A DNA stretch of 64,000 bases, taken from Thermococcus sp. 2319x1 (GTDB lineage Archaea > Methanobacteriota_B > Thermococci > Thermococcales > Thermococcaceae). Within the stretch, counting starts at the first letter, position 1. Every line of letters begins with the position of its first letter. The position numbers and the translations under genes are program-made. The notes under the pieces are model-generated. The model did not search any database, was not told where the DNA came from, and saw nothing but the letters and a program-made list of their open reading frames with translations. The stretch spans positions 924,321 to 988,320 of the forward strand of contig NZ_CP012200.1 in the NCBI RefSeq assembly GCF_001484685.1, written 5' to 3'. Of the stretch, positions 1-64,000 are shown piece by piece.

Positions 1-1
1 G

Positions 2-187
2 CTTCACTCATTGCTCTCAGCGTTTTCAATAAAAATCGCAGACGGTGGACATCTGGGCATAGCCCTTTATTACTTTGTAATACTCACATGGATGTCTGCC
101 ATAGGTCTTTATCTCGGTGAGTTTGTGATGGGGAAGATGATGAGTTTTTCAGGGTTGATACTACCTCTAATGGGGGTGGGACTGTGA
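2..187 (+). CDS. C-terminal end of an integral membrane protein (5' end outside window)
   Basis: An open frame runs in from the left edge and ends at a TGA at 185-187. The 61 visible codons encode two hydrophobic stretches, one around the motif LGIALYYFVILTWMSAIGLY and one at the extreme C terminus, so this is probably the end of a polytopic membrane protein. The stop overlaps the GTG start of the next gene (GTGA), which suggests one transcript and a functional link with the surface protein downstream. No family can be named from this fragment. The frame and the overlap are directly visible; the membrane location is inferred from composition. Confidence 0.6.
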   Translation, partial: LHSLLSAFSIKIADGGHLGIALYYFVILTWMSAIGLYLGEFVMGKMMSFSGLILPLMGVGL

Positions 188-2103
188 AAAAGTTCTTCAT
201 AATTTTTCTCTTGACCCTCTTCTTACCTTATGTAAGCGCACAGTCTGTTTTCACTGGATGGATTAGAGTACCTTCTCATGTAGGAATAGAAGGAAAGGAG
301 ATAGAGCTCAAAGATGTATCACTGGATGGCAGGTTTCTAGTGTTAACCCCCAAAGGCAACTTCTTTGTAACCCCCGGAGAGACTGTAAATTCAAGTATCT
401 ATTCCCTTCGTCTCATTTCAGGCTTTGTAAAGGATGACGGTGGTTATGCAAAGCTGAACATCACATTCCCGTACATATTAGAAAATCAAACCCTGCTGCT
501 TGGAGACTACAAAATCTCACTAATAAGTGTGGGCGACAAAGAAGCAAAGATAAGACTGCTGTATAAAAACACGTCAAAGGAGATCCTATACAGCGGAGGA
601 AAAATTGAGTTTAATGAACTTCTCGGGTCGTTCAAAATAATGCCAACTATATTCGATGGTTATCTATACAAGGGTGGTACCAAAGAGATTTATGAGTGGA
701 CAGTAAAGTTTGAAGACTTTAACATAACGGAAGTCAATGGAGAGTTCAGAGAGTTTGTTGGCATATCTATAAACGGGAAGGAACACTGGGTCGGAGTGGG
801 AAAAACAATAGAAGCTGATGGAATCATAATTGACGTAAAAGACCTTGTTGGATCAAGTTATGTGAGAGTTTTAATAAAATTAAAAGGAGTGTACGCAACG
901 TTATCCATTTCGCCCTCGGTGTATAAAGAGGTGGAAGAAGGAAAAGACACCCAAATAGGGCCATATCTGGTGAGAGTTGAAAAGGTATTTTCAGATGGGG
1001 CTTATGTAACTATAAGAAACTTCTGTGGAATGACACTCAAAAGCGGATGGGTGTATACAAACACACTAATTTCTTATGGGGGGCTTTACATAGGGGTTGA
1101 AGGGATAAAGGATCTGAAAACAAAGAAAATTGTAACTCTGGTTGGATTCCTTGAAAGTGAAAAAATTCCAAAACCAGAGGCAGACGTCTTTGTGAACGTC
1201 TCTTTCTCAACCCCCGAAAAGGCGTTGCAGTTTGAGCCCTTTAATGCCACCGTAGTAATTAAAAACGAAGGAGAAAAAGACCTACACTTCGTTGAGATAA
1301 TCCCCAACCTCACCAGCGGGTTTAAGATAACAAGCCCGTATCCAACGTATATCCCGGAGCTAAAGGCAAAGGAGAGCATACACTTTAACCTAACTCTCCT
1401 GTCAGAAAACTCCGGACTTCTCAAGTTGGGCTCCATAAAAGTGCGTGGAAACGTACCTTTTCAGCTATCATGCGATGGCTTTGCCAGAATATCATTTTCG
1501 TCAGAGATCAGATGGATAAACATTGAAAACGCATCTCCTTATTATCTGCTATCAATCCAAAGTTCCGATGGAAGCATTGGAGAGCCTATTCCCCTAAATA
1601 TTACCGTTGTAAACAAAGGAAATACACGCGGACCGTTTACACTTACAATAGCCTTGCCAGAGCATTTTGGAATAATAGGGGATAAGCTAACAGCCTCTGG
1701 AAGGTTTGCATATATAACCGGCTCTCTGAAACCCGGAGAAAACAAAACGTACAGTTTCTACTTTATTCCAACAAAAGAGGGGGAATTTGAAGTGCTTGCA
1801 GCGCTCAAAGAGCGGGAGTACATAGCCAAGAACTCCACCATAGTAAAGATCGAGGCTCCGAAGATCTCTCAAACCCAAATTCCCGAAGGAACAAAAGAGA
1901 CCGAGGTCTCATCAAATTCCACAAAAATTGTGGAAACCTACACAGAAACCATAACCTACACGGAAATTAGAAACACTACCATAGAAATATTTCCAACAAA
2001 ACAAAAGCTCCTTTTTGCAGGCGGGGGATTTGTAGGAGGAATGATTTTCATATTGCTGCTCGCCTGGATCGCAGCAAAACTTGAAGAGAGGAGTGGGAGG
2101 TGA
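184..2103 (+). CDS. Cell-surface protein with CARDB/NEW3-like repeats and C-terminal membrane anchor
   Basis: The 639-residue product begins with a signal peptide (about residues 1-20, ending near SAQ). A long beta-rich extracellular part follows, with two segments near residues 340-440 and 465-565 whose pattern (NEGEKDL, FNLTLLSENSG, NKGNTRGPFTL, GENKTYSFYF) resembles the CARDB/NEW3 repeats of archaeal surface proteins (COG1470-like). A Ser/Thr-rich linker (about 570-605) and one transmembrane helix with a basic tail (LEERSGR) end the protein. The start is GTG, four bases into the end of the upstream membrane gene, preceded by a G-rich site. The stop overlaps the GTG of the DUF257 gene. This fits a three-gene envelope operon; the substrate or partner is unknown. 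Confidence 0.7.
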   Translation: MKKFFIIFLLTLFLPYVSAQSVFTGWIRVPSHVGIEGKEIELKDVSLDGRFLVLTPKGNFFVTPGETVNSSIYSLRLISGFVKDDGGYAKLNITFPYILENQTLLLGDYKISLISVGDKEAKIRLLYKNTSKEILYSGGKIEFNELLGSFKIMPTIFDGYLYKGGTKEIYEWTVKFEDFNITEVNGEFREFVGISINGKEHWVGVGKTIEADGIIIDVKDLVGSSYVRVLIKLKGVYATLSISPSVYKEVEEGKDTQIGPYLVRVEKVFSDGAYVTIRNFCGMTLKSGWVYTNTLISYGGLYIGVEGIKDLKTKKIVTLVGFLESEKIPKPEADVFVNVSFSTPEKALQFEPFNATVVIKNEGEKDLHFVEIIPNLTSGFKITSPYPTYIPELKAKESIHFNLTLLSENSGLLKLGSIKVRGNVPFQLSCDGFARISFSSEIRWINIENASPYYLLSIQSSDGSIGEPIPLNITVVNKGNTRGPFTLTIALPEHFGIIGDKLTASGRFAYITGSLKPGENKTYSFYFIPTKEGEFEVLAALKEREYIAKNSTIVKIEAPKISQTQIPEGTKETEVSSNSTKIVETYTETITYTEIRNTTIEIFPTKQKLLFAGGGFVGGMIFILLLAWIAAKLEERSGR

Positions 2104-2729
2104 AAGCCTTGAAATTCAAAAACATTTGGAGATTCCCAAAATTTGGAGAAACCGTGCTTTTAGAGTATCCATCTTCGACACTTCCATACAGAGAGCTGGT
2201 TGAGCTGATAACTTGGGGCAAAGAAAACAAAATCCCAGTTGTGATGGATGATATTCTCGATACCCTCTATGTTTACAAAACCCACATGAAGCTCGCGGGG
2301 ATTGATACCGGGATTTTAGAAGACGTTAGGGTAATCAAAACCGGAGGTCGGTTGGAGGTTGGAAACGTTATAAAGAGATTCCGCGTCAGCGATATAATGT
2401 CTCTAATCCAAGAATTTGAAGAAAATTATGAGGCTCTGCTTTCTGAGATGGAACATGCAATTGTCCCAGTGCTTGGAATTGAGAGACTATTTTTGCTTGC
2501 AGATTCAAAAATAGAGGCATTAGCTTTGATAAACATGTTAACCAGATATGCTGGAAGTAGAAGAAGAACCGCGTTCTACTTCACTAACGTTGATGTCCTA
2601 AGAAATAGTGTCCCTTATGTTCTTCCACTATTGGAGGAACTCGCCACAACCGTTCTGCAAATACATAGAAAAGGCGAAGAAATAATTCCCGAAGTCAAAA
2701 AATCCATATCCATGGAGGTAAAAGTCTAA
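2100..2729 (+). CDS. DUF257 family protein
   Basis: The 209-residue protein matches the Thermococcales-restricted DUF257 family by its N-terminal pattern FGETVLLEYPSSTLPYRELV and the following segment with DDILDTLYVY. Members are soluble proteins of unknown function that recall a RecA-like fold without a clear nucleotide-binding loop; I see no Walker A motif here. The start is a GTG overlapping the TGA of the surface-protein gene. The 3' end overlaps the convergent AEC transporter gene by four bases. Its place in the operon suggests a role with the membrane and surface proteins upstream, but this is inference from context only. Confidence 0.7.
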   Translation: MKALKFKNIWRFPKFGETVLLEYPSSTLPYRELVELITWGKENKIPVVMDDILDTLYVYKTHMKLAGIDTGILEDVRVIKTGGRLEVGNVIKRFRVSDIMSLIQEFEENYEALLSEMEHAIVPVLGIERLFLLADSKIEALALINMLTRYAGSRRRTAFYFTNVDVLRNSVPYVLPLLEELATTVLQIHRKGEEIIPEVKKSISMEVKV

Positions 2730-3601
2730 GCAAAAATCCTAAGCACAAAAAACAGAACCAAAGCCATTATCGTTAACACGATGGTAACCCCTATTCCTTC
2801 TTCTTCCCTGAGCCTGTAGTGGGCTAAAATGGCATTTGCCATTATTGCGGGAGGCATCGATGCCTCAACCAGCACCGCATAGAATATTTCCGAACCAGTT
2901 CTTAGAGTCAAAGTAACGAAAACAAACGGTATAGCTATTCTAAACGCCCCTACTTCGAGAAGCTTCCTCCATTCAAACTTCTGGAGATTTATGCGGGAGC
3001 CAAAGTAGATAAGAATTGCAGGAATGCTCCACCAGCCGATTTTGTTCATTCCACCCAGCAGTTGAGAGGGAAGCTCAATCCCAAGCAGTACGAGGGTGAG
3101 GGCAAGTATATTGGCACTGGTGGGTGGAAAGCTAAGCGCTCTTAGGATGCTTTCCCCAAGCGAGGCTTTTCCACTCGAATAATGTGCAGCAACGAAAGTC
3201 ACTACCGGGAGAACTATTAAAGTATTCGTACTTGCATAGATAATCGCGGGGGTTAAATCATCTAAAAACAGGCTCGCTATTGGGAATCCCACTGCGACTG
3301 TGTTTGGATACGTTGAGAGTATCATCAAAGCCCCTTGCCACTTCTTATCCCCTACAAAAAGCCTCGCATAGAGAAAAGATGTCCCGAGACTAAGGGCAAC
3401 AATTAAGAAGACATACAAGAACACAATCTTGATTTCCATCAGATAGGCGAGATCCTTTGAGGCAACGTTTGAAAAGACATAGAGTGTCAGAAGTCCCCGG
3501 GATGCAAACTTATTCAAGTGAGCAAAAGGCTTCTCAGATTTTATTATCCTCCGAAGGATAAACCCTATGGCTATTAAAGCAAGCATCTGGTAAATGTTCA
3601 T
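2726..3601 (-). CDS. AEC family transporter (auxin efflux carrier-like permease)
   Basis: The 291-residue protein is hydrophobic throughout, with about eight to ten predicted transmembrane helices split by a short central loop, as is usual for the AEC/bile-acid superfamily. Typical features include the N-terminal helix starting MNIYQMLALIAIGF, the motif FPIASLF in the first half and a second half with ASMPPAIMANAIL, which resembles the AEC signature P-x-x-x-x-x-x-A. Family members export small organic anions or carry malate; the substrate here cannot be told. The gene stands alone, convergent with the DUF257 gene and separated from the next minus-strand gene by a short gap. Confidence 0.8.
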   Translation of the reverse strand: MNIYQMLALIAIGFILRRIIKSEKPFAHLNKFASRGLLTLYVFSNVASKDLAYLMEIKIVFLYVFLIVALSLGTSFLYARLFVGDKKWQGALMILSTYPNTVAVGFPIASLFLDDLTPAIIYASTNTLIVLPVVTFVAAHYSSGKASLGESILRALSFPPTSANILALTLVLLGIELPSQLLGGMNKIGWWSIPAILIYFGSRINLQKFEWRKLLEVGAFRIAIPFVFVTLTLRTGSEIFYAVLVEASMPPAIMANAILAHYRLREEEGIGVTIVLTIMALVLFFVLRIFA

Positions 3602-3647
3602 GACTCTTAGATAAAAGGAAGGTTTAAAGAATTTTTCGCTTAACTGT

Positions 3648-4067
3648 TCATTCTTTTTTCTTTTTCAGGTACTCCTCATACAGCCTTCTTAGATCCTCAA
3701 GCTCCTCAAGGTCTTCAAAAAACCCGAGCTTTTCGTAAAATGTCTTTAAATTCTCGATGCTCCTGAGTGAGTTCTTAAATTCTCTGGTAAGGGCTTTTTC
3801 ATCAATATCCACACCAAACTCTTCCTTCAATCTTTCTTCGAAATCATGGCCAAGCTCAAAAATATCCCCCTTATGAATCCCAAAAAGCAAATAAGGGATA
3901 TTAAACAGCTTAAAAGCCGCCAGAAGATATCCAAGTCTTTCTAAGTCTGGTTTATTGGATGAGGGTACGTAAAGATACTCAAGTTTATCATTAAAATAAA
4001 CCACAAGATACCATGATTCCGGAGATAGGGGGAACATTTCTGCCTTTTCCTTCCTTACTCTCCCCAT
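3648..4067 (-). CDS. Conserved hypothetical protein, acidic C-terminal helix
   Basis: I do not recognise this 139-residue protein. The N-terminal half is a mixed alpha/beta region (WYLVVYFNDKLEYLYVPS), followed by a segment predicted to be helical and rich in Glu, Leu and Lys, ending in a KKKK run. No signal peptide, membrane segment or cysteine cluster is visible. Its start codon lies one base beyond the stop codon of the cupin gene on the same strand, so the two genes are almost certainly cotranscribed from the promoter upstream of the cupin gene. Confidence 0.65.
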   Translation of the reverse strand: MGRVRKEKAEMFPLSPESWYLVVYFNDKLEYLYVPSSNKPDLERLGYLLAAFKLFNIPYLLFGIHKGDIFELGHDFEERLKEEFGVDIDEKALTREFKNSLRSIENLKTFYEKLGFFEDLEELEDLRRLYEEYLKKKKE

Positions 4068-4068
4068 G

Positions 4069-4413
4069 TTAATCCCTCAACCAGACACTGTCTTCTCCAA
4101 AGTAGTTCAGCTTAACAACGAAGAGCCTAAATGGTTCCTCCCTTTCGTTTACGACCCAGTGAACTGTTTTTGGCTTTACAAGGTATATATCGCCGGGCCT
4201 GGCTTCATACTCCTTTTTCCCAATGCCAAGCTTCGCCTCACCGCTGATTATGTAAAAGAGCTCGTACTGCTTCTCATGATAGTGCTTTGGAACGGTTTGC
4301 TTTGGCTTTATCTCAACTATCTGGGCGTAGCTGCCTTCCGGGAGTTCACCCTCAAACAGCGGTGCCTTCCTATACGTGCCCCTATCGACAAATACCCCAA
4401 CTTCTGCCCTCAT
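4069..4413 (-). CDS. Small cupin-domain protein
   Basis: The 114-residue product is a single-domain cupin. Motif 1 is seen in PKHYHEKQYELFYIISGEA, with the two histidines and glutamates that normally bind a metal, and motif 2 in RPGDIYLVKPKTVHWVVN. Such proteins can be dioxygenases, isomerases, epimerase-like enzymes or metal-dependent sensors; nothing here decides between them. I chose the ATG at 4413, preceded by GGGGATTG, rather than the upstream TTG. A TATA-like sequence in the divergent intergenic region lies about 25 bases from this start, so the message may be nearly leaderless. The gene is cotranscribed with the 139-residue hypothetical gene downstream and diverges from the carbamoyltransferase gene. 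Confidence 0.75.
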   Translation of the reverse strand: MRAEVGVFVDRGTYRKAPLFEGELPEGSYAQIVEIKPKQTVPKHYHEKQYELFYIISGEAKLGIGKKEYEARPGDIYLVKPKTVHWVVNEREEPFRLFVVKLNYFGEDSVWLRD

Positions 4414-4474
4414 TTCAATCCCCAACTGTACATTCCGAAGTTATGTTTAAAAATCCTTCATTTAATCCCCAAAC

Positions 4475-6076
4475 ATGGTTATACTTGGAGTGCACGATGG
4501 ACACGATGCGGGAGCAGTGCTGTTCAAGGGAGAAGAAATCTATGCCGTAAACGAAGAGAGGTTAAACCGGATAAAAAAGTACCGCGGATTCCCAGAGCTG
4601 AGCATAAAGAAAGTCTTAGAAATCGGAGAAGTACATCCGGAAGAGGTCGAGGTAATAGCGGTAGCGGGTATTTTCAGGAAGCAATCAAGATTGTTAGAGC
4701 TTGAGAGAAATCTCAAATCCATATTTGGCAAAGATTTCAAGAAGAAAGTTCTTTTTGTTGAACATCACCTTGCCCACGCTTCTTCTGCATACTTCACCTC
4801 GGGCTGGAGAGAGGCATTGGCGTTAAGTATAGATGCCGCGGGGGATGGACTGAGCTCTTCCATTTATGTGGCAAGAGATGGTGAGATGATAAGAATAGCC
4901 CAGAGCACCTATTTAGACTCTCTCGGAGATTTCTATGCATCGGTTACTGAACTTTTGGGCTTTAAACCGATGAGACATGAAGGGAAAGTCATGAGCTTGG
5001 CAGCCTATGGTAAGCCAACCTACGATCTCTCCCATATAATAGAACTTAGCGGTCTGGGCTTTGAGAACAAGCTGAAAGTAGTAGGTAGTGAAGCAACTAA
5101 AAAGCTCGCCGAATTTTTCAACTACCCCCTATTTGAGGCTAAAGAAATCGCCCAGGAAATGAAAAAAGGCAAGCTGGATGGAGAACTTCAAAAGAGGGCA
5201 ATAGAAATAGCAGCCTCCGCCCAAGCACACCTTGAAAAGCTCATCGATGAGCTTGGGTTAAAACTTAAAAGTTATAACTTAAAACTTGCCTACGCCGGGG
5301 GAGTTGCACAAAACGTTAAGGCAAATGCCGTTTTGAGGAGGCATTTCCCCGACCTATGGGTATTTCCGGCAATGGATGATTCTGGACTAGCTTTCGGTGC
5401 CGCAGCCTTCGTCAAAGCCCAGTTCGAAAGGCTCGATAGGAGATGGAAACCCTTTAAGCTTGAGCACGTCTACCTGGGCCCCTCCTATAATGAGAACGAA
5501 ATTGAAGCCCTCTTAAGGGCAGAGGGACTAAGATTTGAATATCGTGAAGACATAGAAGGGTTTGTAGCGGAGATGCTTCTTGAAGGTAAAATGGTGGGCT
5601 TTTTCCAAGGAAGAATGGAATACGGCCCAAGGGCCTTAGGCAACCGCTCCATCCTCGCAGACCCGAGAAGCAAATATGTTGTAAAAAAGCTCAACGTAGC
5701 ATTGAACAGAGACGTCTTCCAGCCGTTTGCCCCTTCAATGCTGGAGGAGAGAATTGAAGACTACCTCGAGGAGCCCTATCCGAACAAGTTCATGACAATG
5801 AGCTACAAGGCAACGGAAAGAATGATTGAGGAAGCCCCAGCGGTTGTGCACGTTGATAAAACAACAAGACCCCAAACTCTCCTTAAGGAGGATAATCCGC
5901 GCTATTACAACATAATAAAACACTTTGAAGCGGAAACGGGCGTTGGGATGGTTTTAAACACGAGCTTTAACATGCACGGGGAGCCGATAGTTTGCTCTCC
6001 AGCAGATGCCCTGAGAACTTTCAAAAAAGCCAAGCTCGATGCCCTCGTTTTGGAGAACTTTGTTGTATACCAGTGA
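4475..6076 (+). CDS. Carbamoyltransferase, NodU/CmcH/TobZ family
   Basis: The 533-residue protein has the two-domain layout of O-carbamoyltransferases. The N-terminal Kae1-like ASKHA domain starts with LGVHDGHDAGAVLF and carries the metal-binding histidines in VEHHLAHASSAYF together with the acidic motif SIDAAGDG. The C-terminal domain has the YGPRALGNRSILADPR signature. These enzymes make a carbamoyl-adenylate from carbamoyl phosphate and ATP and pass the carbamoyl group to a hydroxyl of a sugar, antibiotic or other acceptor. The acceptor is unknown here and no sugar-pathway genes lie alongside. A TATA-like TGTTTAAAAATCC at about 4451 is spaced for a leaderless transcript beginning at the ATG. 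The length is typical. Confidence 0.85.
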   Translation: MVILGVHDGHDAGAVLFKGEEIYAVNEERLNRIKKYRGFPELSIKKVLEIGEVHPEEVEVIAVAGIFRKQSRLLELERNLKSIFGKDFKKKVLFVEHHLAHASSAYFTSGWREALALSIDAAGDGLSSSIYVARDGEMIRIAQSTYLDSLGDFYASVTELLGFKPMRHEGKVMSLAAYGKPTYDLSHIIELSGLGFENKLKVVGSEATKKLAEFFNYPLFEAKEIAQEMKKGKLDGELQKRAIEIAASAQAHLEKLIDELGLKLKSYNLKLAYAGGVAQNVKANAVLRRHFPDLWVFPAMDDSGLAFGAAAFVKAQFERLDRRWKPFKLEHVYLGPSYNENEIEALLRAEGLRFEYREDIEGFVAEMLLEGKMVGFFQGRMEYGPRALGNRSILADPRSKYVVKKLNVALNRDVFQPFAPSMLEERIEDYLEEPYPNKFMTMSYKATERMIEEAPAVVHVDKTTRPQTLLKEDNPRYYNIIKHFEAETGVGMVLNTSFNMHGEPIVCSPADALRTFKKAKLDALVLENFVVYQ

Positions 6077-6146
6077 GCTATTCTATTCATTATTGCCAAA
6101 TATTTCATCTCGGTAAAATTATAAACACCAAGGAGAAATCTCACTG

Positions 6147-7325
6147 GTGAAGATTATGGCGCTGAGCGATAGGCTTGAGATGGTGAACCCTTCTGAAATA
6201 AGAAAGCTTTTTGATCTTGCCCAAGGTATTGAGGGAATAATCTCACTCGGAATTGGAGAGCCGGACTTTGACACACCGGAACATATAAAGGAGTATGCAA
6301 AGGAAGCCCTTGACAAGGGACTAACACACTATAGCCCAAACATAGGGATTTTGGAGCTCAGGGAAGCAGTTGCAGAGAAGTTAAAAAAGCATAACGGAAT
6401 TGAGGCAGATCCAAAAACCCAGATAATGATAACCGTCGGCACCAACCAGCAGATTTTAATGGGACTTGCAACCTTCTTGAAAGACAACGAGGAAGTTCTC
6501 ATTCCCTCCCCAATGTTCGTTAGCTACGCCCCCGCAGTTATTCTGGCGGGAGGAAAGCCCGTTGAGGTTCCCACCTATGAGGAAAACGAGTTTCGCCTAA
6601 CCGTCGATGAGCTCGAAAAATACGTGACTCCAAAAACAAGGGCATTGATAATAAACACCCCAAACAATCCCACGGGGGCAGTATTAACGAAGAAAGATCT
6701 TGAGGAGATTGCAGATTTTGCGGTTGAGCACGATCTGATGATCTTAAGCGATGAAGTTTATGAGTACTTCGTCTACGATGGGGTCAAAAACTACAGCATT
6801 GCCTCTCTGGACGGCATGTTTGAGAGGACAATAACCATGAACGGGTTCTCAAAGACCTTCGCAATGACCGGATGGCGTTTGGGGTTCCTAGCGGCTCCAG
6901 AATGGGTTGTGGAAAAAATGGTTCGATTCCAAATGTACAACGCAACATGTCCCGTGACATTTATTCAATACGCGGCTGCAAAAGCCTTGAGGGACGAGAG
7001 AAGCTGGAAAGCGGTAGAAGAGATGCGCAGGGAATATGAGAGGAGAAGAAACCTTGTTTGGAAGAGATTAAACGAGATGGGTCTGCCAACGGTTAAACCA
7101 AAGGGGGCGTTTTATATCTTCCCAAGGATTAAAGACACCGGTTTAAGCAGCAAGGAGTTCAGTGAGCTGATGATAAAGGAGGCAAAGGTGGTTGTAGTTC
7201 CCGGAAGCGCATTTGGACAGGCTGGAGAAGGCTATGTGAGGATAAGCTACGCCACAGCCTATGAGAAGCTTGAAGAAGCTATGGACAGAATGGAAAAAGT
7301 GCTGAAGGAAAAGAAGCTCGTTTAA
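6147..7325 (+). CDS. Aromatic aminotransferase, class I PLP enzyme (PH1371-like)
   Basis: The 392-residue enzyme is a fold-type I aminotransferase. It has the N-terminal SLGIGEPDFDTPEHI motif, the NTPNNPTG pocket, the SDEVYE motif and the PLP-binding lysine in NGFSKTFAMTGWRLG. From memory the sequence is very close to the structurally known Pyrococcus horikoshii aromatic aminotransferase PH1371, so the likely reaction is transamination of Phe, Tyr or Trp with 2-oxoglutarate. The start is uncertain. A GTG at 6147 has AAGGAG 11 bases before it, while an ATG at 6156 gives the usual N terminus MALSDRL. A TATA-like ATTATAAAC near 6117 would place the transcript start close to both. Confidence 0.88.
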   Translation: MKIMALSDRLEMVNPSEIRKLFDLAQGIEGIISLGIGEPDFDTPEHIKEYAKEALDKGLTHYSPNIGILELREAVAEKLKKHNGIEADPKTQIMITVGTNQQILMGLATFLKDNEEVLIPSPMFVSYAPAVILAGGKPVEVPTYEENEFRLTVDELEKYVTPKTRALIINTPNNPTGAVLTKKDLEEIADFAVEHDLMILSDEVYEYFVYDGVKNYSIASLDGMFERTITMNGFSKTFAMTGWRLGFLAAPEWVVEKMVRFQMYNATCPVTFIQYAAAKALRDERSWKAVEEMRREYERRRNLVWKRLNEMGLPTVKPKGAFYIFPRIKDTGLSSKEFSELMIKEAKVVVVPGSAFGQAGEGYVRISYATAYEKLEEAMDRMEKVLKEKKLV

Positions 7326-7378
7326 CCTCCCCCAGCAATCTTTTTATCTTTTCTCCCCCACTTTGATGGGGATGAAAA

Positions 7379-8368
7379 ATGCTTCCGGGAAAAGTTCCTC
7401 CAGAAGTGCTTGAAAAAATTGTCTTTAACCTTCTTGGAGTTGAGGATGAGAGGGTTATAATAAAATCTGGTGTAGGCATTGATGCGGCTGCAATAGACTT
7501 TGGAGATAAAGCTCTCGTTGCATCAAGCGATCCCATAACCGGGGCAGAGAAGCACATAGGCTTTTACGCAATAAACGTTAACGCAAACGACGTTGCAACG
7601 TTTGGAGCCAAGCCGAGGTGGTTCTTAGCAACTATTCTGTTGCCGGAAAATGCTAATGAGGCTCTCCTTAAGGAGATAATGGAGGACATGCACAAAAGCG
7701 CCGAAAAACTTGGCATAGCCATAGTAGGGGGCCACACGGAAGTGACAATTGGACTAAACAGACCTATAGTCATCGGAACGATGCTCGGTGAAGTCGAGAA
7801 GGGAAAGTTGGTAAAATCAAACGGTGCAAAAGCTGGAGACGCCATAATATTGACCAAAGGTGCCGGAATTGAGGGAACTTCAATTATAGCGAGTGAAAAA
7901 GAAGAGGAGCTTAGGAAAGTATTTGGAGATGAGTTGGTGGAGAGGGCAAAGGGATTTCTTGAGAAAATCAGTGTGGTAAAAGAGGCATTAATTGCTGCAG
8001 AGATTGGGGTTAATGCCATGCACGATCCCACGGAGGGAGGGATAGCCAACGGATTCCACGAGATGGCAGACGCCGCTGGTTTAGGATTTAGGGTTTATTA
8101 CGATAAGATACCCATAGCGGAAGAGACCAAAAAGCTGTGTGAGTACTTCAACTTAGACCCCCTTGCTCTGATAAGCTCAGGCTCTCTCCTAATCGCGGCG
8201 CCAAAAGAAAAAGCCGAAAAAATCGTGAATGCAATACAAAAAGAGGGCATTGAGGCGGCAATAGTTGGAGAGTTCCTGGAAGACAGGAACACAAAGGTTC
8301 TTGTGAAAGATGGGAAGGAGATCCCGCTAAAAAGGCCAGAAACGGACGAAATCTGGAAAATCTTTTAA
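7379..8368 (+). CDS. AIR-synthase-related protein, HypE-like without C-terminal cysteine
   Basis: The 329-residue protein belongs to the PurM/HypE/ThiL/SelD superfamily. It has an N-terminal ATP-binding domain (SDPITGAEKHIGFYAINVNANDVA, GGHTEVT) and a C-terminal domain with MHDPTEGGIANGFHEMADAAG. It most resembles HypE, which dehydrates a carboxamide carried on its C-terminal cysteine to make the cyanide ligand of [NiFe] hydrogenases. This protein ends in DEIWKIF and lacks the usual PRxC-type tail, so it cannot do that chemistry in the normal way and probably acts on a different small molecule. No other hyp gene is next to it. The ribosome binding site GGGGATGA lies just before the ATG. Confidence 0.8.
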   Translation: MLPGKVPPEVLEKIVFNLLGVEDERVIIKSGVGIDAAAIDFGDKALVASSDPITGAEKHIGFYAINVNANDVATFGAKPRWFLATILLPENANEALLKEIMEDMHKSAEKLGIAIVGGHTEVTIGLNRPIVIGTMLGEVEKGKLVKSNGAKAGDAIILTKGAGIEGTSIIASEKEEELRKVFGDELVERAKGFLEKISVVKEALIAAEIGVNAMHDPTEGGIANGFHEMADAAGLGFRVYYDKIPIAEETKKLCEYFNLDPLALISSGSLLIAAPKEKAEKIVNAIQKEGIEAAIVGEFLEDRNTKVLVKDGKEIPLKRPETDEIWKIF

Positions 8369-8370
8369 AG
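8362..8370 (+). promoter_or_regulatory. TATA-like element for the candidate RNA at 8391
   Basis: CTTTTAAAG straddles the stop codon of the HypE-like gene and lies about 25 bases upstream of the point where a GC-rich, foldable segment begins. This is the usual archaeal TATA-to-start distance. There is no coding frame downstream on this strand, so the element would drive a non-coding transcript. The promoter is inferred from sequence and spacing only. Confidence 0.4.
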
Positions 8371-8390
8371 GTATTTTTCCCTATGTTGCT

Positions 8391-8466
8391 CACATGGCCG
8401 GTTGGAGATGGCTAGACCCTTATCGAAGTTGGTGGGATTTTAATGCCCCTGGCCTAGTACTGCTGC
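8391..8466 (+). ncRNA. Candidate structured non-coding RNA in a convergent intergenic region
   Basis: The gap between two convergent genes holds a segment clearly richer in G and C than its surroundings. In an AT-rich hyperthermophile genome this is the classic mark of a structured RNA. GGCCGG near 8396 can pair with CC(U)GGCC near 8446-8452, which closes a domain of about 55 bases. A second hairpin pairs GTACTGCT with AGCACTAC (8455-8485, one mismatch). No C/D boxes are visible, so an H/ACA guide or another structured RNA is possible. The exact ends and the strand are inferred from the TATA-like element upstream. The second hairpin runs into the end of the opposite gene, so it may instead be that gene's terminator. 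Confidence 0.4.
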
Positions 8467-8478
8467 CTTCAGAGAGCA

Positions 8479-9300
8479 CTACCTCAACCTCCTAACCTTC
8501 CTACCCTTTATGTCTATTCGCCCTTCCTTCTCAAGCATTCTCAGAATTTCTTCAAATGCCTTCCCGTTCATCACGTTTATTATCATGGTGCCCTTTTCGG
8601 TGGGTATCTCCATGGGCATCGCCTTGAGAAACGCCATGGTTAAGTCTTCTTTGGAAACCTTCTCGTTACCAAGGGCATTTAATATCTCGCTCGCAACTAT
8701 TCCCCTTGAGATAAGGGCAAAGTAAACATCCATAACCGTCTCTTCTTCAAAGTACTTTGCGGCTATATGCATAGCCCGGTTGATTTTCTCTATTTCAAGC
8801 TCCCGGATCTCTATCTCATATTCCGGAAGCAGGTCAACAAACGCAAACTGCTTCGCTATCTTCTCAATTTTCTCAAGGTTTTTTGCAATTTGATACGGAA
8901 ACCTGAACTGGAATTTGAGCTTTGTAATATCAACGTTTTCTTTTAACCTTGCTTTGTTCTCTTCAATAACAACTGCATCGTTTTTAAACAGCTGATCAAG
9001 AACGTCCCCCATCCAGTAGCCCTCTTGAAGGAGATGCTCTATTTCTTCACCCTCCTTAAGATGCTCAAGGGCATGGTTTATCTGCTCCTTAAACGTGAGA
9101 AAGCCCTCAAGAAGAATTTCCTTTTCCTCACCTTCAAAAGAGCTTATGGCATTGTTTATCTCCTCAAGCGTTCCTTCAATCATGTAGCCAATAAACGCCT
9201 CATACCCGAGTCTTTCCATAACAGCAAACCTGATCCCTTCCCTCTTAAGCTCGTTTAAGAAGGCTTCTTTCACAACTTCATTCTTTGTGAGCAACCTCAT
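8479..9300 (-). CDS. Conserved hypothetical protein, all-helical
   Basis: This 273-residue protein is not one I can assign. It is strongly charged, with many Glu and Lys residues, and appears mostly alpha-helical; there is no signal peptide, membrane helix or metal-binding cysteine. A short winged-helix-like end (EEILRMLEKEGRIDIKGRKV) could bind nucleic acid or a partner protein, but this is only a resemblance. The ATG is preceded by GGTGGTCAC on the minus strand. The gene is divergent from the Sm-like gene and convergent with the HypE-like gene. Confidence 0.6.
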   Translation of the reverse strand: MRLLTKNEVVKEAFLNELKREGIRFAVMERLGYEAFIGYMIEGTLEEINNAISSFEGEEKEILLEGFLTFKEQINHALEHLKEGEEIEHLLQEGYWMGDVLDQLFKNDAVVIEENKARLKENVDITKLKFQFRFPYQIAKNLEKIEKIAKQFAFVDLLPEYEIEIRELEIEKINRAMHIAAKYFEEETVMDVYFALISRGIVASEILNALGNEKVSKEDLTMAFLKAMPMEIPTEKGTMIINVMNGKAFEEILRMLEKEGRIDIKGRKVRRLR

Positions 9301-9359
9301 GTGACCACCAGATGGAAAAGGCTAAAAGTCATTTATAGTCTTTTTGTATAGGTGGGAAC

Positions 9360-9581
9360 ATGAGCGAAGAAAAACCCCTTTTGCTTGACAAAACCCTCGA
9401 AACGTGGAAAGGCAAACGTGTTGCCTTAGCGGTAAGCGGAGATCATTCCTTCACTGGGGTGCTAAAAGATTTTGACGAGGAAGTAATAATTTTGGAGAAC
9501 GTTGCCGATGTTGTGGGTAACCGGGGGAAAGCCTTGGTGGTAAGGATAGACGACACAAACTGGATAATGCTCTTAGAGTGA
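9360..9581 (+). CDS. Small Sm-like (LSm) domain protein
   Basis: The 73-residue protein fits the Sm fold: an N-terminal helix (LLLDKTLETWKGKRV), an Sm1-like stretch (ALAVSGDHSFTGVLKDFDEEVIILENV) and an Sm2-like end (KALVVRIDDTNWIMLLE). It differs from the main archaeal Sm protein of Thermococcales, so it is probably a second, divergent Sm-like protein that forms a ring and may bind RNA. A TATA box (CATTTATAG near 9331) and GGTGGG upstream of the ATG support the start. The stop codon overlaps an upstream GTG of the mobB gene, so the two are likely cotranscribed. Confidence 0.7.
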   Translation: MSEEKPLLLDKTLETWKGKRVALAVSGDHSFTGVLKDFDEEVIILENVADVVGNRGKALVVRIDDTNWIMLLE

Positions 9582-9586
9582 TAAAA

Positions 9587-10318
9587 ATGAGGGCAGTTGC
9601 GTTTGTAGGGTTTAAAAAGAGCGGGAAGACAACCACGGTAGAAAGGGTCGCAGGAGAACTCAAGAAAAGAGGATACAGGGTGGGGATAGCAAAGAGCATG
9701 CACACGAACTTTGACAGAAAGGACAGTGACACTTGGAAATTAAAAAGAGCAGCAGATTATGTAATTGTAAGAGCCCAAGACACAGATGCCCTCCTTTTTG
9801 AGGCAAAGGACTTAAATGCCCTATTATCCACAATGCCAGAGGTTGATTTCCTCCTCCTTGAGGGCTTCAAAGATGCCAAGCATTTGCCCAAGGTAATATG
9901 TGCCAAAAGTGAAGAGGAAGTGAAAGTATTAAACGATGGGCTTGCTATAGCCGTTAGCGGTGTTATATCAGGCGAAGCCAAAAGCATTGAAGGGCTTGAG
10001 GTGATAAATCCCCTTGAGAATCCCGAAAGACTGGCAGATTTAATAGAGGAAAGAGCGTTTATGCTGCCGAACATTAACTGCGGATTGTGCGGGTTTGACT
10101 GTTACGAGATGGCAAAGCTCATAGTAAAGGGCGAAAAGAGCACAGAAGACTGCGTTGTCTTAAGTTCAAAACCAAAGGTCATCGTTAGGGTTGATGGGAA
10201 GGAGCTTCCAATGAAAGACTGGGTTCAGGAGCTTGTTGAAAAGACCATTAAAGGCATGCTTTCCGCCATGAAGGGCTACAGAGAAGGGAGGAAAATAGAG
10301 ATTATAATCGAAGGCTAA
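9587..10318 (+). CDS. mobB: MobB-like P-loop protein with C-terminal cysteine cluster domain
   Basis: Residues 1-150 form a MobB-type P-loop domain with the Walker A motif GFKKSGKTTTVE and the switch-like motif LLLEGFKDAKHLPKV. Family members bind GTP and help attach the nucleotide to molybdopterin. A C-terminal extension has a four-cysteine cluster (CGLCGFDCYEMAKLI followed by EDC), which looks able to bind an iron-sulfur cluster and is known from other archaeal MobB fusions. I prefer the ATG at 9587 to the GTG at 9578 that overlaps the Sm-like stop. The 3' end overlaps the convergent JAMM gene by four bases. Thermococcales use tungstopterin enzymes, so a role in tungsten cofactor maturation is plausible. 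Confidence 0.8.
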   Translation: MRAVAFVGFKKSGKTTTVERVAGELKKRGYRVGIAKSMHTNFDRKDSDTWKLKRAADYVIVRAQDTDALLFEAKDLNALLSTMPEVDFLLLEGFKDAKHLPKVICAKSEEEVKVLNDGLAIAVSGVISGEAKSIEGLEVINPLENPERLADLIEERAFMLPNINCGLCGFDCYEMAKLIVKGEKSTEDCVVLSSKPKVIVRVDGKELPMKDWVQELVEKTIKGMLSAMKGYREGRKIEIIIEG

Positions 10319-10716
10319 GTTACTCCAACATTAATTTCTTTTATCTGGCCGTTTTCGAGAACAAATGCCCTATATTCTCCAGTGTTATTCACTATCAACC
10401 ATACGTTTCTCCACAAGTCCATGCCTTTCAAATCCCTATGAGAGGGATACGGGGAACAGTTAAGGTGGGAGTGAAATATTCCGATGACTTCCTTCCCCTC
10501 CTCTTCAGCTTTTTCAAGAACTCTGAGCGTTTCCAAAGGGTCTATTTCAAAGCCTACTGGAGAATTTAGCCGATTCTCTGCAAAGACAACATAGTCCACA
10601 AAGGCATCTTCCCCTTTCATCGTCCCTATCAAAAATCCGCATACTTCAACTTTGCTCTCTCTGGCCTTGGTTAGAATTTCCTTCAAATGTGCACGTTTTA
10701 TAAAAATACTCCTCAT
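10315..10716 (-). CDS. JAMM/MPN+ metalloprotease (candidate desampylase)
   Basis: The 133-residue protein is a single MPN+ domain with the full zinc site: Glu24 in EVCGFLIG, and His82, His84, Ser92 and Asp95 in FHSHLNCSPYPSHRD. All catalytic residues are present, so it should be active. Archaeal proteins of this size cleave ubiquitin-like SAMP proteins from their targets or process sulfur carriers. Its neighbour mobB, a molybdopterin gene, fits the link between SAMPs and MoaD-like sulfur carriers, but no SAMP gene is seen here. The gene ends inside the last codons of mobB. Confidence 0.85.
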   Translation of the reverse strand: MRSIFIKRAHLKEILTKARESKVEVCGFLIGTMKGEDAFVDYVVFAENRLNSPVGFEIDPLETLRVLEKAEEEGKEVIGIFHSHLNCSPYPSHRDLKGMDLWRNVWLIVNNTGEYRAFVLENGQIKEINVGVT

Positions 10717-10783
10717 GAGTGCTTCTCTTCCTCAGGCATTTAAATCTTTTTTGTTCACCAATGAATAAATCAGTGCAGAAAAG

Positions 10784-10793
10784 CTTATAAATA
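10784..10793 (+). promoter_or_regulatory. TATA box of the 47-codon gene
   Basis: CTTATAAATA is a near-consensus archaeal TATA box. It lies about 75 bases upstream of the small gene at 10860, which predicts a transcript start near 10814 and a leader of roughly 45 bases with a strong GAGGTGA site. The opposite strand carries the start of the JAMM gene, so this is a divergent promoter region. Confidence 0.5.
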
Positions 10794-10859
10794 GGTTTAC
10801 AATCATCAAGATTTGGTATCCCTTTATTATCACTCAAAATGATACAAGAGGTGAAAAAC

Positions 10860-11003
10860 ATGCTCGCGAGAATAGTCTACTACAAGAGGAATTCCATTCC
10901 CGAAGAGGAAATAGTTGTGGTTAGCAAGGTAGAGAAAGCCCTCGAAATAGCGAGAAGGAAGCTGGGGATAGAAGTTGTGGGGTTTGAAGTCGAAATAATT
11001 TGA
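10860..11003 (+). CDS. Small conserved-looking protein of 47 residues
   Basis: This short frame encodes 47 residues with a plausible beta-alpha-beta pattern: ARIVYYKRNSIPEEEIVVVS, then the helix VEKALEIARRKLG and the final strand EVVGFEVEII. It is preceded by a near-perfect TATA box and by GAGGTGA six bases before the ATG, which together make a real gene likely. I do not know the family, and no cysteines or membrane segments are present. It sits alone between the divergent JAMM gene and the convergent phosphoglycerate mutase gene. Confidence 0.6.
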   Translation: MLARIVYYKRNSIPEEEIVVVSKVEKALEIARRKLGIEVVGFEVEII

Positions 11004-11027
11004 TCACGATCGCCTTCTTCTCCCCTT

Positions 11028-11738
11028 TTATTCTATGTGCAAACTTTCATCATAGCCCCACTCATAGAGATAGCCTATCCTTTCAAGTTTTCCTTTAGAG
11101 TACTCATAAACAAGCGGCACTCCTGTGGGGATGTTAAGCTTCAAAACCTGCTCTTTAGTTAGCTTTTCTATGTGCATGACTATTGAGCGTAGGCTATTTC
11201 CATGGGCAGAGACAAGTACGTTTTTCCCCTTTTCAAGCTCGGGGAGTATCTTTTCTTTAAAATAAGGAATTGTTCTCTCGGCAGTGTCCTTAAGGCTTTC
11301 TCCTCCCGGCGGTGCTATGTCGTAGCTTCTCCTCCACAGTAAAACTTTATCTTCTCCGTAGATTTTCTTTGCCTCATCCTTGTTAAAACCCTGCAGTTTG
11401 CCGTAATAGCGCTCGTTGAGATGCCACGACTTATAAACGGGGACGTAATTTTTCCCGTATTCCCCATATACGATTCCCCAGTCTTTCATTTTTCCGTTTT
11501 CGTGCTCTATCTTCGGAACGCCGGAGGTGTTTTTGCTCATAACGAGCATTGCAGTCTGGATTGCTCTGACAAGTTCTGAGGTAAATACCACATCTATCTT
11601 CCACCCTCTCAAAAGTTCTCCAGCCTTTAAAGCTTCTTCAATTCCCCTTTCGCTCAAAGGCACATCAACCCAGCCTGTAAAAAGGTTTAGCTTATTCCAC
11701 AGACTTTCGCCATGTCTTATTAGTATAAGTTTGCTCAT
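11028..11738 (-). CDS. gpmA: 2,3-bisphosphoglycerate-dependent phosphoglycerate mutase
   Basis: The 236-residue protein has the histidine phosphatase signature LILIRHGESLWN, the substrate motifs FTGWVDVPLSERG and TSELVRAIQTA, the dPGM-specific insert HLNERYYGKLQGFNKDEA and the second histidine in VSAHGNSLRS. Full retention of the dPGM insert argues for true interconversion of 2- and 3-phosphoglycerate rather than a broad phosphatase. Thermococcales normally use the unrelated cofactor-independent enzyme for glycolysis, so this bacterial-looking enzyme may be an acquired duplicate. I chose the ATG at 11738, five bases after AGGTGA. A decayed coding stretch overlaps its leader. Confidence 0.85.
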   Translation of the reverse strand: MSKLILIRHGESLWNKLNLFTGWVDVPLSERGIEEALKAGELLRGWKIDVVFTSELVRAIQTAMLVMSKNTSGVPKIEHENGKMKDWGIVYGEYGKNYVPVYKSWHLNERYYGKLQGFNKDEAKKIYGEDKVLLWRRSYDIAPPGGESLKDTAERTIPYFKEKILPELEKGKNVLVSAHGNSLRSIVMHIEKLTKEQVLKLNIPTGVPLVYEYSKGKLERIGYLYEWGYDESLHIE

Positions 11739-11743
11739 TAGGT

Positions 11744-11850
11744 TCACCTAAAAATTGTTGGTGGACTGGTATAAAGCTCTTTCTGTTCAAGGATGAGCAA
11801 CGGCAGTTTTTCTTTTGACCATTCAAACTCGTAGTGACACCACCCTCGTA
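11744..11850 (-). pseudogene. Possible C-terminal relic of an unknown gene upstream of gpmA
   Basis: On the minus strand an open stretch reads RGWCHYEFEWSKEKLPLLI, continues in coding-like fashion for about ten more residues, and ends in a TGA that overlaps the gpmA ribosome binding site. No start codon exists in frame; stops lie just upstream. The composition looks protein-like rather than random, so it may be the end of a gene whose front part was lost when gpmA arrived. I cannot name a family. The alternative is that it is only the long gpmA leader, since a TATA-like sequence lies near 11868. Confidence 0.25.
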
Positions 11851-11913
11851 GAAGATTAAAATTATATAGGTAAATGCACAGTCATAAATAGCTATAGCAA
11901 AGGAGGGACTTAC

Positions 11914-12117
11914 ATGGAAAGGAGGCTCTACAGAAGTAGAAAGAACAGAATGCTCTTCGGAGTTTGTGGGGGATTGGGAGAATACTTTAACGTAGATCCT
12001 ACCCTTGTCAGGATACTCTTTATAATCCTGCTCTTGGGAAGTGTAGGAACTGCAATATTGCTATACTTTCTTTTAGCTATTGTAATACCGGAGGAACCTG
12101 AAAATGGAGGTGAGTGA
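11914..12117 (+). CDS. PspC domain protein, short form
   Basis: The 67-residue product is a single PspC domain: the basic N terminus MERRLYRSRKNRMLFGVCGG, the motif LGEYFNVDPTLVRILF and one transmembrane segment ending in VIPEEPENGGE. PspC proteins sense membrane stress in bacteria; the archaeal role is not established. A strong AAGGAGGG site lies before the ATG, and a TATA-like AAATTATATAG stands near 11868-11878. It starts a PspC-PspC-DUF4097 operon, and its stop codon overlaps the start region of the next gene. Confidence 0.85.
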   Translation: MERRLYRSRKNRMLFGVCGGLGEYFNVDPTLVRILFIILLLGSVGTAILLYFLLAIVIPEEPENGGE

Positions 12118-12563
12118 TGGTGGAAAAGAGACTCAAAAGGAGTAAAAAGAATAAAATATTTTTGGGAGTTCTTGGAGGAATAGCCGAATATATCGACGTT
12201 GATCCAACTATAGTGAGGGTACTCTTCATCCTTCTCTGTCTCGTTGAGCCAGTTTTCATCCTGGCGTATTTCTTAATGGCTATAGTTATGCCCGAAGAAG
12301 AGGAGGAAAGAGTAACTGCAGAGAAAATTCCAGAGAAGATCGAAAAGCTAGCTGAAGAGGCTGGAGAAAAAGTTGAAGAACTGACCAAAAAAGCTCCAAA
12401 GGTAGAGAAAAAAGACGACACGAAGCTTTTTGGGATAGCCCTTGTCCTTTTAGGAGCAGTGTTGCTCTTAAAGGTTTTCATACCGTTGCCACTCTTTGGA
12501 CTAAGGGTAATAGTTGCACTGCTTATCCTCTTACTCGGCCTGTACCTGATAGCGAGGGGATGA
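12117..12563 (+). CDS. PspC domain protein with acidic linker and C-terminal membrane pair
   Basis: The first 60 residues repeat the PspC fold of the upstream gene (FLGVLGGIAEYIDVDPTIVR), so this gene probably arose by duplication. An acidic and basic helical linker follows (about residues 65-100, EKIPEKIEKLAEEAGEKVEE), which could form a coiled coil, then two closely spaced transmembrane segments at the C terminus. The ATG at 12117 is three bases after GGAGGTGA and overlaps the previous stop codon. The downstream DUF4097 protein has a similar two-helix N terminus, so the three products may work together in the membrane. Confidence 0.83.
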   Translation: MVEKRLKRSKKNKIFLGVLGGIAEYIDVDPTIVRVLFILLCLVEPVFILAYFLMAIVMPEEEEERVTAEKIPEKIEKLAEEAGEKVEELTKKAPKVEKKDDTKLFGIALVLLGAVLLLKVFIPLPLFGLRVIVALLILLLGLYLIARG

Positions 12564-12566
12564 GAA

Positions 12567-13424
12567 ATGAAAAAACTTCTTGGGGTCTTTTTAACCTTTT
12601 TGGGACTGTTAATCCTTTTAAAAAGCATTAGACCGGAGTTGTACGACCACCTCATCCCATATGCACACTACATTAGGGAGGCATTTTGGGGAGTAGTGCT
12701 CATTGCTGCCGGTCTCTACGTGCTGATTAAGAACAAAACCGCAAGAACAGCCATAGCACTTGCCCTTATTCTTTACTTGGCATTATTCCTTGTAACCTCT
12801 CCACACTACTCATGGAGATTTTCCTTCAAAGATGCCGGAGAGATAAAGACGCTTGGAAAATTTAACTCCTCTGAAGTATTGATAGAAAACATTGCCGCAG
12901 AAATAACAGTAGAACATGGAACAAATGGGATAGAGGTCTTCAGCAATCTGCCGGTGAAGATAGAAGAAGGCGAGACCTTGAGAATTTCATGTGCCGGGTG
13001 TGGAGAGTACGAAAATGGAAAGCTCTTAGTAAAAGTCGGAGATGATAAGATAGCATCCTTAGCCCTAAGGAACACGGTTGGAGATGTGAAGGTTGATTTG
13101 GGGGGAATTTCTTCGGTTACATTGGACAATGTTGTTGGCGAGGTCACAATTTCAGGGGCATTTAGCTCGCTCGTTGCAAGGAACTTCATTGGGGATATGG
13201 AGATAGAATTGGAGAGATGCCCAGAAAATAAGGAGTACTGCTCTCAAATTGAAATATACAGGGGAAGCGGAGAGATCAACATTTCTCCTCCAGCTGGCAC
13301 CAAGGTAGTTCCCATGATTGAGGGCTCTCTAACTTCACTAACTATAAACGAGGGATTTGAAATCGGGGAGAAAACATTAAAACTAACAGTCAAAAACTTC
13401 ATTGGAAAAATAGTCGTGGAATGA
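12567..13424 (+). CDS. Membrane protein with N-terminal helices and DUF4097/LiaF-like beta domain
   Basis: The 285-residue protein starts with three hydrophobic helices (about residues 1-85), related in pattern to the C-terminal pair of the preceding PspC protein, followed by an extracellular repetitive beta region (about 90-285) with motifs such as LRNTVGDVKVDLGGISSVTL and LDNVVGEVTISGAF. This resembles the DUF4097/LiaF-type adhesin-like beta-helix found beside PspC genes in bacteria, where it takes part in envelope-stress signalling. Two cysteine pairs are present in the beta domain. The gene follows the PspC gene by three bases, and its TGA overlaps the start of the CitG-like gene. Confidence 0.75.
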   Translation: MKKLLGVFLTFLGLLILLKSIRPELYDHLIPYAHYIREAFWGVVLIAAGLYVLIKNKTARTAIALALILYLALFLVTSPHYSWRFSFKDAGEIKTLGKFNSSEVLIENIAAEITVEHGTNGIEVFSNLPVKIEEGETLRISCAGCGEYENGKLLVKVGDDKIASLALRNTVGDVKVDLGGISSVTLDNVVGEVTISGAFSSLVARNFIGDMEIELERCPENKEYCSQIEIYRGSGEINISPPAGTKVVPMIEGSLTSLTINEGFEIGEKTLKLTVKNFIGKIVVE

Positions 13425-14317
13425 TGGCTATGGACAAGTGGGAAGTCGTCAAGGCCTTTACCCTTGGCTCTCTGCTCGAGGCAACAATACCCAAGCCGGG
13501 GAACGTAAACAGATATAGAGACTTTGAGGACCTTACCCTTTACCATTTCCTTTTTGCCCATACAGCTGTCATGGATGTTCTTTTTGAGGCTGCAGAGAAG
13601 GGAGAATTAATTAGGAAAGGCAAAATTTCACCAGCAGAGGCTGAGATAGGAGCACTGATAAGAAAGGCCATTGAAAACTCCAGGAAAGCCCAAAACTCAA
13701 ACCCCAACTTTGGAATAATCACCCTTGAGATTCCACTTGCAATCGCACTAACCTGGGCAAAAGACATTGAAGCAGAAGAAGAGGCTAAAAAGCTTATTGT
13801 CCTCTCCACTCCCCAAGACAGTGTGGAGTTTTACAGAGCCATAAGAACCGCAAACCCAAAGGGGATTAAGAGAGGTGTAAAATATGACGTTTACGACGAT
13901 GCCTCCTTTGAAGAGCTTCTCAGAGATGGAATAAACCTCAAAAAACTTGCCGAAATTTCAAGCGAGAGGGAATTAATTTTTAGGGAGTGGCTCACAGGTT
14001 ATAGGATTAGCTATTCAACTTTTTACAGGCTTAAAGAGCTGACCTCAAGGCTTTCACTTGAAGAAGCCACTATCAAAGCCTTTCTCGAGCTTCTCTCTCG
14101 CCATATAGATACTCTAATCGTAAGAAAAGCCGGACTTGAGGAGGCAAAGCTCGTCCAAAAGAAAGCAAAAGAAACCCTTTCCGGAAAGCTCACTCTTGAA
14201 GAGTTTGATGAATTCTTAAGGGAAAAGAAGGACCTAAGAAACCCCGGAAGCTTGGCGGACATAATGGCGGTTTCACTTGGCTTGCTAATCTTAAGCGGCT
14301 ACCCCCTCAGTCTTTGA
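13421..14317 (+). CDS. CitG/MdcB-like triphosphoribosyl-dephospho-CoA synthase family protein
   Basis: The 298-residue protein carries the family signature near the N terminus (GSLLEATIPKPGNVNRYRDFED), acidic metal-binding residues in the middle and the C-terminal RNPGSLADIMAVSLGLLIL. In bacteria the family makes the prosthetic-group precursor of citrate and malonate decarboxylases from ATP and dephospho-CoA. Archaeal members occur without the lyase subunits, and none is seen here, so the true product may differ. The ATG overlaps the stop of the DUF4097 gene (ATGA), so it is probably translated from the same message. The 3' end overlaps the convergent DUF1884 gene by 11 bases. Confidence 0.78.
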   Translation: MMAMDKWEVVKAFTLGSLLEATIPKPGNVNRYRDFEDLTLYHFLFAHTAVMDVLFEAAEKGELIRKGKISPAEAEIGALIRKAIENSRKAQNSNPNFGIITLEIPLAIALTWAKDIEAEEEAKKLIVLSTPQDSVEFYRAIRTANPKGIKRGVKYDVYDDASFEELLRDGINLKKLAEISSERELIFREWLTGYRISYSTFYRLKELTSRLSLEEATIKAFLELLSRHIDTLIVRKAGLEEAKLVQKKAKETLSGKLTLEEFDEFLREKKDLRNPGSLADIMAVSLGLLILSGYPLSL

Positions 14318-14591
14318 TAATCTTAACCCTTTTTGCCCCTCCAAGACCCAAACCAAGGACTTTTGAGTCAATTACAACGGCATCTTCCCCAAATTCCTCG
14401 ACAACCTTGACTTTGAGCCCGGAAATTTCATAAACTGCATCTTCTCCCCCAAACTCCTCGTTGACCTGTGCTTTTAAAAACTCGTAAGCTTCCTTTCCAA
14501 AGAGCACCAAATCCGGCTCGAATCCATCCATCTTAAGCTCGTTGGCTTTTTCTTCGACAGCACTTAAAACCCTAATAAGTTCTCCTCTCAT
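14307..14591 (-). CDS. DUF1884 protein (A-domain, family 4 encapsulin-like)
   Basis: I place the start at the ATG at 14591, with GGTGA upstream, giving 94 residues that begin MRGELIRVLSAVEEKA. The longer upstream frame overlaps the osmC gene and lacks a good site. The sequence fits DUF1884 (PF08967), known from Pyrococcus furiosus PF0899. From the literature as I recall it, this family has been proposed as family 4, or A-domain, encapsulins: stand-alone remnants of the HK97 capsid fold in hyperthermophiles, usually paired with one enzyme gene. Conserved-looking parts are FEPDLVLFGKEAYEFL and VIDSKVLGLGLGGAKRVKI. It follows an OsmC gene by 34 bases on the same strand, so OsmC is the candidate partner. 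Confidence 0.75.
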   Translation of the reverse strand: MRGELIRVLSAVEEKANELKMDGFEPDLVLFGKEAYEFLKAQVNEEFGGEDAVYEISGLKVKVVEEFGEDAVVIDSKVLGLGLGGAKRVKIIKD

Positions 14592-14625
14592 CCAATTCAC
14601 CATAATATAATTTGGAAAAAGAGAC

Positions 14626-15024
14626 TTAAACTTTTTCCCTAATAATCTCATAGGAGTAAGTAACTTCCGTCCCGCTGAGCTTGAGATGGGCTGAAGCGGA
14701 GCAGTACTTTTCTTGGCTAAGCTCTATAGCCCGTTTCGCTTTTTCCTCATTTACGTTTCCATAGATTTTATAGTGGATGTGAACTTTAGTGTAAATTTTC
14801 GGATGTTCTTCCCGCCTTTCCCCGCTTATTTCAACCTCAAGATCCTCAAGGGGCTCGCGCATCTTCTGAAGGATCATCACTACATCTATGGCCGTACAGC
14901 CTGCCACGCTGAGGAGAAGGGTCTTCATTGGTGAGATGCCTTTCTCCCCGAACAGTATCTTTCCACCTTCTTCTGTAAGCGCTTCAAATTTGGAATCCCC
15001 AATCCATCTAACCGTTCCTTTCAT
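14626..15024 (-). CDS. OsmC/Ohr family peroxiredoxin-like protein
   Basis: The 132-residue protein has both redox cysteines of the family: Cys43 in LLSVAGCTAIDVVMILQKMR and Cys108 in SQEKYCSASAHL. OsmC proteins are dimeric and reduce organic hydroperoxides with these two thiols. The ATG at 15024 has GGTGA five bases before it, better than the upstream GTG. The gene precedes the DUF1884 gene on the same strand and probably shares its transcript. The region just upstream holds the TATA box of the divergent radical SAM gene. Confidence 0.85.
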   Translation of the reverse strand: MKGTVRWIGDSKFEALTEEGGKILFGEKGISPMKTLLLSVAGCTAIDVVMILQKMREPLEDLEVEISGERREEHPKIYTKVHIHYKIYGNVNEEKAKRAIELSQEKYCSASAHLKLSGTEVTYSYEIIREKV

Positions 15025-15084
15025 GAAAATCACCAGCCTAAGATTGCAGGAAAATTTTAAATGTCTTTTGTGAACCTATGGTGT

Positions 15085-15948
15085 ATGTACATAAGGCCCT
15101 TCGACCCCTGGAAATCGAAGCTCTGCACATGCCCCTTTAAGTATACCCTTAACATCTACACCGGCTGTGACCATGCGTGTGTTTACTGCTACATAACCTC
15201 CTATATCCCTAAAGCCTTTAAAGTGAGGATAAAGGAAAACCTCCTCCCAAACCTAGAAAGGGAACTCCGAAAATTTAACAGGAAATTCATAGTAGCCCTC
15301 TCCTACTCTTCTGACCCGTATCCAACAATAGACAAGGATTTGGGAATAACCCGAAAGGTGCTTGAACTCTTCAAGAGATACGATATTCCATGCTTAATTT
15401 TGACGAAATCTAACCTATTCGAGAGAGATTTGGACATTTTGAGAACCCTAAAGTGCGCTGTTGGAATCACAGTCACCACGGTAGATGAGGAAAAAGCGAA
15501 ACTCTTAGAGCCAAACGCACCCTTGCCGAGGGAAAGAATCAAGGCATTGAAAAAAGCAAAGAAGGAAGGCATCCCTGTCTACGCTCGAATAGATCCGATA
15601 ATACCCTTTTACACTTGGGAAGACTTTGATGAGACCCTTGATTCGTTGAGCTTTGTGTCTCACATAACCGTCTCAACTTTAAAACTCCGGGTGGATTCCT
15701 GGAGGAGAATGGAGGCAAAGTTCCCTGAGCTAATGAAAAAGCTCACACCCCTTTACAAGAGAGGGGAAAGGATAGGAGGTTATTATTACCTGCCAAAAGA
15801 CATGAGATTTAAAATCCTAGAGGAGGCGAGGAAAAAGATAGAGGCGAAGGGCATGACCTTCGGCTCCTGCAGGGAGGGCTATTATTCATACCCCAGCTGC
15901 GATGGTTCTCATCTGGTATTACAGCTCCTACACGGGGAGATCTATTGA
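15085..15948 (+). CDS. Radical SAM protein, SplB-like
   Basis: The 287-residue protein has the radical SAM cluster motif in YTGCDHACVYCYI (C28, C32, C35) and an extra cysteine pair near the N terminus (LCTCPF). The following pattern (VALSYSSDPYPTIDKDLGIT, LTKSNLFERDLDIL, YARIDPIIPF) is that of the spore photoproduct lyase-like group of archaeal radical SAM proteins, whose substrate is unknown. The longest frame starts at 15061, but a TATA-like AATTTTAAAT (15052-15061) overlaps that codon and points to a transcript start near 15082. The ATG at 15085 is therefore the likely leaderless start. The end overlaps the convergent amidotransferase-like gene by 21 bases. Confidence 0.8.
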   Translation: MYIRPFDPWKSKLCTCPFKYTLNIYTGCDHACVYCYITSYIPKAFKVRIKENLLPNLERELRKFNRKFIVALSYSSDPYPTIDKDLGITRKVLELFKRYDIPCLILTKSNLFERDLDILRTLKCAVGITVTTVDEEKAKLLEPNAPLPRERIKALKKAKKEGIPVYARIDPIIPFYTWEDFDETLDSLSFVSHITVSTLKLRVDSWRRMEAKFPELMKKLTPLYKRGERIGGYYYLPKDMRFKILEEARKKIEAKGMTFGSCREGYYSYPSCDGSHLVLQLLHGEIY

Positions 15949-16708
15949 ATTGTTTTTTGGGTTTAGCAGGCCAAGTTTTTTCTTTTTGTATTCAAGAGCT
16001 TTCTTTACAAGAGTCCTAAAAAGGGGTTCCATCTCATCAAGGTACTCAGCCAGCCACTGAACCCCTATTGCAAACCTTCCTTCCACTTCAATGGCCTCTA
16101 TTATTCCATCCTCTGCATAGGCCACGGGTTTTACATCATTTCCAAGTTTCTTAATAGCCTGATGATGGAAGCTGTTAACCCCTATAAAAACCTCGCTCGT
16201 GGACTCAACATCCAGGTTTTCCTTAAGTATCTCAAAGAGCAGAGAATCCAGCTTTATCCTCACTTCATGAACCTTTGCAGCGGGATGTACCAAGAACTTT
16301 CCGTTTTTAAGCCAATTGTGCCTTATGGCTTTTGGGATTTCGCTAACGTCTTGATACAAGCTACCTCCAAGGGCAACATTTATCGCCTGTGCTCCTCTGC
16401 CTATTCCCAGCATGGACAAATCCTTCTCTAGGGCAGCTTTAATGAGTGTAAGCTCAAACTCGTCCCTCTGTATGTCAAGCCATTCTATTTTATCAGAGAG
16501 TATCCCCATAGTACTTTGGGTGAATATCAGGCCCCTCGGGAATTATAAGCCCATCTATAGCCTCGATAACATCTGTTATTCCCAAAAGTGGTGGAATTGC
16601 GACGGGTATCCCACCGGCTTCTCTAATTCTTCTGACATAAGTGTCGTTTATGGTAAGGGCACCGGTTTCCCAGTCAAAGGAAGCCACAATTCCAATAATC
16701 GGTTTCAT
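15928..16708 (-). pseudogene. Frameshifted peptidase C26 / class I glutamine amidotransferase-like gene
   Basis: Two minus-strand frames together give one protein of about 260 residues of the gamma-glutamyl-GABA hydrolase (PuuD-like) family. The first frame (16708 down to about 16493) encodes MKPIIGIVASFDWETG to HPKYYGD. The second continues with WLDIQRDEFELTL to the C terminus. They are joined by a one-base shift in or near a run of four G at about 16500. Beyond the shift the active site is also ruined: the nucleophile motif GICRG reads GIGRG, and the GVQWHPE motif reads GVQWLAE. It is thus either a pseudogene or a non-catalytic family member with a sequencing error. The start has GGAGGTGG upstream. 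Confidence 0.75.
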
Positions 16709-16830
16709 TTTTACCACCTCCAGGTGAATTGTATCCAGCGCCTAAATAGTTTTTAAAAATCACAATTCCAAAACTTCTTGACTTACTTTGGCTTTAACTT
16801 TAAACACAAGTGGAGGTATAATGAATTGTT

Positions 16831-17250
16831 TCACTCTTCAGCATCCCACAGAGCCAACCCATTTTCTTGAGGCTTTCTTATTAGAGGTTCACCAAGGAGC
16901 TCATGAATGTAAACTTCAGCGACAAAAACTTCCCCCTCAATCAAGTGGCCGCCAAATAGTCTTCCCTCCTTGTCTCCTAAACTCACATGAATATGGGCAA
17001 AGGGCTCATCGTCTTTTATGCTTATGTTCCCCAAAGCGGATACCAGTTCGTAGGTTCCTTCTAGCTCGATTACTTTATATTGTCCCTTTTCCTCTTCAAA
17101 ATATCCAATTTTTGGATTCTTGAGGGTCCCAATTGCGCTGATAGTTCCAACCAACACGTTGTGCTTTTTTGCAAATTCATTTACAGCACTCAAAAATTCC
17201 TTCCCTTTGGGTATTCTAAACAGAAAGCTTCTACCCTTTGAAAACCTCAT
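16831..17250 (-). CDS. PPC/DUF296 domain protein
   Basis: The 139-residue protein is a stand-alone PPC domain (PF03479). It shows the N-terminal FLFRIPKGKEFLSAVNEFAK, the LVGTISAIGTLKNPKIGYF stretch and the histidines in PFAHIHVSLGDKEGRLFGGH that typically bind a metal. In plants the domain is joined to AT-hooks; in archaea it is a soluble trimer of unknown role. I chose the ATG at 17250, five bases after GGAGGTGG. The gene lies between the broken amidotransferase and the QueD gene, all on the minus strand. Confidence 0.82.
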   Translation of the reverse strand: MRFSKGRSFLFRIPKGKEFLSAVNEFAKKHNVLVGTISAIGTLKNPKIGYFEEEKGQYKVIELEGTYELVSALGNISIKDDEPFAHIHVSLGDKEGRLFGGHLIEGEVFVAEVYIHELLGEPLIRKPQENGLALWDAEE

Positions 17251-17278
17251 CTCAACCACCTCCTAAGTTATAGAGAGC

Positions 17279-17734
17279 CTAAACCCCTAAGGTAACCTCA
17301 GCATAACTTCTCGGGTCTTCCCAAATCCTCACCTTTATCTTCTTCACGTTCTCCCCTGCCTTTTCCGCTATTCTCTCGGCAAACCACTCCGCAATATACT
17401 CTGCTGTCACGTTTGGTTTGTTAAGGATTACCACTTCACTTTCAGGAAGCTCCAGATGTTTGCCGTTTTTTTCCACAACAACGTATCCATCTCTTTTGTC
17501 AGTTACCCAACCTTCACTTATTAGTATTTTATGATCGAGGAGCTTTATAAGATTGCTCAAATGGTTAAAGTCAAATATCATGCCGTTTTCGTTCAGCTCG
17601 CCCCATACCTCTACGTCAACGTTATATGTATGCCCATGAATCCTAAGGCACTTGCTCTCATAAGGCAAAGCCAAGAAATGGGAGCTGTCAAAGTCTTTGT
17701 GCCATCCAATTTTTCTTTCAACTATTTTGAACAT
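17279..17734 (-). CDS. queD: 6-pyruvoyltetrahydropterin synthase / QueD family protein
   Basis: The 151-residue protein carries the zinc-binding histidines in FDSSHFLALP and the catalytic motif CLRIHGHTYNVDVEV (CxxxHGH), followed by MIFDFNHL and the C-terminal glutamate in VRIWEDPRSYAEV. Cysteine in CxxxHGH is the mark of QueD, which turns 7,8-dihydroneopterin triphosphate into 6-carboxy-tetrahydropterin for the deazapurines preQ0 and archaeosine. QueE, the next enzyme, is at the far right of this window, so the pathway is present. I chose the ATG at 17734, preceded by GGTGATG. Confidence 0.83.
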   Translation of the reverse strand: MFKIVERKIGWHKDFDSSHFLALPYESKCLRIHGHTYNVDVEVWGELNENGMIFDFNHLSNLIKLLDHKILISEGWVTDKRDGYVVVEKNGKHLELPESEVVILNKPNVTAEYIAEWFAERIAEKAGENVKKIKVRIWEDPRSYAEVTLGV

Positions 17735-17769
17735 AGACATCACCATAAATAAAAAGCAAGTAGATGCTT

Positions 17770-17910
17770 TTAATATTTTTGAATGGATCTAACACCCCTT
17801 ACGTCTTCTCTATTCAGCGTGTGTTTTTCAAGAATATGTTGCTTTAATTCTTCTAGGCTTTTTGCCTTGTAACTGCAAAAGGGACACACGAACATTTGAG
17901 TATTCTCCAT
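17770..17910 (-). CDS. C2H2 zinc-finger microprotein (46 residues)
   Basis: This frame encodes 46 residues with one complete C2H2 finger: FVCPFCSYKAKSLEELKQHI continues to LEKH, so the spacing is C-x2-C-x12-H-x4-H. A basic tail (NREDVRGVRSIQKY) follows. The ATG is preceded by a G-rich, GGGGGAAGAG site, and a TATA-like sequence in GGTATTTATACC lies about 35-45 bases upstream. Single-finger proteins of this kind are common in Thermococcales and are presumed to bind nucleic acid or protein. Gene length alone would make it easy to miss. The function is not known. Confidence 0.65.
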   Translation of the reverse strand: MENTQMFVCPFCSYKAKSLEELKQHILEKHTLNREDVRGVRSIQKY

Positions 17911-18343
17911 GTCTCTTCCCCCCGGAAGATTGTAGCGTGATTAGGGTATAAATACCCTCTGGAATTCTTTACTACTTTAAGTGGTATTTTTGGAGATAGT
18001 GTGCCTACTTTATCTCTCAACTTTTACTCAAATTTGTTACTTTAGCATGAGTTTAAAATAATTACGAAATATTATAATTTAAAAAATACAAAAATAAAAC
18101 AAAATATAATTAATATTGCAAGTTATTTATAAATTAAAATTTAGTTGAGAGTTTAAAATTATTACTGTTGTGAATTATAAAATACAAATTTTTTACAACT
18201 TAAAGTTGTATAAATGGGAGTTCATGCGTTAGGTTTGTCCCATGGGTATGGGTCCACAATACTTGGGGAGTTGTTCCTGTATAAGCCGGCATTATCATTA
18301 ATTTTTCCTTTTACAATGATAGGTGGTAATAATTAATAAATAT
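17911..18343. other. AT-rich intergenic stretch at the left edge of an accessory island
   Basis: Apart from the leader of the zinc-finger gene, no convincing gene is seen. The stretch from about 18000 to 18220 is extremely AT-rich. It contains an 11-base element TTATCTCTCAA (18010-18020) that recurs in inverted orientation at 20861-20871. A palindrome next to a TATA-like element lies near 18195-18217. Downstream of it an ATG at about 18240 opens a frame of only 19 codons, possibly the stump of a lost gene. Confidence 0.4.
18195..18217 (+). promoter_or_regulatory. Palindromic operator-like site beside a TATA-like element
   Basis: ACAACTTAAAGTTGT (18195-18209) is a perfect palindrome with seven-base arms around one central base. 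It runs directly into GTATAAATG, a good TATA-like sequence on the plus strand. A repressor bound there would block TBP. Only a 19-codon frame follows at the expected distance, so the regulated gene seems to have been lost, or the transcript is non-coding. Confidence 0.35.
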
Positions 18344-18697
18344 TCAACATGTCAGCGTATAATAAAGCGTGCGGAGCATCTGCATTAACTCCTGATCAAT
18401 TTGACCAAGTTCAAATGAGCCTACAACAATAGCTATGATCATGGTATCTCCAACTCGGACTGGCCTTTTTGGGAATCCCACAGCTTCTAGCACACACTTT
18501 TCAAGTTTTGAGAGGGATGCCACTGGAATTATAAGCTCAAGTTCTCCTGTCTTCTGGTTTTCCCTAATAAATGGACGAAAGTTGCTTCTAGTTATACACG
18601 CCTCCTTAGCCTTGGCTTTTAGTATTTCCACCGCTAAGGATACAAGAGATGGATATTTAGCGCCAATTCCAAAAAACCCATATTTTTTAGACTCCAT
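18344..18697 (-). CDS. Hypothetical protein of 117 residues
   Basis: I do not recognise this protein. It appears to be a compact alpha/beta domain (YPSLVSLAVEILKAKAKEAC, ELELIIPVASLSKLEKCVLE, GDTMIIAIVVGSFELGQ) with three cysteines and no membrane segment. The ATG at 18697 is five bases after a perfect GGAGGTGA, so it is preferred to the GTG three codons earlier. No partner gene is adjacent on either side. It lies in the AT-rich island and may be accessory. Confidence 0.6.
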   Translation of the reverse strand: MESKKYGFFGIGAKYPSLVSLAVEILKAKAKEACITRSNFRPFIRENQKTGELELIIPVASLSKLEKCVLEAVGFPKRPVRVGDTMIIAIVVGSFELGQIDQELMQMLRTLYYTLTC

Positions 18698-18912
18698 GCC
18701 ACTCACCTCCGAAGTTCGAGAACACTTTTTCCCACGGTGCTTAGAATCTGATAGCCCCCACGCGTCCCACCGTTAGGTTTATCGTCAGCATTCTTTTTAA
18801 CGTTTGTTATTTTTACCACTATACATAATTGTCATATAATGTACCTTATATCCAAAACCCACGCACAAAAAAGAACATCAAAAACAAAGAAGGGTAAAAA
18901 TTTCAAAACCCT

Positions 18913-19245
18913 CTATTTTTCCCGCAGGGATCTCCAGAGGCCAATCACGAACGCGGGCCCAAGCAGCAGTATTGGCGTCACTATACTATTCATGTAAAGA
19001 TAGAAGGACAACGCTCCTAATCCAAAGGAGACTATGTTCAAGAGGAGTATCATTCTTGCATCCCTCTTCCTGTCCTTCCTCATTATATCGGAACTTGCCT
19101 GCTCTATTGACCAAAAGGCCAGTAGTATGTATCCAAGCGCTGCTGGAAGGGCTAGTATTCTTGATATACCTTCTGAAAACGCTGCTATAAACAGGATAAC
19201 AAGCGAAGCCCCAGCATAGAAAATAAAACCGAGTATGTCCAACAC
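18913..19245 (-). CDS. Small membrane protein with three or four transmembrane segments
   Basis: The 110-residue product has hydrophobic stretches at about residues 5-25, 30-47, 65-87 and 88-105, separated by a charged loop (SSDIMRKDRKRDAR). No family is recognised. The start is GTG followed by TTG, with no strong ribosome binding site, so the N terminus is uncertain by a few residues. No partner gene is adjacent; the closest neighbour on the same strand lies more than 200 bases away across an AT-rich gap. Confidence 0.5.
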   Translation of the reverse strand: MLDILGFIFYAGASLVILFIAAFSEGISRILALPAALGYILLAFWSIEQASSDIMRKDRKRDARMILLLNIVSFGLGALSFYLYMNSIVTPILLLGPAFVIGLWRSLREK

Positions 19246-19577
19246 GTCTTATCACCCCATGTTATAACAACAAGCGGTTTTTTAAATTTTTCTTCAGGTG
19301 GGGATACGGGCATCAAAAAGCTCGTCCACGAGGGACTTGTCCCCTGGAAGCTGAATATAACGAGTATAGCCACCCCTCAAAATGTACATGAATAGTCTTG
19401 GATCACAGGCCCTATCCCGAACTGAGGGTTAAGAAGCTATGGCCTCCACCTTTTTTAATATGTCAGAATATTGGGTTTGTTTTTGTAAATATGACAAGAT
19501 TTTGCCGCATAGGTTTGATTAACAAGATCTGTTTGACTTTCTGGTTTGAACAAAAGGCATAGAATAACCCAAGTTTC
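19246..19577. other. Intergenic stretch without a convincing gene
   Basis: No frame with a credible start is present. On the plus strand a coding-like segment without a start codon runs through GGDTGIKKLVHEGLVPWKLN and ends at a TAG near 19397; it could be a gene stump or chance. The rest is AT-rich non-coding sequence leading to the promoter of the nrdD/nrdG chimera. Confidence 0.3.
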
Positions 19578-19592
19578 TGGATAATTTATCCA
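19578..19592. promoter_or_regulatory. Operator-like palindrome 1 upstream of the nrdD/nrdG chimera
   Basis: TGGATAATTTATCCA is a palindrome with seven-base arms around one central base. It occurs again, with only the centre changed, at 19671-19685, 93 bases downstream. Two copies in one promoter region point to a dimeric repressor or a looping regulator. The regulator is unknown. Confidence 0.5.
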
Positions 19593-19670
19593 ACTATCGT
19601 ATGAAATCTTGACATTATGATCGCTGGTTCAATGACAAGGGTTATTAAGTCCTTTTCACCTCCCTAAACA

Positions 19671-19685
19671 TGGATAAATTATCCA
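19671..19685. promoter_or_regulatory. Operator-like palindrome 2 at the predicted transcript start
   Basis: TGGATAAATTATCCA is the second copy of the palindrome. A TATA-like GTTATTAAGT (19641-19650) predicts transcription from about 19672, inside this copy. It ends immediately before the AGGTG ribosome binding site. A protein bound here would block initiation or early elongation. Confidence 0.5.
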
Positions 19686-19695
19686 GGTGTTGAAC

Positions 19696-20643
19696 ATGGA
19701 GACCGTAAAGAAAGACGTTCTTCAAGAATATATAAGCTGGAACAACCTTGACGTGCTCGAAAACGCGAACCGCTACCCGGGACCAACGGGATTCTTTGCT
19801 TACGTCATGGAAGAAGCCCTAAAGGAAAGCATCTCCCTCGTTCCAGAGGACGGGAGGAAAGCGCACTTCTCAGGGGATATCTACATCCACAAGCTCCCTT
19901 ACAGCCTCTACATCCCCTACTGCTCAGGCCATAGCACGTCGAGATTGCTCAAAAAGGGCCTCAGAACGCCGACGATAACTTCGAGACCAGCAAAGCATTT
20001 TGACACTTACGTAGATCATATAGCAAACTACCTTATAACCATGCAGCACTACTTCAGTGGTGCCCAGGCGCTTTCAAGCGTTGAATGGTACGCAGGACCT
20101 TTTATAAGAAAGGACGGCCTCAACAGAGAAAAGATACGTCAGCACGTCCAGAGGCTCATCTACAACCTCAACTACCCAAGCCGGGTGGGAATGCAAACGC
20201 CCTTCACGAATTTCACCGTGACCCTCGACGCGCCCAAGGGGATGCCACTTGAGAGGCTTTTGAAGGCAGAGCTGGTTGACCACATAGCTACGGACCTCAA
20301 GGCCCCACCAGAGGAGCTTTACGGCCTTCCTTTTGAGGCATCAAGAAGACTTTGGGAGCTGTTTCTTGAAGGGCTCAGGATTGTCTCCGAGTACGGCGTT
20401 CCTTTGGAGCTCAGAGTTCCCGTGGCGAGGGGGCTCGAACAGTGGCCTTGGGTAGAAAGGGCTCTAAGAGAAGTTGAGACTGACTTCTACGTCGTGCTAA
20501 ACCCGCTCGTTGGCACACCCATGACGAGTCCCCGTGATAGGGAGTGGTGCTCTAAACACTGCTGGCCGGAGGGGGAGATTGGGTTCCTTAGGGAAAAACT
20601 GGAGGATGTGGGAGTTAGAGTCTACGTAAATCATTTTGTCTGA
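19696..20643 (+). pseudogene. In-frame chimera of NrdD N terminus and NrdG C terminus
   Basis: The 315-residue frame is made of two unrelated parts. Residues 1 to about 181 match the N-terminal part of anaerobic class III ribonucleotide reductase NrdD (ENANRYPGPTGFFAYVMEEA, AKHFDTYVDHIANYLITMQH, WYAGPFIRKDG, MQTPFTNFTVTLDAPK). From about residue 182 the sequence is the C-terminal part of the NrdG activating enzyme (VDHIATDLKAPPEELYGLP to the end). The glycyl-radical half of NrdD and the CxxxCxxC half of NrdG are missing, so neither activity can remain. The simplest origin is one deletion within an nrdD-nrdG operon that kept the frame (junction near 20239). G+C is clearly higher than nearby. 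The ATG at 19696 follows AGGTG. Confidence 0.8.
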
Positions 20644-21001
20644 TTCCCGTCGGCTTCCTTTTTATGGCCATCCTTTCATGTGAGAGTTATTCTATTATTT
20701 CTGCATTGGGTAAAAATTTGCAAAGTTTTACTTTAATAAAACGTAATTTGTATGCAATTTTATATTTTAAAGTCATGTTATTCCGAATCTTATAAATTAT
20801 AATACTATTTTATATCGTATTATGCTAAAAATCATCGAAAGTAAAAAATCGAGTCAAAGTTTGAGAGATAAGGTGAAACAAAGCAGTTTTATGTTTATAA
20901 AACATTTAGATGCTCATCTAAGAATTTAATAAAACGCGTTTTAGATGTTTAAAACCATTACCAACTCTGATTTGACCGGTATACTAGCCAAACCTGATCC
21001 C
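20644..21001. other. AT-rich intergenic stretch at the right edge of the accessory island
   Basis: No gene is visible. The stretch holds many short AT-rich palindromes, such as GTTTTATGTTTATAAAAC (near 20887) and TTTAGATGCTCATCTAA (near 20907). It also carries TTGAGAGATAA (20861-20871), the inverse of the element at 18010-18020. It is also the convergent zone between the chimera and the Nre gene, so terminators are expected. Confidence 0.35.
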
Positions 21002-22237
21002 TTAATCTTTCTTCAAAAAGTCGTAGATGGCTCTAGTGAATCGTATTCTTCTCAAGAGCACTGAAGAAGAGAACCATTTATTGCTTCCAAGCTTTGTTTC
21101 TTTTTCTAAAAACTCCAAAACTTCACCTAGGCTGTCTGTCTTCAAGAGAGGTGGAGAATTAAACATTGCCCTGACGCTTTCCCTAACAAACCATACGCCA
21201 ACTGGTATCCTAAAGCCGGGATAAATCTCTCTAAGAAGTATCGCGGTAGCTTGCCGTTTTATTCTCTTCAGATATTCGAGAGTCGCAAGCATACTCGCAT
21301 AATAACAGCCACCTATGCTCGGGTAGCTTGTCCTCCCATGGTAATCCTCATAATCGCCTTCGACAACAACCTTACCCACCCCCGGATTCCAAGTGGAACC
21401 GGGCCACCATGCCTCCATCCATTCATAACTCCATTTTGCTGGGTATAAAATGGCAATAAAGAGATTCTCGTGAACGCGATATCTAAACACAAGGATATCA
21501 TTTAATGGATTGTATTCTTTTATCTCCCTGATGAGCTTTTTACAGAGCATGCTATCTACCGCAGTGATGCTCCACCTTGTGGGAACGAGTCTTCTCTGTT
21601 TTTTAATTCCAAGTGCTCCGGTGCTGAATATCTTTTGTATGTACGACACGGGCAATCCAGATTCATAGAGGCTAACAACGGCCTCAAATGCCGGTAAATC
21701 TGTATCATCATGGGCTTTCTCCACAGGCCTTGGAATTGAGGGGTTTCCAATGACCTTCATGTTTGCAAGGGGAGATCTTGGTCCTTGTGGGGGCTCTTGT
21801 TCACTGAACGTCATGAAAAGTCTTGGTGGTTTTTTAAGGGCAAGTTCAATATCAACGGGCTTGGAACTCATGGCCAAAAGTCTCAACTCCTCTATAAGCT
21901 TGTCTTCCGGCTTTTTGACGTTTGCTATTTTGATCCCTGTGATCAGGCTCCAGCGATATTCGAGAATATCCTCTACGTTCCTATTAATCCACATCTCAGG
22001 AAAATCAAAGATATTCGTATCCCCCACCAAGGGAGGTGTTGCCGGTCCTATTCTCACGTATGGATAACCAATTCTACCAACAAAGACCGATGGGGGTGTT
22101 GAACCTTCGATAACTTTTGAAGAAACAGAGCGCCTAATTCGTAAAGTGGCCCGAGCCCTCGCTACTACGGGGCAGTATGCAAGGCCGCACCATCCTCGCC
22201 CTCTGCACAATATACACAAACCAGGATCCGGCTTCAT
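21002..22237 (-). CDS. Nre family DNA repair protein
   Basis: The 411-residue protein begins with a cysteine-rich motif (LCILCRGRGWCGLAYCP) typical of Nre proteins and continues with the conserved GSTPPSVFVGRIGYPYVRIGP and GDYEDYHGRTSYPSIGGCYY blocks. Archaeal NreA/NreB proteins act in DNA damage repair together with the sliding clamp. In Haloferax the C terminus carries a PCNA-binding motif; here the end is FTRAIYDFLKKD, where no clear QxxLxxFF motif is seen. Length is typical. It is transcribed away from the nearby tRNA-Thr and NikR genes' promoters and converges on the island. Confidence 0.85.
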   Translation of the reverse strand: MKPDPGLCILCRGRGWCGLAYCPVVARARATLRIRRSVSSKVIEGSTPPSVFVGRIGYPYVRIGPATPPLVGDTNIFDFPEMWINRNVEDILEYRWSLITGIKIANVKKPEDKLIEELRLLAMSSKPVDIELALKKPPRLFMTFSEQEPPQGPRSPLANMKVIGNPSIPRPVEKAHDDTDLPAFEAVVSLYESGLPVSYIQKIFSTGALGIKKQRRLVPTRWSITAVDSMLCKKLIREIKEYNPLNDILVFRYRVHENLFIAILYPAKWSYEWMEAWWPGSTWNPGVGKVVVEGDYEDYHGRTSYPSIGGCYYASMLATLEYLKRIKRQATAILLREIYPGFRIPVGVWFVRESVRAMFNSPPLLKTDSLGEVLEFLEKETKLGSNKWFSSSVLLRRIRFTRAIYDFLKKD

Positions 22238-22292
22238 TCACTGACTACCGTACATATGTCACAACAAGGGATAATTAAAGGTTACGAGGATA

Positions 22293-22369
22293 TGGAGCCG
22301 GGACCGGGATTTGAACCCGGGACCTGCGGATTACGAGTCCGCCGCCCTACCGAGCTAGGCTACCCCGGC
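22293..22369 (-). tRNA. tRNA-Thr (CGT)
   Basis: On the minus strand GCCGGGG (22369-22363) pairs with TCCCGGC to form the acceptor stem, with discriminator T and an encoded CCA at the 3' end. The anticodon loop CTCGTAA gives anticodon CGT (complement at 22333-22335), reading ACG threonine codons. The T arm GTTCAAATC and the D arm are regular, and there is no intron. U at position 73 is usual for archaeal tRNA-Thr. Confidence 0.95.
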
Positions 22370-22410
22370 ACACCCAAGTGTGATGATAAAAGAGAAATTT
22401 ATAAGCTTTT

Positions 22411-22827
22411 TCATACCAGTTCTCTGCCCGTGGTGGTCATGACCAGCTTTCCATGCTTTACCCCTTTCAGGCTAATTAGTCTCTCGGCTATTCTTTTTAT
22501 TCTGCTGGCTTTTCCCTTAACGACTATAACCTCGAGGCAATTGTGCTTGTCCATGTGAACGTGAAGGCTGGAGATGATTTCATTTACATAATCATGCTGC
22601 ATGTCAAGGAGTTCCTTCACCACATCGGCCTCATCATGATTGTAAACAATGGTTATAGTTCCGGCAACTTCCTTATCCCCCTCCTCCCACTCGTGTCTAA
22701 CTATAAAATCCCTCACCAGATCCCTAATTGCTTCGCTTCTGTTAGCGTATCCCTTTTCCTCTATAATGGCATCAAACTTTTCCAGGAGATCTTCCGGCAT
22801 CGAGACACCAAAACGGATTATTCTCAC
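22411..22827 (-). CDS. nikR: Nickel-responsive regulator NikR
   Basis: The 138-residue protein matches NikR: an N-terminal ribbon-helix-helix DNA-binding domain ([33 protein letters not shown]) and a C-terminal ACT-like domain with nickel ligands His78, His89, His91 and Cys97 ([22 protein letters not shown]). It represses nickel uptake genes when nickel is abundant. A TATA-like GGTATAAAAATG ends about 25 bases upstream of tandem GTG codons at 22830 and 22827, so the message is probably leaderless and starts at GTG. The longer frame from 22875 is not needed. No nickel transporter gene is in the window. Confidence 0.92.
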
Positions 22828-22913
22828 CACAATCACCAGTGCATTTTTATACCCCGGGTATTTAAATTTTGGCAAAAGAAAAGTAGATAAGCATTGAGGA
22901 GATAATAAAAAAC

Positions 22914-24971
22914 ATGGGAAAAAAGTTTGTTGTTGATACCAAAAAAATCCTCATTGGACTTTTCTTGGCGTATTTAATCCTCCTTTTCTGGAGCATGAGA
23001 GCTGTACAGCCTCCTCCACAACGGATCACCCAAAGAGACCAGGAGATATATGAGATTGCATCAAAGCTGGGGTTTCTTGATGATGGGAAGTTAAGCGAAG
23101 AGGAGAAAGACATAGCAAATAAAATATACCCTCTCTACAAATACAGAGGTACACTGCTTGATGAAGTGGAGACCGACAACTTACTTCTCCTCGCAAATTT
23201 AAGCGAAAGGGTCAGTAGAGTTCTTGAAAAAGTTCCATATCCTCTAAGAGATGATATGATTCGTTTTCTTTTTTCAGAAAGCCCCTATACCCTTGAAGAA
23301 TTCTCTAGGAGGGTAGCGATATTTGAGGATCAGGTAAGCGAATTCCTTGAAACTTACAACCAGTTGCCACCAAGAATTAGAAACGGTATAGAAAACTCCC
23401 AAAACATCTACGCCGCCCGTACGTTGCAGAATTATATTGCCCTAATAAAGGCTCTCCACATGGCCCTTTATGAACTCCCTCCAGATGTGAAGAACGCTAT
23501 AGACAACATGAATGGAATAATAGATAGATTCGAGCCTTATGAGATAGAGGAATTTCTTGAAAGCCTTGGCTCGATAGAGAGTTACCTAATTGCCAACCAA
23601 ACCTTTAGGGAGTGGTTTATAGAGAACTCGGCAAGATTTGAAATCACCGAGGTAAATCTCAGTTGGGAGGCATTTTTGAAAGAGCAAAGAAGCGACACGA
23701 TAGCCCCTAAGATATGGGGAACTGTAGAAAGCGAGGGCAAGAAGATTAAAGTCGCCTTTACAGTAAAGGACAACATGAATCCACCAAAAGAACTCATTGT
23801 TAAGGTGGAGGAGAGAGAATATCGGGTAGACATTAAAACCGCTTCTCTCACTTACAGCTCAATAATGGAGTTCCCGCTTGAGTGGGGGGAGTATAACATA
23901 ACGATAAAAGGAAGCGATTACCATGGAAACTCCAATTCAATCCGGGTGGAGTTTTCCCATTACCCAGAAATTTTTGAGATAAAATTCGATGGAAGCGGCG
24001 AATGGTTTCAGAATGCCCACCCTTACAGAAGAGATGAGTTAGAATACATATGGCGGTCAGCTGCTACTTACAAACCCCTCCATGTATACAAGATCATTTA
24101 TCCGGATTTGGGGTTTGACAGGTATGGCAAAATCAAGATGGGTGAAGCTATGAAATTCTTTTATGAAAGAGCTAAAGAAGACTTCTTCCGATTTTACAAC
24201 AAACCTTTACCCTTTTACTCCATAACCCCCTTACACATAGCCTATTTTGTAAACAGCTATGTCCATTCCTACGATTTGCCCATAATAAAAACCCTGAGGT
24301 CAGGCATATGCGGTTACGATGGGGAAACCCAAGTTGTTCTCATGAACAACCTTTTCATGGACTTCAACCTTAAAGCGTGGGCACTTCAAATCCCAGCAAG
24401 CATTAGCGGATGGAAGCTCGATCACTCAGAGATAATAGTGATATGGGATGTGCCCCTTTTAGTAGGAAGCAACTATAGGGGCCTTTACGTCCTTGGAAAA
24501 GACCCCTACATATCAAATGAGAACCTTTTCTATCCCTATGATGGGGATTGGTTTAAGAGGTATTATGACGATACGGTAGAGATGATGGTTCTTGGGATAC
24601 TTCCTTACAGGCCAGATGTTACTGCGGTGGAGGATTTTTACAAGCGCTTTAATGTATCTGTAACTCCAGCGTATCCCTACAAAAACCTCATGGAAGAGCT
24701 GATCACGGGATATGAGTTCTTTGCCTCCTACGTGACTTTCAACATAAGCGAGCAATACGTGCAGGGGTTGCTGGAGATGGTAAAGGAAGGGAACTTGAGC
24801 GTTTTAGATGAACTCAACAAGCTCGAAGCGGCAAGGGCCTTATGGTACAGACTGGATGGACACAACCTCTATTATGGTCCAAAATACACCCCCGACTATG
24901 TCACGGTAACAAAAGATGGAAAATTCTACTACGTTCATAAAAACCGCTCCAAGGCTTTTTCCACATCATAA
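22914..24971 (+). CDS. Large membrane-anchored extracellular protein with transglutaminase-like region
   Basis: The 685-residue protein has one N-terminal membrane anchor (residues 12-29), then a mostly helical region (about 35-240), an Ig-like beta segment (about 250-350, [20 protein letters not shown]) and a C-terminal alpha/beta domain. Within the last part [20 protein letters not shown] resembles the cysteine helix of the transglutaminase-like fold, and [13 protein letters not shown] could supply a histidine and an acidic partner. This is a weak resemblance. The family is unknown to me. The 3' end overlaps the convergent flavoprotein gene by 37 bases. Confidence 0.65.
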
Positions 24972-25471
24972 GGGTGATCAAGAACTACCACCCCTTCCCT
25001 TCTTAACGCTTCGAGATGTTCAAGATCAATTTTGCGTGGATAGATTTTAAAGAGCTCCCCGCTAGGGGCTTTGGTTTCCACAACTGGCTTGGAATCTGTT
25101 GGGACTAGTATTAATGGCACTCTACTTTTCAAGGCTTGAGATGCACAGCATGAAAGCAAAGAGTCTGCTATGCCAAGTCGTATCTTTGCAACCGTGTTTG
25201 AAGTTGCGGGGGATATTACAAAGACGTCAAATTTACCCAGATTGAAGGCACCGCATGAAGGAAATGAGCGTCCCTGTCTGGATTCCTTAACGAGAGGGAA
25301 GCTTCCTATTCTTTCGAGAACTCCATACATTCTGGCTACCTCTTCTCCAGCCGAGGACAGGAATATTTTGATCTCATGCTTGTCCCTTAATTTTTCTAGT
25401 ACCTCAACGCTTTCCAGAAGCAGATGTCCAGCACCACTGATTCCCCATGCAACTCTCAACTCTTCCACCAC
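24935..25471 (-). CDS. Archaeoflavoprotein AfpA-like flavoprotein
   Basis: The 178-residue protein belongs to the Ubi/Pad-like flavoprotein superfamily. It has the N-terminal WGISGAGHLLLESVEVL for FMN phosphate binding, and the central VISPATSNTVAKIRLGIADS and LILVPTD motifs. It resembles archaeoflavoprotein AfpA and dihydromethanopterin reductase-like proteins, which carry FMN and pass electrons with a ferredoxin. A double cysteine (LLSCCASQAL) is notable. The true redox partner is unknown. Its stop lies inside the 3' end of the large surface-protein gene on the other strand. Confidence 0.75.
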   Translation of the reverse strand: MVEELRVAWGISGAGHLLLESVEVLEKLRDKHEIKIFLSSAGEEVARMYGVLERIGSFPLVKESRQGRSFPSCGAFNLGKFDVFVISPATSNTVAKIRLGIADSLLSCCASQALKSRVPLILVPTDSKPVVETKAPSGELFKIYPRKIDLEHLEALRREGVVVLDHPYDVEKALERFL

Positions 25472-25527
25472 TTGGATGTTGGGAACAAAGTTTTAAGCAT
25501 TTTTGCTAAACTTCCCCGGTGGGCAGA

Positions 25528-25974
25528 ATGGAGATTCCAAACTATGGAAGGGTAACAGCACAAACTGTCATATTCGACCTAAATGGAACATTAGGCCTTG
25601 AAGGAAAAGTAAGAGAGGAGATAAAGGAGCTTTTAAGGAAACTTGGCGAAAAATATGAAATAGTCGTTCTAAGCTCCGATACATTTGGAAATCTGGAAGA
25701 CGAGTTTAAGGGCATGAAGATTAAAATAGAGAAGGTCAAAGATGGCAACGAAAAGCTTCAGAAAGCATTAAAATATGAACCCTACATTGGAGTTGGCAAC
25801 GGCAATAACGACGTCAGAATGCTTGAGAATGCCGAGCTTGCCATATGCGTAATAGGGGAAGAAGGAGCCAGCGTCGAGGCATTGCTGGCAAGTGATATAG
25901 TGGTTAAGGACGTTAGAGATGCTATTAACCTGCTGCTAAATGAGAAAAGGTTAACAGCAACGCTTAGGGGTTGA
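25528..25974 (+). CDS. HAD superfamily protein, P-type ATPase-like soluble phosphatase
   Basis: The 148-residue protein has the HAD motifs: the nucleophile region VIFDLNGTLGLEGK (motif I, DxNGT), the serine of VVLSSDTFGN (motif II) and the GVGNGNNDVRMLENAELA block (motif IV). The DLNGT form and lack of a cap resemble the soluble archaeal homologues of P-type ATPase phosphorylation domains. The natural substrate is unknown. The ATG at 25528 has GGTGGG upstream and is preferred to the GTG at 25519. Confidence 0.82.
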   Translation: MEIPNYGRVTAQTVIFDLNGTLGLEGKVREEIKELLRKLGEKYEIVVLSSDTFGNLEDEFKGMKIKIEKVKDGNEKLQKALKYEPYIGVGNGNNDVRMLENAELAICVIGEEGASVEALLASDIVVKDVRDAINLLLNEKRLTATLRG

Positions 25975-26035
25975 GGAGTTTAGTTAACTGTACAACGATT
26001 CCGGAAAGTTAAAAGGTAATAAGGGGTAGTTAATA

Positions 26036-26095
26036 GAGGCGGATGATGAGAAACTCTGGCGGAGTGATGAAGAACCCTATGAGCGCTGACGCTTC
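26036..26095 (+). ncRNA. C/D box guide sRNA
   Basis: The 60-base segment has all parts of an archaeal C/D box sRNA. A terminal stem pairs GAGGCG (26036-26041) with CGCTTC (26090-26095). Box C is ATGATGA (26043-26049), a D'-like CTGG is at 26056-26059, C' is GTGATGA (26064-26070) and box D is CTGA (26086-26089). The guide before box D is the 15 bases AGAACCCTATGAGCG. The segment before D' is only six bases, so probably one guide is active. A TATA-like sequence near 26012 fits the start. The 3' end overlaps the 3' end of nob1 on the opposite strand. Confidence 0.82.
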
Positions 26096-26562
26096 TTCCC
26101 TTTCTTTTTAGGAAGCAGTCTAACCTTACTCCCGCAGTCGGGGCATATGTCTTCTGGCGGTTGAGTTTCGAACTTTCTCCCACAGCCAATGCAGACGTAG
26201 CGCCATTTTATGACCTCCTTTATTCCACGCTTCAGCGTTCTAAACTTTAAGCCAAGAAGGGTTGCAATGTTTTGAAGGTTGTAGTCATCGGTAAAAATCT
26301 CTCCCCTGAGTTCATGGGCTAAGGCCAAGATTTCAATATCCGCTTCGCTTAACTCTCCAAGCTCCCCGCTCTCTAAAGCTTTCTTCTTAACAGCCTCTAT
26401 GCCCTCCCTTGAGGGAACGAGAACCTTAACCTTTCCCGCACTAATCAAGCTTTCAACGAATACCCTGGATTCCGGGTCTTTAATCTCTTCAAGCACCTTT
26501 GGACTTGTGACCCCTTCAACATCGACCCCTTGAAGGAATATTGAAGCATCTATAACAAGCAT
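26077..26562 (-). CDS. nob1: rRNA maturation endonuclease Nob1
   Basis: The 161-residue protein is a PIN domain followed by a zinc ribbon. The PIN acidic residues are seen in [19 protein letters not shown] and [11 protein letters not shown]; the ribbon is [20 protein letters not shown]. This order and length match archaeal Nob1, which cuts the 3' end of the 16S rRNA precursor in late small-subunit assembly. The C terminus is basic ([10 protein letters not shown]) and fits rRNA binding. The gene is divergent from pxpA, and its last codons overlap a guide sRNA on the other strand. Confidence 0.92.
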
Positions 26563-26622
26563 GATGTGCGATTGGAAAAAAGGGTTAAAGGGTTATCGCC
26601 CTATTACTGGATGGTGAAAACA

Positions 26623-27387
26623 ATGAGAATAGACCTCAACTCTGACCTCGGTGAAAGCTTTGGGAGGTACAAGCTTGGGCTTGATGAAGAGGTTATGAAG
26701 TACATAACATCGGCAAACGTTGCATGCGGCTGGCATGCCGGTGATCCGGTGGTAATGAGAAAAACTGTAAAGCTTGCAAAAGAGCTGAACGTTGCCGTCG
26801 GAGCTCACCCAGGTTATCCAGACTTAATGGGTTTTGGAAGGAGGTACATGGACATAACGCGGGAAGAGGCAAGGAATTACATCCTCTACCAGATTGGGGC
26901 ATTATATGCGTTTGTGAAGGCCGAAGGGCTGGAGCTCCAGCATGTTAAGCCCCATGGGGCACTTTACAATGCACTCGTTAAGGACGAAGGGCTTGCAAGG
27001 GGAGTCTTAGAGGGAATAGCAGATTTCAACAAGAGGCTTATTTTCGTTGGGCTCTCAATGTCAAAGCCATTGGAGATTGCAGAAGAGATGGGGCTAAAGG
27101 TGGCCCATGAGGTATTTGCTGACAGAGCCTATAATCCAGACGGCACACTTGTCTCAAGAAGAAAACCCGGAGCGGTCATTCACGATAAGGAGCTGATAGC
27201 GGAGAGGGTAATCTCAATGGTCAAAGACGGGGGCGTTAAGGCAATTAACGGCGAATGGGTTGAGCTCAAAGCGGACACAATCTGCGTCCATGGAGATAAT
27301 CCTCAAGCTGTTGAGATAACAGCGTACATAAGAAAGCGCCTTGAGGAAGAGGGGATAAAGGTTGTTCCCATGAGGGAGTTTATTTAG
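26623..27387 (+). CDS. pxpA: 5-oxoprolinase subunit PxpA (LamB/YcsF family)
   Basis: The 254-residue protein starts [19 protein letters not shown] and has the family blocks [29 protein letters not shown] and [10 protein letters not shown], with the many histidines and acids expected of this metal-dependent TIM-like enzyme. With PxpB and PxpC it opens 5-oxoproline to glutamate at the cost of ATP. I chose the ATG at 26623, five bases after GGTGA, because the upstream frame adds 19 residues not found in the family. PxpB and PxpC follow, separated by a small odd frame. Confidence 0.9.
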
Positions 27388-27417
27388 ACCCTTGGAAAGT
27401 TTAATAATGAACCAACA

Positions 27418-27603
27418 ATGTCCACGGGAAGGGACATGCCGAACATCGTTGATGCCTCAAAGGAATTTTTGCTAAAAATCTTGAAGGAAGGGACATACAA
27501 TGGACTAACGGCTGTAACCTACAACACAAGGCATTTTGAAAAAGGTCTCTGGGAGGAATCCCAAAATCTGACTGTAGGTGATTTCTATGTTTCCAATTTT
27601 TAA
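27418..27603 (+). CDS. Short doubtful ORF between pxpA and pxpB, PIN-like tail
   Basis: This frame of 61 codons fills the gap between pxpA and pxpB, which are usually adjacent. Its middle reads YNGLTAVTYNTRHFEKGLWE, which recalls the C-terminal end of VapC-type PIN toxins (a thr-arg-asn-thr-arg-his-phe pattern). The start has no good ribosome binding site, and the end overlaps the pxpB start. It may be a small insertion or the stump of a toxin gene. I regard it as doubtful. Confidence 0.35.
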   Translation: MSTGRDMPNIVDASKEFLLKILKEGTYNGLTAVTYNTRHFEKGLWEESQNLTVGDFYVSNF

Positions 27604-28291
27604 ACCGGCTGGCGATTCAGCCATAGCAATAATTTTTGGCGATGAGATAGATGAAAATGTTAATAAAAAAGTCCATGCCGTTGCGGAAGCAATTGAAGAA
27701 GCAGCTCCAGAGTGGCTCATTGAAGTTGTGCCCACTTACACAAGCGTTTATATCTACTATGATCCCCTCAAAATCTCATACTCTGAAGTTCTCGAGGCCG
27801 TAAAGCCTTTCCTTTCTGCGGAGCCCAGAGAGGAGGAAAAGAGAATCATCGAGATACCTGTTGCCTACGGAGGAGAATTCGGCCCGGACATAGAGTTCGT
27901 TGCGAAGTACAATGGACTAACGGTTGAGGAGGTCATTGAGATACACTCAAAGCCCCTCTACAGAGTTTATATGCTTGGATTTCTCCCGGGGTTTGCATAT
28001 CTTGGCGGGATGGACGAGAGAATTGCAACACCAAGGCTTGAGAAGCCTCGCTTAAAAGTTCCAGCCGGGAGTGTGGGCATAGCTGGGAAGCAAACGGGAT
28101 GGTATGCCATAGAAAGCCCGGGGGGATGGCGTTTAATTGGAAGAACACCCCTGAAAACTTTTGATCCTTCTAAAAGCCCGCCAAGTATAGTAAGGGCTGG
28201 GGACTACGTTAAGTTTAAGCCTATAAGTGAGGGGGAGTTCTGGGAGATTTATAAGCAAGAATGGGGCGAGAGCGATGATAGAGCTTGTTAA
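27587..28291 (+). CDS. pxpB: 5-oxoprolinase subunit PxpB (KipI-like)
   Basis: The 234-residue protein has the two KipI domains: an N-terminal part starting FPIFKPAGDSAIAIIFGDEI and a cyclophilin-like C-terminal part with LPGFAYLGGMDERIATPRLE and VPAGSVGIAGKQTGWYAIES. It forms a complex with PxpC that takes part in ATP-dependent 5-oxoproline hydrolysis. The ATG at 27587 is five bases after AGGTGA. Its 3' end overlaps the start of pxpC by 17 bases, so the two are translationally coupled. Confidence 0.9.
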   Translation: MFPIFKPAGDSAIAIIFGDEIDENVNKKVHAVAEAIEEAAPEWLIEVVPTYTSVYIYYDPLKISYSEVLEAVKPFLSAEPREEEKRIIEIPVAYGGEFGPDIEFVAKYNGLTVEEVIEIHSKPLYRVYMLGFLPGFAYLGGMDERIATPRLEKPRLKVPAGSVGIAGKQTGWYAIESPGGWRLIGRTPLKTFDPSKSPPSIVRAGDYVKFKPISEGEFWEIYKQEWGESDDRAC

Positions 28292-29276
28292 CGTTCCTTC
28301 GCCAATGACAATCCAGGACTTGGGAAGGACAGGTTATCAAAAGTTCGGAGTGCCGGTAAGCGGGGTTATGGATGAGGTCTCTGCCAGATTGGCAAACTAT
28401 CTCGTGGGGAATGGGGACAATGCTCCTCTGCTTGAATTCGTCCTGAGGGGACCAACCATAAGGTTTCACTCTTCAGCCGTTTTCGCCGTAAGCGGGGATG
28501 TTGATGCAAAACTAAACGGTATTCCCATTAACCCATGGGAGAGCCATTGGGCAAGGAGGGGCGATGTGTTGGAGGTAGGAACTCTAAAAAGTGGCATGTA
28601 CGGCTACATAGCCTTTGCCGGAGGAATAAAATGTGAACCGATTCTTGGCAGCTGCTCCACCTATATGAGGGCTAAATTTGGAAAAGCACTCAAAAGTGGG
28701 GATGTCCTGAGGCTTGGATATGCTCCGCTACCGGAAAGAGAGGGAAAGAAGCTTCCGAAGGAATTAATCCCCAAATATTCGAACGAGAGTGAAGTTATGG
28801 TGATTTTAGGGCCCCAAGAGGAGCACTTCACAGAGGAGGGCATTAAAACATTCCTGAGCTCAACTTATGAAGTAACATCTGAGTCCGATAGGATGGGATA
28901 CCGTTTAGAGGGTCCAGTAATAGAGCACTTGGAAAGAGGTGCCGATATAATCACCGATGCCATCCCCCCTGGGTCTATTCAAGTCCCAAAAAGCGGCAAG
29001 CCGATAATAATGCTCGCTGACAGACAAACAACTGGAGGATATGCAAAGATTGGGATCGTGGCAAAGGTGGATATTCCAAGGGTAGCTCAAACAAGGCCGG
29101 GAGGAAAGCTCAAATTTAGAGCAGTTAGCGTTGAAGAAGCTCAGGAGGCTTTGAGAAGACGCGAGGTAACGCTGGAGGCCGTAAAGATGTTCCTCCTCGG
29201 GAAGCTGAGGGCTTACAAATTGAAGGTGTTTGGAGAAGAGCTAATAGCCTTCACAAAAGTAGAAAAGAAGAGGTAG
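28275..29276 (+). CDS. pxpC: 5-oxoprolinase subunit PxpC (KipA-like)
   Basis: The 333-residue protein starts MIELVNVPSPMTIQDLGRTG and carries the KipA-like cyclophilin fold with YQKFGVPVSGVMDEVSARLAN, GPQEEHF and GSIQVPKSGKPIIMLADRQT. It is the third subunit of archaeal and bacterial 5-oxoprolinase. I chose the ATG at 28275 inside the end of pxpB; the longest frame begins further upstream and adds an unrelated N terminus. The stop codon directly abuts that of the convergent UPF0179 gene. Confidence 0.9.
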   Translation: MIELVNVPSPMTIQDLGRTGYQKFGVPVSGVMDEVSARLANYLVGNGDNAPLLEFVLRGPTIRFHSSAVFAVSGDVDAKLNGIPINPWESHWARRGDVLEVGTLKSGMYGYIAFAGGIKCEPILGSCSTYMRAKFGKALKSGDVLRLGYAPLPEREGKKLPKELIPKYSNESEVMVILGPQEEHFTEEGIKTFLSSTYEVTSESDRMGYRLEGPVIEHLERGADIITDAIPPGSIQVPKSGKPIIMLADRQTTGGYAKIGIVAKVDIPRVAQTRPGGKLKFRAVSVEEAQEALRRREVTLEAVKMFLLGKLRAYKLKVFGEELIAFTKVEKKR

Positions 29277-29705
29277 TCACTCTTTTTCCCGCATAACACG
29301 GACAAGTTTGTATTTTTTCCCATTACATTCAAAATCCCCGAGAATTTCAAGAATTTTGACACTGTCACCTTCAAAAAGCCCTTCGGGTCTAACGAGGTTT
29401 TGCTTCTCCGGATCACTGCAATCCACAAAGCTCAGCTTTATCTTAGATCCCACTATAGCTATTCTTGGCTCTATTGCTATTTCTATTGCCGGTTCCACTA
29501 CTTCTACCACCCTTACTTTCCCCTCGTGGAGAGGACAGGAGTGCTCTATGTTTCTGACCCTTACAACTTTGTACCTCCTTCCAGGTTCGAGGTTACCTAC
29601 GCAGACCCTTGCCAATCTGCAGCTTTTACATGGATCTGCTGGGCCGTAATAGATGAACTCTACCCCGGGTTTTGCAAGCTTTTCTCCAACCAGCGTGATT
29701 ACCAT
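29277..29705 (-). CDS. UPF0179 family protein with cysteine cluster
   Basis: The 142-residue protein belongs to UPF0179, a family confined to archaea. It has conserved cysteines in [20 protein letters not shown] and [18 protein letters not shown], likely to bind zinc or an iron-sulfur cluster, followed by a beta-rich body. Its function is unknown. The ATG is preceded by GGAGGTGTT. It lies 24 bases downstream of the G1P dehydrogenase gene on the same strand, so the two are probably cotranscribed. Confidence 0.85.
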
Positions 29706-29729
29706 TTTAACACCTCCTATGAAGGATGA

Positions 29730-30770
29730 TCATATTACACCTGTTATTTTAGCCGCTTTCTCAGCCGCTTCCCTTGTGAGGCCATCTTTACCCAAAATCG
29801 TGTACCTCTCGGGCCTAATTGTGTGGGCTATTGTTAATGCTTCCACAATGTACTCCGGATCAATCCCCAACTCGTATGCATTAGTAGGTGCCCCAACCCT
29901 CTTTAAGGTTTCCCTAATCTTCTGCCACTTAAGGCCATGCAGATAAGCCATTATTATTGTTCCTACCCCACACTGCTCTCCATGAAGGGCAGGCTTTGGA
30001 GCTATTGCATCCAACGCATGGCTGAAGAGATGCTCCGCACCGCTTGCGGGTCTGGAGGAGCCGGCAATGCTCATTGCCACACCGCTTGATATCAATCCCT
30101 TTATCACCTTTCTCACACTTTCTTCATTGCCCAGTCGTATGATATTGGCGTTTTTGATAACCATCTTTGCGCTCATAAGAGAAAGCGAAGCAGCGTATTC
30201 ACTGAAGTATTCCCCTTTGATCTTATGGGCCAGCTCCCAGTCCTTTACCGCTGTGAGGTTGCTTATCATATCCCCAACTCCAGCCGCGAGATACCTATAG
30301 GGAGCCGTTTTTATGACCTCCACATCCGCAATAATCGCTACGGGAGGACGGGCTTTTACTGAGGTTTTGGTGCCGAGGTCCTTTATTGAAGCGTTTGCAC
30401 TCGCTATGCCATCGTGAGAAGCAGTTGTAGGAAAGCTTATGAAGGGAACATCGGCCTTAAAAGAAGCCAGCTTTGCTACATCTATTATGCTCCCTCCCCC
30501 AACACCGATAACCCAGTTTATGCCTTCATTCCCTATCACGTTGAGGGTCTTTTCAACTTCCTTCATTGAAGCTTCCTTCACCGTCAAGCTCTTTACATCA
30601 AAAAAATCCTTTAAGTGCTTCTCCACATCTTTTCCAGCAATTTCTTTTGTTTTTGGACCATAAAGAATTAGAGCCTTTTCACCCAATTTAAGTCGCTTGG
30701 CAACTTGGCCAACCTTATCCTTAAGGTTTTCGCCAAGAAGAACCTCCCTTGGTAGCTCCATTAAATGCAT
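29730..30770 (-). CDS. egsA: sn-Glycerol-1-phosphate dehydrogenase
   Basis: The 346-residue protein is the archaeal NAD(P)-dependent G1P dehydrogenase. It has the nucleotide motif WVIGVGGGSIIDVAKLASF, the metal site with TTASHDGIASANASI and the histidines in GAEHLFSHALDA and LHGEQCGVG. It makes glycerol-1-phosphate from dihydroxyacetone phosphate, the backbone of archaeal ether lipids. The ATG at 30770 sits after GGGGATGAT; an in-frame ATG two codons upstream is also possible. UPF0179 lies just downstream. Confidence 0.95.
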   Translation of the reverse strand: MHLMELPREVLLGENLKDKVGQVAKRLKLGEKALILYGPKTKEIAGKDVEKHLKDFFDVKSLTVKEASMKEVEKTLNVIGNEGINWVIGVGGGSIIDVAKLASFKADVPFISFPTTASHDGIASANASIKDLGTKTSVKARPPVAIIADVEVIKTAPYRYLAAGVGDMISNLTAVKDWELAHKIKGEYFSEYAASLSLMSAKMVIKNANIIRLGNEESVRKVIKGLISSGVAMSIAGSSRPASGAEHLFSHALDAIAPKPALHGEQCGVGTIIMAYLHGLKWQKIRETLKRVGAPTNAYELGIDPEYIVEALTIAHTIRPERYTILGKDGLTREAAEKAAKITGVI

Positions 30771-30865
30771 GATCATCCCCCTTCTATTCTTCTCCCTCGG
30801 AGCTTAAAAAATAATTGGAGGAAAAAGTTTTAACTTATCCCGGAATATTCCTTGCGGGTGATTAA

Positions 30866-31672
30866 ATGGGCATCGGAGAGGTCTTTCAGAGATATTTCAT
30901 AGACCCAATAAGGTATAATCAAGGCTACAACGTTGTAAACACCCTCACTTATGCAATAATTCTTGGATTGGCGGCGCTTGGAGTGTATAGAGTTCTCAAA
31001 AAACTCGGTATAGAATATGACAATGCATTCTTTAGGGCTTTAATCCCTTACATGATTCTGGGTGCCTTTGGGAGGGCCCTTACAGATGCGACGATAATCC
31101 CCAGAACTTATCTCACAGTTACGCCGGGCATATATTTTCTCGTGTTTGCAATAACCTTCTCCGCTCTTTTAATAACGCATAAATTCTTCGAAGACTGGAG
31201 AAAAGTTTTCCTTTACTTTGGATGGGTTCTCGTTGGGGGAGAAGTTCTGCTCCTGGTTTTTAATCTGGACAAGGTAAGCTTTAACTTCGAAGTTTTAAAG
31301 TACTTCATACCATTTGTATCCTTGGCACTATCCTTGATATACCTCCTTTCCAAGAGGATAAGGCTCGTGAGAGAAAACTACTACCTTTTCTATGCCCACT
31401 TCTACGACGCAACGACGACTTTCGTGGGGGTTGATTTTCTCGGCTACTGGGAGCAGCACGTGCTGCCAAGGTACCTCATGGGGCTAACCGGAACTGCCGC
31501 AGTTATGTACCTTTTGAAGTTTTCCGTTTTAATGGTCGCCCTCTACCTGATGGAAGAGCTTCAGGAGAGCGAAAGTGAGAAGGAGCTTATGGATTTTATA
31601 AAGATGGTAATGTTTATCCTCGGCTTTGCCCCTGGAACGAGAAACCTTCTGAGAATGCTTATGGGGGTTTAG
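30866..31672 (+). CDS. DUF63 family membrane protein
   Basis: The 268-residue protein has about seven or eight transmembrane helices. Its N terminus (FIDPIRYNQGYNVVNTLTYA) and the loops ALTDATIIPRTYLTVTPGIY and FYAHFYDATTTFVG match the archaeal DUF63 family, whose function is unknown. A paralogue lies at 57356-58144 in this window with the same YNxxNTxxYA and LTPGIFF motifs. GGTGAT stands before the ATG. It is followed after two bases by the IMPase gene, so they form one operon. Confidence 0.85.
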   Translation: MGIGEVFQRYFIDPIRYNQGYNVVNTLTYAIILGLAALGVYRVLKKLGIEYDNAFFRALIPYMILGAFGRALTDATIIPRTYLTVTPGIYFLVFAITFSALLITHKFFEDWRKVFLYFGWVLVGGEVLLLVFNLDKVSFNFEVLKYFIPFVSLALSLIYLLSKRIRLVRENYYLFYAHFYDATTTFVGVDFLGYWEQHVLPRYLMGLTGTAAVMYLLKFSVLMVALYLMEELQESESEKELMDFIKMVMFILGFAPGTRNLLRMLMGV

Positions 31673-31674
31673 AT

Positions 31675-32430
31675 ATGCATGAATGGAATGAGATAGCCCT
31701 AAATCTCGCAAAGGATATTGAAAGAGAAGTAATGCCTCTCTTTGGGACAAAAAAAGCCGGAGAATTCATCGGGTTTAGCCCGAGTGGTGACAAAACTAAA
31801 CTCGTAGATAAAGTTGCAGAAGATGTCGTTCTGGAGTACCTTAGACCCCTCGGCATAAACGTGGTGAGTGAAGAGATAGGGAACATAGAGGCTGGAAGTG
31901 AATACACTATTGTCGTTGACCCCATCGATGGTTCTTTCAACTTTATCCAAGGCATCCCTATCTTTGGATTCAGCTTTGCAGTTTTCAAAAATGAAAAACC
32001 CTCCTATGCTATGATCTACGAGTTCATCACAAAGAACGTTTATGAAGGAATTCCCGGTGAGGGAGCCTATTTAAACGGGGAAAGGATACGAGTTAGGCAT
32101 TTAAATGAAAATTCCATCTCAATAAGCTTCTACACAAGAGGTAGGGGAGCAGAGCTCGTTGAGAAAGTTAAGAGAACAAGGGTTTTAGGTGCCATAGCAG
32201 TTGAACTTGCCTATCTCGCTAGGGGCTCTCTGGACGGTGTAATAGACATAAGGAATTATGTAAGGCCGACAGACATAGCTGCTGGCTATGTAATAGCAAA
32301 GGAAGCTGGAGCTATTATAACCGACGATAGCGGAGAGGAAATAAAGTTTAGATTAGATGCGAGGGAAAAGCTCAACATAATAGCGGTAAATGATAAGAGA
32401 CTCCTTGAGCTCGTACTTGAAGTTATTTAA
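31675..32430 (+). CDS. Inositol monophosphatase / fructose-1,6-bisphosphatase
   Basis: The 251-residue enzyme has the IMPase superfamily metal-binding motifs: GDKTKLVDKVAED, VVSEEIGN and VVDPIDGSFNFIQGIP, with the C-terminal RPTDIAAGYVIAKEAGAIIT. Archaeal members of this size (type IV FBPase) hydrolyse both inositol-1-phosphate and fructose-1,6-bisphosphate. In Thermococcales the main gluconeogenic FBPase is of another type, so the physiological role may be in inositol compatible solutes. It starts two bases after the DUF63 stop. Confidence 0.9.
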   Translation: MHEWNEIALNLAKDIEREVMPLFGTKKAGEFIGFSPSGDKTKLVDKVAEDVVLEYLRPLGINVVSEEIGNIEAGSEYTIVVDPIDGSFNFIQGIPIFGFSFAVFKNEKPSYAMIYEFITKNVYEGIPGEGAYLNGERIRVRHLNENSISISFYTRGRGAELVEKVKRTRVLGAIAVELAYLARGSLDGVIDIRNYVRPTDIAAGYVIAKEAGAIITDDSGEEIKFRLDAREKLNIIAVNDKRLLELVLEVI

Positions 32431-32480
32431 TAAACGGCGAAAGATTTAAAAACAAAGCACAAAGATGTATATGCGGAAGT

Positions 32481-32588
32481 GCCGGGGTGGCTCAGCCTGG
32501 TCAGAGCGCCCGGCTCATAGGGCCGCTCCCCTTCGGGGGAGCCTGGGAAACCGGGAGGTCGCGGGTTCAAAGCCCGCCCCCGGCACCA
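32481..32588 (+). tRNA. tRNA-Met (CAT), elongator, with 30-base intron
   Basis: The acceptor GCCGGGG (32481-32487) pairs with CCCCGGC (32578-32584), with discriminator A and encoded CCA. The anticodon CAT lies at 32516-32518. A 30-base insert at about 32520-32549, directly after position 37, contains GCTCCCCTTCGGGGGAGC and can form the bulge-helix-bulge for the archaeal splicing endonuclease. Once removed, the anticodon stem CCCGG/CCGGG closes. The G1-C72 acceptor marks it as elongator rather than initiator tRNA. A TATA-like GATTTAAAAAC lies upstream. Confidence 0.95.
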
Positions 32589-32611
32589 TTAGAATTTTTC
32601 TTGGTGTTCTC

Positions 32612-33076
32612 ATGCTCCTCACAAATCACGCAAAGGAGAGGATAATCAAACGCCTTTCAAAAAGCAGAAGATATGAAAGAATTTACTCCGCTCTTCTGGA
32701 TTTCCTTAAAGGAACAGAAAAAATTGAAGTTAACGATAGGATCGTTATATTCACGGATAAAAGAAAGTCCCTCGTGTGCTCCAAACTGGAATGGAGGAAA
32801 CTCCCTACTGAAGAAATTTTTGGGAAAGTCGAAGACATTGAAGAAGCTTACGAGTGCGTATTTTGGGGAGACAAAAAAATTGTAAGGAAAACTACTCCGC
32901 GGAAGTTTTTAAGCGAAATTCCTGATGGCAGCTTTTACTTCTACATAAACAGGGAGAAGAGAGTTATCTATGTGGGGGAAGAAGAACCTTTGCTTGCCAT
33001 AACATTCAGGCCCGCAAAAAGGAAAGAAAGGGACTACGTTGGAATTACAAATATCTCCCCAAAGGGTTCCTCTTGA
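32612..33076 (+). CDS. Hypothetical protein of 154 residues
   Basis: I do not recognise this protein. It starts MLLTNHAKERIIKRLSKSRR, a pattern seen in small toxin-like or RNA-binding proteins (HAKERIxxR), and continues with beta-rich stretches ending in a basic tail. The true start is the ATG at 32612, six bases after GGTG; the longer frame runs through the tRNA and is spurious. It may be cotranscribed with tRNA-Met. Its 3' end overlaps scpA on the other strand by 43 bases, which is unusually long. Confidence 0.6.
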   Translation: MLLTNHAKERIIKRLSKSRRYERIYSALLDFLKGTEKIEVNDRIVIFTDKRKSLVCSKLEWRKLPTEEIFGKVEDIEEAYECVFWGDKKIVRKTTPRKFLSEIPDGSFYFYINREKRVIYVGEEEPLLAITFRPAKRKERDYVGITNISPKGSS

Positions 33077-33684
33077 ATAAGCTCGACCTTCCCCATGTTT
33101 GCTAAAAACAGCAAGTAAAGGAATGTTCTCGCTATTATCTTAGGGGTTGGGTCAAATATCAGCTCCCAGAAGGATATTTTCTCCTTTGTTTCTTCGTAGA
33201 GCTCTTTGACTATTGCATAAAGCCTGTTCACGTGCTTCTCTATGTCCACCCTGAAGTCATCAACAACGAATATTTCCTCTTCAATATCAACTTTCTTTTT
33301 CATACTGGGTTTTTTCTTTTCCGCCTCTTCCAGTGCATCCATGAGGGCCTCAATGAGATCATCAAGGGTATAATAGCGCTCCACCCTTCTCAGCGGTGGC
33401 ACGTAAGGTTCCACTTCAACCCTTATCCTTTCTTCCTCATTCTCTTCTTCCTCTTCCTCATTGCCGTAAAGCAGAGCTTCGGTTTTCATCCTAAGGAGGA
33501 TGGAAGCGGCGAGGATTGCTCTGGCAGATATCCTTAAGTCGAGATCCTGCATCTCCCTGATCCGCTCGATGTATTTCTCTGTGAGATCAACTATGTCTAT
33601 GTTCCAAGGGTTTACCTTACCCATTGTGACGAGCTGGAGGAGGATGTCAATGGGGGTTATCTCTTCCTCTCTCCTCTGCTCCAT
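33034..33684 (-). CDS. scpA: Segregation and condensation protein ScpA
   Basis: The 216-residue protein is an archaeal ScpA kleisin: the N-terminal segment TPIDILLQLVTMGKVNPWNI binds the SMC neck, a charged linker follows (ALLYGNEEEEEENEEE), and the C-terminal winged helix ends in MGKVELIQEEPFGEIFV and binds the SMC head. It lies ten bases downstream of smc on the same strand, an arrangement common in Thermococcales. No ScpB gene is in the window. Confidence 0.9.
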   Translation of the reverse strand: MEQRREEEITPIDILLQLVTMGKVNPWNIDIVDLTEKYIERIREMQDLDLRISARAILAASILLRMKTEALLYGNEEEEEENEEERIRVEVEPYVPPLRRVERYYTLDDLIEALMDALEEAEKKKPSMKKKVDIEEEIFVVDDFRVDIEKHVNRLYAIVKELYEETKEKISFWELIFDPTPKIIARTFLYLLFLANMGKVELIQEEPFGEIFVIPT

Positions 33685-33694
33685 CTTTCTTCAC

Positions 33695-36600
33695 CTAAAT
33701 TGCTGCATTTGCATTCTTCGCCCTTGCCTTCTCCAAATATTCCATCGCTTTCTCCAAGCTTAGGCTGACAACCCTTGAGATTCCGTTGCGCATTGATACC
33801 CCTATTATCTTGTCCGCATTGGCCATCATGACGTCCCTGAGTGTTATTACTATGAACTGGCTGTCTTTAGAGGCTTCTTTTATTAAATCCGCAACCCTCT
33901 TTACGTTTGCGTCATCAAGGTGGGCATCGATTTCGTCAAAGAGATAGAACGGGGCTGGCTTAAAATGCTGAATTGCAAAGACAAAAGCCAATGCCGTCAA
34001 TGCCTTTTCTCCACCGCTCATTGCCTCTATTCTCTTTACTTCCTTTCCAGCTGGCTTTGCCTCTATGTCCAGTCCACCGCTGAAGGGATCCTCGGGATTT
34101 TCAAGTATTAGCTTAGCCTCTCCACCGGGAGAGAGCTTTGCAAACAGCTCTGAAAAGTTCTTTGCAATGGCATTCAGCGTCCTCATGAAGACATTCTTTT
34201 TCTGTGCCTCTATTTCATTTATGAACTCGACGATGCTGTCCTTTTCTGCCTCAAGCCTCTCCCTTTTAGATTTAAGCTCAAGGTAACGCCTCTCCACAAC
34301 TTCATAGTCTTCAATCGCTTTCATGTTCACGGGCTCAAGCTTTCTAATTTCTTCCTCCATCTCGTCTATTTCCTCTCTGAGCTTCTCCAAGTCAAGTGGG
34401 ATTTCTTTAACAAGCTTAACGTCGTGATGCTTGAGCTCTCTGTTCCTCTCCTGAAGCTGGACTTCATATTGAGCGATTCTTATCTTGAGTGAGTTTGCCT
34501 CAATTCTGAGTTTTTGTAGGGTATCTCTGAGCTCTTCCTTCTTTTCTCTTAACTGCGAGATTTCCTCTCTAAGCTTTTCTCTTTCATCTCTAAGATGCTT
34601 GAGCTCTTCTTTCACTTCTTCCTCTGCCTCCTGTAGCTTCTTGAGCTCTTCCTGCAGTTTGGCAATGTCTTCTTCGTTTTTGCTTATGCTGGCCTTGAAG
34701 GCGTTTATTCTGTTTATAAGCCCTTCAATCTCTTCCTCCAGATCAGCTTTTCTTGGAATTAGCTCTTCGTTAATCCTCACATCGAGGTTTTCAAGCTTTG
34801 ATTCAACTTTGCTGAGCTCCTCTCTAAGGGCACTGAGCTCGTGCTCTACTTCCCTTATCCTCTGGTTAAGTTCTCTTGCCTCTGGGTTGTCAAGTGCTTT
34901 TCTCAGCTTTTCCCTCTTCTTCTCAAGTCTTTCTATTCTTCCGCTGAGCTTCGCGAGCTCACCTTTTGTCTGATGAATCAACTCTTCAAGCTCCTTTATT
35001 CTCTTTTCACCTTCTTCGATTTCCTCTTTTAGAGCGTTGTCTTCATTGAGCAGTCTATCCATTTCCTTTTGGAGAACCTGGAGATCTTTTGAAAGGTCGC
35101 TCTTTTTCATTCTCAGCTCAAATAGCTCTCTCTCCAATCCCCTCTGTTCAATTTTGAGGGCGTTTATCTGGGACTCCAGAGAGTCTTTCTCTCTTTCCAG
35201 AGCCTCCAAGCGTTTCTTTATCTCATCGGTATTTATCCCAAGCTTCGCCTTTGGTCTGTAATAACCTCCGACAATTGCCCCACTTCTCTCTAAGAGCTCC
35301 CCCTCAAGGGTGACCATCCTGACCTTTCCGATTCCAACCTCTCTGGCTTCATTCATATCGGTGACTATCAAGGTATCTCCAAGCGCAAAAGAAACAGCAT
35401 TTTTGAACTTCGGATTGTATTCAATAACATCCATAACGGGGATGCCCTTTGAAGTCTCAACAAGTTTGCTTGGCTTTATTTTATTTAATGGAAGGAACGT
35501 GAGTCTTCCAAGCTTGTTTTTCTTGAGGAAAGTTATCGCTTTTTCTGCAACTTTATCATCCTCAACAATCACGTTGTCTGAATGAGAACCAAGGGCGACT
35601 TCGACAGCAGTGAGATAGCTTTCATCCTTGACCTTTATAAGCTCTGCTAAAGAACCGTAAATTCCGGGGATGTTCGCTTTCTTCAATGCCTCAAGTGTCC
35701 TATTGTCGCTGATTTCTCTCTGTGCCTCTGATTTTATAAGTTCTTCGTTTACCTTTTTAATCTCGGGAAGGAGTTTCTCCAGCTTTTGTTGCTTTTCTTC
35801 GAGCTCTTTCTCAAGTACCCTCAGCCTACTGGTAATTTTTTCCATCTTGCCCTCTACTTCTGACAGCTCGGCTTTTTTCTTTTCGATTTCCTCTCTGGTT
35901 TCCTCAATTCTGCTTTTAAGTGCCAATCTTTTTGCAGAGTGTTGGGCATTTTTAGTCTTAATTCTCTCTATTTCATCGTTCATCTTTTCGATTTCATTTT
36001 CTTTGAGGTAGTACTCTTTTTTTGAGTCTTCAAGTTCTTTTTCAACCTTGTCAAATTCCTCCTTGGCTATTGAGAAGTTCTTGTCTATTTCCGCCAGCTT
36101 CAGAACAAGCTCGTTCCTTTCCTTCTCTTTCTCCCCTATGTCTTTGAGGAGCTTTTCCTTTCTTTTCTTCCATCTTTCTATTGCAGATTTGCCCCTCTCT
36201 ATCTCCTCAGAAACAGCCTTAAGCTCTTCCTTCGTTTTTACGAGCCTTCTTTGACTTTCTTCAGTTTCTCTATTCGCTATCTCAATGTTTCTCTTCGCCA
36301 GCTCTATTTTGGAATTAACTTCACTTATCTTCCTCGTTACTTCAAGGATGCCGTCTTCGCTTTTCTCTTCAAGTTCCCTTTCAATCTGATTGAGTGCTTT
36401 TTCTTTTGCAATTATTTCCTTTGCAATCCCTTCCAGCTTTTTGCTGATCTCATTTATTTCTTCTTCAATTTCCCTGTTTCTTTTCTGGCTTTCTGCAATT
36501 AAATTCTCAAGCCTTTTCACTTCTCCCACAAGCAAAGTTGTTCTGGCTATCTCCAGCTTTTCTTTTAGGTCGAGGTACCTTAAGGCGTCGTTCCTTTCTT

Positions 36601-37225
36601 TTTCGAGCTTGTCGAGCTGTGTTTTCACTTCCCTAATAAGCAGATCAACCCTTGCCAAGTTTTCCTCTGCCTGTTTTAATTCTTCAAGAGCTTTCTTTTT
36701 CTTTTCGTCATATTCAGCAACTCCAGAAATCTCGTCTATTATCATTCTCCTCTCGGTCGGACTCATTTTAATGAACTTGGTTATGTCTCCTTGAAGAACT
36801 AAGTTGTAGCCATCGGGAGATATCATTGCGGCGCTCAACAAATCGAGGATATCACTTCTGCTGGTTCTCTTTCCATTAAGCCAGTAAACACTTCTCCCGT
36901 CTGGATAGACGCGCCGCTTTATGACTACTTCATCTTCATCTATTGGAAATCCCCTATCTTCGTTGTTGAAATGTATCGCAACCTCTGCGTATTTGGCCGG
37001 CTGTTCTTCCCTCGTACCGGCAAATATTAGGTCGCTTATCCTTGTTGCACGCATTGCTTTCGGTGATAAACCGCCGAGAACAAAGAGAATAGCATCACCG
37101 ATGTTGCTCTTGCCGCTTCCATTGGCACCAACTATCGCCGTAAACCCACGAGAAAAAGGAACCACGACCCTTCTGTTTCCATATGATTTGAAACCCTTCA
37201 TTTCCAGTCTCTCTACATAGGGCAT
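33695..37225 (-). CDS. smc: Chromosome segregation protein SMC
   Basis: The 1176-residue protein has the full SMC layout. The N-terminal ATPase half contains Walker A GANGSGKSN; long coiled coils run at about residues 170-500 and 680-1020; the hinge starts near NIPGIYGSLAELIKVKDESY and includes LGSHSDNVIV; the C-terminal half has the signature AMSGGEKALTALAFVFAIQH and Walker B FYLFDEIDAHLDDANV. It compacts and segregates the chromosome with ScpA. The start MPYVERLEMKGFKSYG at 37225 matches the Pyrococcus protein; three extra upstream codons exist. Confidence 0.97.
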   Translation of the reverse strand: MPYVERLEMKGFKSYGNRRVVVPFSRGFTAIVGANGSGKSNIGDAILFVLGGLSPKAMRATRISDLIFAGTREEQPAKYAEVAIHFNNEDRGFPIDEDEVVIKRRVYPDGRSVYWLNGKRTSRSDILDLLSAAMISPDGYNLVLQGDITKFIKMSPTERRMIIDEISGVAEYDEKKKKALEELKQAEENLARVDLLIREVKTQLDKLEKERNDALRYLDLKEKLEIARTTLLVGEVKRLENLIAESQKRNREIEEEINEISKKLEGIAKEIIAKEKALNQIERELEEKSEDGILEVTRKISEVNSKIELAKRNIEIANRETEESQRRLVKTKEELKAVSEEIERGKSAIERWKKRKEKLLKDIGEKEKERNELVLKLAEIDKNFSIAKEEFDKVEKELEDSKKEYYLKENEIEKMNDEIERIKTKNAQHSAKRLALKSRIEETREEIEKKKAELSEVEGKMEKITSRLRVLEKELEEKQQKLEKLLPEIKKVNEELIKSEAQREISDNRTLEALKKANIPGIYGSLAELIKVKDESYLTAVEVALGSHSDNVIVEDDKVAEKAITFLKKNKLGRLTFLPLNKIKPSKLVETSKGIPVMDVIEYNPKFKNAVSFALGDTLIVTDMNEAREVGIGKVRMVTLEGELLERSGAIVGGYYRPKAKLGINTDEIKKRLEALEREKDSLESQINALKIEQRGLERELFELRMKKSDLSKDLQVLQKEMDRLLNEDNALKEEIEEGEKRIKELEELIHQTKGELAKLSGRIERLEKKREKLRKALDNPEARELNQRIREVEHELSALREELSKVESKLENLDVRINEELIPRKADLEEEIEGLINRINAFKASISKNEEDIAKLQEELKKLQEAEEEVKEELKHLRDEREKLREEISQLREKKEELRDTLQKLRIEANSLKIRIAQYEVQLQERNRELKHHDVKLVKEIPLDLEKLREEIDEMEEEIRKLEPVNMKAIEDYEVVERRYLELKSKRERLEAEKDSIVEFINEIEAQKKNVFMRTLNAIAKNFSELFAKLSPGGEAKLILENPEDPFSGGLDIEAKPAGKEVKRIEAMSGGEKALTALAFVFAIQHFKPAPFYLFDEIDAHLDDANVKRVADLIKEASKDSQFIVITLRDVMMANADKIIGVSMRNGISRVVSLSLEKAMEYLEKARAKNANAAI

Positions 37226-37279
37226 GTTTAACACCTGAGCCGAGTTAAGGTAAAACGTAGTTATATACCTTTCTCCGCC

Positions 37280-37687
37280 TTAAGAGAGCATGCCCTCAAG
37301 CTCAAGAATCTTTTTTTGTCGCAAATAGACCACAGGAATGCCGTTTTCGCGGAGCTTTCTCTTTAATGCTTTGTCGTTAGTGCATACTATCACATTCGGG
37401 GTTTTTAGTGCAAACTCAAGTATCTGCTGGTCTATAGGTTTCTCTCCAAACTCACCTACCTCCACAATATTGAACTTTTCAGCTAATCTTTTGGCCATTC
37501 TAACGGCTATAAGGTCTTTTCCTTTGACCTTACGCTCTATCACACTGAGCTCGTCAAGAACAACGTTCGGAATTAGTATTTCAAACTTTACATCGAGAAT
37601 CCTGCGGAGTTCACTCACTATATCAACTCCAAACTGACCCGGAATCAAAAGGAAATTCGTGTCTGGAATAACAATCCACTTCCGCAT
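37280..37687 (-). CDS. PIN domain protein linked to aIF2-gamma
   Basis: The 135-residue protein is a PIN nuclease domain with acidic residues in VIPDTNFLLIPGQFG, VLDELSVIE, PIDQQILEF and VCTNDKALKRKLRE. It is similar to the Fcf1/Nob1-like PIN proteins encoded next to aIF2-gamma in many archaea, where a role in rRNA processing or translation is suspected. It follows the aIF2-gamma gene by 24 bases on the same strand, so cotranscription is likely. Confidence 0.85.
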   Translation of the reverse strand: MRKWIVIPDTNFLLIPGQFGVDIVSELRRILDVKFEILIPNVVLDELSVIERKVKGKDLIAVRMAKRLAEKFNIVEVGEFGEKPIDQQILEFALKTPNVIVCTNDKALKRKLRENGIPVVYLRQKKILELEGMLS

Positions 37688-37711
37688 AAAATCACCAAAA
37701 AAGGGAAAGAA

Positions 37712-38944
37712 TCACTCCCTTATGAAGCCATAACCGATAAGTCTCCACCTTGAGCCCACCTGTCTGCTGATTGCAACTCTTTCTCCGGGCTCCGCACATA
37801 CCGGGATTTGAAGCTTGAGTTCAATTTCATCCTTGCTCAACCCCGTCACGAGGCCCATTGTTCTCGCCGTTCCCACGTTGAGGAGGAGCACTTCCTTCCT
37901 CTTTATCGGCTCTACTCTAAGTTCTTCTTCTGTCCCAACTACCCTTTCAAGGAGATGTACCTCTAACCTAAAATCCTGCCAGACCGGTGGGAGTTTGCCC
38001 GGCTTTCCAACAACGTTGCCCGCCATTAGATCTCCTTTGGTCAAGAAGGGATCAAGCTTAGTCCCAACTCCCACCAATCCACCGGGATATGCCTCCTCCA
38101 CAAATCTCCCACCTGCTTGAAGAGAAACTATCTCGGTGGTTATGGGCTCGTATTTTATCCTTCCGTGTTCCTCATATGGAACCCCGGGTCTTATTTCGAT
38201 CTCATCTCCAACCTTGAGCTTTCCTTGAATAATCGAACCCCCAATAACCCCACCGACAAGCTTTTCTGGAGGAGTTCCGGGTTTATTGACATCAAAACTC
38301 CTCAAAACAAGCATCCTTGGTGGTTTGTTTGGATCCCTTTTGGGCGTTGGAATGAAGTCTTCTATGGCCTTTATCAGCACATCTATGTTTGCTCCGTGAA
38401 GGGCGGATATTGGAATTATGGGGGCGTTTTCCGCTACGGTGCCCTTGATGAACTCCTTAATCTGTCTGTAGTTTTCCATGGCTTGTTCCTTCGTTACGAG
38501 CTCAATCTTGTTTTGGGCGATTATTATGTTCTTGTTCCCTACTATCTGCAATGCCATTAGGTGTTCCCTCGTTTGAGGTCTTGGGCATGGCTCATTTGCG
38601 GCAATGACCAAAACTGCACCATCCATTAGGGAAGCCCCAGCCAGCATTGTGGTCATCAAAGCCTCGTGGCCCGGAGAGTCTATAAAAGAAACTCTCCTCT
38701 CGAACTCGGTTTCAGAACCACAGTATGGACATTTTGGAGAGGTAGAATACCTTCCACAGCTTGGACACTTTCTTATTTCGGCGTCGGCAAAACCTATCTT
38801 GATCGTGATACCCCTTCTGAGCTCCTCGCTATGTGTATCAGTCCAAATCCCGGTTAGAGCTTTTGTTAGTGTTGTCTTACCGTGATCAACGTGACCTACC
38901 ATACCGATATTAACCTCAGCCTGCTTAAACTTCTTCTTTGCCAT
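37712..38944 (-). CDS. eif2g: Translation initiation factor aIF2 subunit gamma
   Basis: The 410-residue GTPase has G1 [17 protein letters not shown]3 DSPGHEA and G4 AQNKIELV, plus the zinc-ribbon knuckle [18 protein letters not shown] inserted in the G domain, as is standard for the gamma subunit. Domains II and III follow with SFDVNKPG and [15 protein letters not shown]. It binds initiator Met-tRNA with the alpha and beta subunits. In related genomes S6e lies directly upstream; here a gene for a secreted protein is placed between. Confidence 0.97.
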
Positions 38945-39062
38945 CTCCTCTCACCTACCTAAAGTAAGAAAGGAGTAGCCTTATAAGGTTTCCTAAATCC
39001 GACTCTCATTAAAAGTCACATTAATGAGAAAATCCGTTTAGACAAAGAAAAATTAAAAAGCA

Positions 39063-40400
39063 TCAGGAGACTTTGATGTAAAATCCAACCGGGACTGGTG
39101 TGTCTCCGTAGGTGTCACCGTACCAGTGGTGCGCTATTGGGATTCTCATAGTGTACTTGCTCTTTACACCCTTAAAGTGCAGGTAAGCTCCGTTAGTACT
39201 CTGTACATGTCCTAAGACAGCATAATTAACGTAATCCTCAAGGCTGAAACCTGCAACCAGCACGTTGAGCCAAGCGGGAGCCGTCTCTGGAGCGAGGGAG
39301 CTCACAAGGGCCCCCAGGGGGGCGCCGATGTTGAAGCCCTCTCCATCTGTCCCCACGTAGATTTCACCGTAAAAGTCCTCAATATCCGCTTTGTTATTGT
39401 AAACTGCGTCTGTTTCTTCAATCCACTGGCTTGGAACGCTGTAGGGAGGCTCCCCATAGGATTCCCCGCTATCGATGTGATATATCCCGTTGTAATAATC
39501 GGTATCAAACTCGTCTATCTTTACAAAGTACCTCTCGTTTCCGGTTGGCTCGCAGTAGAGGGAGCAGTAGTACTCCTTCTGATAAATGTAGTGAACGGTT
39601 CCCTTAATCCAAATGTACTTTGATGAGTGGGGATAAACTGTTGCTGTCCATGACGCCTTGTACTTCTTTGTTGTTGATCTGCCAAGGGCTTTTAAGGTTA
39701 TTGAGCTCGGGTCGAAGCTTAGTTTTTCCGAAATCTGATCCCCAAAAGCCACTGTAACCATCGGACCCCAGTAGTAGCTTCCCTGAAAGGCCATCTCGAT
39801 ATTGGCATAAACACTGCTGCCAGCGTTGTTTTTGATTATCATTACGGGCACTTTCTGATGGAGGTAGTATTTGTCCTCCACGGTTTTCCATTCGTAGTAA
39901 ACGTCGTGTGCCATTGGCTGGACTTCGGAATTTTTCGAGTTCAGGGTTCTTAAATCCTTGATTCTTGCTTCTTTTAGGTTGAACTTGAGTTCAATGTTTT
40001 TTGCAAGGATATTCTTTTCACTACTTCTGAGTTCGAAGCTTTCCGGTGGTAGAGTATAGATCTTCCCATCTTTAACGACCCAAACGTCAACGCCGATAAA
40101 AGCCGTGTTAGAGCCTTTCTTCACCGCAATGCCTCTTGGTGCATCGAGGTTGAGTTTTATCACGTTCTCCTGTAAGATTAAGCTTTTGAGAATGCTTCCG
40201 GTTAGAGTTCCCTTTTTTAAGATTTTTATACTCCCGTTCTCGCCGAACGTCCAGATGGTGTAGTAGACTTTTCCGTAGTTGGTTAGAGGTCTTCCGCTCT
40301 CGTCAAGGAGAGAGACTTTGGCGCCGCCGATGGGTGAGGCTTGATAGCCTAGAGCTCCAAGCACTAACAATCCAGCGAGTAGCGCAAGCGGTTTTTTCAT
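39063..40400 (-). CDS. Secreted hypothetical protein
   Basis: The 445-residue product starts with a signal peptide (MKKPLALLAGLLVLGALGYQ), followed by a mostly beta-strand, aromatic-rich sequence with few charged helices. I recognise no domain; the motif KVSLLDESGRPLTNYGKVYY early on could be a carboxypeptidase-regulatory or Ig-like segment, and two cysteines in YYCSLYCEPTGNE might form a disulfide. There is no C-terminal anchor, so it is probably released or loosely bound. I chose the ATG at 40400, after GGAGGCGC. The gene lies between S6e and aIF2-gamma genes, which are neighbours in related genomes. Confidence 0.7.
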   Translation of the reverse strand: MKKPLALLAGLLVLGALGYQASPIGGAKVSLLDESGRPLTNYGKVYYTIWTFGENGSIKILKKGTLTGSILKSLILQENVIKLNLDAPRGIAVKKGSNTAFIGVDVWVVKDGKIYTLPPESFELRSSEKNILAKNIELKFNLKEARIKDLRTLNSKNSEVQPMAHDVYYEWKTVEDKYYLHQKVPVMIIKNNAGSSVYANIEMAFQGSYYWGPMVTVAFGDQISEKLSFDPSSITLKALGRSTTKKYKASWTATVYPHSSKYIWIKGTVHYIYQKEYYCSLYCEPTGNERYFVKIDEFDTDYYNGIYHIDSGESYGEPPYSVPSQWIEETDAVYNNKADIEDFYGEIYVGTDGEGFNIGAPLGALVSSLAPETAPAWLNVLVAGFSLEDYVNYAVLGHVQSTNGAYLHFKGVKSKYTMRIPIAHHWYGDTYGDTPVPVGFYIKVS

Positions 40401-40541
40401 GTTTGCGCCTCCTACCAAAAATTGCGGTAATATTTTGACTTCAAGGCTTATAAATAATTCCTTTTACTAATTGTAAAGAGTTGCGTGGGAATGCAATCAG
40501 GAATTGAAAACGGTTGAAGTTAAACAAAATTAGAGAAAAGA

Positions 40542-40919
40542 TCAGAAGACGATCTTCATGTTGACCTGGACGATCTCGGAGCTTATCGTATTACCCCTAA
40601 CGGTTTTCTTCCTTCTCTCTCCCCTCTCTTGAGGCCTAAATCCGGGACCTCTTGAAAGGAGAATCCTAACCCTTCTCGGCCCATGAACGTCAGGCCTCAT
40701 TGGGAAGCCATCCTTATCAGTTCCCCCGGTTATTTTGAGCTTAGCATCTGCCGGAATTTCACTTCCAAAGATTTCACTCAAATTAAGCCCCAACTCCTTG
40801 GCCTCTATTTCGTCTCCTATTTTGAGGCCAATCAACTTATCTGCCTCGGCTCCAGTAATTTCTACTTGCTTTGCGATACCACTCTTTGGATCGGATATTA
40901 CAAGCTTAAATGTCGCCAT
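40542..40919 (-). CDS. rps6e: 30S ribosomal protein S6e
   Basis: The 125-residue protein is the archaeal S6e: [39 protein letters not shown], the [20 protein letters not shown] block and the [20 protein letters not shown] segment are all typical. It is a small-subunit protein. GGTGG stands before the ATG. The gene normally heads the S6e/aIF2-gamma cluster; here a separate gene is interposed and about 120 non-coding bases lie downstream, so it may have its own terminator. Confidence 0.97.
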
Positions 40920-41013
40920 TTCCTCCCACCTCCACGTTCATTAGCGGGATTCATTGGGTAAACCCCTTGTCCACCATGGGCTAAGCGGCTTCATTTAAAA
41001 AGGTTTCTTCTGC

Positions 41014-41316
41014 ACTGTTAGGATAACTTAATTATCGCCTCCTGAGCCAACTCGGCGATATTTCCAGGCGGTCGGCCAAGCCGAGAATAAAATCTGACAA
41101 AATTATGTCAGAAGGCAAGCAGAAAAACAAACTTCTGAGCTTTCCATTCTTTACCGATGAAATTATTCCAGAAACGCCTCGTCCTCTTCTTCACCGTCCT
41201 AAATCAGTGCCCAACACTGTGCCTCGGGCGAAGGTTACGTGAACAAAACAATAGTCCTACTGCCTTGATTTTTCCTACATGGAATTTTGTTGCGGCGAAA
41301 GGGTTTAACAGTATGC
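41014..41316. mobile_element. Internally deleted, MITE-like derivative of the IS at 47649
   Basis: ACTGTTAGGATAA at 41014-41026 is identical to the terminal repeat of the IS6-like element near 48353-48365 (there inverted), and AACAGTAT at about 41309-41316 is the opposite end. In between, the first 230 bases align with the transposase 3' part of that element (for example AGAAGGCAAGCAGAAAAACA against AGAAGGCAAACAGAAAAACA). More than half of the element is missing, including the DDE region, so it cannot move itself. The right end abuts the stop of the adenosyltransferase gene. Confidence 0.7.
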
Positions 41317-41318
41317 TT

Positions 41319-41849
41319 TTAGTACTCCACGCCCTTTCTGGCAATTACTCCCTTAGTATAGGGATGTTTTATTTCCCTCATTTCTGTCACATAGTCTGCT
41401 AATTCATAAAGCTCTTCCGGACAATATCTGCCCGTTAGAACAAGCTCAGTATTTGGGGCCTTTTCTTTTATGAGTTCTTTAACCTCTTCTATTTTTATCA
41501 TCTTAAACCCCAAAGCTACGCATATTTCGTCTAGAATTACGAGATCCCAATCACCGCTTTTAACGACTTCCTTAGCTCTTTCCAAGGCCTTTCTTGCCGC
41601 TTCAATCTCTTCTGGCTCAGGTTTTCCGTGAACGAACTTTGGTAAACCATAGGATTCAACAACAACCCCGCATTCTTGGGCTTTTCTCTGTTCGCCATAA
41701 ACATTAGCTGATTTCAAAAACTGTATCATAATAACCTTTCCTCCGTTTCCAAGCATTCTTAATGCTAATCCCAAGGCGGCTGTGGTTTTTCCTTTTCCGT
41801 TCCCTGTGTATATGTGTACCAAGCCGAGTTTCTCTTTCCAGTCAACCAT
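41319..41849 (-). CDS. cobA: Cob(I)alamin adenosyltransferase, CobA/BtuR type
   Basis: The 176-residue protein is a P-loop enzyme with Walker A YTGNGKGKTTAALGLALRML and the family motifs VIMIQFLKSANVYGE and DLVILDEICVALGFKM. It transfers adenosyl from ATP to cob(I)alamin, giving adenosylcobalamin for B12-dependent ribonucleotide reductase and mutases. The ATG at 41849 follows GGTGAT. A B12-dependent way of making deoxynucleotides is relevant here because the anaerobic NrdD/NrdG genes in this window are destroyed. The MITE-like relic ends two bases beyond its stop. Confidence 0.9.
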   Translation of the reverse strand: MVDWKEKLGLVHIYTGNGKGKTTAALGLALRMLGNGGKVIMIQFLKSANVYGEQRKAQECGVVVESYGLPKFVHGKPEPEEIEAARKALERAKEVVKSGDWDLVILDEICVALGFKMIKIEEVKELIKEKAPNTELVLTGRYCPEELYELADYVTEMREIKHPYTKGVIARKGVEY

Positions 41850-41937
41850 CCCAATCACCGAAGAGACTTGGTGTTGGAGTATTTATCCATTGCGGAAGAG
41901 CTTTTATTTTTTAGGCATATCCTTATTGGTGGTCCGT

Positions 41938-43026
41938 ATGAAAGCTCCTGAACTTGGCATCAAAATTGGGGTTTTTGAACATGGAAAGAAAAACTCAATA
42001 AGCGATGTTAAAGGTGTCAAAGTTGGTCACGTCACTTTGATTAGGGGAGAGGGGAAGCTTATTCCGGGCAAAGGGCCTGTAAGAACAGGGGTAACAGCTA
42101 TAATCCCTCATGAAGGGAATATCTATAAGGAAAAGCTTCTGGCAAATGCTTTTGTTATGAACGGTTATGCCAAGCCAGTTGGCTTAGTTCAAGTGCAAGA
42201 ACTGGGAACCCTTGAGACGCCGATAATACTAACCAACACTCTAAGCATCGGCACTGCTGCTGATGCCCTTATAGATTACATGCTTGGTCAAAATGAGGAC
42301 ATAGGAGTTAGTACAGGCTCAGTTAATCCAGTGGTCATGGAATGTAACGACTCCTACCTAAATGACATCAGAGGTAAGCACGTCAAAAGAGAGCACGTAT
42401 TTGAGGCAATTGAAAACGCAAAAGAAGACTTTGAAGAAGGTGCCATTGGCGCTGGAACTGGAATGAGTGCCTTCGAGTTTAAGGGAGGCATTGGATCTTC
42501 TTCTAGGGTTCTACATATTGAGGGTAGAAAGTACACTGTCGGAGCTTTGGTTTTGAGCAACTTTGGTAAAAGAGAGGATTTAACGATATCTGGAGTTCCC
42601 GTAGGGCTGGAGCTGAAGAACTGGCCCGGAAAAGGAGGAGAGGGAAAAGGAAGCGTAATAATTGTTGTTGCAACCGATGCTCCCCTAACTTCAAGACAGC
42701 TGTACAGGGTCGCTAAGAGGGGAGCCGTAGGGCTGGCAAGAACCGGGGGTTATGCATATAATGGAAGCGGAGATATAATTTTTGCCTTTTCGACTGCTCA
42801 GAGAGTAAAACACTATCAAAAAGAACCCCTAAGCATAAAAGCACTCCCCGATAGCATTCTCTCACCCCTTTTTAAAGCTACAGCTGAAGCCGTTGAGGAG
42901 GCTATAATTAACTCCCTCCTCCAGGCAAAGACCATGAGCGGAAGAGACAATCACATCCGCTACGCCCTTCCCAAAGAAGAGCTCATAAAAATAATGGAGA
43001 GGTATGGAAGGCTGGAAAAAAGCTGA
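41938..43026 (+). CDS. P1 family peptidase (DmpA-like aminopeptidase)
   Basis: The 362-residue protein has the DmpA/ornithine acetyltransferase fold markers: ISDVKGVKVGHVTLIRGEGK, VRTGVTAIIPHEGNIY, GVSTGSVNPVVMECNDSYLN and the self-cleavage region with VLSNFGKREDLTISGVPVG. Family members self-cleave to alpha and beta chains and act as N-terminal nucleophile aminopeptidases on D- or L-amino acid amides and peptides. I chose the ATG at 41938, preceded by GGTGGT; the longer frame from 41782 starts inside the opposite gene. A class V aminotransferase follows after nine bases. Confidence 0.85.
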   Translation: MKAPELGIKIGVFEHGKKNSISDVKGVKVGHVTLIRGEGKLIPGKGPVRTGVTAIIPHEGNIYKEKLLANAFVMNGYAKPVGLVQVQELGTLETPIILTNTLSIGTAADALIDYMLGQNEDIGVSTGSVNPVVMECNDSYLNDIRGKHVKREHVFEAIENAKEDFEEGAIGAGTGMSAFEFKGGIGSSSRVLHIEGRKYTVGALVLSNFGKREDLTISGVPVGLELKNWPGKGGEGKGSVIIVVATDAPLTSRQLYRVAKRGAVGLARTGGYAYNGSGDIIFAFSTAQRVKHYQKEPLSIKALPDSILSPLFKATAEAVEEAIINSLLQAKTMSGRDNHIRYALPKEELIKIMERYGRLEKS

Positions 43027-43035
43027 GGTGGGAGT

Positions 43036-44232
43036 ATGGGCATTAAACATCTCTTCCCCGGATTAAAGAATTTTAAAGCTTATTTGAACACGGCAAGTGC
43101 TGGATTTTTGCCTTTGACTGCTCTCAAAAGAATTATGGATTTTTCGTCTTATTTGGTAGATTTCAGGGAAGGAGCTGACTCAGTTGATTTTCTTGAGAAA
43201 GAAATCATGGAAAAAGTCCTTGAAGAGGGAGCAAAGCTTTTTCATACCAGCAAAGAGAACCTAACCCTAACGATCCAAACAACGGAGGGGCTGAAGAGAT
43301 TGCTCTCATCTCTGGAGCCGAGAAGGGGTATGAATATTGTCTCCTTTGATATGGAGTTTCCCTCGCTCGCCTGTCTTCTTAAAAGTTATGCAAAAAGATA
43401 CAGCTTAGAGCTTAGGATTGTCAAAAACAAAGGTGGCTGGTACTTCATTGAAGATGTTGAGAAAGCTGTGGATGATAACACCTTTGCGGTAATCGGAAGC
43501 AGTGTCCAGTGGATTTCTGGGCAGAGGATGAGCCTAAGGGAAATATCCAAAGTTGCCCACGAGCACGGGGCATGGCTTATAGTAGATGCCGTTCAGCATG
43601 CCGGTAGTTTGGGGTTATATCCAGAAAGGGAAGGGGTTGATGCCTTTGTTGCTGGGGGCGAGAAGTGGTTGCTCAACCCTTCCGTAGGTTCCGGGATTAT
43701 GTATATCTCCAATGAGCTTATCGAAGAGGCCTCACCGGTAGCTGGCCTGTTGAACATGAAGCCTCCTATGGGAGAGTGGTCATCGTGGTGGGGAATGCCG
43801 GAGAAGAATCCCTGGGGAGAATTCGAACTTAGAAACGATGCGAGAAAGCTTGACTTTGGAGGTGGACCGCCCTACCTTATGGCAACAGCCCTCTGGGGAG
43901 CCCTTGAGTTGATAAATGCCCTAAACATAGAAAAAATCGAGAAGCACAACATCAAGCTTGCAGGAAAGATCAGGGATGAAGCTCTGAGCCTGGGGTTAGA
44001 GGTTATTGGTAACGAAAACTGGGAAAACTCGGCAATAGTTACAATAAAGACCGGTTTGAGCTATGAGAAAGAAGAAGAAATTTACCAACAGATGATCGCT
44101 GAAGGAATAAAGGTCAGCCACAGGGGAGCGTTAGGTCATTACGGCATACGGGCTTCTCCTCATCTGTACAATGAAATGGAGGATGTTGAGAGATTTTTGG
44201 ACTCTCTCGTTGATTCTCTTTCTAAACTCTGA
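43036..44232 (+). CDS. Class V aminotransferase (cysteine desulfurase-like)
   Basis: The 398-residue PLP enzyme has a fold-type I core with the asp of LIVDAVQHAGSL and the PLP lysine in FVAGGEKWLLNPSVGSGIMY. It resembles the isopenicillin epimerase / cysteine desulfurase-like branch of class V aminotransferases, but no catalytic cysteine loop of a desulfurase is visible, and no SufU or IscU gene is nearby. Its substrate is unknown. It lies nine bases behind the P1 peptidase gene, GGTGGG before the ATG, so the two may act on the same amino acid derivative. Confidence 0.82.
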   Translation: MGIKHLFPGLKNFKAYLNTASAGFLPLTALKRIMDFSSYLVDFREGADSVDFLEKEIMEKVLEEGAKLFHTSKENLTLTIQTTEGLKRLLSSLEPRRGMNIVSFDMEFPSLACLLKSYAKRYSLELRIVKNKGGWYFIEDVEKAVDDNTFAVIGSSVQWISGQRMSLREISKVAHEHGAWLIVDAVQHAGSLGLYPEREGVDAFVAGGEKWLLNPSVGSGIMYISNELIEEASPVAGLLNMKPPMGEWSSWWGMPEKNPWGEFELRNDARKLDFGGGPPYLMATALWGALELINALNIEKIEKHNIKLAGKIRDEALSLGLEVIGNENWENSAIVTIKTGLSYEKEEEIYQQMIAEGIKVSHRGALGHYGIRASPHLYNEMEDVERFLDSLVDSLSKL

Positions 44233-45067
44233 TCTCCTCATATTTTTTCTTCATTAACAGAGCATCGCCCTCTATGTTGGGGCTCTCGCTTATGACAACT
44301 CCTTTGACCCTGAACTCTTTCAAAACCCTTAGCAAATCCTCCCACTTCATGTCACTTTCTTGCAAATTCAAATGGTTCTTTTCGCCCTTTTCGGAGTAGT
44401 TTATCCCGCTTATGTGAATGTGCATGTTGTTTAATGCCTCCTTTCCAAGTTCCTTCTCGATAAGTGATAGCATCTCCCTCCACTCTTCAGCACTGTTGTA
44501 CTTTCCTTTGTTTCTCGCATGACAGTGGGCAAAGTCTATAGCCGGCAAAACCTGTTCAACATCTTGGCTTAGCTTTATTAGTTCCTTAAGGTTTCCAAAT
44601 TGTGTTGGCTTTCCAGTCAGCTCTGGCCTTATCCACACGTCTATCCCCTTGTCCTGTAGCACTCTCACGATATCCTTTATCTCGCTCTTAATTCTTTCAT
44701 AGACCTTTAATGGCTCTTGCTTTAAATAATAGCCCGCATGAAATACCACACTCCAGCCTCCAGCCTCGTACAAACGCTCAGCACTCTGGATTATCCTCCT
44801 TTTGCTTGCTTCAACCTTCGCTTTCTCTGTTGCATTTAAATTGATGTAATAAGGTGCATGTGCCGTGAGAAGAACATCGTTTTTTTGTGCGACGTATTTT
44901 ATTTTTTTAGCCGTTTCGGAGTTTATATTAACTCCTCTTACAAACTCAAGCTCCATTGCATCTAAGCCAAGCTTTCTAACCTGTTCTATGCCTGAGATCG
45001 TTGAGGGCTTTGGCGTTGAAAGGGGTATTCCGGCTGTTCCGAATCTCAGCCTGTCAATCTTTATCAT
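44222..45067 (-). CDS. nfo: Endonuclease IV-like AP endonuclease
   Basis: The 281-residue protein is a TIM-barrel AP endonuclease of the Nfo family. Metal-binding residues appear in LTAHAPYYINLNA, VVFHAGYYLKQ, IRPELTGKPTQFGNLKEL, LPAIDFAHCHARNKGKY, MHIHISGI and VVISESPNIEGDAL. It cuts the DNA backbone at abasic sites. The length equals that of E. coli endonuclease IV. The ATG at 45067 follows GGTGG; the longest frame adds three residues. The 3' end overlaps the aminotransferase gene by 11 bases. Confidence 0.88.
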   Translation of the reverse strand: MIKIDRLRFGTAGIPLSTPKPSTISGIEQVRKLGLDAMELEFVRGVNINSETAKKIKYVAQKNDVLLTAHAPYYINLNATEKAKVEASKRRIIQSAERLYEAGGWSVVFHAGYYLKQEPLKVYERIKSEIKDIVRVLQDKGIDVWIRPELTGKPTQFGNLKELIKLSQDVEQVLPAIDFAHCHARNKGKYNSAEEWREMLSLIEKELGKEALNNMHIHISGINYSEKGEKNHLNLQESDMKWEDLLRVLKEFRVKGVVISESPNIEGDALLMKKKYEEIRV

Positions 45068-45109
45068 TTCCACCACCCAGAATTAGGTAACCCTAAAAAT
45101 ATAAAAACT

Positions 45110-46174
45110 TTAACTTCTCTCGATTTTTTCTCCCAAGATGCGTTCAAGTTTTGAAATGCTTTCTCTAAGCTCTTCCTCCAGCTCCTGTATCTGCCCCTCG
45201 AAAGATCTTATTTTCTCTTCCTTTTCTTGGATTTTTTTCTTTAGCTCCTCAATTTCCCGTTTTTTGGCTTTTTCTTCACCTATAAAGGTTGAGAGTTTCT
45301 CTTCGATTTTTGTTAGTTTTTCTTTCATGGCATTTAGCTCTTGAGACTCCACTACTAAGCTTGCTTTAGCCCATTCTACGGTTTTCTTGTACTTCTTGTC
45401 GAGTTTGTTTTCGATTCTATCGAGCATCTTCAGAAACTCCTCTGGATGGTGAATGGCATAGGCAGAATCCTTTAAAAATTCTCTTGCAGTCGTATCTGGC
45501 ACCCTCATTCTTTTTATTGGTTTTTGAAGCTTGGAAACCTGAGAACGGATCTTTATTTCCTTTTGCGATATTTCTCTTCTGAGCTTTTCTTCCAATTCTC
45601 CAAGGGCTTTAAGCTCTGGCTTATTTTCGAGCTCCTCAATTTGTTCCTGAAGCCTTTTTAACTGCGTCATGAGATTTTCTTTTGAACGTTCCTCCTCTTT
45701 TACATGGCTTTTAAGATCTTCCAATTCTTTTAGCAGCTCTTTAGCCTTCACGTTTTCAATACCAAGTTTATTTACCTCTTCAAGATACGCAGAGTACTCC
45801 TTGGATAGAGACTTTAAAAGGGCATTTAGCTCATATACCTCCCTCTCAAAGATCAGAAGCAAATGCCGCCCATGAGCAACATGAAACTTAGAAATTTCCG
45901 GCAGTATTTTTTCGACATCTTCAATGCTTTCTATCTTTTTCACCATATTTCGGAGCGCAGTTACGTATCTCTCCTTCTCAACCTCCACAATTCTTGCTAA
46001 TTGGGGATCAACCTTTTTGGGCAACTCTCTCTGCTCAAGTTTCTTAAGATTTTTGAGGATTTTTGAGACAATTTCCTTGGAGCTATTTGTGTATTTTTCA
46101 GCTGTTTTTTGTCTTTGTTTTTTGACATCTTCCCTTACTTTTTCATACTCCCGGAGTGCTTCTTTCAGTTTCAA
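45110..46174 (-). CDS. Coiled-coil protein of unknown function
   Basis: The 354-residue protein is highly charged, with heptad-type coiled coil at about residues 130-205 and 285-350 separated by a globular central part (MRVPDTTAREFLKDSAYAIH). It has no membrane segment or ATPase motif. I know no function. It overlaps the 3' end of the DUF373 gene by 32 bases on the same strand, so the two are surely coexpressed, and the coiled-coil protein may be a partner of the DUF373 membrane protein. Confidence 0.7.
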   Translation of the reverse strand: MKLKEALREYEKVREDVKKQRQKTAEKYTNSSKEIVSKILKNLKKLEQRELPKKVDPQLARIVEVEKERYVTALRNMVKKIESIEDVEKILPEISKFHVAHGRHLLLIFEREVYELNALLKSLSKEYSAYLEEVNKLGIENVKAKELLKELEDLKSHVKEEERSKENLMTQLKRLQEQIEELENKPELKALGELEEKLRREISQKEIKIRSQVSKLQKPIKRMRVPDTTAREFLKDSAYAIHHPEEFLKMLDRIENKLDKKYKKTVEWAKASLVVESQELNAMKEKLTKIEEKLSTFIGEEKAKKREIEELKKKIQEKEEKIRSFEGQIQELEEELRESISKLERILGEKIERS

Positions 46175-47270
46175 CTTTCTCCCATCCTCTTACTTTATCC
46201 CTTAGATACATTCCCACGAGGGTTGCAAGGGCTATATCGGCAATTGCTATAAGTCCCTTCTTCAGGAATTCGATTGAATAGAAGGACACTATTGAGAGAG
46301 CATAAAGCGTGGTAACGTCAATTGTTATCCACAATGCCGGCAACAGCAGAATTCCACTTATGTAATACCATATATGGTAATCCCTTCTCAGATAAGAATG
46401 AACGATCTTGCCTATCATTAAAACGCCCAGCGCAACGATAAATGGGGTATTTATGGCATTTAGAAAAATAACTGCTCCCAAGAGCTCCGTCCCAGGATAC
46501 CTGCCAGTTAGCTGAAGTGCAATGCTCTCCAAGTTAAGGTAAGCATTCACGGCTCCAGCGAAGAGAACAAACATCGCCGCGATGGCAGAAACGAACTGTA
46601 TAAATCCCTTGGTTAGGAAATTTCCTAAAACTTCCCTTATCCGAAAGGCTTTTGCGAAGAAGTAGCCTCCTATGAGAAAGAGTATTACCCCGGTAACGGT
46701 TGAGGAAATTATTGCAACACTCTGTTGGTATTTTATAGAAAGCAATCGGGCAATACCATAGATGAGCAATATCATTCCGGGAAGTCCAAAGAATATTTTT
46801 GCTGCCTCGGGATCACTTAAGATTTCTTTTAGATAGCGATACAAAATGTAATACGTTGTCTCAATGCTTTCGCTTTGTTTTACTACAACCCTGCGAGTGC
46901 TTATGATGGGGATTCTTGAAGTTATTACGGGGAATATTTGCTCATCTTCCGCTCCATCTGTCACTGGTATAACCCCATCAGCGGGGAAACGCTTAAGAAC
47001 CTCTTCCAGTTGTTTTTGCAGTTCTAAATCGCTCTTAACTCCCACGTCAGGATGTCCTGTGATAAGGGCCACCTCAACATCGTCAAATTCTCCTTTTTCC
47101 TTAAGCTCGTCATAGAGCTTTATCGCAGCATACAAAACGTTGGCATCGCTGTCTTCGGGATCGGCAAGGCTAAGTTTCAGAGCGGCATCTATGCATGCAT
47201 CCCTTCCAATAACAGGTCCTCTAACCCCGGCTTTTTTTCCAAAATCATCATCTCTATCGATGGCAAGCAC
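46143..47270 (-). CDS. DUF373 family membrane protein
   Basis: The protein has an N-terminal soluble domain (AIDRDDDFGKKAGVRGPVIG, VALITGHPDVGVKSDLELQK, VTDGAEDEQIFPVITSRIPI) and a C-terminal part with about seven transmembrane helices; both are typical of DUF373, an archaeal family of unknown function. The family N terminus usually has a few more residues ([12 protein letters not shown]), which are encoded just upstream of the GTG at 47270. In that position there is no ATG, GTG or TTG but an ATT at 47282-47280 overlapping the previous stop, four bases after GGGGGGAT. The real start may therefore be ATT. Confidence 0.8.
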   Translation of the reverse strand: MLAIDRDDDFGKKAGVRGPVIGRDACIDAALKLSLADPEDSDANVLYAAIKLYDELKEKGEFDDVEVALITGHPDVGVKSDLELQKQLEEVLKRFPADGVIPVTDGAEDEQIFPVITSRIPIISTRRVVVKQSESIETTYYILYRYLKEILSDPEAAKIFFGLPGMILLIYGIARLLSIKYQQSVAIISSTVTGVILFLIGGYFFAKAFRIREVLGNFLTKGFIQFVSAIAAMFVLFAGAVNAYLNLESIALQLTGRYPGTELLGAVIFLNAINTPFIVALGVLMIGKIVHSYLRRDYHIWYYISGILLLPALWITIDVTTLYALSIVSFYSIEFLKKGLIAIADIALATLVGMYLRDKVRGWEKVETERSTPGV

Positions 47271-47277
47271 CAGTACT

Positions 47278-47589
47278 TTAATCTTGATCCCCCCAGACTT
47301 TCTCCAAAACTGACTTTACCTTATCCTCCATCTTTCTGTCCTTGTCCCTTCTGTCATCAATTCTTATCGTTGTTGAAACCCTCTTTGCACCTAGCGCAAA
47401 CATCGCTTCATGGGCCTCTTCAACTATTCTCAGCCCTTCTCTGAGAGTTGGGACTTCAATGATTGTGCCCATAGGAGTCAATTGATATTTTACTCCCTTC
47501 TCCTCTAAAAGCTTTACTACATGAGCGATATATTTGCTTAAGCTCAGCTCCCCCAGGGGAACAATGACAAATTCAATAATCACTCCCAT
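47278..47589 (-). CDS. MTH1187 family thiamine-binding-like protein
   Basis: The 103-residue protein matches the MTH1187/YkoF (DUF77) family: [40 protein letters not shown] and the [15 protein letters not shown] end. Family members form tetramers that bind thiamine or a related small molecule. I chose the ATG at 47589 instead of the codon three residues earlier. The stop overlaps the start region of the DUF373 gene. No thiamine biosynthesis or transport gene is adjacent. Confidence 0.85.
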
Positions 47590-47648
47590 TTTCGACACCT
47601 GGCTAAATTAGAATCGACGATTTTTTAAGCTTAACGGTGGAAAGCCTG

Positions 47649-48365
47649 ATACTGTCGGGATAACTGTGGCATCACCTCCTTAAGCCATTCAGCAAAATCA
47701 CCGGGTGACCTTAAAACCAGAATGAAGCCCGGCAAAATTATACCAGAAGGCAAACAGAAAAACAAATTTTTGAGCTTTCCACTCTTTAACCCTGAAATTA
47801 TTCCAGAAACGCTCCGTACTCCCCTTCAACGTCCCAAACCAGCGCTCAACACAATTCCTCGGCCCGAAAGTCACATGCGGATAACCCAACCCCAGAAAGC
47901 AGAACTTATACCACAACATTAACCAGAAAGACAGGCTGCTCTTCAAAGGACTTCAAAACAACCAGAATGAAACCTCTATCAACCCACCAGTTTCTAAGGG
48001 TTGCAATCCAGACTGCCAAAACCTCCTTGCTCTCAACGTGGATTATGGCCCAGAGAACTCTTCTCTCCCGTTGATTTTTGTTATTGTTTCCTCAACTGCG
48101 ATGAAGTTTCTCCGTTTTTTCACTCCAAGGATTTTTTGGCCGGTAGATTGCTTCCGCTATTTTTTGAACTGCTTCGGCTCTTGTGTGGCTTATTTCGAGT
48201 ATTCTGGAGACTTGTCGGTAGCTGAGGCCTTGCAATAATTCTACTGCCCCGACTTTCTTTTCTGGTTTTGTTTTGGCAAGAGGGTTTTAAGGAAGTAAAT
48301 AATGACTTCGGCCTTCATGCCCTCCTTCTTTTTAAACCCGACACCCCAATGCTTATCCTAACAGT
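47649..48365 (-). mobile_element. Decayed IS6-like insertion sequence
   Basis: The ends GATACTGTCGGGATAA (47649-47664) and TTATCCTAACAGTATC (48350-48365) are inverted repeats with two mismatches. They enclose a degenerate transposase on the minus strand. The repeats resemble those of the small IS elements of Pyrococcus. Flanking bases show no clear target duplication, so the insertion is old. A deleted derivative lies at 41014-41316. Confidence 0.75.
47698..48322 (-). pseudogene. Degenerate DDE transposase, IS6-like
   Basis: Starting near 48322 the minus strand encodes MKAEVIIYFLKTLLPK, then, after frame changes, LLQGLSYRQVSRILEISHTR (an HTH), KRRNFIAVEETITKINGREE (first DDE Asp region, D changed to E), a degraded VLAVWIATL-like segment and last GPRNCVERWFGTLKGSTERF with NNFRVKEWK. 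The order matches IS6-type transposases of about 230 residues. Several frameshifts and stops prevent translation as one protein. Confidence 0.75.
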
Positions 48366-48415
48366 ATCGAATCTATCCCAAGAAGACTTTTAAACCTCCC
48401 GCTTTACCTCTATTC

Positions 48416-49009
48416 ATGCGGGCATATATACTTGCCTTTCCCGAGAAGAAGTGGGAGAACTATCTGGCTCCAATACTTGAAGAGCCCATGGTAAAGATAG
48501 TAGAGAAAAGGCTTTTGAACATAAAGAGAATTGATGAGGTCTTTACAGTAGTCAGAAAAGACAAACTAAAAAAGTTCTCACTCCATGTTTCGAATCCTAT
48601 CGGTGTGAGTGCGAGAAACAAGCTTGAAGCCCTTCACAGAGCTTTGCCCTTTTCGGGAGATATCTTCCTTGTAGAAGGTAACATGCCCCTGGTGATGCCG
48701 TTTTTGGTGGATTATCTTTCAACGCTATTTTACGAATCCTATGCCGATGCTTTAATTCCAGTATGGGCTGATGGGAGTTTTGAAATTACCCACGCTTTCT
48801 ACAATGCAAGAGCGCTAAGAAAAGCCATTGAGACGTGCTTAAGCGAAAACGAGAGAAGACTAAGTTGCATTGCAAAGCACCTTGACTACGAAAAGATAAG
48901 TATAGAGGGGCTTATCAAGAGAAATCCAAAGGTTTCGCTGAGCTTTTTTAAGGTGAGAAGCTCCTTTGACATTAGATTTGTGGAAGAAAATATTGGAAAG
49001 GGGCTCTAA
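48416..49009 (+). CDS. Nucleotidyltransferase-like protein (MobA/CobY-like, degenerate)
   Basis: The 197-residue protein has the general course of MobA- or CobY-like nucleotidyltransferases: PMVKIVEKRLLNIKRIDEVF, a middle part FSGDIFLVEGNMPLVMPFLV and a C-terminal segment. The N-terminal glycine-rich loop (LAGGxSxRMG) is absent, replaced by LAFPEKKWENYLAP, so nucleotide binding must differ or be lost. No reaction can be assigned. It is convergent with bioY, overlapping it by four bases. Confidence 0.55.
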   Translation: MRAYILAFPEKKWENYLAPILEEPMVKIVEKRLLNIKRIDEVFTVVRKDKLKKFSLHVSNPIGVSARNKLEALHRALPFSGDIFLVEGNMPLVMPFLVDYLSTLFYESYADALIPVWADGSFEITHAFYNARALRKAIETCLSENERRLSCIAKHLDYEKISIEGLIKRNPKVSLSFFKVRSSFDIRFVEENIGKGL

Positions 49010-49521
49010 ATTTTAATGCTTTTATGAACCCTATCGGCAATTAGAACAGCAAGCCCTCCTTTTAGGGCATCTATTGGAATAAAGGGAGCAACTCCCAGCA
49101 AAAAGGCCTTTTCAAAATCTCCTCCCATGAAAAATCCTAATCTCAACCAGCCTAGGAGGTAGATTGTTAGAATCCCTATCGCAGAGCCTATGGCGTAGTT
49201 CTTAATATCTTTTTTCTTTTCGCTTATCAGCCCTGCTAAAAATGCCGCAACGGGAAACGATAAGAGATAGCCCCCAGTAGGCCCGTATATATGCCCAAAA
49301 CCTCCACTGAAGTTTGCAAAAACTGGAAGCCCAATGGCACCCATAAAGAGATACACTAGCTGACTCAGAAATCCAAGTCTTGTTCCCAATATTAGACCGC
49401 TCAACAAAACAAAGAGCACTTGAAATGTTATTGGCACGGTACCAATTGGAATTGCTATTTGAGCTCCAATTGCTGTTAAAGCCGCGAAGAGCCCAACATA
49501 AGATATCTCCTTGGCCTTCAT
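49006..49521 (-). CDS. bioY: Biotin transporter substrate-binding subunit BioY
   Basis: The 171-residue membrane protein has the BioY hallmarks: AIGAQIAIPIGTVPITFQVL, LILGTRLGFLSQLVYLFMGA, GLPVFANFSGGFGHIYGPTG and YLLSFPVAAFLAGL. It binds biotin in the membrane and works with an energy-coupling ATPase pair. EcfA and EcfT genes lie 860 bases away behind birA. The ATG is preceded by GGTGG. Its promoter shares a GTTAAC operator region with birA, so both are likely controlled by BirA. Confidence 0.93.
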   Translation of the reverse strand: MKAKEISYVGLFAALTAIGAQIAIPIGTVPITFQVLFVLLSGLILGTRLGFLSQLVYLFMGAIGLPVFANFSGGFGHIYGPTGGYLLSFPVAAFLAGLISEKKKDIKNYAIGSAIGILTIYLLGWLRLGFFMGGDFEKAFLLGVAPFIPIDALKGGLAVLIADRVHKSIKI

Positions 49522-49547
49522 GTTACCACCTATATCATAGAGATTTT

Positions 49548-49574
49548 GTTAACCTTAAAAATTTTTTTGTTAAC
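49548..49574. promoter_or_regulatory. BirA operator candidate GTTAAC-N15-GTTAAC
   Basis: Between the divergent bioY and birA genes, GTTAAC occurs at 49548-49553 and 49569-49574, separated by 15 bases of A/T; the flanks TTGTTAACC and TTGTTAACTAA agree in part. Biotin operators of BirA-type repressors also consist of two half-sites about 14-16 bases apart. The arrangement covers the TATA region of bioY and lies just upstream of that of birA (ACTTTTTAAT near 49585), so one dimer of BirA could repress both. Confidence 0.55.
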
Positions 49575-49614
49575 TAATTCAAAACTTTTTAATTTCCCCA
49601 TCATAGCGATTTTC

Positions 49615-50358
49615 ATGATGAGGGCTATTAGGGACAGTCCAGTAAAGCGCGAAATATTAAAAAAATTAAGGTGTAGAGAAGTTGTTTCAGGCGATGAAAT
49701 TGCCCGAGAAGTTAAAACATCCCGAGTAGCCGTTTGGAAACATATAAAAGAACTGAACAATCTGGGATATTCCATAATTTCGACCCCAAAGGGATATACC
49801 TTGATTAGTGAGCCTCGCAAACCTTATCCATGGGAGCTTGACTTTGAAAGCTACTACTTTAAAGAAATAGAATCCACCATGGACGTTGCAAAGGAACTCG
49901 CTGAAAAAGGCGCAAAAAATGTTTTTGTAATAGCTGAAAAACAGACACAGGGAAGAGGAAGGATTGGAAGAAAGTGGAGTTCTCCGGAGGGGGGTTTATA
50001 TTTTTCTCTAATTCTAAGGCCCAAGTTGCCCTTAGCTGACATAGATAGAGTCAGATACCCAGTTCTGGAAGCATTAAAAGAAGGGCTGGAGGACTATGGC
50101 CTCCCTGTGGAGATTGCTCCAGAGGGGAATATTTTTGTGAAAGGAAAAAAGATAGCCGGTATCCTAGTAGAAGCTGAAGGTGAACTCGACCAAGTGAAAT
50201 ACGTGATAGTTGGGGTTGGGGTAAACGTAAATAACGTAGCTCCCGTAAACGGGACTTCAATGAAAGAAGAACTCAAAAGAGAAGTAGATATGCTTGAGTT
50301 CACCAGAAATCTCTTCACAAAAATATATCAACATCTTTCAGCAGAGGCAATTTTTTAA
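49615..50358 (+). CDS. birA: Biotin-protein ligase with HTH regulator domain, BirA
   Basis: The 247-residue protein has an N-terminal winged helix (VVSGDEIAREVKTSRVAVWK, HIKELNNLGYSI) and the ligase domain with QTQGRGRIGRKWSSPEGGLY and the GVGVNVNN motif. It attaches biotin to carrier proteins and represses biotin genes. I chose the ATG at 49615, 25 bases after the TATA-like ACTTTTTAAT, so the message is leaderless; the longer frame from 49546 starts within the operator. Pyrococcus BirA often lacks the HTH; here it is present. Confidence 0.92.
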   Translation: MMRAIRDSPVKREILKKLRCREVVSGDEIAREVKTSRVAVWKHIKELNNLGYSIISTPKGYTLISEPRKPYPWELDFESYYFKEIESTMDVAKELAEKGAKNVFVIAEKQTQGRGRIGRKWSSPEGGLYFSLILRPKLPLADIDRVRYPVLEALKEGLEDYGLPVEIAPEGNIFVKGKKIAGILVEAEGELDQVKYVIVGVGVNVNNVAPVNGTSMKEELKREVDMLEFTRNLFTKIYQHLSAEAIF

Positions 50359-50382
50359 AGCATTGTCTCAAACTCTTGAAAG

Positions 50383-51171
50383 ATGATAGAGGTAAGGGAT
50401 CTGTGGCATATCTACGAGGGGAAGAAAGAAGCCCTTAGGGGAGTTAGTCTAACTTTCGGAAACGAGATTGTAGCCTTAGTTGGCCCCAACGGTTCTGGGA
50501 AAACAACCCTCGCAAAGCATTTGAATGGACTTTTGAAGCCAACAAAAGGTGAAGTTGTAGTGGATGGTATGAACACTAGAAAACACAGTGTTGCCGAGCT
50601 TGCGAGAGTTGTTGGTTACGTTTTTCAGAATCCAGAGCACATGTTTTTTGAGGAGAACGTCTTTAGGGAAGTTGCCTTTGGTCCTAAAAATCTTGGTCTC
50701 TCGGAGGAAGAGGTTAAGGAGAGGGTCAAATGGGCGTTAAGGGAGGTTAACCTCGAGGGTTATGAGGATCGCTCACCTTATTCTCTCAGCGGTGGGGAAA
50801 AGCAGCGCTTGGCAATAGCATGCATTTTGGCCATGAAGCCCAAATATCTAATCCTCGACGAACCCACAACGGGACTCGATGAAAAAAATGCCGAAAGCAT
50901 AAAAAAGATAATCAGAAAACTTTACAGAGAAGGCCATGGGATAGTTTTAATAACCCATGAGATGGACCTGGTTCTTGAGCTGGCAGAGAGGGTTGTACTT
51001 CTATACCAAGGAAAAAAGGTTTTTGATGGGGGCGTTAAAGAGTTTTTTGAGCTTGACCTAAGAAAATACGACTTAGACAGGCCAAGGCTTCTCACAATAA
51101 GTGAGGAGATAGGTTTGGGATTCTTCAGGAGTGTTGAGGAGTTCGTAAAAGCCTTGGAGATGAGAACATGA
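50383..51171 (+). CDS. Energy-coupling factor ATPase (EcfA)
   Basis: The 262-residue ABC ATPase has Walker A GPNGSGKTTLAKHLNGLL, the Q-loop in GYVFQNPEHMFFEENVFREV, the signature SLSGGEKQRLAIA, Walker B YLILDEPTTGLD and the switch His in LITHEMD. The Q-loop with PEHMFF is typical of ECF ATPases. It would energise BioY with EcfT. Only one ATPase gene is present, so it may form a homodimer or share a second subunit. It follows birA by 24 bases and overlaps ecfT by four. Confidence 0.9.
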   Translation: MIEVRDLWHIYEGKKEALRGVSLTFGNEIVALVGPNGSGKTTLAKHLNGLLKPTKGEVVVDGMNTRKHSVAELARVVGYVFQNPEHMFFEENVFREVAFGPKNLGLSEEEVKERVKWALREVNLEGYEDRSPYSLSGGEKQRLAIACILAMKPKYLILDEPTTGLDEKNAESIKKIIRKLYREGHGIVLITHEMDLVLELAERVVLLYQGKKVFDGGVKEFFELDLRKYDLDRPRLLTISEEIGLGFFRSVEEFVKALEMRT

Positions 51172-51926
51172 TGTACAAGCTATACCTTGAGAGGGACTCC
51201 TTCCTTCACCGTCTCGATCCGAGGGTGAAGATAATTGGCTCTCTTTTTGGCATAATAGCTTTGATCCTCTTTAACTCTCCCATACTTCTAACCCTTCTTT
51301 TCCTCCTGATAGTCCTTACCCTTGTCATCCTGGGCAGGATAACCATTGGAGAAATCTTTAACGTTCTCAAACCATTAATCCCGATTTCTATGATTGCAAT
51401 GCTTGTATGGCCGTTTATTCTAAAGCCGTGGTATTTTGGGCTCTTTATAGGTTTTGGCTATGGAATAAGGCTTCTTTCGGTTGCCCTGCTTACCTTGGGC
51501 CTGATAATGACAACGCCCCAAAGGGATCTCATCCTTGGCTTCATTAAAATGGGAATGCCCTATGAAATTGGCCTTACCTTGACTATAGCCCTTAGATACA
51601 TCCCAACTCTCTACATGCTGGCTCAGACTATAATGGATGCTCAAAAGTCAAGGGGACTTGAGCTTGAAAGGGGCAACTTCATTCAGAGGGCTAAAAATAC
51701 GGTTCCCATTTTAATCCCTCTGATAGTCGCATCAATAAAAACCGCCCACGAGCTCAGCATAGCTTTAGAAAGCAGGGCATTTGGAGCAAGCAAAAGGAGG
51801 ACTTTTCTCCACAACATCAAAATGGAGGTAAAGGACTACATAGCGCTCGGAATAACTTTCGCCCTGTTCTTCCTCGCGGTTTATGCGAGATATTTCCTCG
51901 GAATTGGGTACATCAGGCTATTCTAA
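51168..51926 (+). CDS. Energy-coupling factor transmembrane protein EcfT
   Basis: The 252-residue protein has about five or six transmembrane helices and the EcfT coupling motif AQTIMDAQKSRGLELERG (Ala-Arg/Lys-Gly type) plus the later ESRAFGASKRRTFL, which bind the ATPases. The N terminus RDSFLHRLDPRVKIIGSLFG is characteristic. It connects BioY to EcfA. The start ATGATG overlaps the ecfA stop. The 3' end overlaps the next minus-strand gene by nine bases. Confidence 0.88.
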   Translation: MMYKLYLERDSFLHRLDPRVKIIGSLFGIIALILFNSPILLTLLFLLIVLTLVILGRITIGEIFNVLKPLIPISMIAMLVWPFILKPWYFGLFIGFGYGIRLLSVALLTLGLIMTTPQRDLILGFIKMGMPYEIGLTLTIALRYIPTLYMLAQTIMDAQKSRGLELERGNFIQRAKNTVPILIPLIVASIKTAHELSIALESRAFGASKRRTFLHNIKMEVKDYIALGITFALFFLAVYARYFLGIGYIRLF

Positions 51927-52637
51927 AATCAGCTTTATCTTTGAGTCTATTGGTATGCTATGCTCTCCCGTGTTTTTTACAAACTCAGGAGGGGCTTTAA
52001 GGACTGTCAGATTTAACCTATAGTGCCCCCTATAGCCGCTGATTCTCATAACTAAAAGATGCTCAAAAAGCTCAGGGATGAGGAAGAGCCTCCTAAACTC
52101 GGAGATCAAATTAAGTTCGTTTATCTCGAGGGCATTGTGGGAGAGTATCAAAAATATGCCCTTCCTATCGACGATTTTTCTCAATTCCAGCATGCCCTTT
52201 TTATCTATCTCCTCAAGGATTCCAAAGTTCGAGACAAAGACGAAGGAGTCATCATGGACCATCTCAAGTGCATCCAGAAGTTCCCCCAGGGTATAAACCT
52301 TACCCATTAAGATGTTCTCACTTTTTTCTGAGAACTTGCTGAGCATCTTTAGTGAAAACCCGTTGGTGGGCTCAAGGTAGTAGGTTGGAATTTCCAGATT
52401 TAGGGCGTTTGCAATTGAAGAGTATTGGACCAGGGTTTGGGCAAAGGCATCGGTGGTTATAACTCCCGCCATGCTGCTGTTCTCTAACCCGCCAACTAAC
52501 GGGGTAAGCTCTTCGAGCATCTCAATGATATTCTTTGGGGTATCACTCGGCCTGAAGAACATCGACATCAATAAAACTTTGACGTCCCGATATTTATATT
52601 TTTTGAATGGGCTAAAAACTGTTGGATATTTTCCCAT
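51918..52637 (-). CDS. Hypothetical protein, RecA-like fold without P-loop
   Basis: I do not recognise this 239-residue protein with certainty. Its beta-alpha pattern (VKVLLMSMFFRPSDTPKNII, AGVITTDAFAQTLVQYSSIA, SFVFVSNFGILEEID, IFLILSHNALEINELNLI) resembles RecA-superfamily proteins, but there is no Walker A motif. Similar large families of inactive RecA-like proteins are encoded in Thermococcales, including DUF257 in this window. It may be linked to sensing or secretion. The start is preceded by a weak site, and the gene converges on ecfT. Confidence 0.55.
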   Translation of the reverse strand: MGKYPTVFSPFKKYKYRDVKVLLMSMFFRPSDTPKNIIEMLEELTPLVGGLENSSMAGVITTDAFAQTLVQYSSIANALNLEIPTYYLEPTNGFSLKMLSKFSEKSENILMGKVYTLGELLDALEMVHDDSFVFVSNFGILEEIDKKGMLELRKIVDRKGIFLILSHNALEINELNLISEFRRLFLIPELFEHLLVMRISGYRGHYRLNLTVLKAPPEFVKNTGEHSIPIDSKIKLILE

Positions 52638-52994
52638 CCTTTTGTTAAGTTCCTTTAGAGTAAGTTAAGAGTATAACTAAACAATGAATCCATTATGACA
52701 TTTTGATTGAAAGGAAGCGTATAAAATCCAATAAAATGCAAAGATCTTAAAGTATTGTATAACTATTAAATCCTTTTCAGAATTTATTAAACCCTATTAT
52801 CTCCCTTTCCATGTTTTTAAAACTGTATAAAGCTATGCAGACTGTTTTAAAGGATAAAATTTTAAAAAATTGAAAATCGAACTTTTTCCAAACGTTTATA
52901 TATCACTAGCACCTACAAGTTCTAAGCGGTTGTTGTAATTTGAACTGTTTTTAAATCAATCTGTTTAACTTAACATTCGTCAGGAGATGATATT
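52638..52994. other. AT-rich promoter region of the SipW cluster
   Basis: No gene is visible in these 357 bases. A TATA-like CGTTTATATATCAC near 52891-52904 is the best promoter, predicting a start near 52925 and a leader of about 70 bases before the GTG at 52995. Several TTTTAAA runs and a repeated ACTGTWTAA-like sequence further upstream could be regulator sites, but none is a clear palindrome. Confidence 0.4.
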
Positions 52995-53216
52995 GTGGAA
53001 GAAATGAATGTTAACATTGAAAAAGAGATCCTTCAGCTTCTTAAGGAAAAAGGAGAGCTAACGGTCTCTTTTTTAACCCGCTTTCTCAATGAGAGGGGTG
53101 TTGAATGTACCAGGCAGAAGGTCGAGAGAACTTTAAGAAACCTATCACAAGCAGGAAAAGTTGAGTTTTTCTACAGAAACGGAAACCACAGAAGACACTA
53201 TCGGCTGGTGAGGTAA
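52995..53216 (+). CDS. Small winged-helix DNA-binding protein
   Basis: The 73-residue protein is a compact winged helix: IEKEILQLLKEKGELTVSFL, NERGVECTRQKVERTLRNLS and the wing AGKVEFFYRNGNHRRHYRLV. Its size and position at the head of the surface-protein cluster suggest an autoregulator. The GTG at 52995 has AGGAGATGA before it; an ATG three codons later is the alternative. Its stop codon TAA overlaps the ATG of the next, frameshifted gene (TAATG). Confidence 0.65.
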   Translation: MEEMNVNIEKEILQLLKEKGELTVSFLTRFLNERGVECTRQKVERTLRNLSQAGKVEFFYRNGNHRRHYRLVR

Positions 53217-53679
53217 TGAGGAGTATTCCAAGGGGGGCCGGAATAAACGGGGAAAATGACGCAATAAGCCCCTCATCAATGATCTTGGGAACGACAGAAG
53301 GATGCTCCTCCTAAAGTTCCTTCAGGACAACAATGGGAAGGCCGAATTAAGGGAGATTGTGGATTTTATAGCTGAAAATGAAGGGCAAAACGATAGAAAA
53401 CACAGAAAAAGCGTTTACGTGAGTTTGTTTCAGACCCATCTTCCAAAGTTGGAAAGGGCGGGAATAATAAAATTCGACCACAACACGGTAACATTGCTTA
53501 AGGTTCCGGAAGATGTCGACGTTTACATGGAAGTTGTTTCAAAGCACGACATAAGCTGGAGTACCTTTTACTCGGGAGTTTCTGTCCTTTTCGCTCTCTT
53601 AGGCCTCTGGCTCAACAACATACTCCTTGTGGTAATCTCAGCGATATACTCTACTTTGTCAATTGGAGTCAGAGCATAG
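53216..53679 (+). pseudogene. HTH-two-helix membrane protein gene with one-base frameshift
   Basis: The ATG at 53216 starts MRSIPRGAGINGENDAISP, and a frame one base away continues LINDLGNDRRMLLLKFLQDN and runs to the stop at 53677-53679. Joining them needs one extra C in the run CCCC at 53269-53272. The joined protein (about 154 residues) would have a winged helix (LINDLGNDRRMLLLKFLQ, KAELREIVDFIAENEG) and two C-terminal membrane helices, as in the HTH-membrane proteins that accompany SipW clusters in archaea. The ATG at 53302 inside the second frame would cut off the start of the HTH. Either a mutation or a sequencing error is responsible. Confidence 0.6.
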
Positions 53680-53801
53680 AGTTTGAAGTCCATGAAAACC
53701 AGAGTGTTCAAGTTGGAATGCGCTTTGATACTGGGGGTTTATCTTTAGGAGATTACACCCAGAGCATTACAATACAGGCTTTTGGGGGTTCTTGCGGATG
53801 A
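53679..53801 (+). pseudogene. C-terminal stump of a TasA/DUF1102-like surface protein
   Basis: Directly behind the HTH-membrane gene an open frame without start reads EFEVHENQSVQVGMRFDTGG and LSLGDYTQSITIQAFGGSCG and ends in a TGA overlapping the signal peptidase start (ATGA). The pattern, VGxxxDTxGLxxGDYTxxITIxA, is that of the C-terminal strand pair of DUF1102/TasA-like proteins. The front three quarters, with the signal peptide, are missing. It probably records deletion of a pilin-like gene next to sipW. Confidence 0.55.
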
Positions 53802-54865
53802 AGAAGTTCCTTGAATATTTCCTGATTCTCACGGTTTCCGTGTTTGTTGTCGGGTCTATCGTTGGAGCTCTTCTTGATAGACCCGTATTTATGTCTTATG
53901 TTTCCTCCGATAGCATGACCCCTACTTTGAATAGGGGGGATTTGTTTTTCATAAATCCCATTTCAAGGAGTGCCGATGTGGGAGATATACTTGTTTTCAA
54001 CTTAAGGGGCAGCTGGACTGTGCATAGAGTTGTGGCGATTGTTGAAGAAGGCTACATTACCAAAGGTGACAACAACGTTGCAACCGACCAGCAGGAAGGG
54101 AAAGCAAGTCCAGTTTCAAAAGATAAAATAGCGGGAAAAGTTATCACTGTCGGTGACTCACCGTTAAAAATCCCTCAATTGGGCACATACATCCAAAAGG
54201 GAATCTCTGGAAGAAACAAAATGCTTTTCGCTGCTTTGATGATAATCCTCGGCGCCCTTGTGTTTACCGGAGAGTCAAAACACAGAAGAAAAAGGGCAAA
54301 GTTCATTAAGGTTAAGTTCAAAACGCTTTACATCTTAACTTCGGCCTTTCTCCTAATAATGCTCTCGGCATCGATTTTCGTTTCATGGCAGGTGTTTCCA
54401 ATAGATTATGCGGTAACATCCGCAGGAGGGCAGAGGGAAGGCTGGGTTTTGCCGGGTTCCACATTTGAGAGAGAAATCACCATCAAAAACGGGAACTTTT
54501 ACCCAATGATCTACTACCTCGAGCCCCAGACTGGAGGAATCTCAAGCCTATCAAAAACTCAGCTTGAATTAGGGCCTCAAGAGGAAGAGACGGTTAAGGT
54601 TACAATAAACGCACCCGAAGAGACTTCTTTATTCACGGATAAGGTCAGGGTAAACGCCTACATCCCACTGTTACCCGAATCGCTTATAGGCTTTCTATAT
54701 AGAGCAAATCCAGTGTTGCCTGTTTTTGCAATACTCTTTGAGACTTCAGTTTTTCTTGGAGTTCTTTACTTAATCTCGGGCATTGGAAATGAAGACGTGC
54801 TGAAAATCAGAAATAGGAGATCGAGCTTATTAAGGCAAATCAAAATGGGGGTGTTTGGAAGATGA
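53798..54865 (+). CDS. SipW/S26B-type signal peptidase I with C-terminal extension
   Basis: The 355-residue membrane protein starts with one transmembrane helix, then the catalytic domain: Ser39 in SYVSSDSMTPTLNRGDLFFI, the ER/archaeal-type His76 in GSWTVHRVVAIVEEG and the Asp in ITKGDNNVATD. A second helix (about 145-160), a third (about 180-198), a beta-rich extracellular part (about 200-300) and a last helix follow. Signal peptidases of this kind (SipW) mature TasA-like fibre subunits. The ATG at 53798 overlaps the stop of the stump (ATGA). The extension after the catalytic domain is longer than in ordinary signal peptidases. Confidence 0.85.
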   Translation: MKKFLEYFLILTVSVFVVGSIVGALLDRPVFMSYVSSDSMTPTLNRGDLFFINPISRSADVGDILVFNLRGSWTVHRVVAIVEEGYITKGDNNVATDQQEGKASPVSKDKIAGKVITVGDSPLKIPQLGTYIQKGISGRNKMLFAALMIILGALVFTGESKHRRKRAKFIKVKFKTLYILTSAFLLIMLSASIFVSWQVFPIDYAVTSAGGQREGWVLPGSTFEREITIKNGNFYPMIYYLEPQTGGISSLSKTQLELGPQEEETVKVTINAPEETSLFTDKVRVNAYIPLLPESLIGFLYRANPVLPVFAILFETSVFLGVLYLISGIGNEDVLKIRNRRSSLLRQIKMGVFGR

Positions 54866-55806
54866 GAAAACTTATCCCAGTTATGCTTTTGTTGCTTCTC
54901 TCATCACTGATAGTCATTGGTTCAAGCGGGACTTTTGTCTACTTTAATGCCGAGAGAGAGGTAAAAGTTGCAGTTGTCCCTCACGATGAAGAGTATTTGA
55001 GCTTCATGTGTTACGATGGCTATGCAGCAACGGTGATAGTTGACCAGAACAGCGAACTTACTTTTGATGCACTAACCGTTGGCAACTACTTAAACGAACT
55101 CGAAACCGTCAATATATGGCTTGACCCGGATTACTCTAACCTTCCGAGTGGAGTCGATATGTGGATAGAGAGCGAAGATGCCATAACACGGCCAATCAAC
55201 TCCCAGGAATACTACACTTTTTGGGGCAACATCAGTGTTGGAAATGCAGACCCGGGAACTTATGAGGTTCCCATAACCCTCTATGCCACTTGGGACGGCG
55301 GAGATGCCGTAATAGAGACCTGCCCGATAAGGGTGGTAATCCTGAGCGGGCCAAAGATAAAAAAGGTTCTTCTGAGCGGAAATACGACCAACATTCCATT
55401 GAAAACATATCAAGAATGGGTGTTCCAGATAAAGGTTAACAATTCGGGAACACCGAGGAATCTGACCATAAAAGATGTTATTCCTGGAGAGTTTGATGTG
55501 GACTTAAACAGAACAAGTGCAAGCAAGGGAACCTACAACTTTACAAGACATGGGAAGTCGGATCACTTAGAGTGGAACGTTGAATTGGGCCCGGGAGAAA
55601 GTGTTCACATGAACGTCACAATCTTCACAAGATGGGTAAAAACAGGAAAAGGTGGAAAATGGGAGTTCACATCTTGCGGTAATTACTCACTAAACGAAGG
55701 TGCTGAGATAGTCGGATATGGAATAGTCAGCAACAATATTACAGTTGAAGCAAATGTTGATTGTGAAGATGATAAGGAGAATGGAAACTCTCATGGGAGA
55801 GGTTGA
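54862..55806 (+). CDS. SipW-dependent TasA/DUF1102-like surface protein with CARDB-like domain
   Basis: The 314-residue protein has a signal peptide (residues 1-22) followed by GTFVYFNAEREVKVAVVPHD, which is the typical N terminus of DUF1102/TasA-like proteins processed by SipW. The first domain (about 25-160) is followed by a CARDB/DUF11-like domain (about 165-290; NNSGTPRNLTIKDVIPGEFD, LGPGESVHMNVTI). It ends in a short polar tail without a membrane anchor. It could be a fibre subunit or fibre-associated protein. It overlaps the signal peptidase gene by four bases. Confidence 0.75.
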   Translation: MRKLIPVMLLLLLSSLIVIGSSGTFVYFNAEREVKVAVVPHDEEYLSFMCYDGYAATVIVDQNSELTFDALTVGNYLNELETVNIWLDPDYSNLPSGVDMWIESEDAITRPINSQEYYTFWGNISVGNADPGTYEVPITLYATWDGGDAVIETCPIRVVILSGPKIKKVLLSGNTTNIPLKTYQEWVFQIKVNNSGTPRNLTIKDVIPGEFDVDLNRTSASKGTYNFTRHGKSDHLEWNVELGPGESVHMNVTIFTRWVKTGKGGKWEFTSCGNYSLNEGAEIVGYGIVSNNITVEANVDCEDDKENGNSHGRG

Positions 55807-55826
55807 TTTATTGGGAGGAAAGTTGT

Positions 55827-56852
55827 ATGGATGGAGATAATATAAAAGAGAAAATGAAAAAAATGGTAAGCAGAAGAGAAGTCCTTGCAGTGTCGCTTGT
55901 TCTCTTCCTGTTTTTTGGGTTTTATTCAATAAAGCTGATGGGAGTTAGCTCTGTCGTAACTACCCAGCGAACCCTTGGTAAATACACCCAAGAAGGAGAG
56001 CTCATTCATGTGGCTCTTCTGAAAAACAACACGCTTTATGGAGAAAGGCTCAGTAGGGAAGAATACCCCATTCCCCTAGTAGAGAGCTTTGTAGTGACAT
56101 ATAGCTATCGCTTTACCCCAATGACTTCAATAAGGGGAACTTACAACGCTCAGGGAATAGTTCAATATACAGTGAACAGAGGTAGCGAGGAAGTAGTTCT
56201 GTGGGAAGAAAAGCTCTTCGAAAAGTCTGGAGAGCTGGAGGACGGTAAATTTTTTGTGCAGTACGAACTTAATCTAACCAAACTCGAAAACAGGACAAAT
56301 GAGATAATGGAGCAGCTCGGCTTGAAGAGGGTAAACCGAAAGATAACGTTTGTTACCAGGGTTAATGTAGAAGGAAATGTTTATGGAAGGGATATAACTG
56401 AAAGCTTTGAGCACAGTTCATCTTTAGTTAAGGACTCAAGCGCTGGCCTTTACTACTTCACCAACGAGAAAGAAAGCATGCAGAAGACGGTGGTAGAAAA
56501 AGGAGCGAAGAAAACTGTAGTAACGATTGCCGGCCTGCCTTTCTACGCAGATACCGCAAAGAAAGTGGCTCCTATATTGGCATTGCTGTTCTTAACCCCT
56601 CTATTGGGCGGAGTTTACACGATAAGGGCCCAAAGGCCCAAGAACGAATTTAAGGACTTGTCCCCCTACATAACGGAGGGAGCCCCAATTCATGTGGAGA
56701 AAAGGGTAATTCTCGCCACAAAGGAAGACCTAAAGAAGGCCTTTGACCTCTTGGACAAGCCAATCCTTCATTACAAGGATGGCAAAGAGGACGTTTATAC
56801 GATAATTGACGGCAATATAGCGTACGAATATAGAAAAATAGAAAACAACTGA
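55827..56852 (+). CDS. DUF5305 family membrane protein
   Basis: The 341-residue protein has an N-terminal membrane helix (about 20-40), a large extracellular beta domain (TTQRTLGKYTQEGELIHVAL, VTYSYRFTPMTSIRGTYNAQ, VTRVNVEGNVYGRDITESFE) and a second helix near residue 240, then a cytoplasmic tail. This is the DUF5305 pattern, a family repeatedly found beside SipW signal peptidases in archaea. The function is unknown; an anchor or assembly factor for the fibre is a fair guess. The ATG at 55827 follows GGGAGG; the frame opened further upstream overlaps the preceding gene. Confidence 0.8.
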   Translation: MDGDNIKEKMKKMVSRREVLAVSLVLFLFFGFYSIKLMGVSSVVTTQRTLGKYTQEGELIHVALLKNNTLYGERLSREEYPIPLVESFVVTYSYRFTPMTSIRGTYNAQGIVQYTVNRGSEEVVLWEEKLFEKSGELEDGKFFVQYELNLTKLENRTNEIMEQLGLKRVNRKITFVTRVNVEGNVYGRDITESFEHSSSLVKDSSAGLYYFTNEKESMQKTVVEKGAKKTVVTIAGLPFYADTAKKVAPILALLFLTPLLGGVYTIRAQRPKNEFKDLSPYITEGAPIHVEKRVILATKEDLKKAFDLLDKPILHYKDGKEDVYTIIDGNIAYEYRKIENN

Positions 56853-56880
56853 GCTTCCTCTTCTTTTTAAAATTTAAAAA

Positions 56881-57252
56881 TCAAAAGAGAACAATGCCTA
56901 TACCCAAGATTAATGCAAAAACAAACACTACCAGTATCTCTACAATAATTGTCATTAGCCATGCTATCGTTGCTTTTATCCAGTCTGTATTAAAGACCGT
57001 TTTTATGACCCAGATGTATGCTATTATCCCCAATATCCATCCTATGACCGGTATCCACCATATAAGTAAAGCAAGGATTCCACCGCCAACAACGGCTATC
57101 ATGGACTTTCCGAGAGTTGCTTCCTCTATCCCTGCAAACTTCGCTCCGAGCATCAGGAAAAATCCTGCAATTATCAGGGCTATTAAGATCACCAGCACTG
57201 CCATGAGTCCCATGGCTGCCATAAGTCCAGGAACAAACGGATGCATAGGCAT
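56881..57252 (-). CDS. Small membrane protein with four transmembrane helices
   Basis: The 123-residue protein consists almost wholly of four hydrophobic helices, with the short loop LGAKFAGIEEATLGKSMIAV between the first two. It has the composition of a small Yip1-like or channel-like membrane protein, but I recognise no family. The ATG at 57252 follows GAGGTGAT; the longest frame adds three residues. It is convergent with the DUF5305 gene and divergent from the DUF63 gene. Confidence 0.65.
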   Translation of the reverse strand: MPMHPFVPGLMAAMGLMAVLVILIALIIAGFFLMLGAKFAGIEEATLGKSMIAVVGGGILALLIWWIPVIGWILGIIAYIWVIKTVFNTDWIKATIAWLMTIIVEILVVFVFALILGIGIVLF

Positions 57253-57355
57253 TTCAATCACCTCGGAAATTATTAGATTTCATTTTATTTAAACCTTACA
57301 CTTTGAAGGAGAAAAAGATTTAAGGAAGCAAAGAAAAGCCTTCTGGGGATGCGAG

Positions 57356-58144
57356 ATGGAATCACTTGAGGGATTCATATGGGAGTACTTTATAAGGCCT
57401 ATGTACACAAGAGAGGGCTACAATCCATACAACACCATTGTCTATGCCGTCGTTCTGGGATTAGCAATTATCTACACATACAGATGGATAATAAGGCCCC
57501 TCAAGATAAAAGTGGATGAGAGACTTTTCTACGCTGTTACTCCGATGGTTGTGTTTGGCTCTACGGTTAGGGCCCTTGTGGATGGGGGAGTTTTGAAGCC
57601 TCACCCCCTTATTTTGACCCCAGGAATATTTTTCACGGCATTCTTGTTGATTTTACCTGCCATTTTCGCAGATTCAAGGCTAAAAACGTACCCAAAAATT
57701 ACGGTAGCATGGGGAACGGTTTTGGCTTTGTATGCCAACTATCTCCTGATCACAAACGTCAAAAGCTGGAAACCTTATGGGCTGACGATATTCTATACAC
57801 TAATATTTCTCTTACCTATTTTGGTTTATTACAAATTCAGACCCTTTGAAAAGCTCTATCTGTTCTCTGTTTTCGCCCACATCTTTGACATAGGATCCAC
57901 GGTTGTGGCTATCCACTACTACGGCTACCGGGAAGTTCACTGGATTGAGAACATTCTAGTTCAGAAGTTCGGAGCTTTTGTGTACTATCCATGGATAGTG
58001 CTCATCCTTATAGTGGTTTATTATGGTCTGAGATATTTAGTGCCAGATGAGGAAGAGAGGAGATTTTGGTATTTGGCAGTTTACATACTTGGACTGGGTC
58101 CGGCAATAAGGGATCCGGCCCAGATGATTTTACAAATTGGTTAG
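57356..58144 (+). CDS. DUF63 family membrane protein (second copy)
   Basis: The 262-residue protein is a paralogue of the DUF63 protein at 30866. The N terminus FIRPMYTREGYNPYNTIVYA, the loop LVDGGVLKPHPLILTPGIFF and the FAHIFDIGSTVVAIHYYGYR segment align with the first copy. About seven helices are expected. Its role is unknown. GGGATGCGAG stands before the ATG. A transposase relic begins directly behind the stop and even overlaps in the other direction, so its terminator region has been invaded. Confidence 0.82.
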   Translation: MESLEGFIWEYFIRPMYTREGYNPYNTIVYAVVLGLAIIYTYRWIIRPLKIKVDERLFYAVTPMVVFGSTVRALVDGGVLKPHPLILTPGIFFTAFLLILPAIFADSRLKTYPKITVAWGTVLALYANYLLITNVKSWKPYGLTIFYTLIFLLPILVYYKFRPFEKLYLFSVFAHIFDIGSTVVAIHYYGYREVHWIENILVQKFGAFVYYPWIVLILIVVYYGLRYLVPDEEERRFWYLAVYILGLGPAIRDPAQMILQIG

Positions 58145-58149
58145 TCTTT

Positions 58150-58414
58150 TCTTAACTCTTTCCCCAACTTTTGAGTTAACACAGAAAACAGATGGTAGAG
58201 TTTTTCGTGTCTGCTCAAGCGTTCTCCTCTCGTACTTGATTTTTGGGAAGAGCTTCTCTATTAGGACTCTGTAAGCGTGCCTGTAAATTCCGTTAAAGTG
58301 TAAGTGTGCTAGTATTGCGAAGGTTATTTAGGTTGTAGGGCTGATTTCATTGTGGGTGTTTTTCGGGTGGTGTTTTATGATTATTATGATCAAGATTCCC
58401 CTCTGGAAGTCCAT
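58150..58414 (-). pseudogene. Transposase relic, IS982-like N-terminal part
   Basis: On the minus strand the frame from the ATG at 58414 reads MDFQRGILIIIIIKHHPKNT, reaches a TAA, and continues in the same frame with ITFAILAHLHFNGIYRHAYR and VLIEKLFPKIKYERRTLEQT. These segments match, from memory, the N-terminal part of IS982-type transposases of Pyrococcus. The in-frame stop, internal deletions and lack of the catalytic domain make it inactive. No terminal repeats are evident. Confidence 0.5.
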
Positions 58415-58541
58415 CACGACCACAAATCAACACAAAAAATTAAACTAACGACCTGATGGGAAGTGGGATAGATAATTTCAACACTCCTAAACAAAACAAA
58501 GCAGAGGTAGAACACAATGGCCTCTCTCAAAATTTAACTCT

Positions 58542-58727
58542 TTACGAACATGATAAATTCTCGTACTCAAAGAAATGAGTTCTTTGCGAAAAATCCTCTA
58601 AAATGACAGCCCTGAAGAAGGGGACTGTTACTATTTTGGCTTCGGAACTTCTGGAAATCTCCTGGTTCAAGTACTCCCTAAGATCTTCAAGCCCAATGGA
58701 GAAAGCTACCTCATCAACGACACACAT
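58542..58727 (-). pseudogene. Possible PIN/VapC-like relic
   Basis: A frame of 61 codons on the minus strand reads MCVVDEVAFSIGLEDLREYL and VTVPFFRAVILEDFSQRTHF. The first motif resembles the second acidic motif of PIN-domain toxins (VVDEV), but the N-terminal acidic strand and the C-terminal end are missing. No antitoxin is visible. I treat it as a stump or chance frame within a 630-base non-coding stretch that also holds the transposase relic. Confidence 0.25.
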
Positions 58728-58778
58728 TTAGTGTTGAGCTTCATGAATTCAGTGAAGGTAAGTTAAAGAGTGGAAGAT

Positions 58779-60686
58779 TCACCCCCTAAGCCACCTCTCC
58801 ATCCATCCAACGATAAGCTCAAGCCTCCTAACCCTGTGCTTTGGTTTTCCTGAGCGGCTGAGGTCGTGGTTCTCACCCGGGAATAGGGCGAGCTCGACGG
58901 TTTTTCCAAGGTATTTTAAGGCGGTGAAGAACTGCAGTGCCTCCGGAAGCCAGCAGCGGTAGTCCTCCATGCTGTGGATTATTAAGAGAGGGGTCTCGAC
59001 GTTGGGAGCATACTTCAACGGGCTCTTCTTCCAGTAACCATCCGGATTGCTCCAGGGATCACCACCTATTTGGTCGGGGGCAAAGTAGTAGCCTATGTCC
59101 GTCGTTCCAAAAAAGCTCGTCCAGTTCGATATCGAGCGCTGGGTCACGGCGGCCTTAAAGCGGTTGGTGTGGCCAACTATCCAGTTCGTCATGAAGCCTC
59201 CGTAGGAACCGCCGGTTACGCCTATCTTCTCCCCATCTATAAAGTCGAACCTCTTTACCGCCTCATCGACCACTTCCATTAAATCCCGATAATCACGCTC
59301 GCCGTAGTGCTCCCTTATGTCAGCAAAATCCTCACCATAGCCGTCGCTTCCCCTCGGGTTGGAGAATATCACCGCGAAGCCCTTGGCAGTCAAAACGTGG
59401 AACTCGTGCATGAAAGAGTAGCCGTATGCTGTTTTTGGCCCGCCGTGGATCTCCAAAACGGCCGGGTACTTTTTACCTTCCTCAAAATCTACGGGCTTCA
59501 TCACCCACGCGTCTATCTCGACGCCGTCGCTCGCTTTGACTTTGAAGTGCTCCGGCTTTGAAAGGGTATACCCCCTTATCCATCCGTTGAAGTCGGTAAC
59601 CTTCCTCTCCTCCCCGTCGTTGAGGATGTAGAGCTCCGTCGGAGTAACCGCGTCTTGAGCAATGAAGGCTATGTAATCCCCGATGCCGAAAGTCTCAACA
59701 CTTCTATCTCCGCCGATTACACGCTCTATCTCCCCTTTGAGGTTGACACGGAAGAGGTTTGCCCTTGGGCCGTCCGTGGCTATGTAGTAAACCCAGCCGT
59801 CCTTATAAACAAGCGGATTCCGCGAGGGCCCCCTTACATCGCAGTTGAGGGAGTTATATGCTGATCGGTCAAGCTTTGCCGTGAGCTTTTTGATTTCTTT
59901 CGTCTCGGGGTTGAAGTGATAGATGTGAGTGTTCGTTGGAATGCCTCTCCCAAGGGTGCTCATTCTAAGAATGAACGTGCCGTCTTCGAGGGGAAGAAAA
60001 TCGCCAATGCGCCACTTTGAATCGGTCAACTTTTCAACCTTCCTGCTCTTAAGATCAACAACAAAGAGATCGCTTATCATAGGCCTCTTTTCCCTATCCT
60101 CCTGGGCAACAAAGTAGATTTTGCTTCCATCTTTGCTCCATTTTAAAGTTTGAACGTTAAGGCTTCCTCTCGTCAGCTTCCTCTTTTTCCCGCTCTCAAC
60201 ATCGACAAGATAGATGTGGTTCCGCTTTCCATAAACCCAGCCAATGCCATTGAACCAGAAGGGGATTTCCTTGATTATGTGTACGTCATCTTTTGATTTT
60301 TTCTCAATCTCCACCGGGGTTATAACGGCGAGTGTTTTGCCGTCAGGTGAAAACTCGTAGTCATTTATTCCAAATTTAAACTTGGTGATAAGCCTCGCCT
60401 CTCCCCCAGTTGTAGGGATTAAGTAAAGCTCAGCCTCCTTGCTTTCCTTGTGCCTTTTGGATGTGAAAGCTATGAACTTACCATCTGGCGAAAAGCGCGG
60501 ATTTGAGTCTTTTGGTCCAGAAGTAAACTGTGCAACCTTCCTACCGTCATAAACATAGATTTTTGAGAAGTAGTCATCTTTTTCTATGCTGATTTCGCTT
60601 ACCGTAAAAGCAACTTTTCTTCTGTGTACATCAAGTCCACCGACAAGCTTAAACTTTTCCAGGTCTTTGATGTCAATCTTCTTCAT
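58779..60686 (-). CDS. S9 family peptidase (acylaminoacyl-peptidase/oligopeptidase)
   Basis: The 635-residue enzyme has an N-terminal beta-propeller (about 1-370, with WD-like YDGRKVAQFTSGPKDSNPRF and SPDGKFIAFTSKRH repeats) and a C-terminal alpha/beta-hydrolase domain. The catalytic serine is in GVTGGSYGGFMTNW, the acid in IIHSMEDYRCW and the histidine in GENHDLSRSG. Such enzymes cleave blocked or short peptides in the cytoplasm. I chose the ATG at 60686 after GGTGG, not the codon four residues earlier. Divergent with tmcA. Confidence 0.9.
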   Translation of the reverse strand: MKKIDIKDLEKFKLVGGLDVHRRKVAFTVSEISIEKDDYFSKIYVYDGRKVAQFTSGPKDSNPRFSPDGKFIAFTSKRHKESKEAELYLIPTTGGEARLITKFKFGINDYEFSPDGKTLAVITPVEIEKKSKDDVHIIKEIPFWFNGIGWVYGKRNHIYLVDVESGKKRKLTRGSLNVQTLKWSKDGSKIYFVAQEDREKRPMISDLFVVDLKSRKVEKLTDSKWRIGDFLPLEDGTFILRMSTLGRGIPTNTHIYHFNPETKEIKKLTAKLDRSAYNSLNCDVRGPSRNPLVYKDGWVYYIATDGPRANLFRVNLKGEIERVIGGDRSVETFGIGDYIAFIAQDAVTPTELYILNDGEERKVTDFNGWIRGYTLSKPEHFKVKASDGVEIDAWVMKPVDFEEGKKYPAVLEIHGGPKTAYGYSFMHEFHVLTAKGFAVIFSNPRGSDGYGEDFADIREHYGERDYRDLMEVVDEAVKRFDFIDGEKIGVTGGSYGGFMTNWIVGHTNRFKAAVTQRSISNWTSFFGTTDIGYYFAPDQIGGDPWSNPDGYWKKSPLKYAPNVETPLLIIHSMEDYRCWLPEALQFFTALKYLGKTVELALFPGENHDLSRSGKPKHRVRRLELIVGWMERWLRG

Positions 60687-60802
60687 TAAAACCACCATAT
60701 TAAGTAGGCTCTTTTCGTATAAAAGCTTAGCGTTTAAATTGATATCTTAATGAAGTATAGGTTTTTAAACATCCCGGCTTTTTCATTTGTGGGGATGAAA
60801 AA

Positions 60803-63244
60803 ATGACCGTGAAAGTGAGATTCGACAAAGAAGTGAGAGACTATGCTAAAAGCGAGGGTGTTAAGGATCCAACTCTAAAGCTCACTGAAACCGCTCTCGC
60901 TGAGGCTATTGAAGAGTTCCATAGAAGAATGATAGTTTTAGCTGGGGATACGATGAAAAAAGCCACCTTGGCTGGAATTCTTGCCGGAGCTTCTGCCAAA
61001 ATAATCTCCTCAATTCTTGAAGAACTTATGGAGAAAAAGCTCAGGGATGAGAGCGAGGATAAGGTTGAAGTTCTTTATGCAACCGATGCCCTTGGGCAGG
61101 AAACTTTTGGAAGAAAGAGATATGAAGAATTTAGAAAGCATTTTGATGTTCTTGCCGGAGAAAATGTAAACGTTACCGCCGTCACCTTTAAGCACACCCA
61201 CGATATTCTTGGGAGAACTTATGACCTGCTTGTTCTCGATCTCAGCTATGATTTCTCCCCCAATGACCTCGGTAGGATAATAGAGACCGTAAGGGGAGGG
61301 GGGTTGATATTCATCCTTGCCAACCCGTTTGAAAAGTGGAAGGACATGTGGACTGGCTTCCACAAAAGCCTCGTTACTCCTCCCTACACCATAGATGACG
61401 TGAAAAAAAGGTTTAACAGAAGGCTCATCAGAAAGTTTGAAGAGCATGAAGGAATTTACATCCTAAACGCCGAAAACCAGAAAATTCTAAAGGGTCCAAA
61501 AAACGAGAAGGGCCAGGCAAAGCTCCCTGAAAGGGAGAAGATCGAAATACCAAGCGAAATAAAGTTCCCAAGAGAGCTCTATGAGCTCTGCCTCACAAAC
61601 GGTCAGGTTGAGGTTCTTAAGGCCCTCGAAGGGCTGATAGAAAACGATGGGATGGTCGTCCTAACGGCCGATAGGGGAAGAGGAAAGAGTGTCAGCGTTG
61701 GTATAGGTTCTGTTGGTCTCGCGGTGAAATCGAAGAAAAAGCGTGTAAGGATTGTTGTCACAGCTCCAGAGCTCGAAAATGTGCAGAGTCTCTTCCGCTT
61801 TGCAAAGAAAAGCCTCCAGAAGCTCGGGTATAAACCAAAAGTTATAGAAGAAAACGGCCTCATAAAGGAAATATACGCCAAAGGAATCAGGCTAAGGTAC
61901 TACCCCCCAACTCAAGGCTATAAAATGAATGCAGACGTCTATGTAATTGACGAAGCCGCTGGAATTCACGTCCCAATACTCCACAAATACCTCACAAAGC
62001 CCAAAGTAATTTACTCCTCCACAATCCATGGATATGAAGGTGCTGGAAGGGGTTTCTCTGTCAAGTTCCTAAAGAAGGCCAAGGAGAAGAGAGAGTTCAA
62101 GGAGATACATCTCTCAGTTCCAATTAGGTACGAGAGCGACGACCCGATTGAGAGGTGGCTCTTTGACGTTCTCCTGCTGGACGCCGAGCCTGTGGAGCTA
62201 ACTGAGGAAGACTACGAGCTTATTAGGAGAAAAGAAGTCTACTTTGAAAAGCCCGACCTTGATGACTGGTTTGAAAACGATAGAGAAGATTTGAGGCACT
62301 TCGTCGGTATTTACGTTCTTGCCCACTACAGAAACAGACCGAGCGATGTGGCACTTTTAGCCGATGCACCACACCATGAAGCAAGGGTTCTAAGGCTCAA
62401 AAACGGAAAGATAGTCTGTGCCGTGCAGATAGCCAAAGAAGGGGGAATTCCGAAAAAGGACATAGACAAAATGGCTAAGGGCTACAAGCCGAGAGGGAAC
62501 ATAATCCCTGACATGATGGTGAAACACCACTATGCAAAAGATTTTGCGAAGTTAAAAGGTTATAGGGTGGTTAGAATAGCCACCCATCCAGATGCGATGG
62601 ACATGGGTCTTGGGAGCAAGGCGCTCGAACTGTTAATTCAAGAGGCCGATAGAGAAGGTCTTGACTGGGTAGGAAGCGGGTTTGGAGCAAGTGAAGAGCT
62701 CATAAGGTTCTGGATAAGAAATGGGTTTGCCCCTGTTCATTTAAGTCCTTCAAGAAACCCAGTAAGCGGGGAGTACACGGCAATAGTGATAAAGCCAATA
62801 AGCAAGAAGGCTCAAGAGATAGTTAGGAAAGCCAACGATGAATTTAGAATTAGACTCACGGAGTGGCTTGGAGACACGCATAGAGATTTAGAGCCAGAAA
62901 TAGCAAGATGGCTCTTTGAAACACCTTTTGGAGAGAGCGTCAACTACCCGATAACCCTGACGGATGTGCAGAAGAAGAGGCTCGAGATGTTCGTGGACAA
63001 AGTCCTAACGTATGATACCGTTCTTGATGCAGTGAAGCCGGTGGTAAAGCTTTATTTCCTCGACGGCTGGATGAAGCCTTATCTCGATGAGAGACAAATA
63101 CACCTCCTTATCTACCGCGTTCTTCAAGCACATACGTGGGAAGAAACTGCAAAGTTCATTGATAGAAGCCCAATGTTCACGATGATAGAAGTTAGGGACA
63201 TAATAAGAGGCCTCTGGTACTACTACAAGCACATACTCAAGTAG
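60803..63244 (+). CDS. tmcA: RNA cytidine acetyltransferase TmcA
   Basis: The 813-residue protein has the TmcA/Nat10 layout: an N-terminal domain (1-260), an RNA-helicase-like ATPase with Walker A VVLTADRGRGKSVSVG near residue 290 and Walker B VIDEAAGIHVPIL near 383, a GNAT domain near 500-640 (RIATHPDAMDMGLGSKALEL) and a C-terminal tRNA-binding part. It makes N4-acetylcytidine with acetyl-CoA and ATP. In Thermococcus the homologue is known to acetylate many rRNA and tRNA sites, which grows with temperature. GGGGATGA is before the ATG. Its stop overlaps a guide sRNA on the other strand. Confidence 0.96.
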   Translation: MTVKVRFDKEVRDYAKSEGVKDPTLKLTETALAEAIEEFHRRMIVLAGDTMKKATLAGILAGASAKIISSILEELMEKKLRDESEDKVEVLYATDALGQETFGRKRYEEFRKHFDVLAGENVNVTAVTFKHTHDILGRTYDLLVLDLSYDFSPNDLGRIIETVRGGGLIFILANPFEKWKDMWTGFHKSLVTPPYTIDDVKKRFNRRLIRKFEEHEGIYILNAENQKILKGPKNEKGQAKLPEREKIEIPSEIKFPRELYELCLTNGQVEVLKALEGLIENDGMVVLTADRGRGKSVSVGIGSVGLAVKSKKKRVRIVVTAPELENVQSLFRFAKKSLQKLGYKPKVIEENGLIKEIYAKGIRLRYYPPTQGYKMNADVYVIDEAAGIHVPILHKYLTKPKVIYSSTIHGYEGAGRGFSVKFLKKAKEKREFKEIHLSVPIRYESDDPIERWLFDVLLLDAEPVELTEEDYELIRRKEVYFEKPDLDDWFENDREDLRHFVGIYVLAHYRNRPSDVALLADAPHHEARVLRLKNGKIVCAVQIAKEGGIPKKDIDKMAKGYKPRGNIIPDMMVKHHYAKDFAKLKGYRVVRIATHPDAMDMGLGSKALELLIQEADREGLDWVGSGFGASEELIRFWIRNGFAPVHLSPSRNPVSGEYTAIVIKPISKKAQEIVRKANDEFRIRLTEWLGDTHRDLEPEIARWLFETPFGESVNYPITLTDVQKKRLEMFVDKVLTYDTVLDAVKPVVKLYFLDGWMKPYLDERQIHLLIYRVLQAHTWEETAKFIDRSPMFTMIEVRDIIRGLWYYYKHILK

Positions 63245-63301
63245 GCTCAGCTTCGTCGATCCCGGGCATCAGTACCCCAAAGGCCAATGTCATCATCGCC
63301 T
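63243..63301 (-). ncRNA. C/D box guide sRNA
   Basis: On the minus strand a terminal stem pairs AGGC (63301-63298) with GCCT (63246-63243). Box C is GATGATGA (63297-63290), D' is CTGA (63272-63269), C' would be the imperfect TGATGCC overlapping D', and box D is CTGA (63250-63247). Guides are CATTGGCCTTTGGGGTA before D' and about CGGGATCGACGAAG before D. A TATA-like AATTTTTAACC (near 63331-63321) lies 25 bases upstream. The 3' end overlaps the stop codon of tmcA. Confidence 0.72.
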
Positions 63302-63335
63302 GAGAAAAACTCCACGAGCAGGTTAAAAATTCGTC

Positions 63336-64000
63336 TCAAAGGACGTTTAGATACTTGTGCACCTGAAAGCTTAAACCAACGTTTTCTCTTCCCATTATCT
63401 TTGCGGCGATGTTGTAAAGCCTCATAAGTTGATGCTGGGAAATATCAATCGGCTCCTTGGGCTGTATGGCAAGGGGGGCTAAGTTCTTCAGCAACTCCGC
63501 GTACCATCTCACGTTTTCTTCTTTTGTGTCTTTTGTGACCACAAGCTTTGCATAAGTCTTTGCCCCTGCCTTCTTGAGTATCCTAATGCTCTCCACTTCT
63601 CTGAGCACCAGCCCTCGCCAATTTTCACTTGCTTTGGCGGTCTCATCTTTTATGTCAACACTCGCATAATCTACAAGGTGGGAAACCTCTCCTATTCTTT
63701 CCGGCCTGCTGCCGTTGGTCTCTAAGAAGTTTTTGAATCCCAAATCGTGCATCTCCTCCATGAGGGCGTAGAGGTTCTTCGTCTGCAGAGTTGGCTCTCC
63801 GCCGGTGTAGCTTATTGAGTGTATATCTCCGGTGTCCAGCTTTAAGATAACATCAACAACTTCTTCAAGCTTTGCCGGGTTGGGCTTGTATTCAAACTTT
63901 CCAGTAAAAGGCTTCACTTCGTAGCGCCATCTTGGAACGTTAGAAGCTATGATATAGCTTGCAGAGTCGCACCAGATGCATCTAAGGTCACAACCGGCAA
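63336..64000 (-). CDS. queE: 7-carboxy-7-deazaguanine synthase QueE (5' end outside window)
   Basis: The frame enters from the right edge and gives at least 221 residues of a radical SAM protein. The visible start of the cluster motif is AGCDLRCIWCDSASY, with the later motifs ISYTGGEPTLQTKNLY, FLETNGSRPE and YASVDIKDE. This is QueE, which turns 6-carboxy-tetrahydropterin into 7-carboxy-7-deazaguanine on the way to archaeosine in tRNA. QueD, which makes its substrate, is at 17279-17734. An in-frame GTG at 63917 is internal, not the start. Confidence 0.9.
   Translation of the reverse strand, partial: AGCDLRCIWCDSASYIIASNVPRWRYEVKPFTGKFEYKPNPAKLEEVVDVILKLDTGDIHSISYTGGEPTLQTKNLYALMEEMHDLGFKNFLETNGSRPERIGEVSHLVDYASVDIKDETAKASENWRGLVLREVESIRILKKAGAKTYAKLVVTKDTKEENVRWYAELLKNLAPLAIQPKEPIDISQHQLMRLYNIAAKIMGRENVGLSFQVHKYLNVL

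Follow-up and report, generated by a model that had tools for sequence, protein, structure and literature searches.

The window analysed here is a stretch of 64,000 nucleotides from Thermococcus sp. 2319x1. On its plus strand, a single uninterrupted frame of 315 codons (19696–20643; the open frame spans 19687/19696–20643) begins as the reductase NrdD and ends as its activase NrdG. The question raised by this locus is how the two genes came to be joined, and whether the joined frame still serves its host. The initial annotation described an in-frame NrdD–NrdG chimera, which is confirmed by matches to PF13597 and TIGR02495 and by comparison with 49 relatives. The locus is very probably a class III ribonucleotide reductase operon that was acquired horizontally and has only recently been broken.

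Structure of the fused frame

The fused frame consists of NrdD residues 1–184 followed by the last ~130 residues of NrdG. In Pfam, residues 22–181 match positions 1–170 of 562 of the NRDD domain (PF13597, E 2e-47), and in NCBIfam residues 2–183 are assigned to NrdD of the PRK08579 type. Residues 173–270 match positions 91–191 of 193 of NrdG2 (TIGR02495), with a score under the curated cut-off because half of NrdG is missing. Codon by codon across the 49 relatives, NrdD homology extends up to codon 184 (ATG, 20245–20247) and NrdG homology starts from codon 185 (CCA, 20248–20250). The junction lies at 20248 (±1 nt; 20247–20249) amid the residues TLDAPKGMPLER, and its sole microhomology (≤1 nt) is one common C at 20248. 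The join of NrdD to NrdG had been recognized initially, but it was set at ~20239 and residue ~181, which is ~9 nt early; the residue is nearer 184.

Compared with the reference locus L007, ~1,623 nt or 541 codons (approximately L007 6554–8176) are absent. The retained parts are 184 of ~616 NrdD residues (19696–20247, plus strand) and ~130 of ~252 NrdG residues with the stop codon (20248–20643, plus strand). The homologues are intact in the relatives and the missing stretch is bounded by one junction, which is the form of a one-step deletion as in a gene relic. One in-frame deletion of ~1.62 kb would explain the chimera. The single deletion proposed at the outset is thus borne out for the chimera, but not for the whole insert, where a second deletion of ~2.2 kb took the upstream donor genes. 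The chance of an open frame after such a deletion is 1 in 3, and the open frame alone is unsurprising.

The ribosome-binding site GGTG with its spacer (19686–19695, plus strand) is kept in the relatives. The conserved upstream alignment agrees with the annotation that promoter region, ribosome-binding site and frame were retained. The higher G+C reported for the locus is also found, at 0.49–0.56 versus 0.29–0.45 in the flanks. No convincing mobile-element ends or long repeats were found at the borders of the insert or the deletions. The chimera was not found on plasmids, and an exact 27-mer across the junction had no match on viral contigs.

The catalytic positions of NrdD were located by alignment of the relatives to the solved structures 4coi and 4u3e. 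The N-terminal NRDD domain is kept in the chimera with its PYC active-site strand (PYC.G, in YIPYCSG), the sole active-site element of NrdD that is left. The radical-cysteine loop (SMCCR/AMCCR), the zinc site (CxxC...CxxC, Cys4) and the RIIGY glycyl loop are present in nearly all intact relatives and lie within the deleted part. The same is true of the CNLRCPFC-type iron-sulfur motif (CxxxCxxC) of NrdG, which is found in 48 of 48 relatives with NrdG. The glycyl-radical half of NrdD and the iron-sulfur half of NrdG are removed, as had been stated. With the radical cysteine, zinc cysteines, glycyl glycine and iron-sulfur motif deleted, the chimera can, judged by its residues, carry out neither the reductase nor the activase reaction. 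The fused frame almost certainly makes no enzyme any longer.

The comparison set comprised 49 other nrdDG loci among 94 genomes of the family Thermococcaceae. A separate nrdD is present in all 49 (~620 codons, more with an intein, 516 in genome G024), and nrdG comes after it wherever the contig or the fetched stretch extends far enough. None of the 49 loci has an orthologous full-length protein of the fused architecture, which was found nowhere else among the 94 genomes, and a conserved fused family is rejected on this count. The tblastn matches over query residues 1–252/260 at several loci represent NrdD with a chance extension, and separate full genes are present there. A search of the host genome for an intact nrd copy elsewhere found no second nrdD and no NrdG2 match above the cut-off. 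The distribution of nrdDG is patchy, with 52 of 94 family genomes and 45 of 74 good-quality genomes carrying it.

Other irregular copies were recorded in the family. In G024 (locus L081, G024:C1:1550800–1565000), the 516-residue NrdD has an independent in-frame deletion of ~114 residues which removes the AMCCR radical-cysteine loop, and its NrdG has an altered C-terminus. G024 is apparently a second species losing class III ribonucleotide reductase. NrdD open frames of 962–1367 residues at L088 (G045), L100 (G023), L107 (G046) and L111 (G089) are probably accounted for by inteins. In G046 and G089, the NrdD homology is interrupted around residue 168, not far from the GMQTPFTN motif.

Donor clade and empty site

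The host is a member of genus g1, where nrdD is found in 3 of the 12 other genomes at 72–75% identity to the window copy. The nearest copies are those of genus g4 (G081, G036, G054, G040 and G042), with 90–94% identity over the NrdD half and 67–72% over the NrdG half. In FastTree phylogenies, the window copy is nested in this five-genome clade with local support of 0.998 for the NrdD half, 0.99 for the NrdG half and 1.0 jointly. This position inside g4 conflicts with the kinship of the host. The donor lineage proper is not among the sampled genomes.

Flank alignments to the sister species G005, G008 and G002 end at 19269 and restart at 20690 in all three. The 1.42-kb segment of the window (19270–20690) is represented in the sisters by 89 bp, nearly identical among them, between flanks ~84–92% identical to the window. 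As the site is empty in three sisters, the segment is an insertion. The annotation had the chimera replacing the anaerobic ribonucleotide reductase operon; that operon was not long resident here but is itself a recent horizontal arrival. A tRNA-Thr(CGT) gene (22293–22369, minus strand) adjoins the locus and is the reason for many short partial matches in the cross-genome flank search.

The start of a donor gene survives at 19272–19379 on the plus strand; it is colinear with nrdD and matches L071/L068/L069 at 77% identity (E 5e-13). This donor gene, a 142-residue ORF (L007 3452–3880), precedes nrdD by ~2.5 kb in G081, G036 and G040. In the remnant the ATG is lost and there are two indels (−2 and −4 nt). 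Alignments end at 19379 and restart at 19401, with the first-deletion junction between them (19380–19400), and ~2.17 kb of donor sequence holding two genes is gone (L007 3534–5703). From 19401 on, the insert is colinear with the upstream region of nrdD in the donor clade. The insert is therefore the residue of a segment of 5 kb or more that has undergone at least two deletions, one of which created the fusion.

A different nrdDG copy is found in G005 (L112, G005:C1:1210500–1223900). It is of the g1 type and lies in an insertion of ~5.0 kb beside an acyl-CoA-synthetase-like gene, with the exact empty site in G000 (the host), G002 and G001. It is placed on another branch of the NrdDG tree than the window copy, and together with its insertion this indicates that nrdDG arrived more than once in genus g1.

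NrdJ and the link to B12

The chimera had been taken to mark the loss of anaerobic dNTP synthesis. This is contradicted by the intact, O2-independent NrdJ of the host, a B12-dependent class II enzyme of 1,280 residues (PF02867; NF006207, 2653 bits). Class II enzymes function with or without oxygen and require B12 (PMC3019208). PF02867 is found in 74 of the 74 good-quality family genomes versus an nrdDG match in 45. nrdDG is thus accessory in Thermococcaceae, and its loss leaves anaerobic dNTP synthesis in place. What the host has lost is the B12-independent route, a backup. In the host NrdJ (L056:691–4533), an intein sits precisely at the NP/CGE active-site motif. Among the relatives, the length of the NrdJ open frame varies widely, suggesting differing numbers of inteins.

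Two putative operator palindromes precede the fused frame. The distal one, TGGATAATTTATCCA (19578–19592), is at the same position (−116) in G081, G036, G040 and G054. The proximal one is TGGATAAATTATCCA (19671–19685). The palindrome family, TGGAYANNNTRTCCA, precedes nrdD in 49 of 49 loci. Both are perfectly kept, and the upstream DNA around them is ~65% identical to the donors. A stricter form, TGGAYAWWWTRTCCA, occurs 2–6 times per genome, with zero occurrences for reversed-pattern controls. All five sites in the host genome (G000) are at nrdDG or B12 genes; those outside nrdDG lie beside the methylmalonyl-CoA mutase large subunit, beside the B12-binding mutase subunit with MeaB and epimerase, and beside a BtuF-like/CobQ/CobT/CbiS-like cluster. 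Equivalent neighbours are found in G002 and G036, and one site in G005 (600460) is elsewhere. Beyond the window, palindromes of the TGGAYANNNTRTCCA family were recorded at L137, L138, L139 and L140–L143, and the family also occurs in genomes that have no nrdDG.

Since the nrdDG palindromes are common to B12 genes, nrdDG would appear to encode a backup enzyme that does without B12, and we infer that it is a substitute for NrdJ which is controlled together with the B12 genes. The TGGAYANNNTRTCCA sites would form a small B12-linked, CBL-box-like candidate regulon. An archaeal ‘CBL-box’ was reportedly proposed by Rodionov and co-workers (2003) for a hypothetical B12 regulator. In bacteria, B12-independent isozymes can be under B12 control, as with the B12-element that governs ribonucleotide reductase and metE.

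Age of the fusion and its meaning

Estimates of dN/dS were obtained by maximum likelihood with a branch-specific codon model. On the window branch dN/dS is 0.02 for the NrdD half and 0.06 for the NrdG half, against a background of 0.02 and 0.13. The branch is not above background, and neutrality is rejected over its whole length; dS on it is 1.2–2.3, near saturation, and the rate estimates are thus rough. A terminal neutral phase lowers the joint log-likelihood by 1.0 at dS 0.01 and by 2.6 at dS 0.02, and by interpolation a phase beyond dS ~0.017 costs more than 2. Most flanking genes have a dS of 0.2–0.5 to the sisters. A neutral phase of at most dS ~0.017 against these flank values points to a recent break, in agreement with the recent event first suggested. 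Most of the window branch (dS ~1.2) therefore predates arrival in the host, the genes then being intact.

No neutral decay is seen in the 315 codons, while the adjoining donor-gene remnant has decayed. Either the fusion took place very recently or it is subject to selection, which would produce the same picture. When 0.02 neutral substitutions per site were simulated, 52% of copies were still without a stop. With half of the copies stop-free, recency suffices without selection, and a recent deletion is favoured as the simpler reading.

An unlikely alternative is that purifying selection maintains the fusion as a new functional protein, one that is expressed through the two operators during B12 scarcity and serves, for example, in nucleotide or partner binding. 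Such a protein would fit the open frame with no measurable neutral phase, the intact promoter region, ribosome-binding site and both operators, and the decay of the neighbouring remnant but not of the fused frame. AlphaFold was uninformative from the single sequence (pLDDT 43); with a 13-row alignment a fold is predicted for the NrdG part, at pLDDT 77–94 over most of its length, against <50 for the NrdD part, where alignments are shallow. However, both active sites are gone, the chimera is present in one genome only, the cell contains no NrdD or NrdG partner, and a recent deletion accounts equally well for the absent decay. A new protein, one of the outcomes first envisaged, is conceivable and nothing in the data demands it. 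The more specific proposal of a young selected protein with a non-catalytic role, induced under B12 limitation via the two operators, is a shade more doubtful. The dominant inhibitor suggested alongside it is unlikely, as no NrdD or NrdG is left to inhibit.

The operon may instead have been fused in the donor and have arrived as a chimera. The branch (dS ~1.2) does run to a donor lineage outside the sampled genomes, so that whether the deletion came before or after the transfer can be judged only indirectly. Arrival as a chimera is nevertheless very unlikely, as no fusion is seen at any of the 49 sampled loci and the bound on the neutral phase makes the fusion younger than nearly the whole branch unless it was selected. 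Collapse of an intact operon during sequencing or assembly is more improbable again. Although the chimera has been seen in a single assembly, the host genome is a single contig of 1.96 Mb (99.8% complete) with no stray nrdD or nrdG pieces elsewhere, and the join is exactly in frame and has no repeat on which to collapse. The least probable reading is that genus g1 had the locus ancestrally and three sisters lost it precisely. The patchiness of nrdDG shows that losses are common, yet the 89 bp of the empty site are nearly identical in the three, both halves nest in g4 and not with the g1 copies, and the upstream remnant matches the g4 neighbourhood.

For the freshly broken, acquired operon, the following course is proposed. 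A stretch of 5 kb or more carrying nrdD–nrdG and upstream genes came from the g4 clade G081/G036/G040/G054/G042 and landed in an intergenic spot of the g1 lineage, displacing 89 bp. The upstream donor genes would have been mostly deleted and their remnant would have decayed, and a later deletion of ~1.62 kb would have joined nrdD codon 184 in frame to nrdG. The loss would be bearable, with B12-dependent NrdJ supplying dNTPs without oxygen and nrdDG being a probable backup for B12 shortage.

The locus catches the loss of an acquired operon in mid-course, and the empty site, the donor neighbourhood, two deletions and the intact frame can all still be read from it. A reason for the repeated gain and loss of nrdDG is suggested as well, NrdJ being kept by every good genome while nrdDG is accessory, with an operator common to B12 uptake, salvage and mutase genes. 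It is predicted that a lineage without a working nrdDG should need B12 for DNA synthesis. The link to the B12 regulon is a more useful lead than the chimera.

Among known systems, the chimera is closest to the nrdD–nrdG operon of Thermococcaceae (PRK08579/NF006358 type), with which it shares gene order, promoter region, operators and ribosome-binding site. Amino-acid identity to the nearest copies is 93% in the NrdD part and ~70% in the NrdG part. It differs from them in lacking ~1.62 kb, in the fusion of the genes, and in the absence of the radical-chemistry residues except the PYC cysteine. Class III reductases are fused with their activases in some fungi and oomycetes, likewise in one reading frame and in the same order (PMC3019208). 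In contrast to these, the chimera keeps ~30% of NrdD and half of NrdG, lacks both catalytic halves and cannot be catalytic. The NrdD relic of G024 is similar in that an in-frame deletion has taken the radical-cysteine loop, but it retains two separate genes as well as the glycyl and zinc regions. As with the bacterial isozymes under B12 control, a B12-independent reductase here lies under sites that are common to genes for B12 transport, salvage and methylmalonyl-CoA mutase. Unlike the bacterial case, the site here is a DNA palindrome and not a riboswitch.
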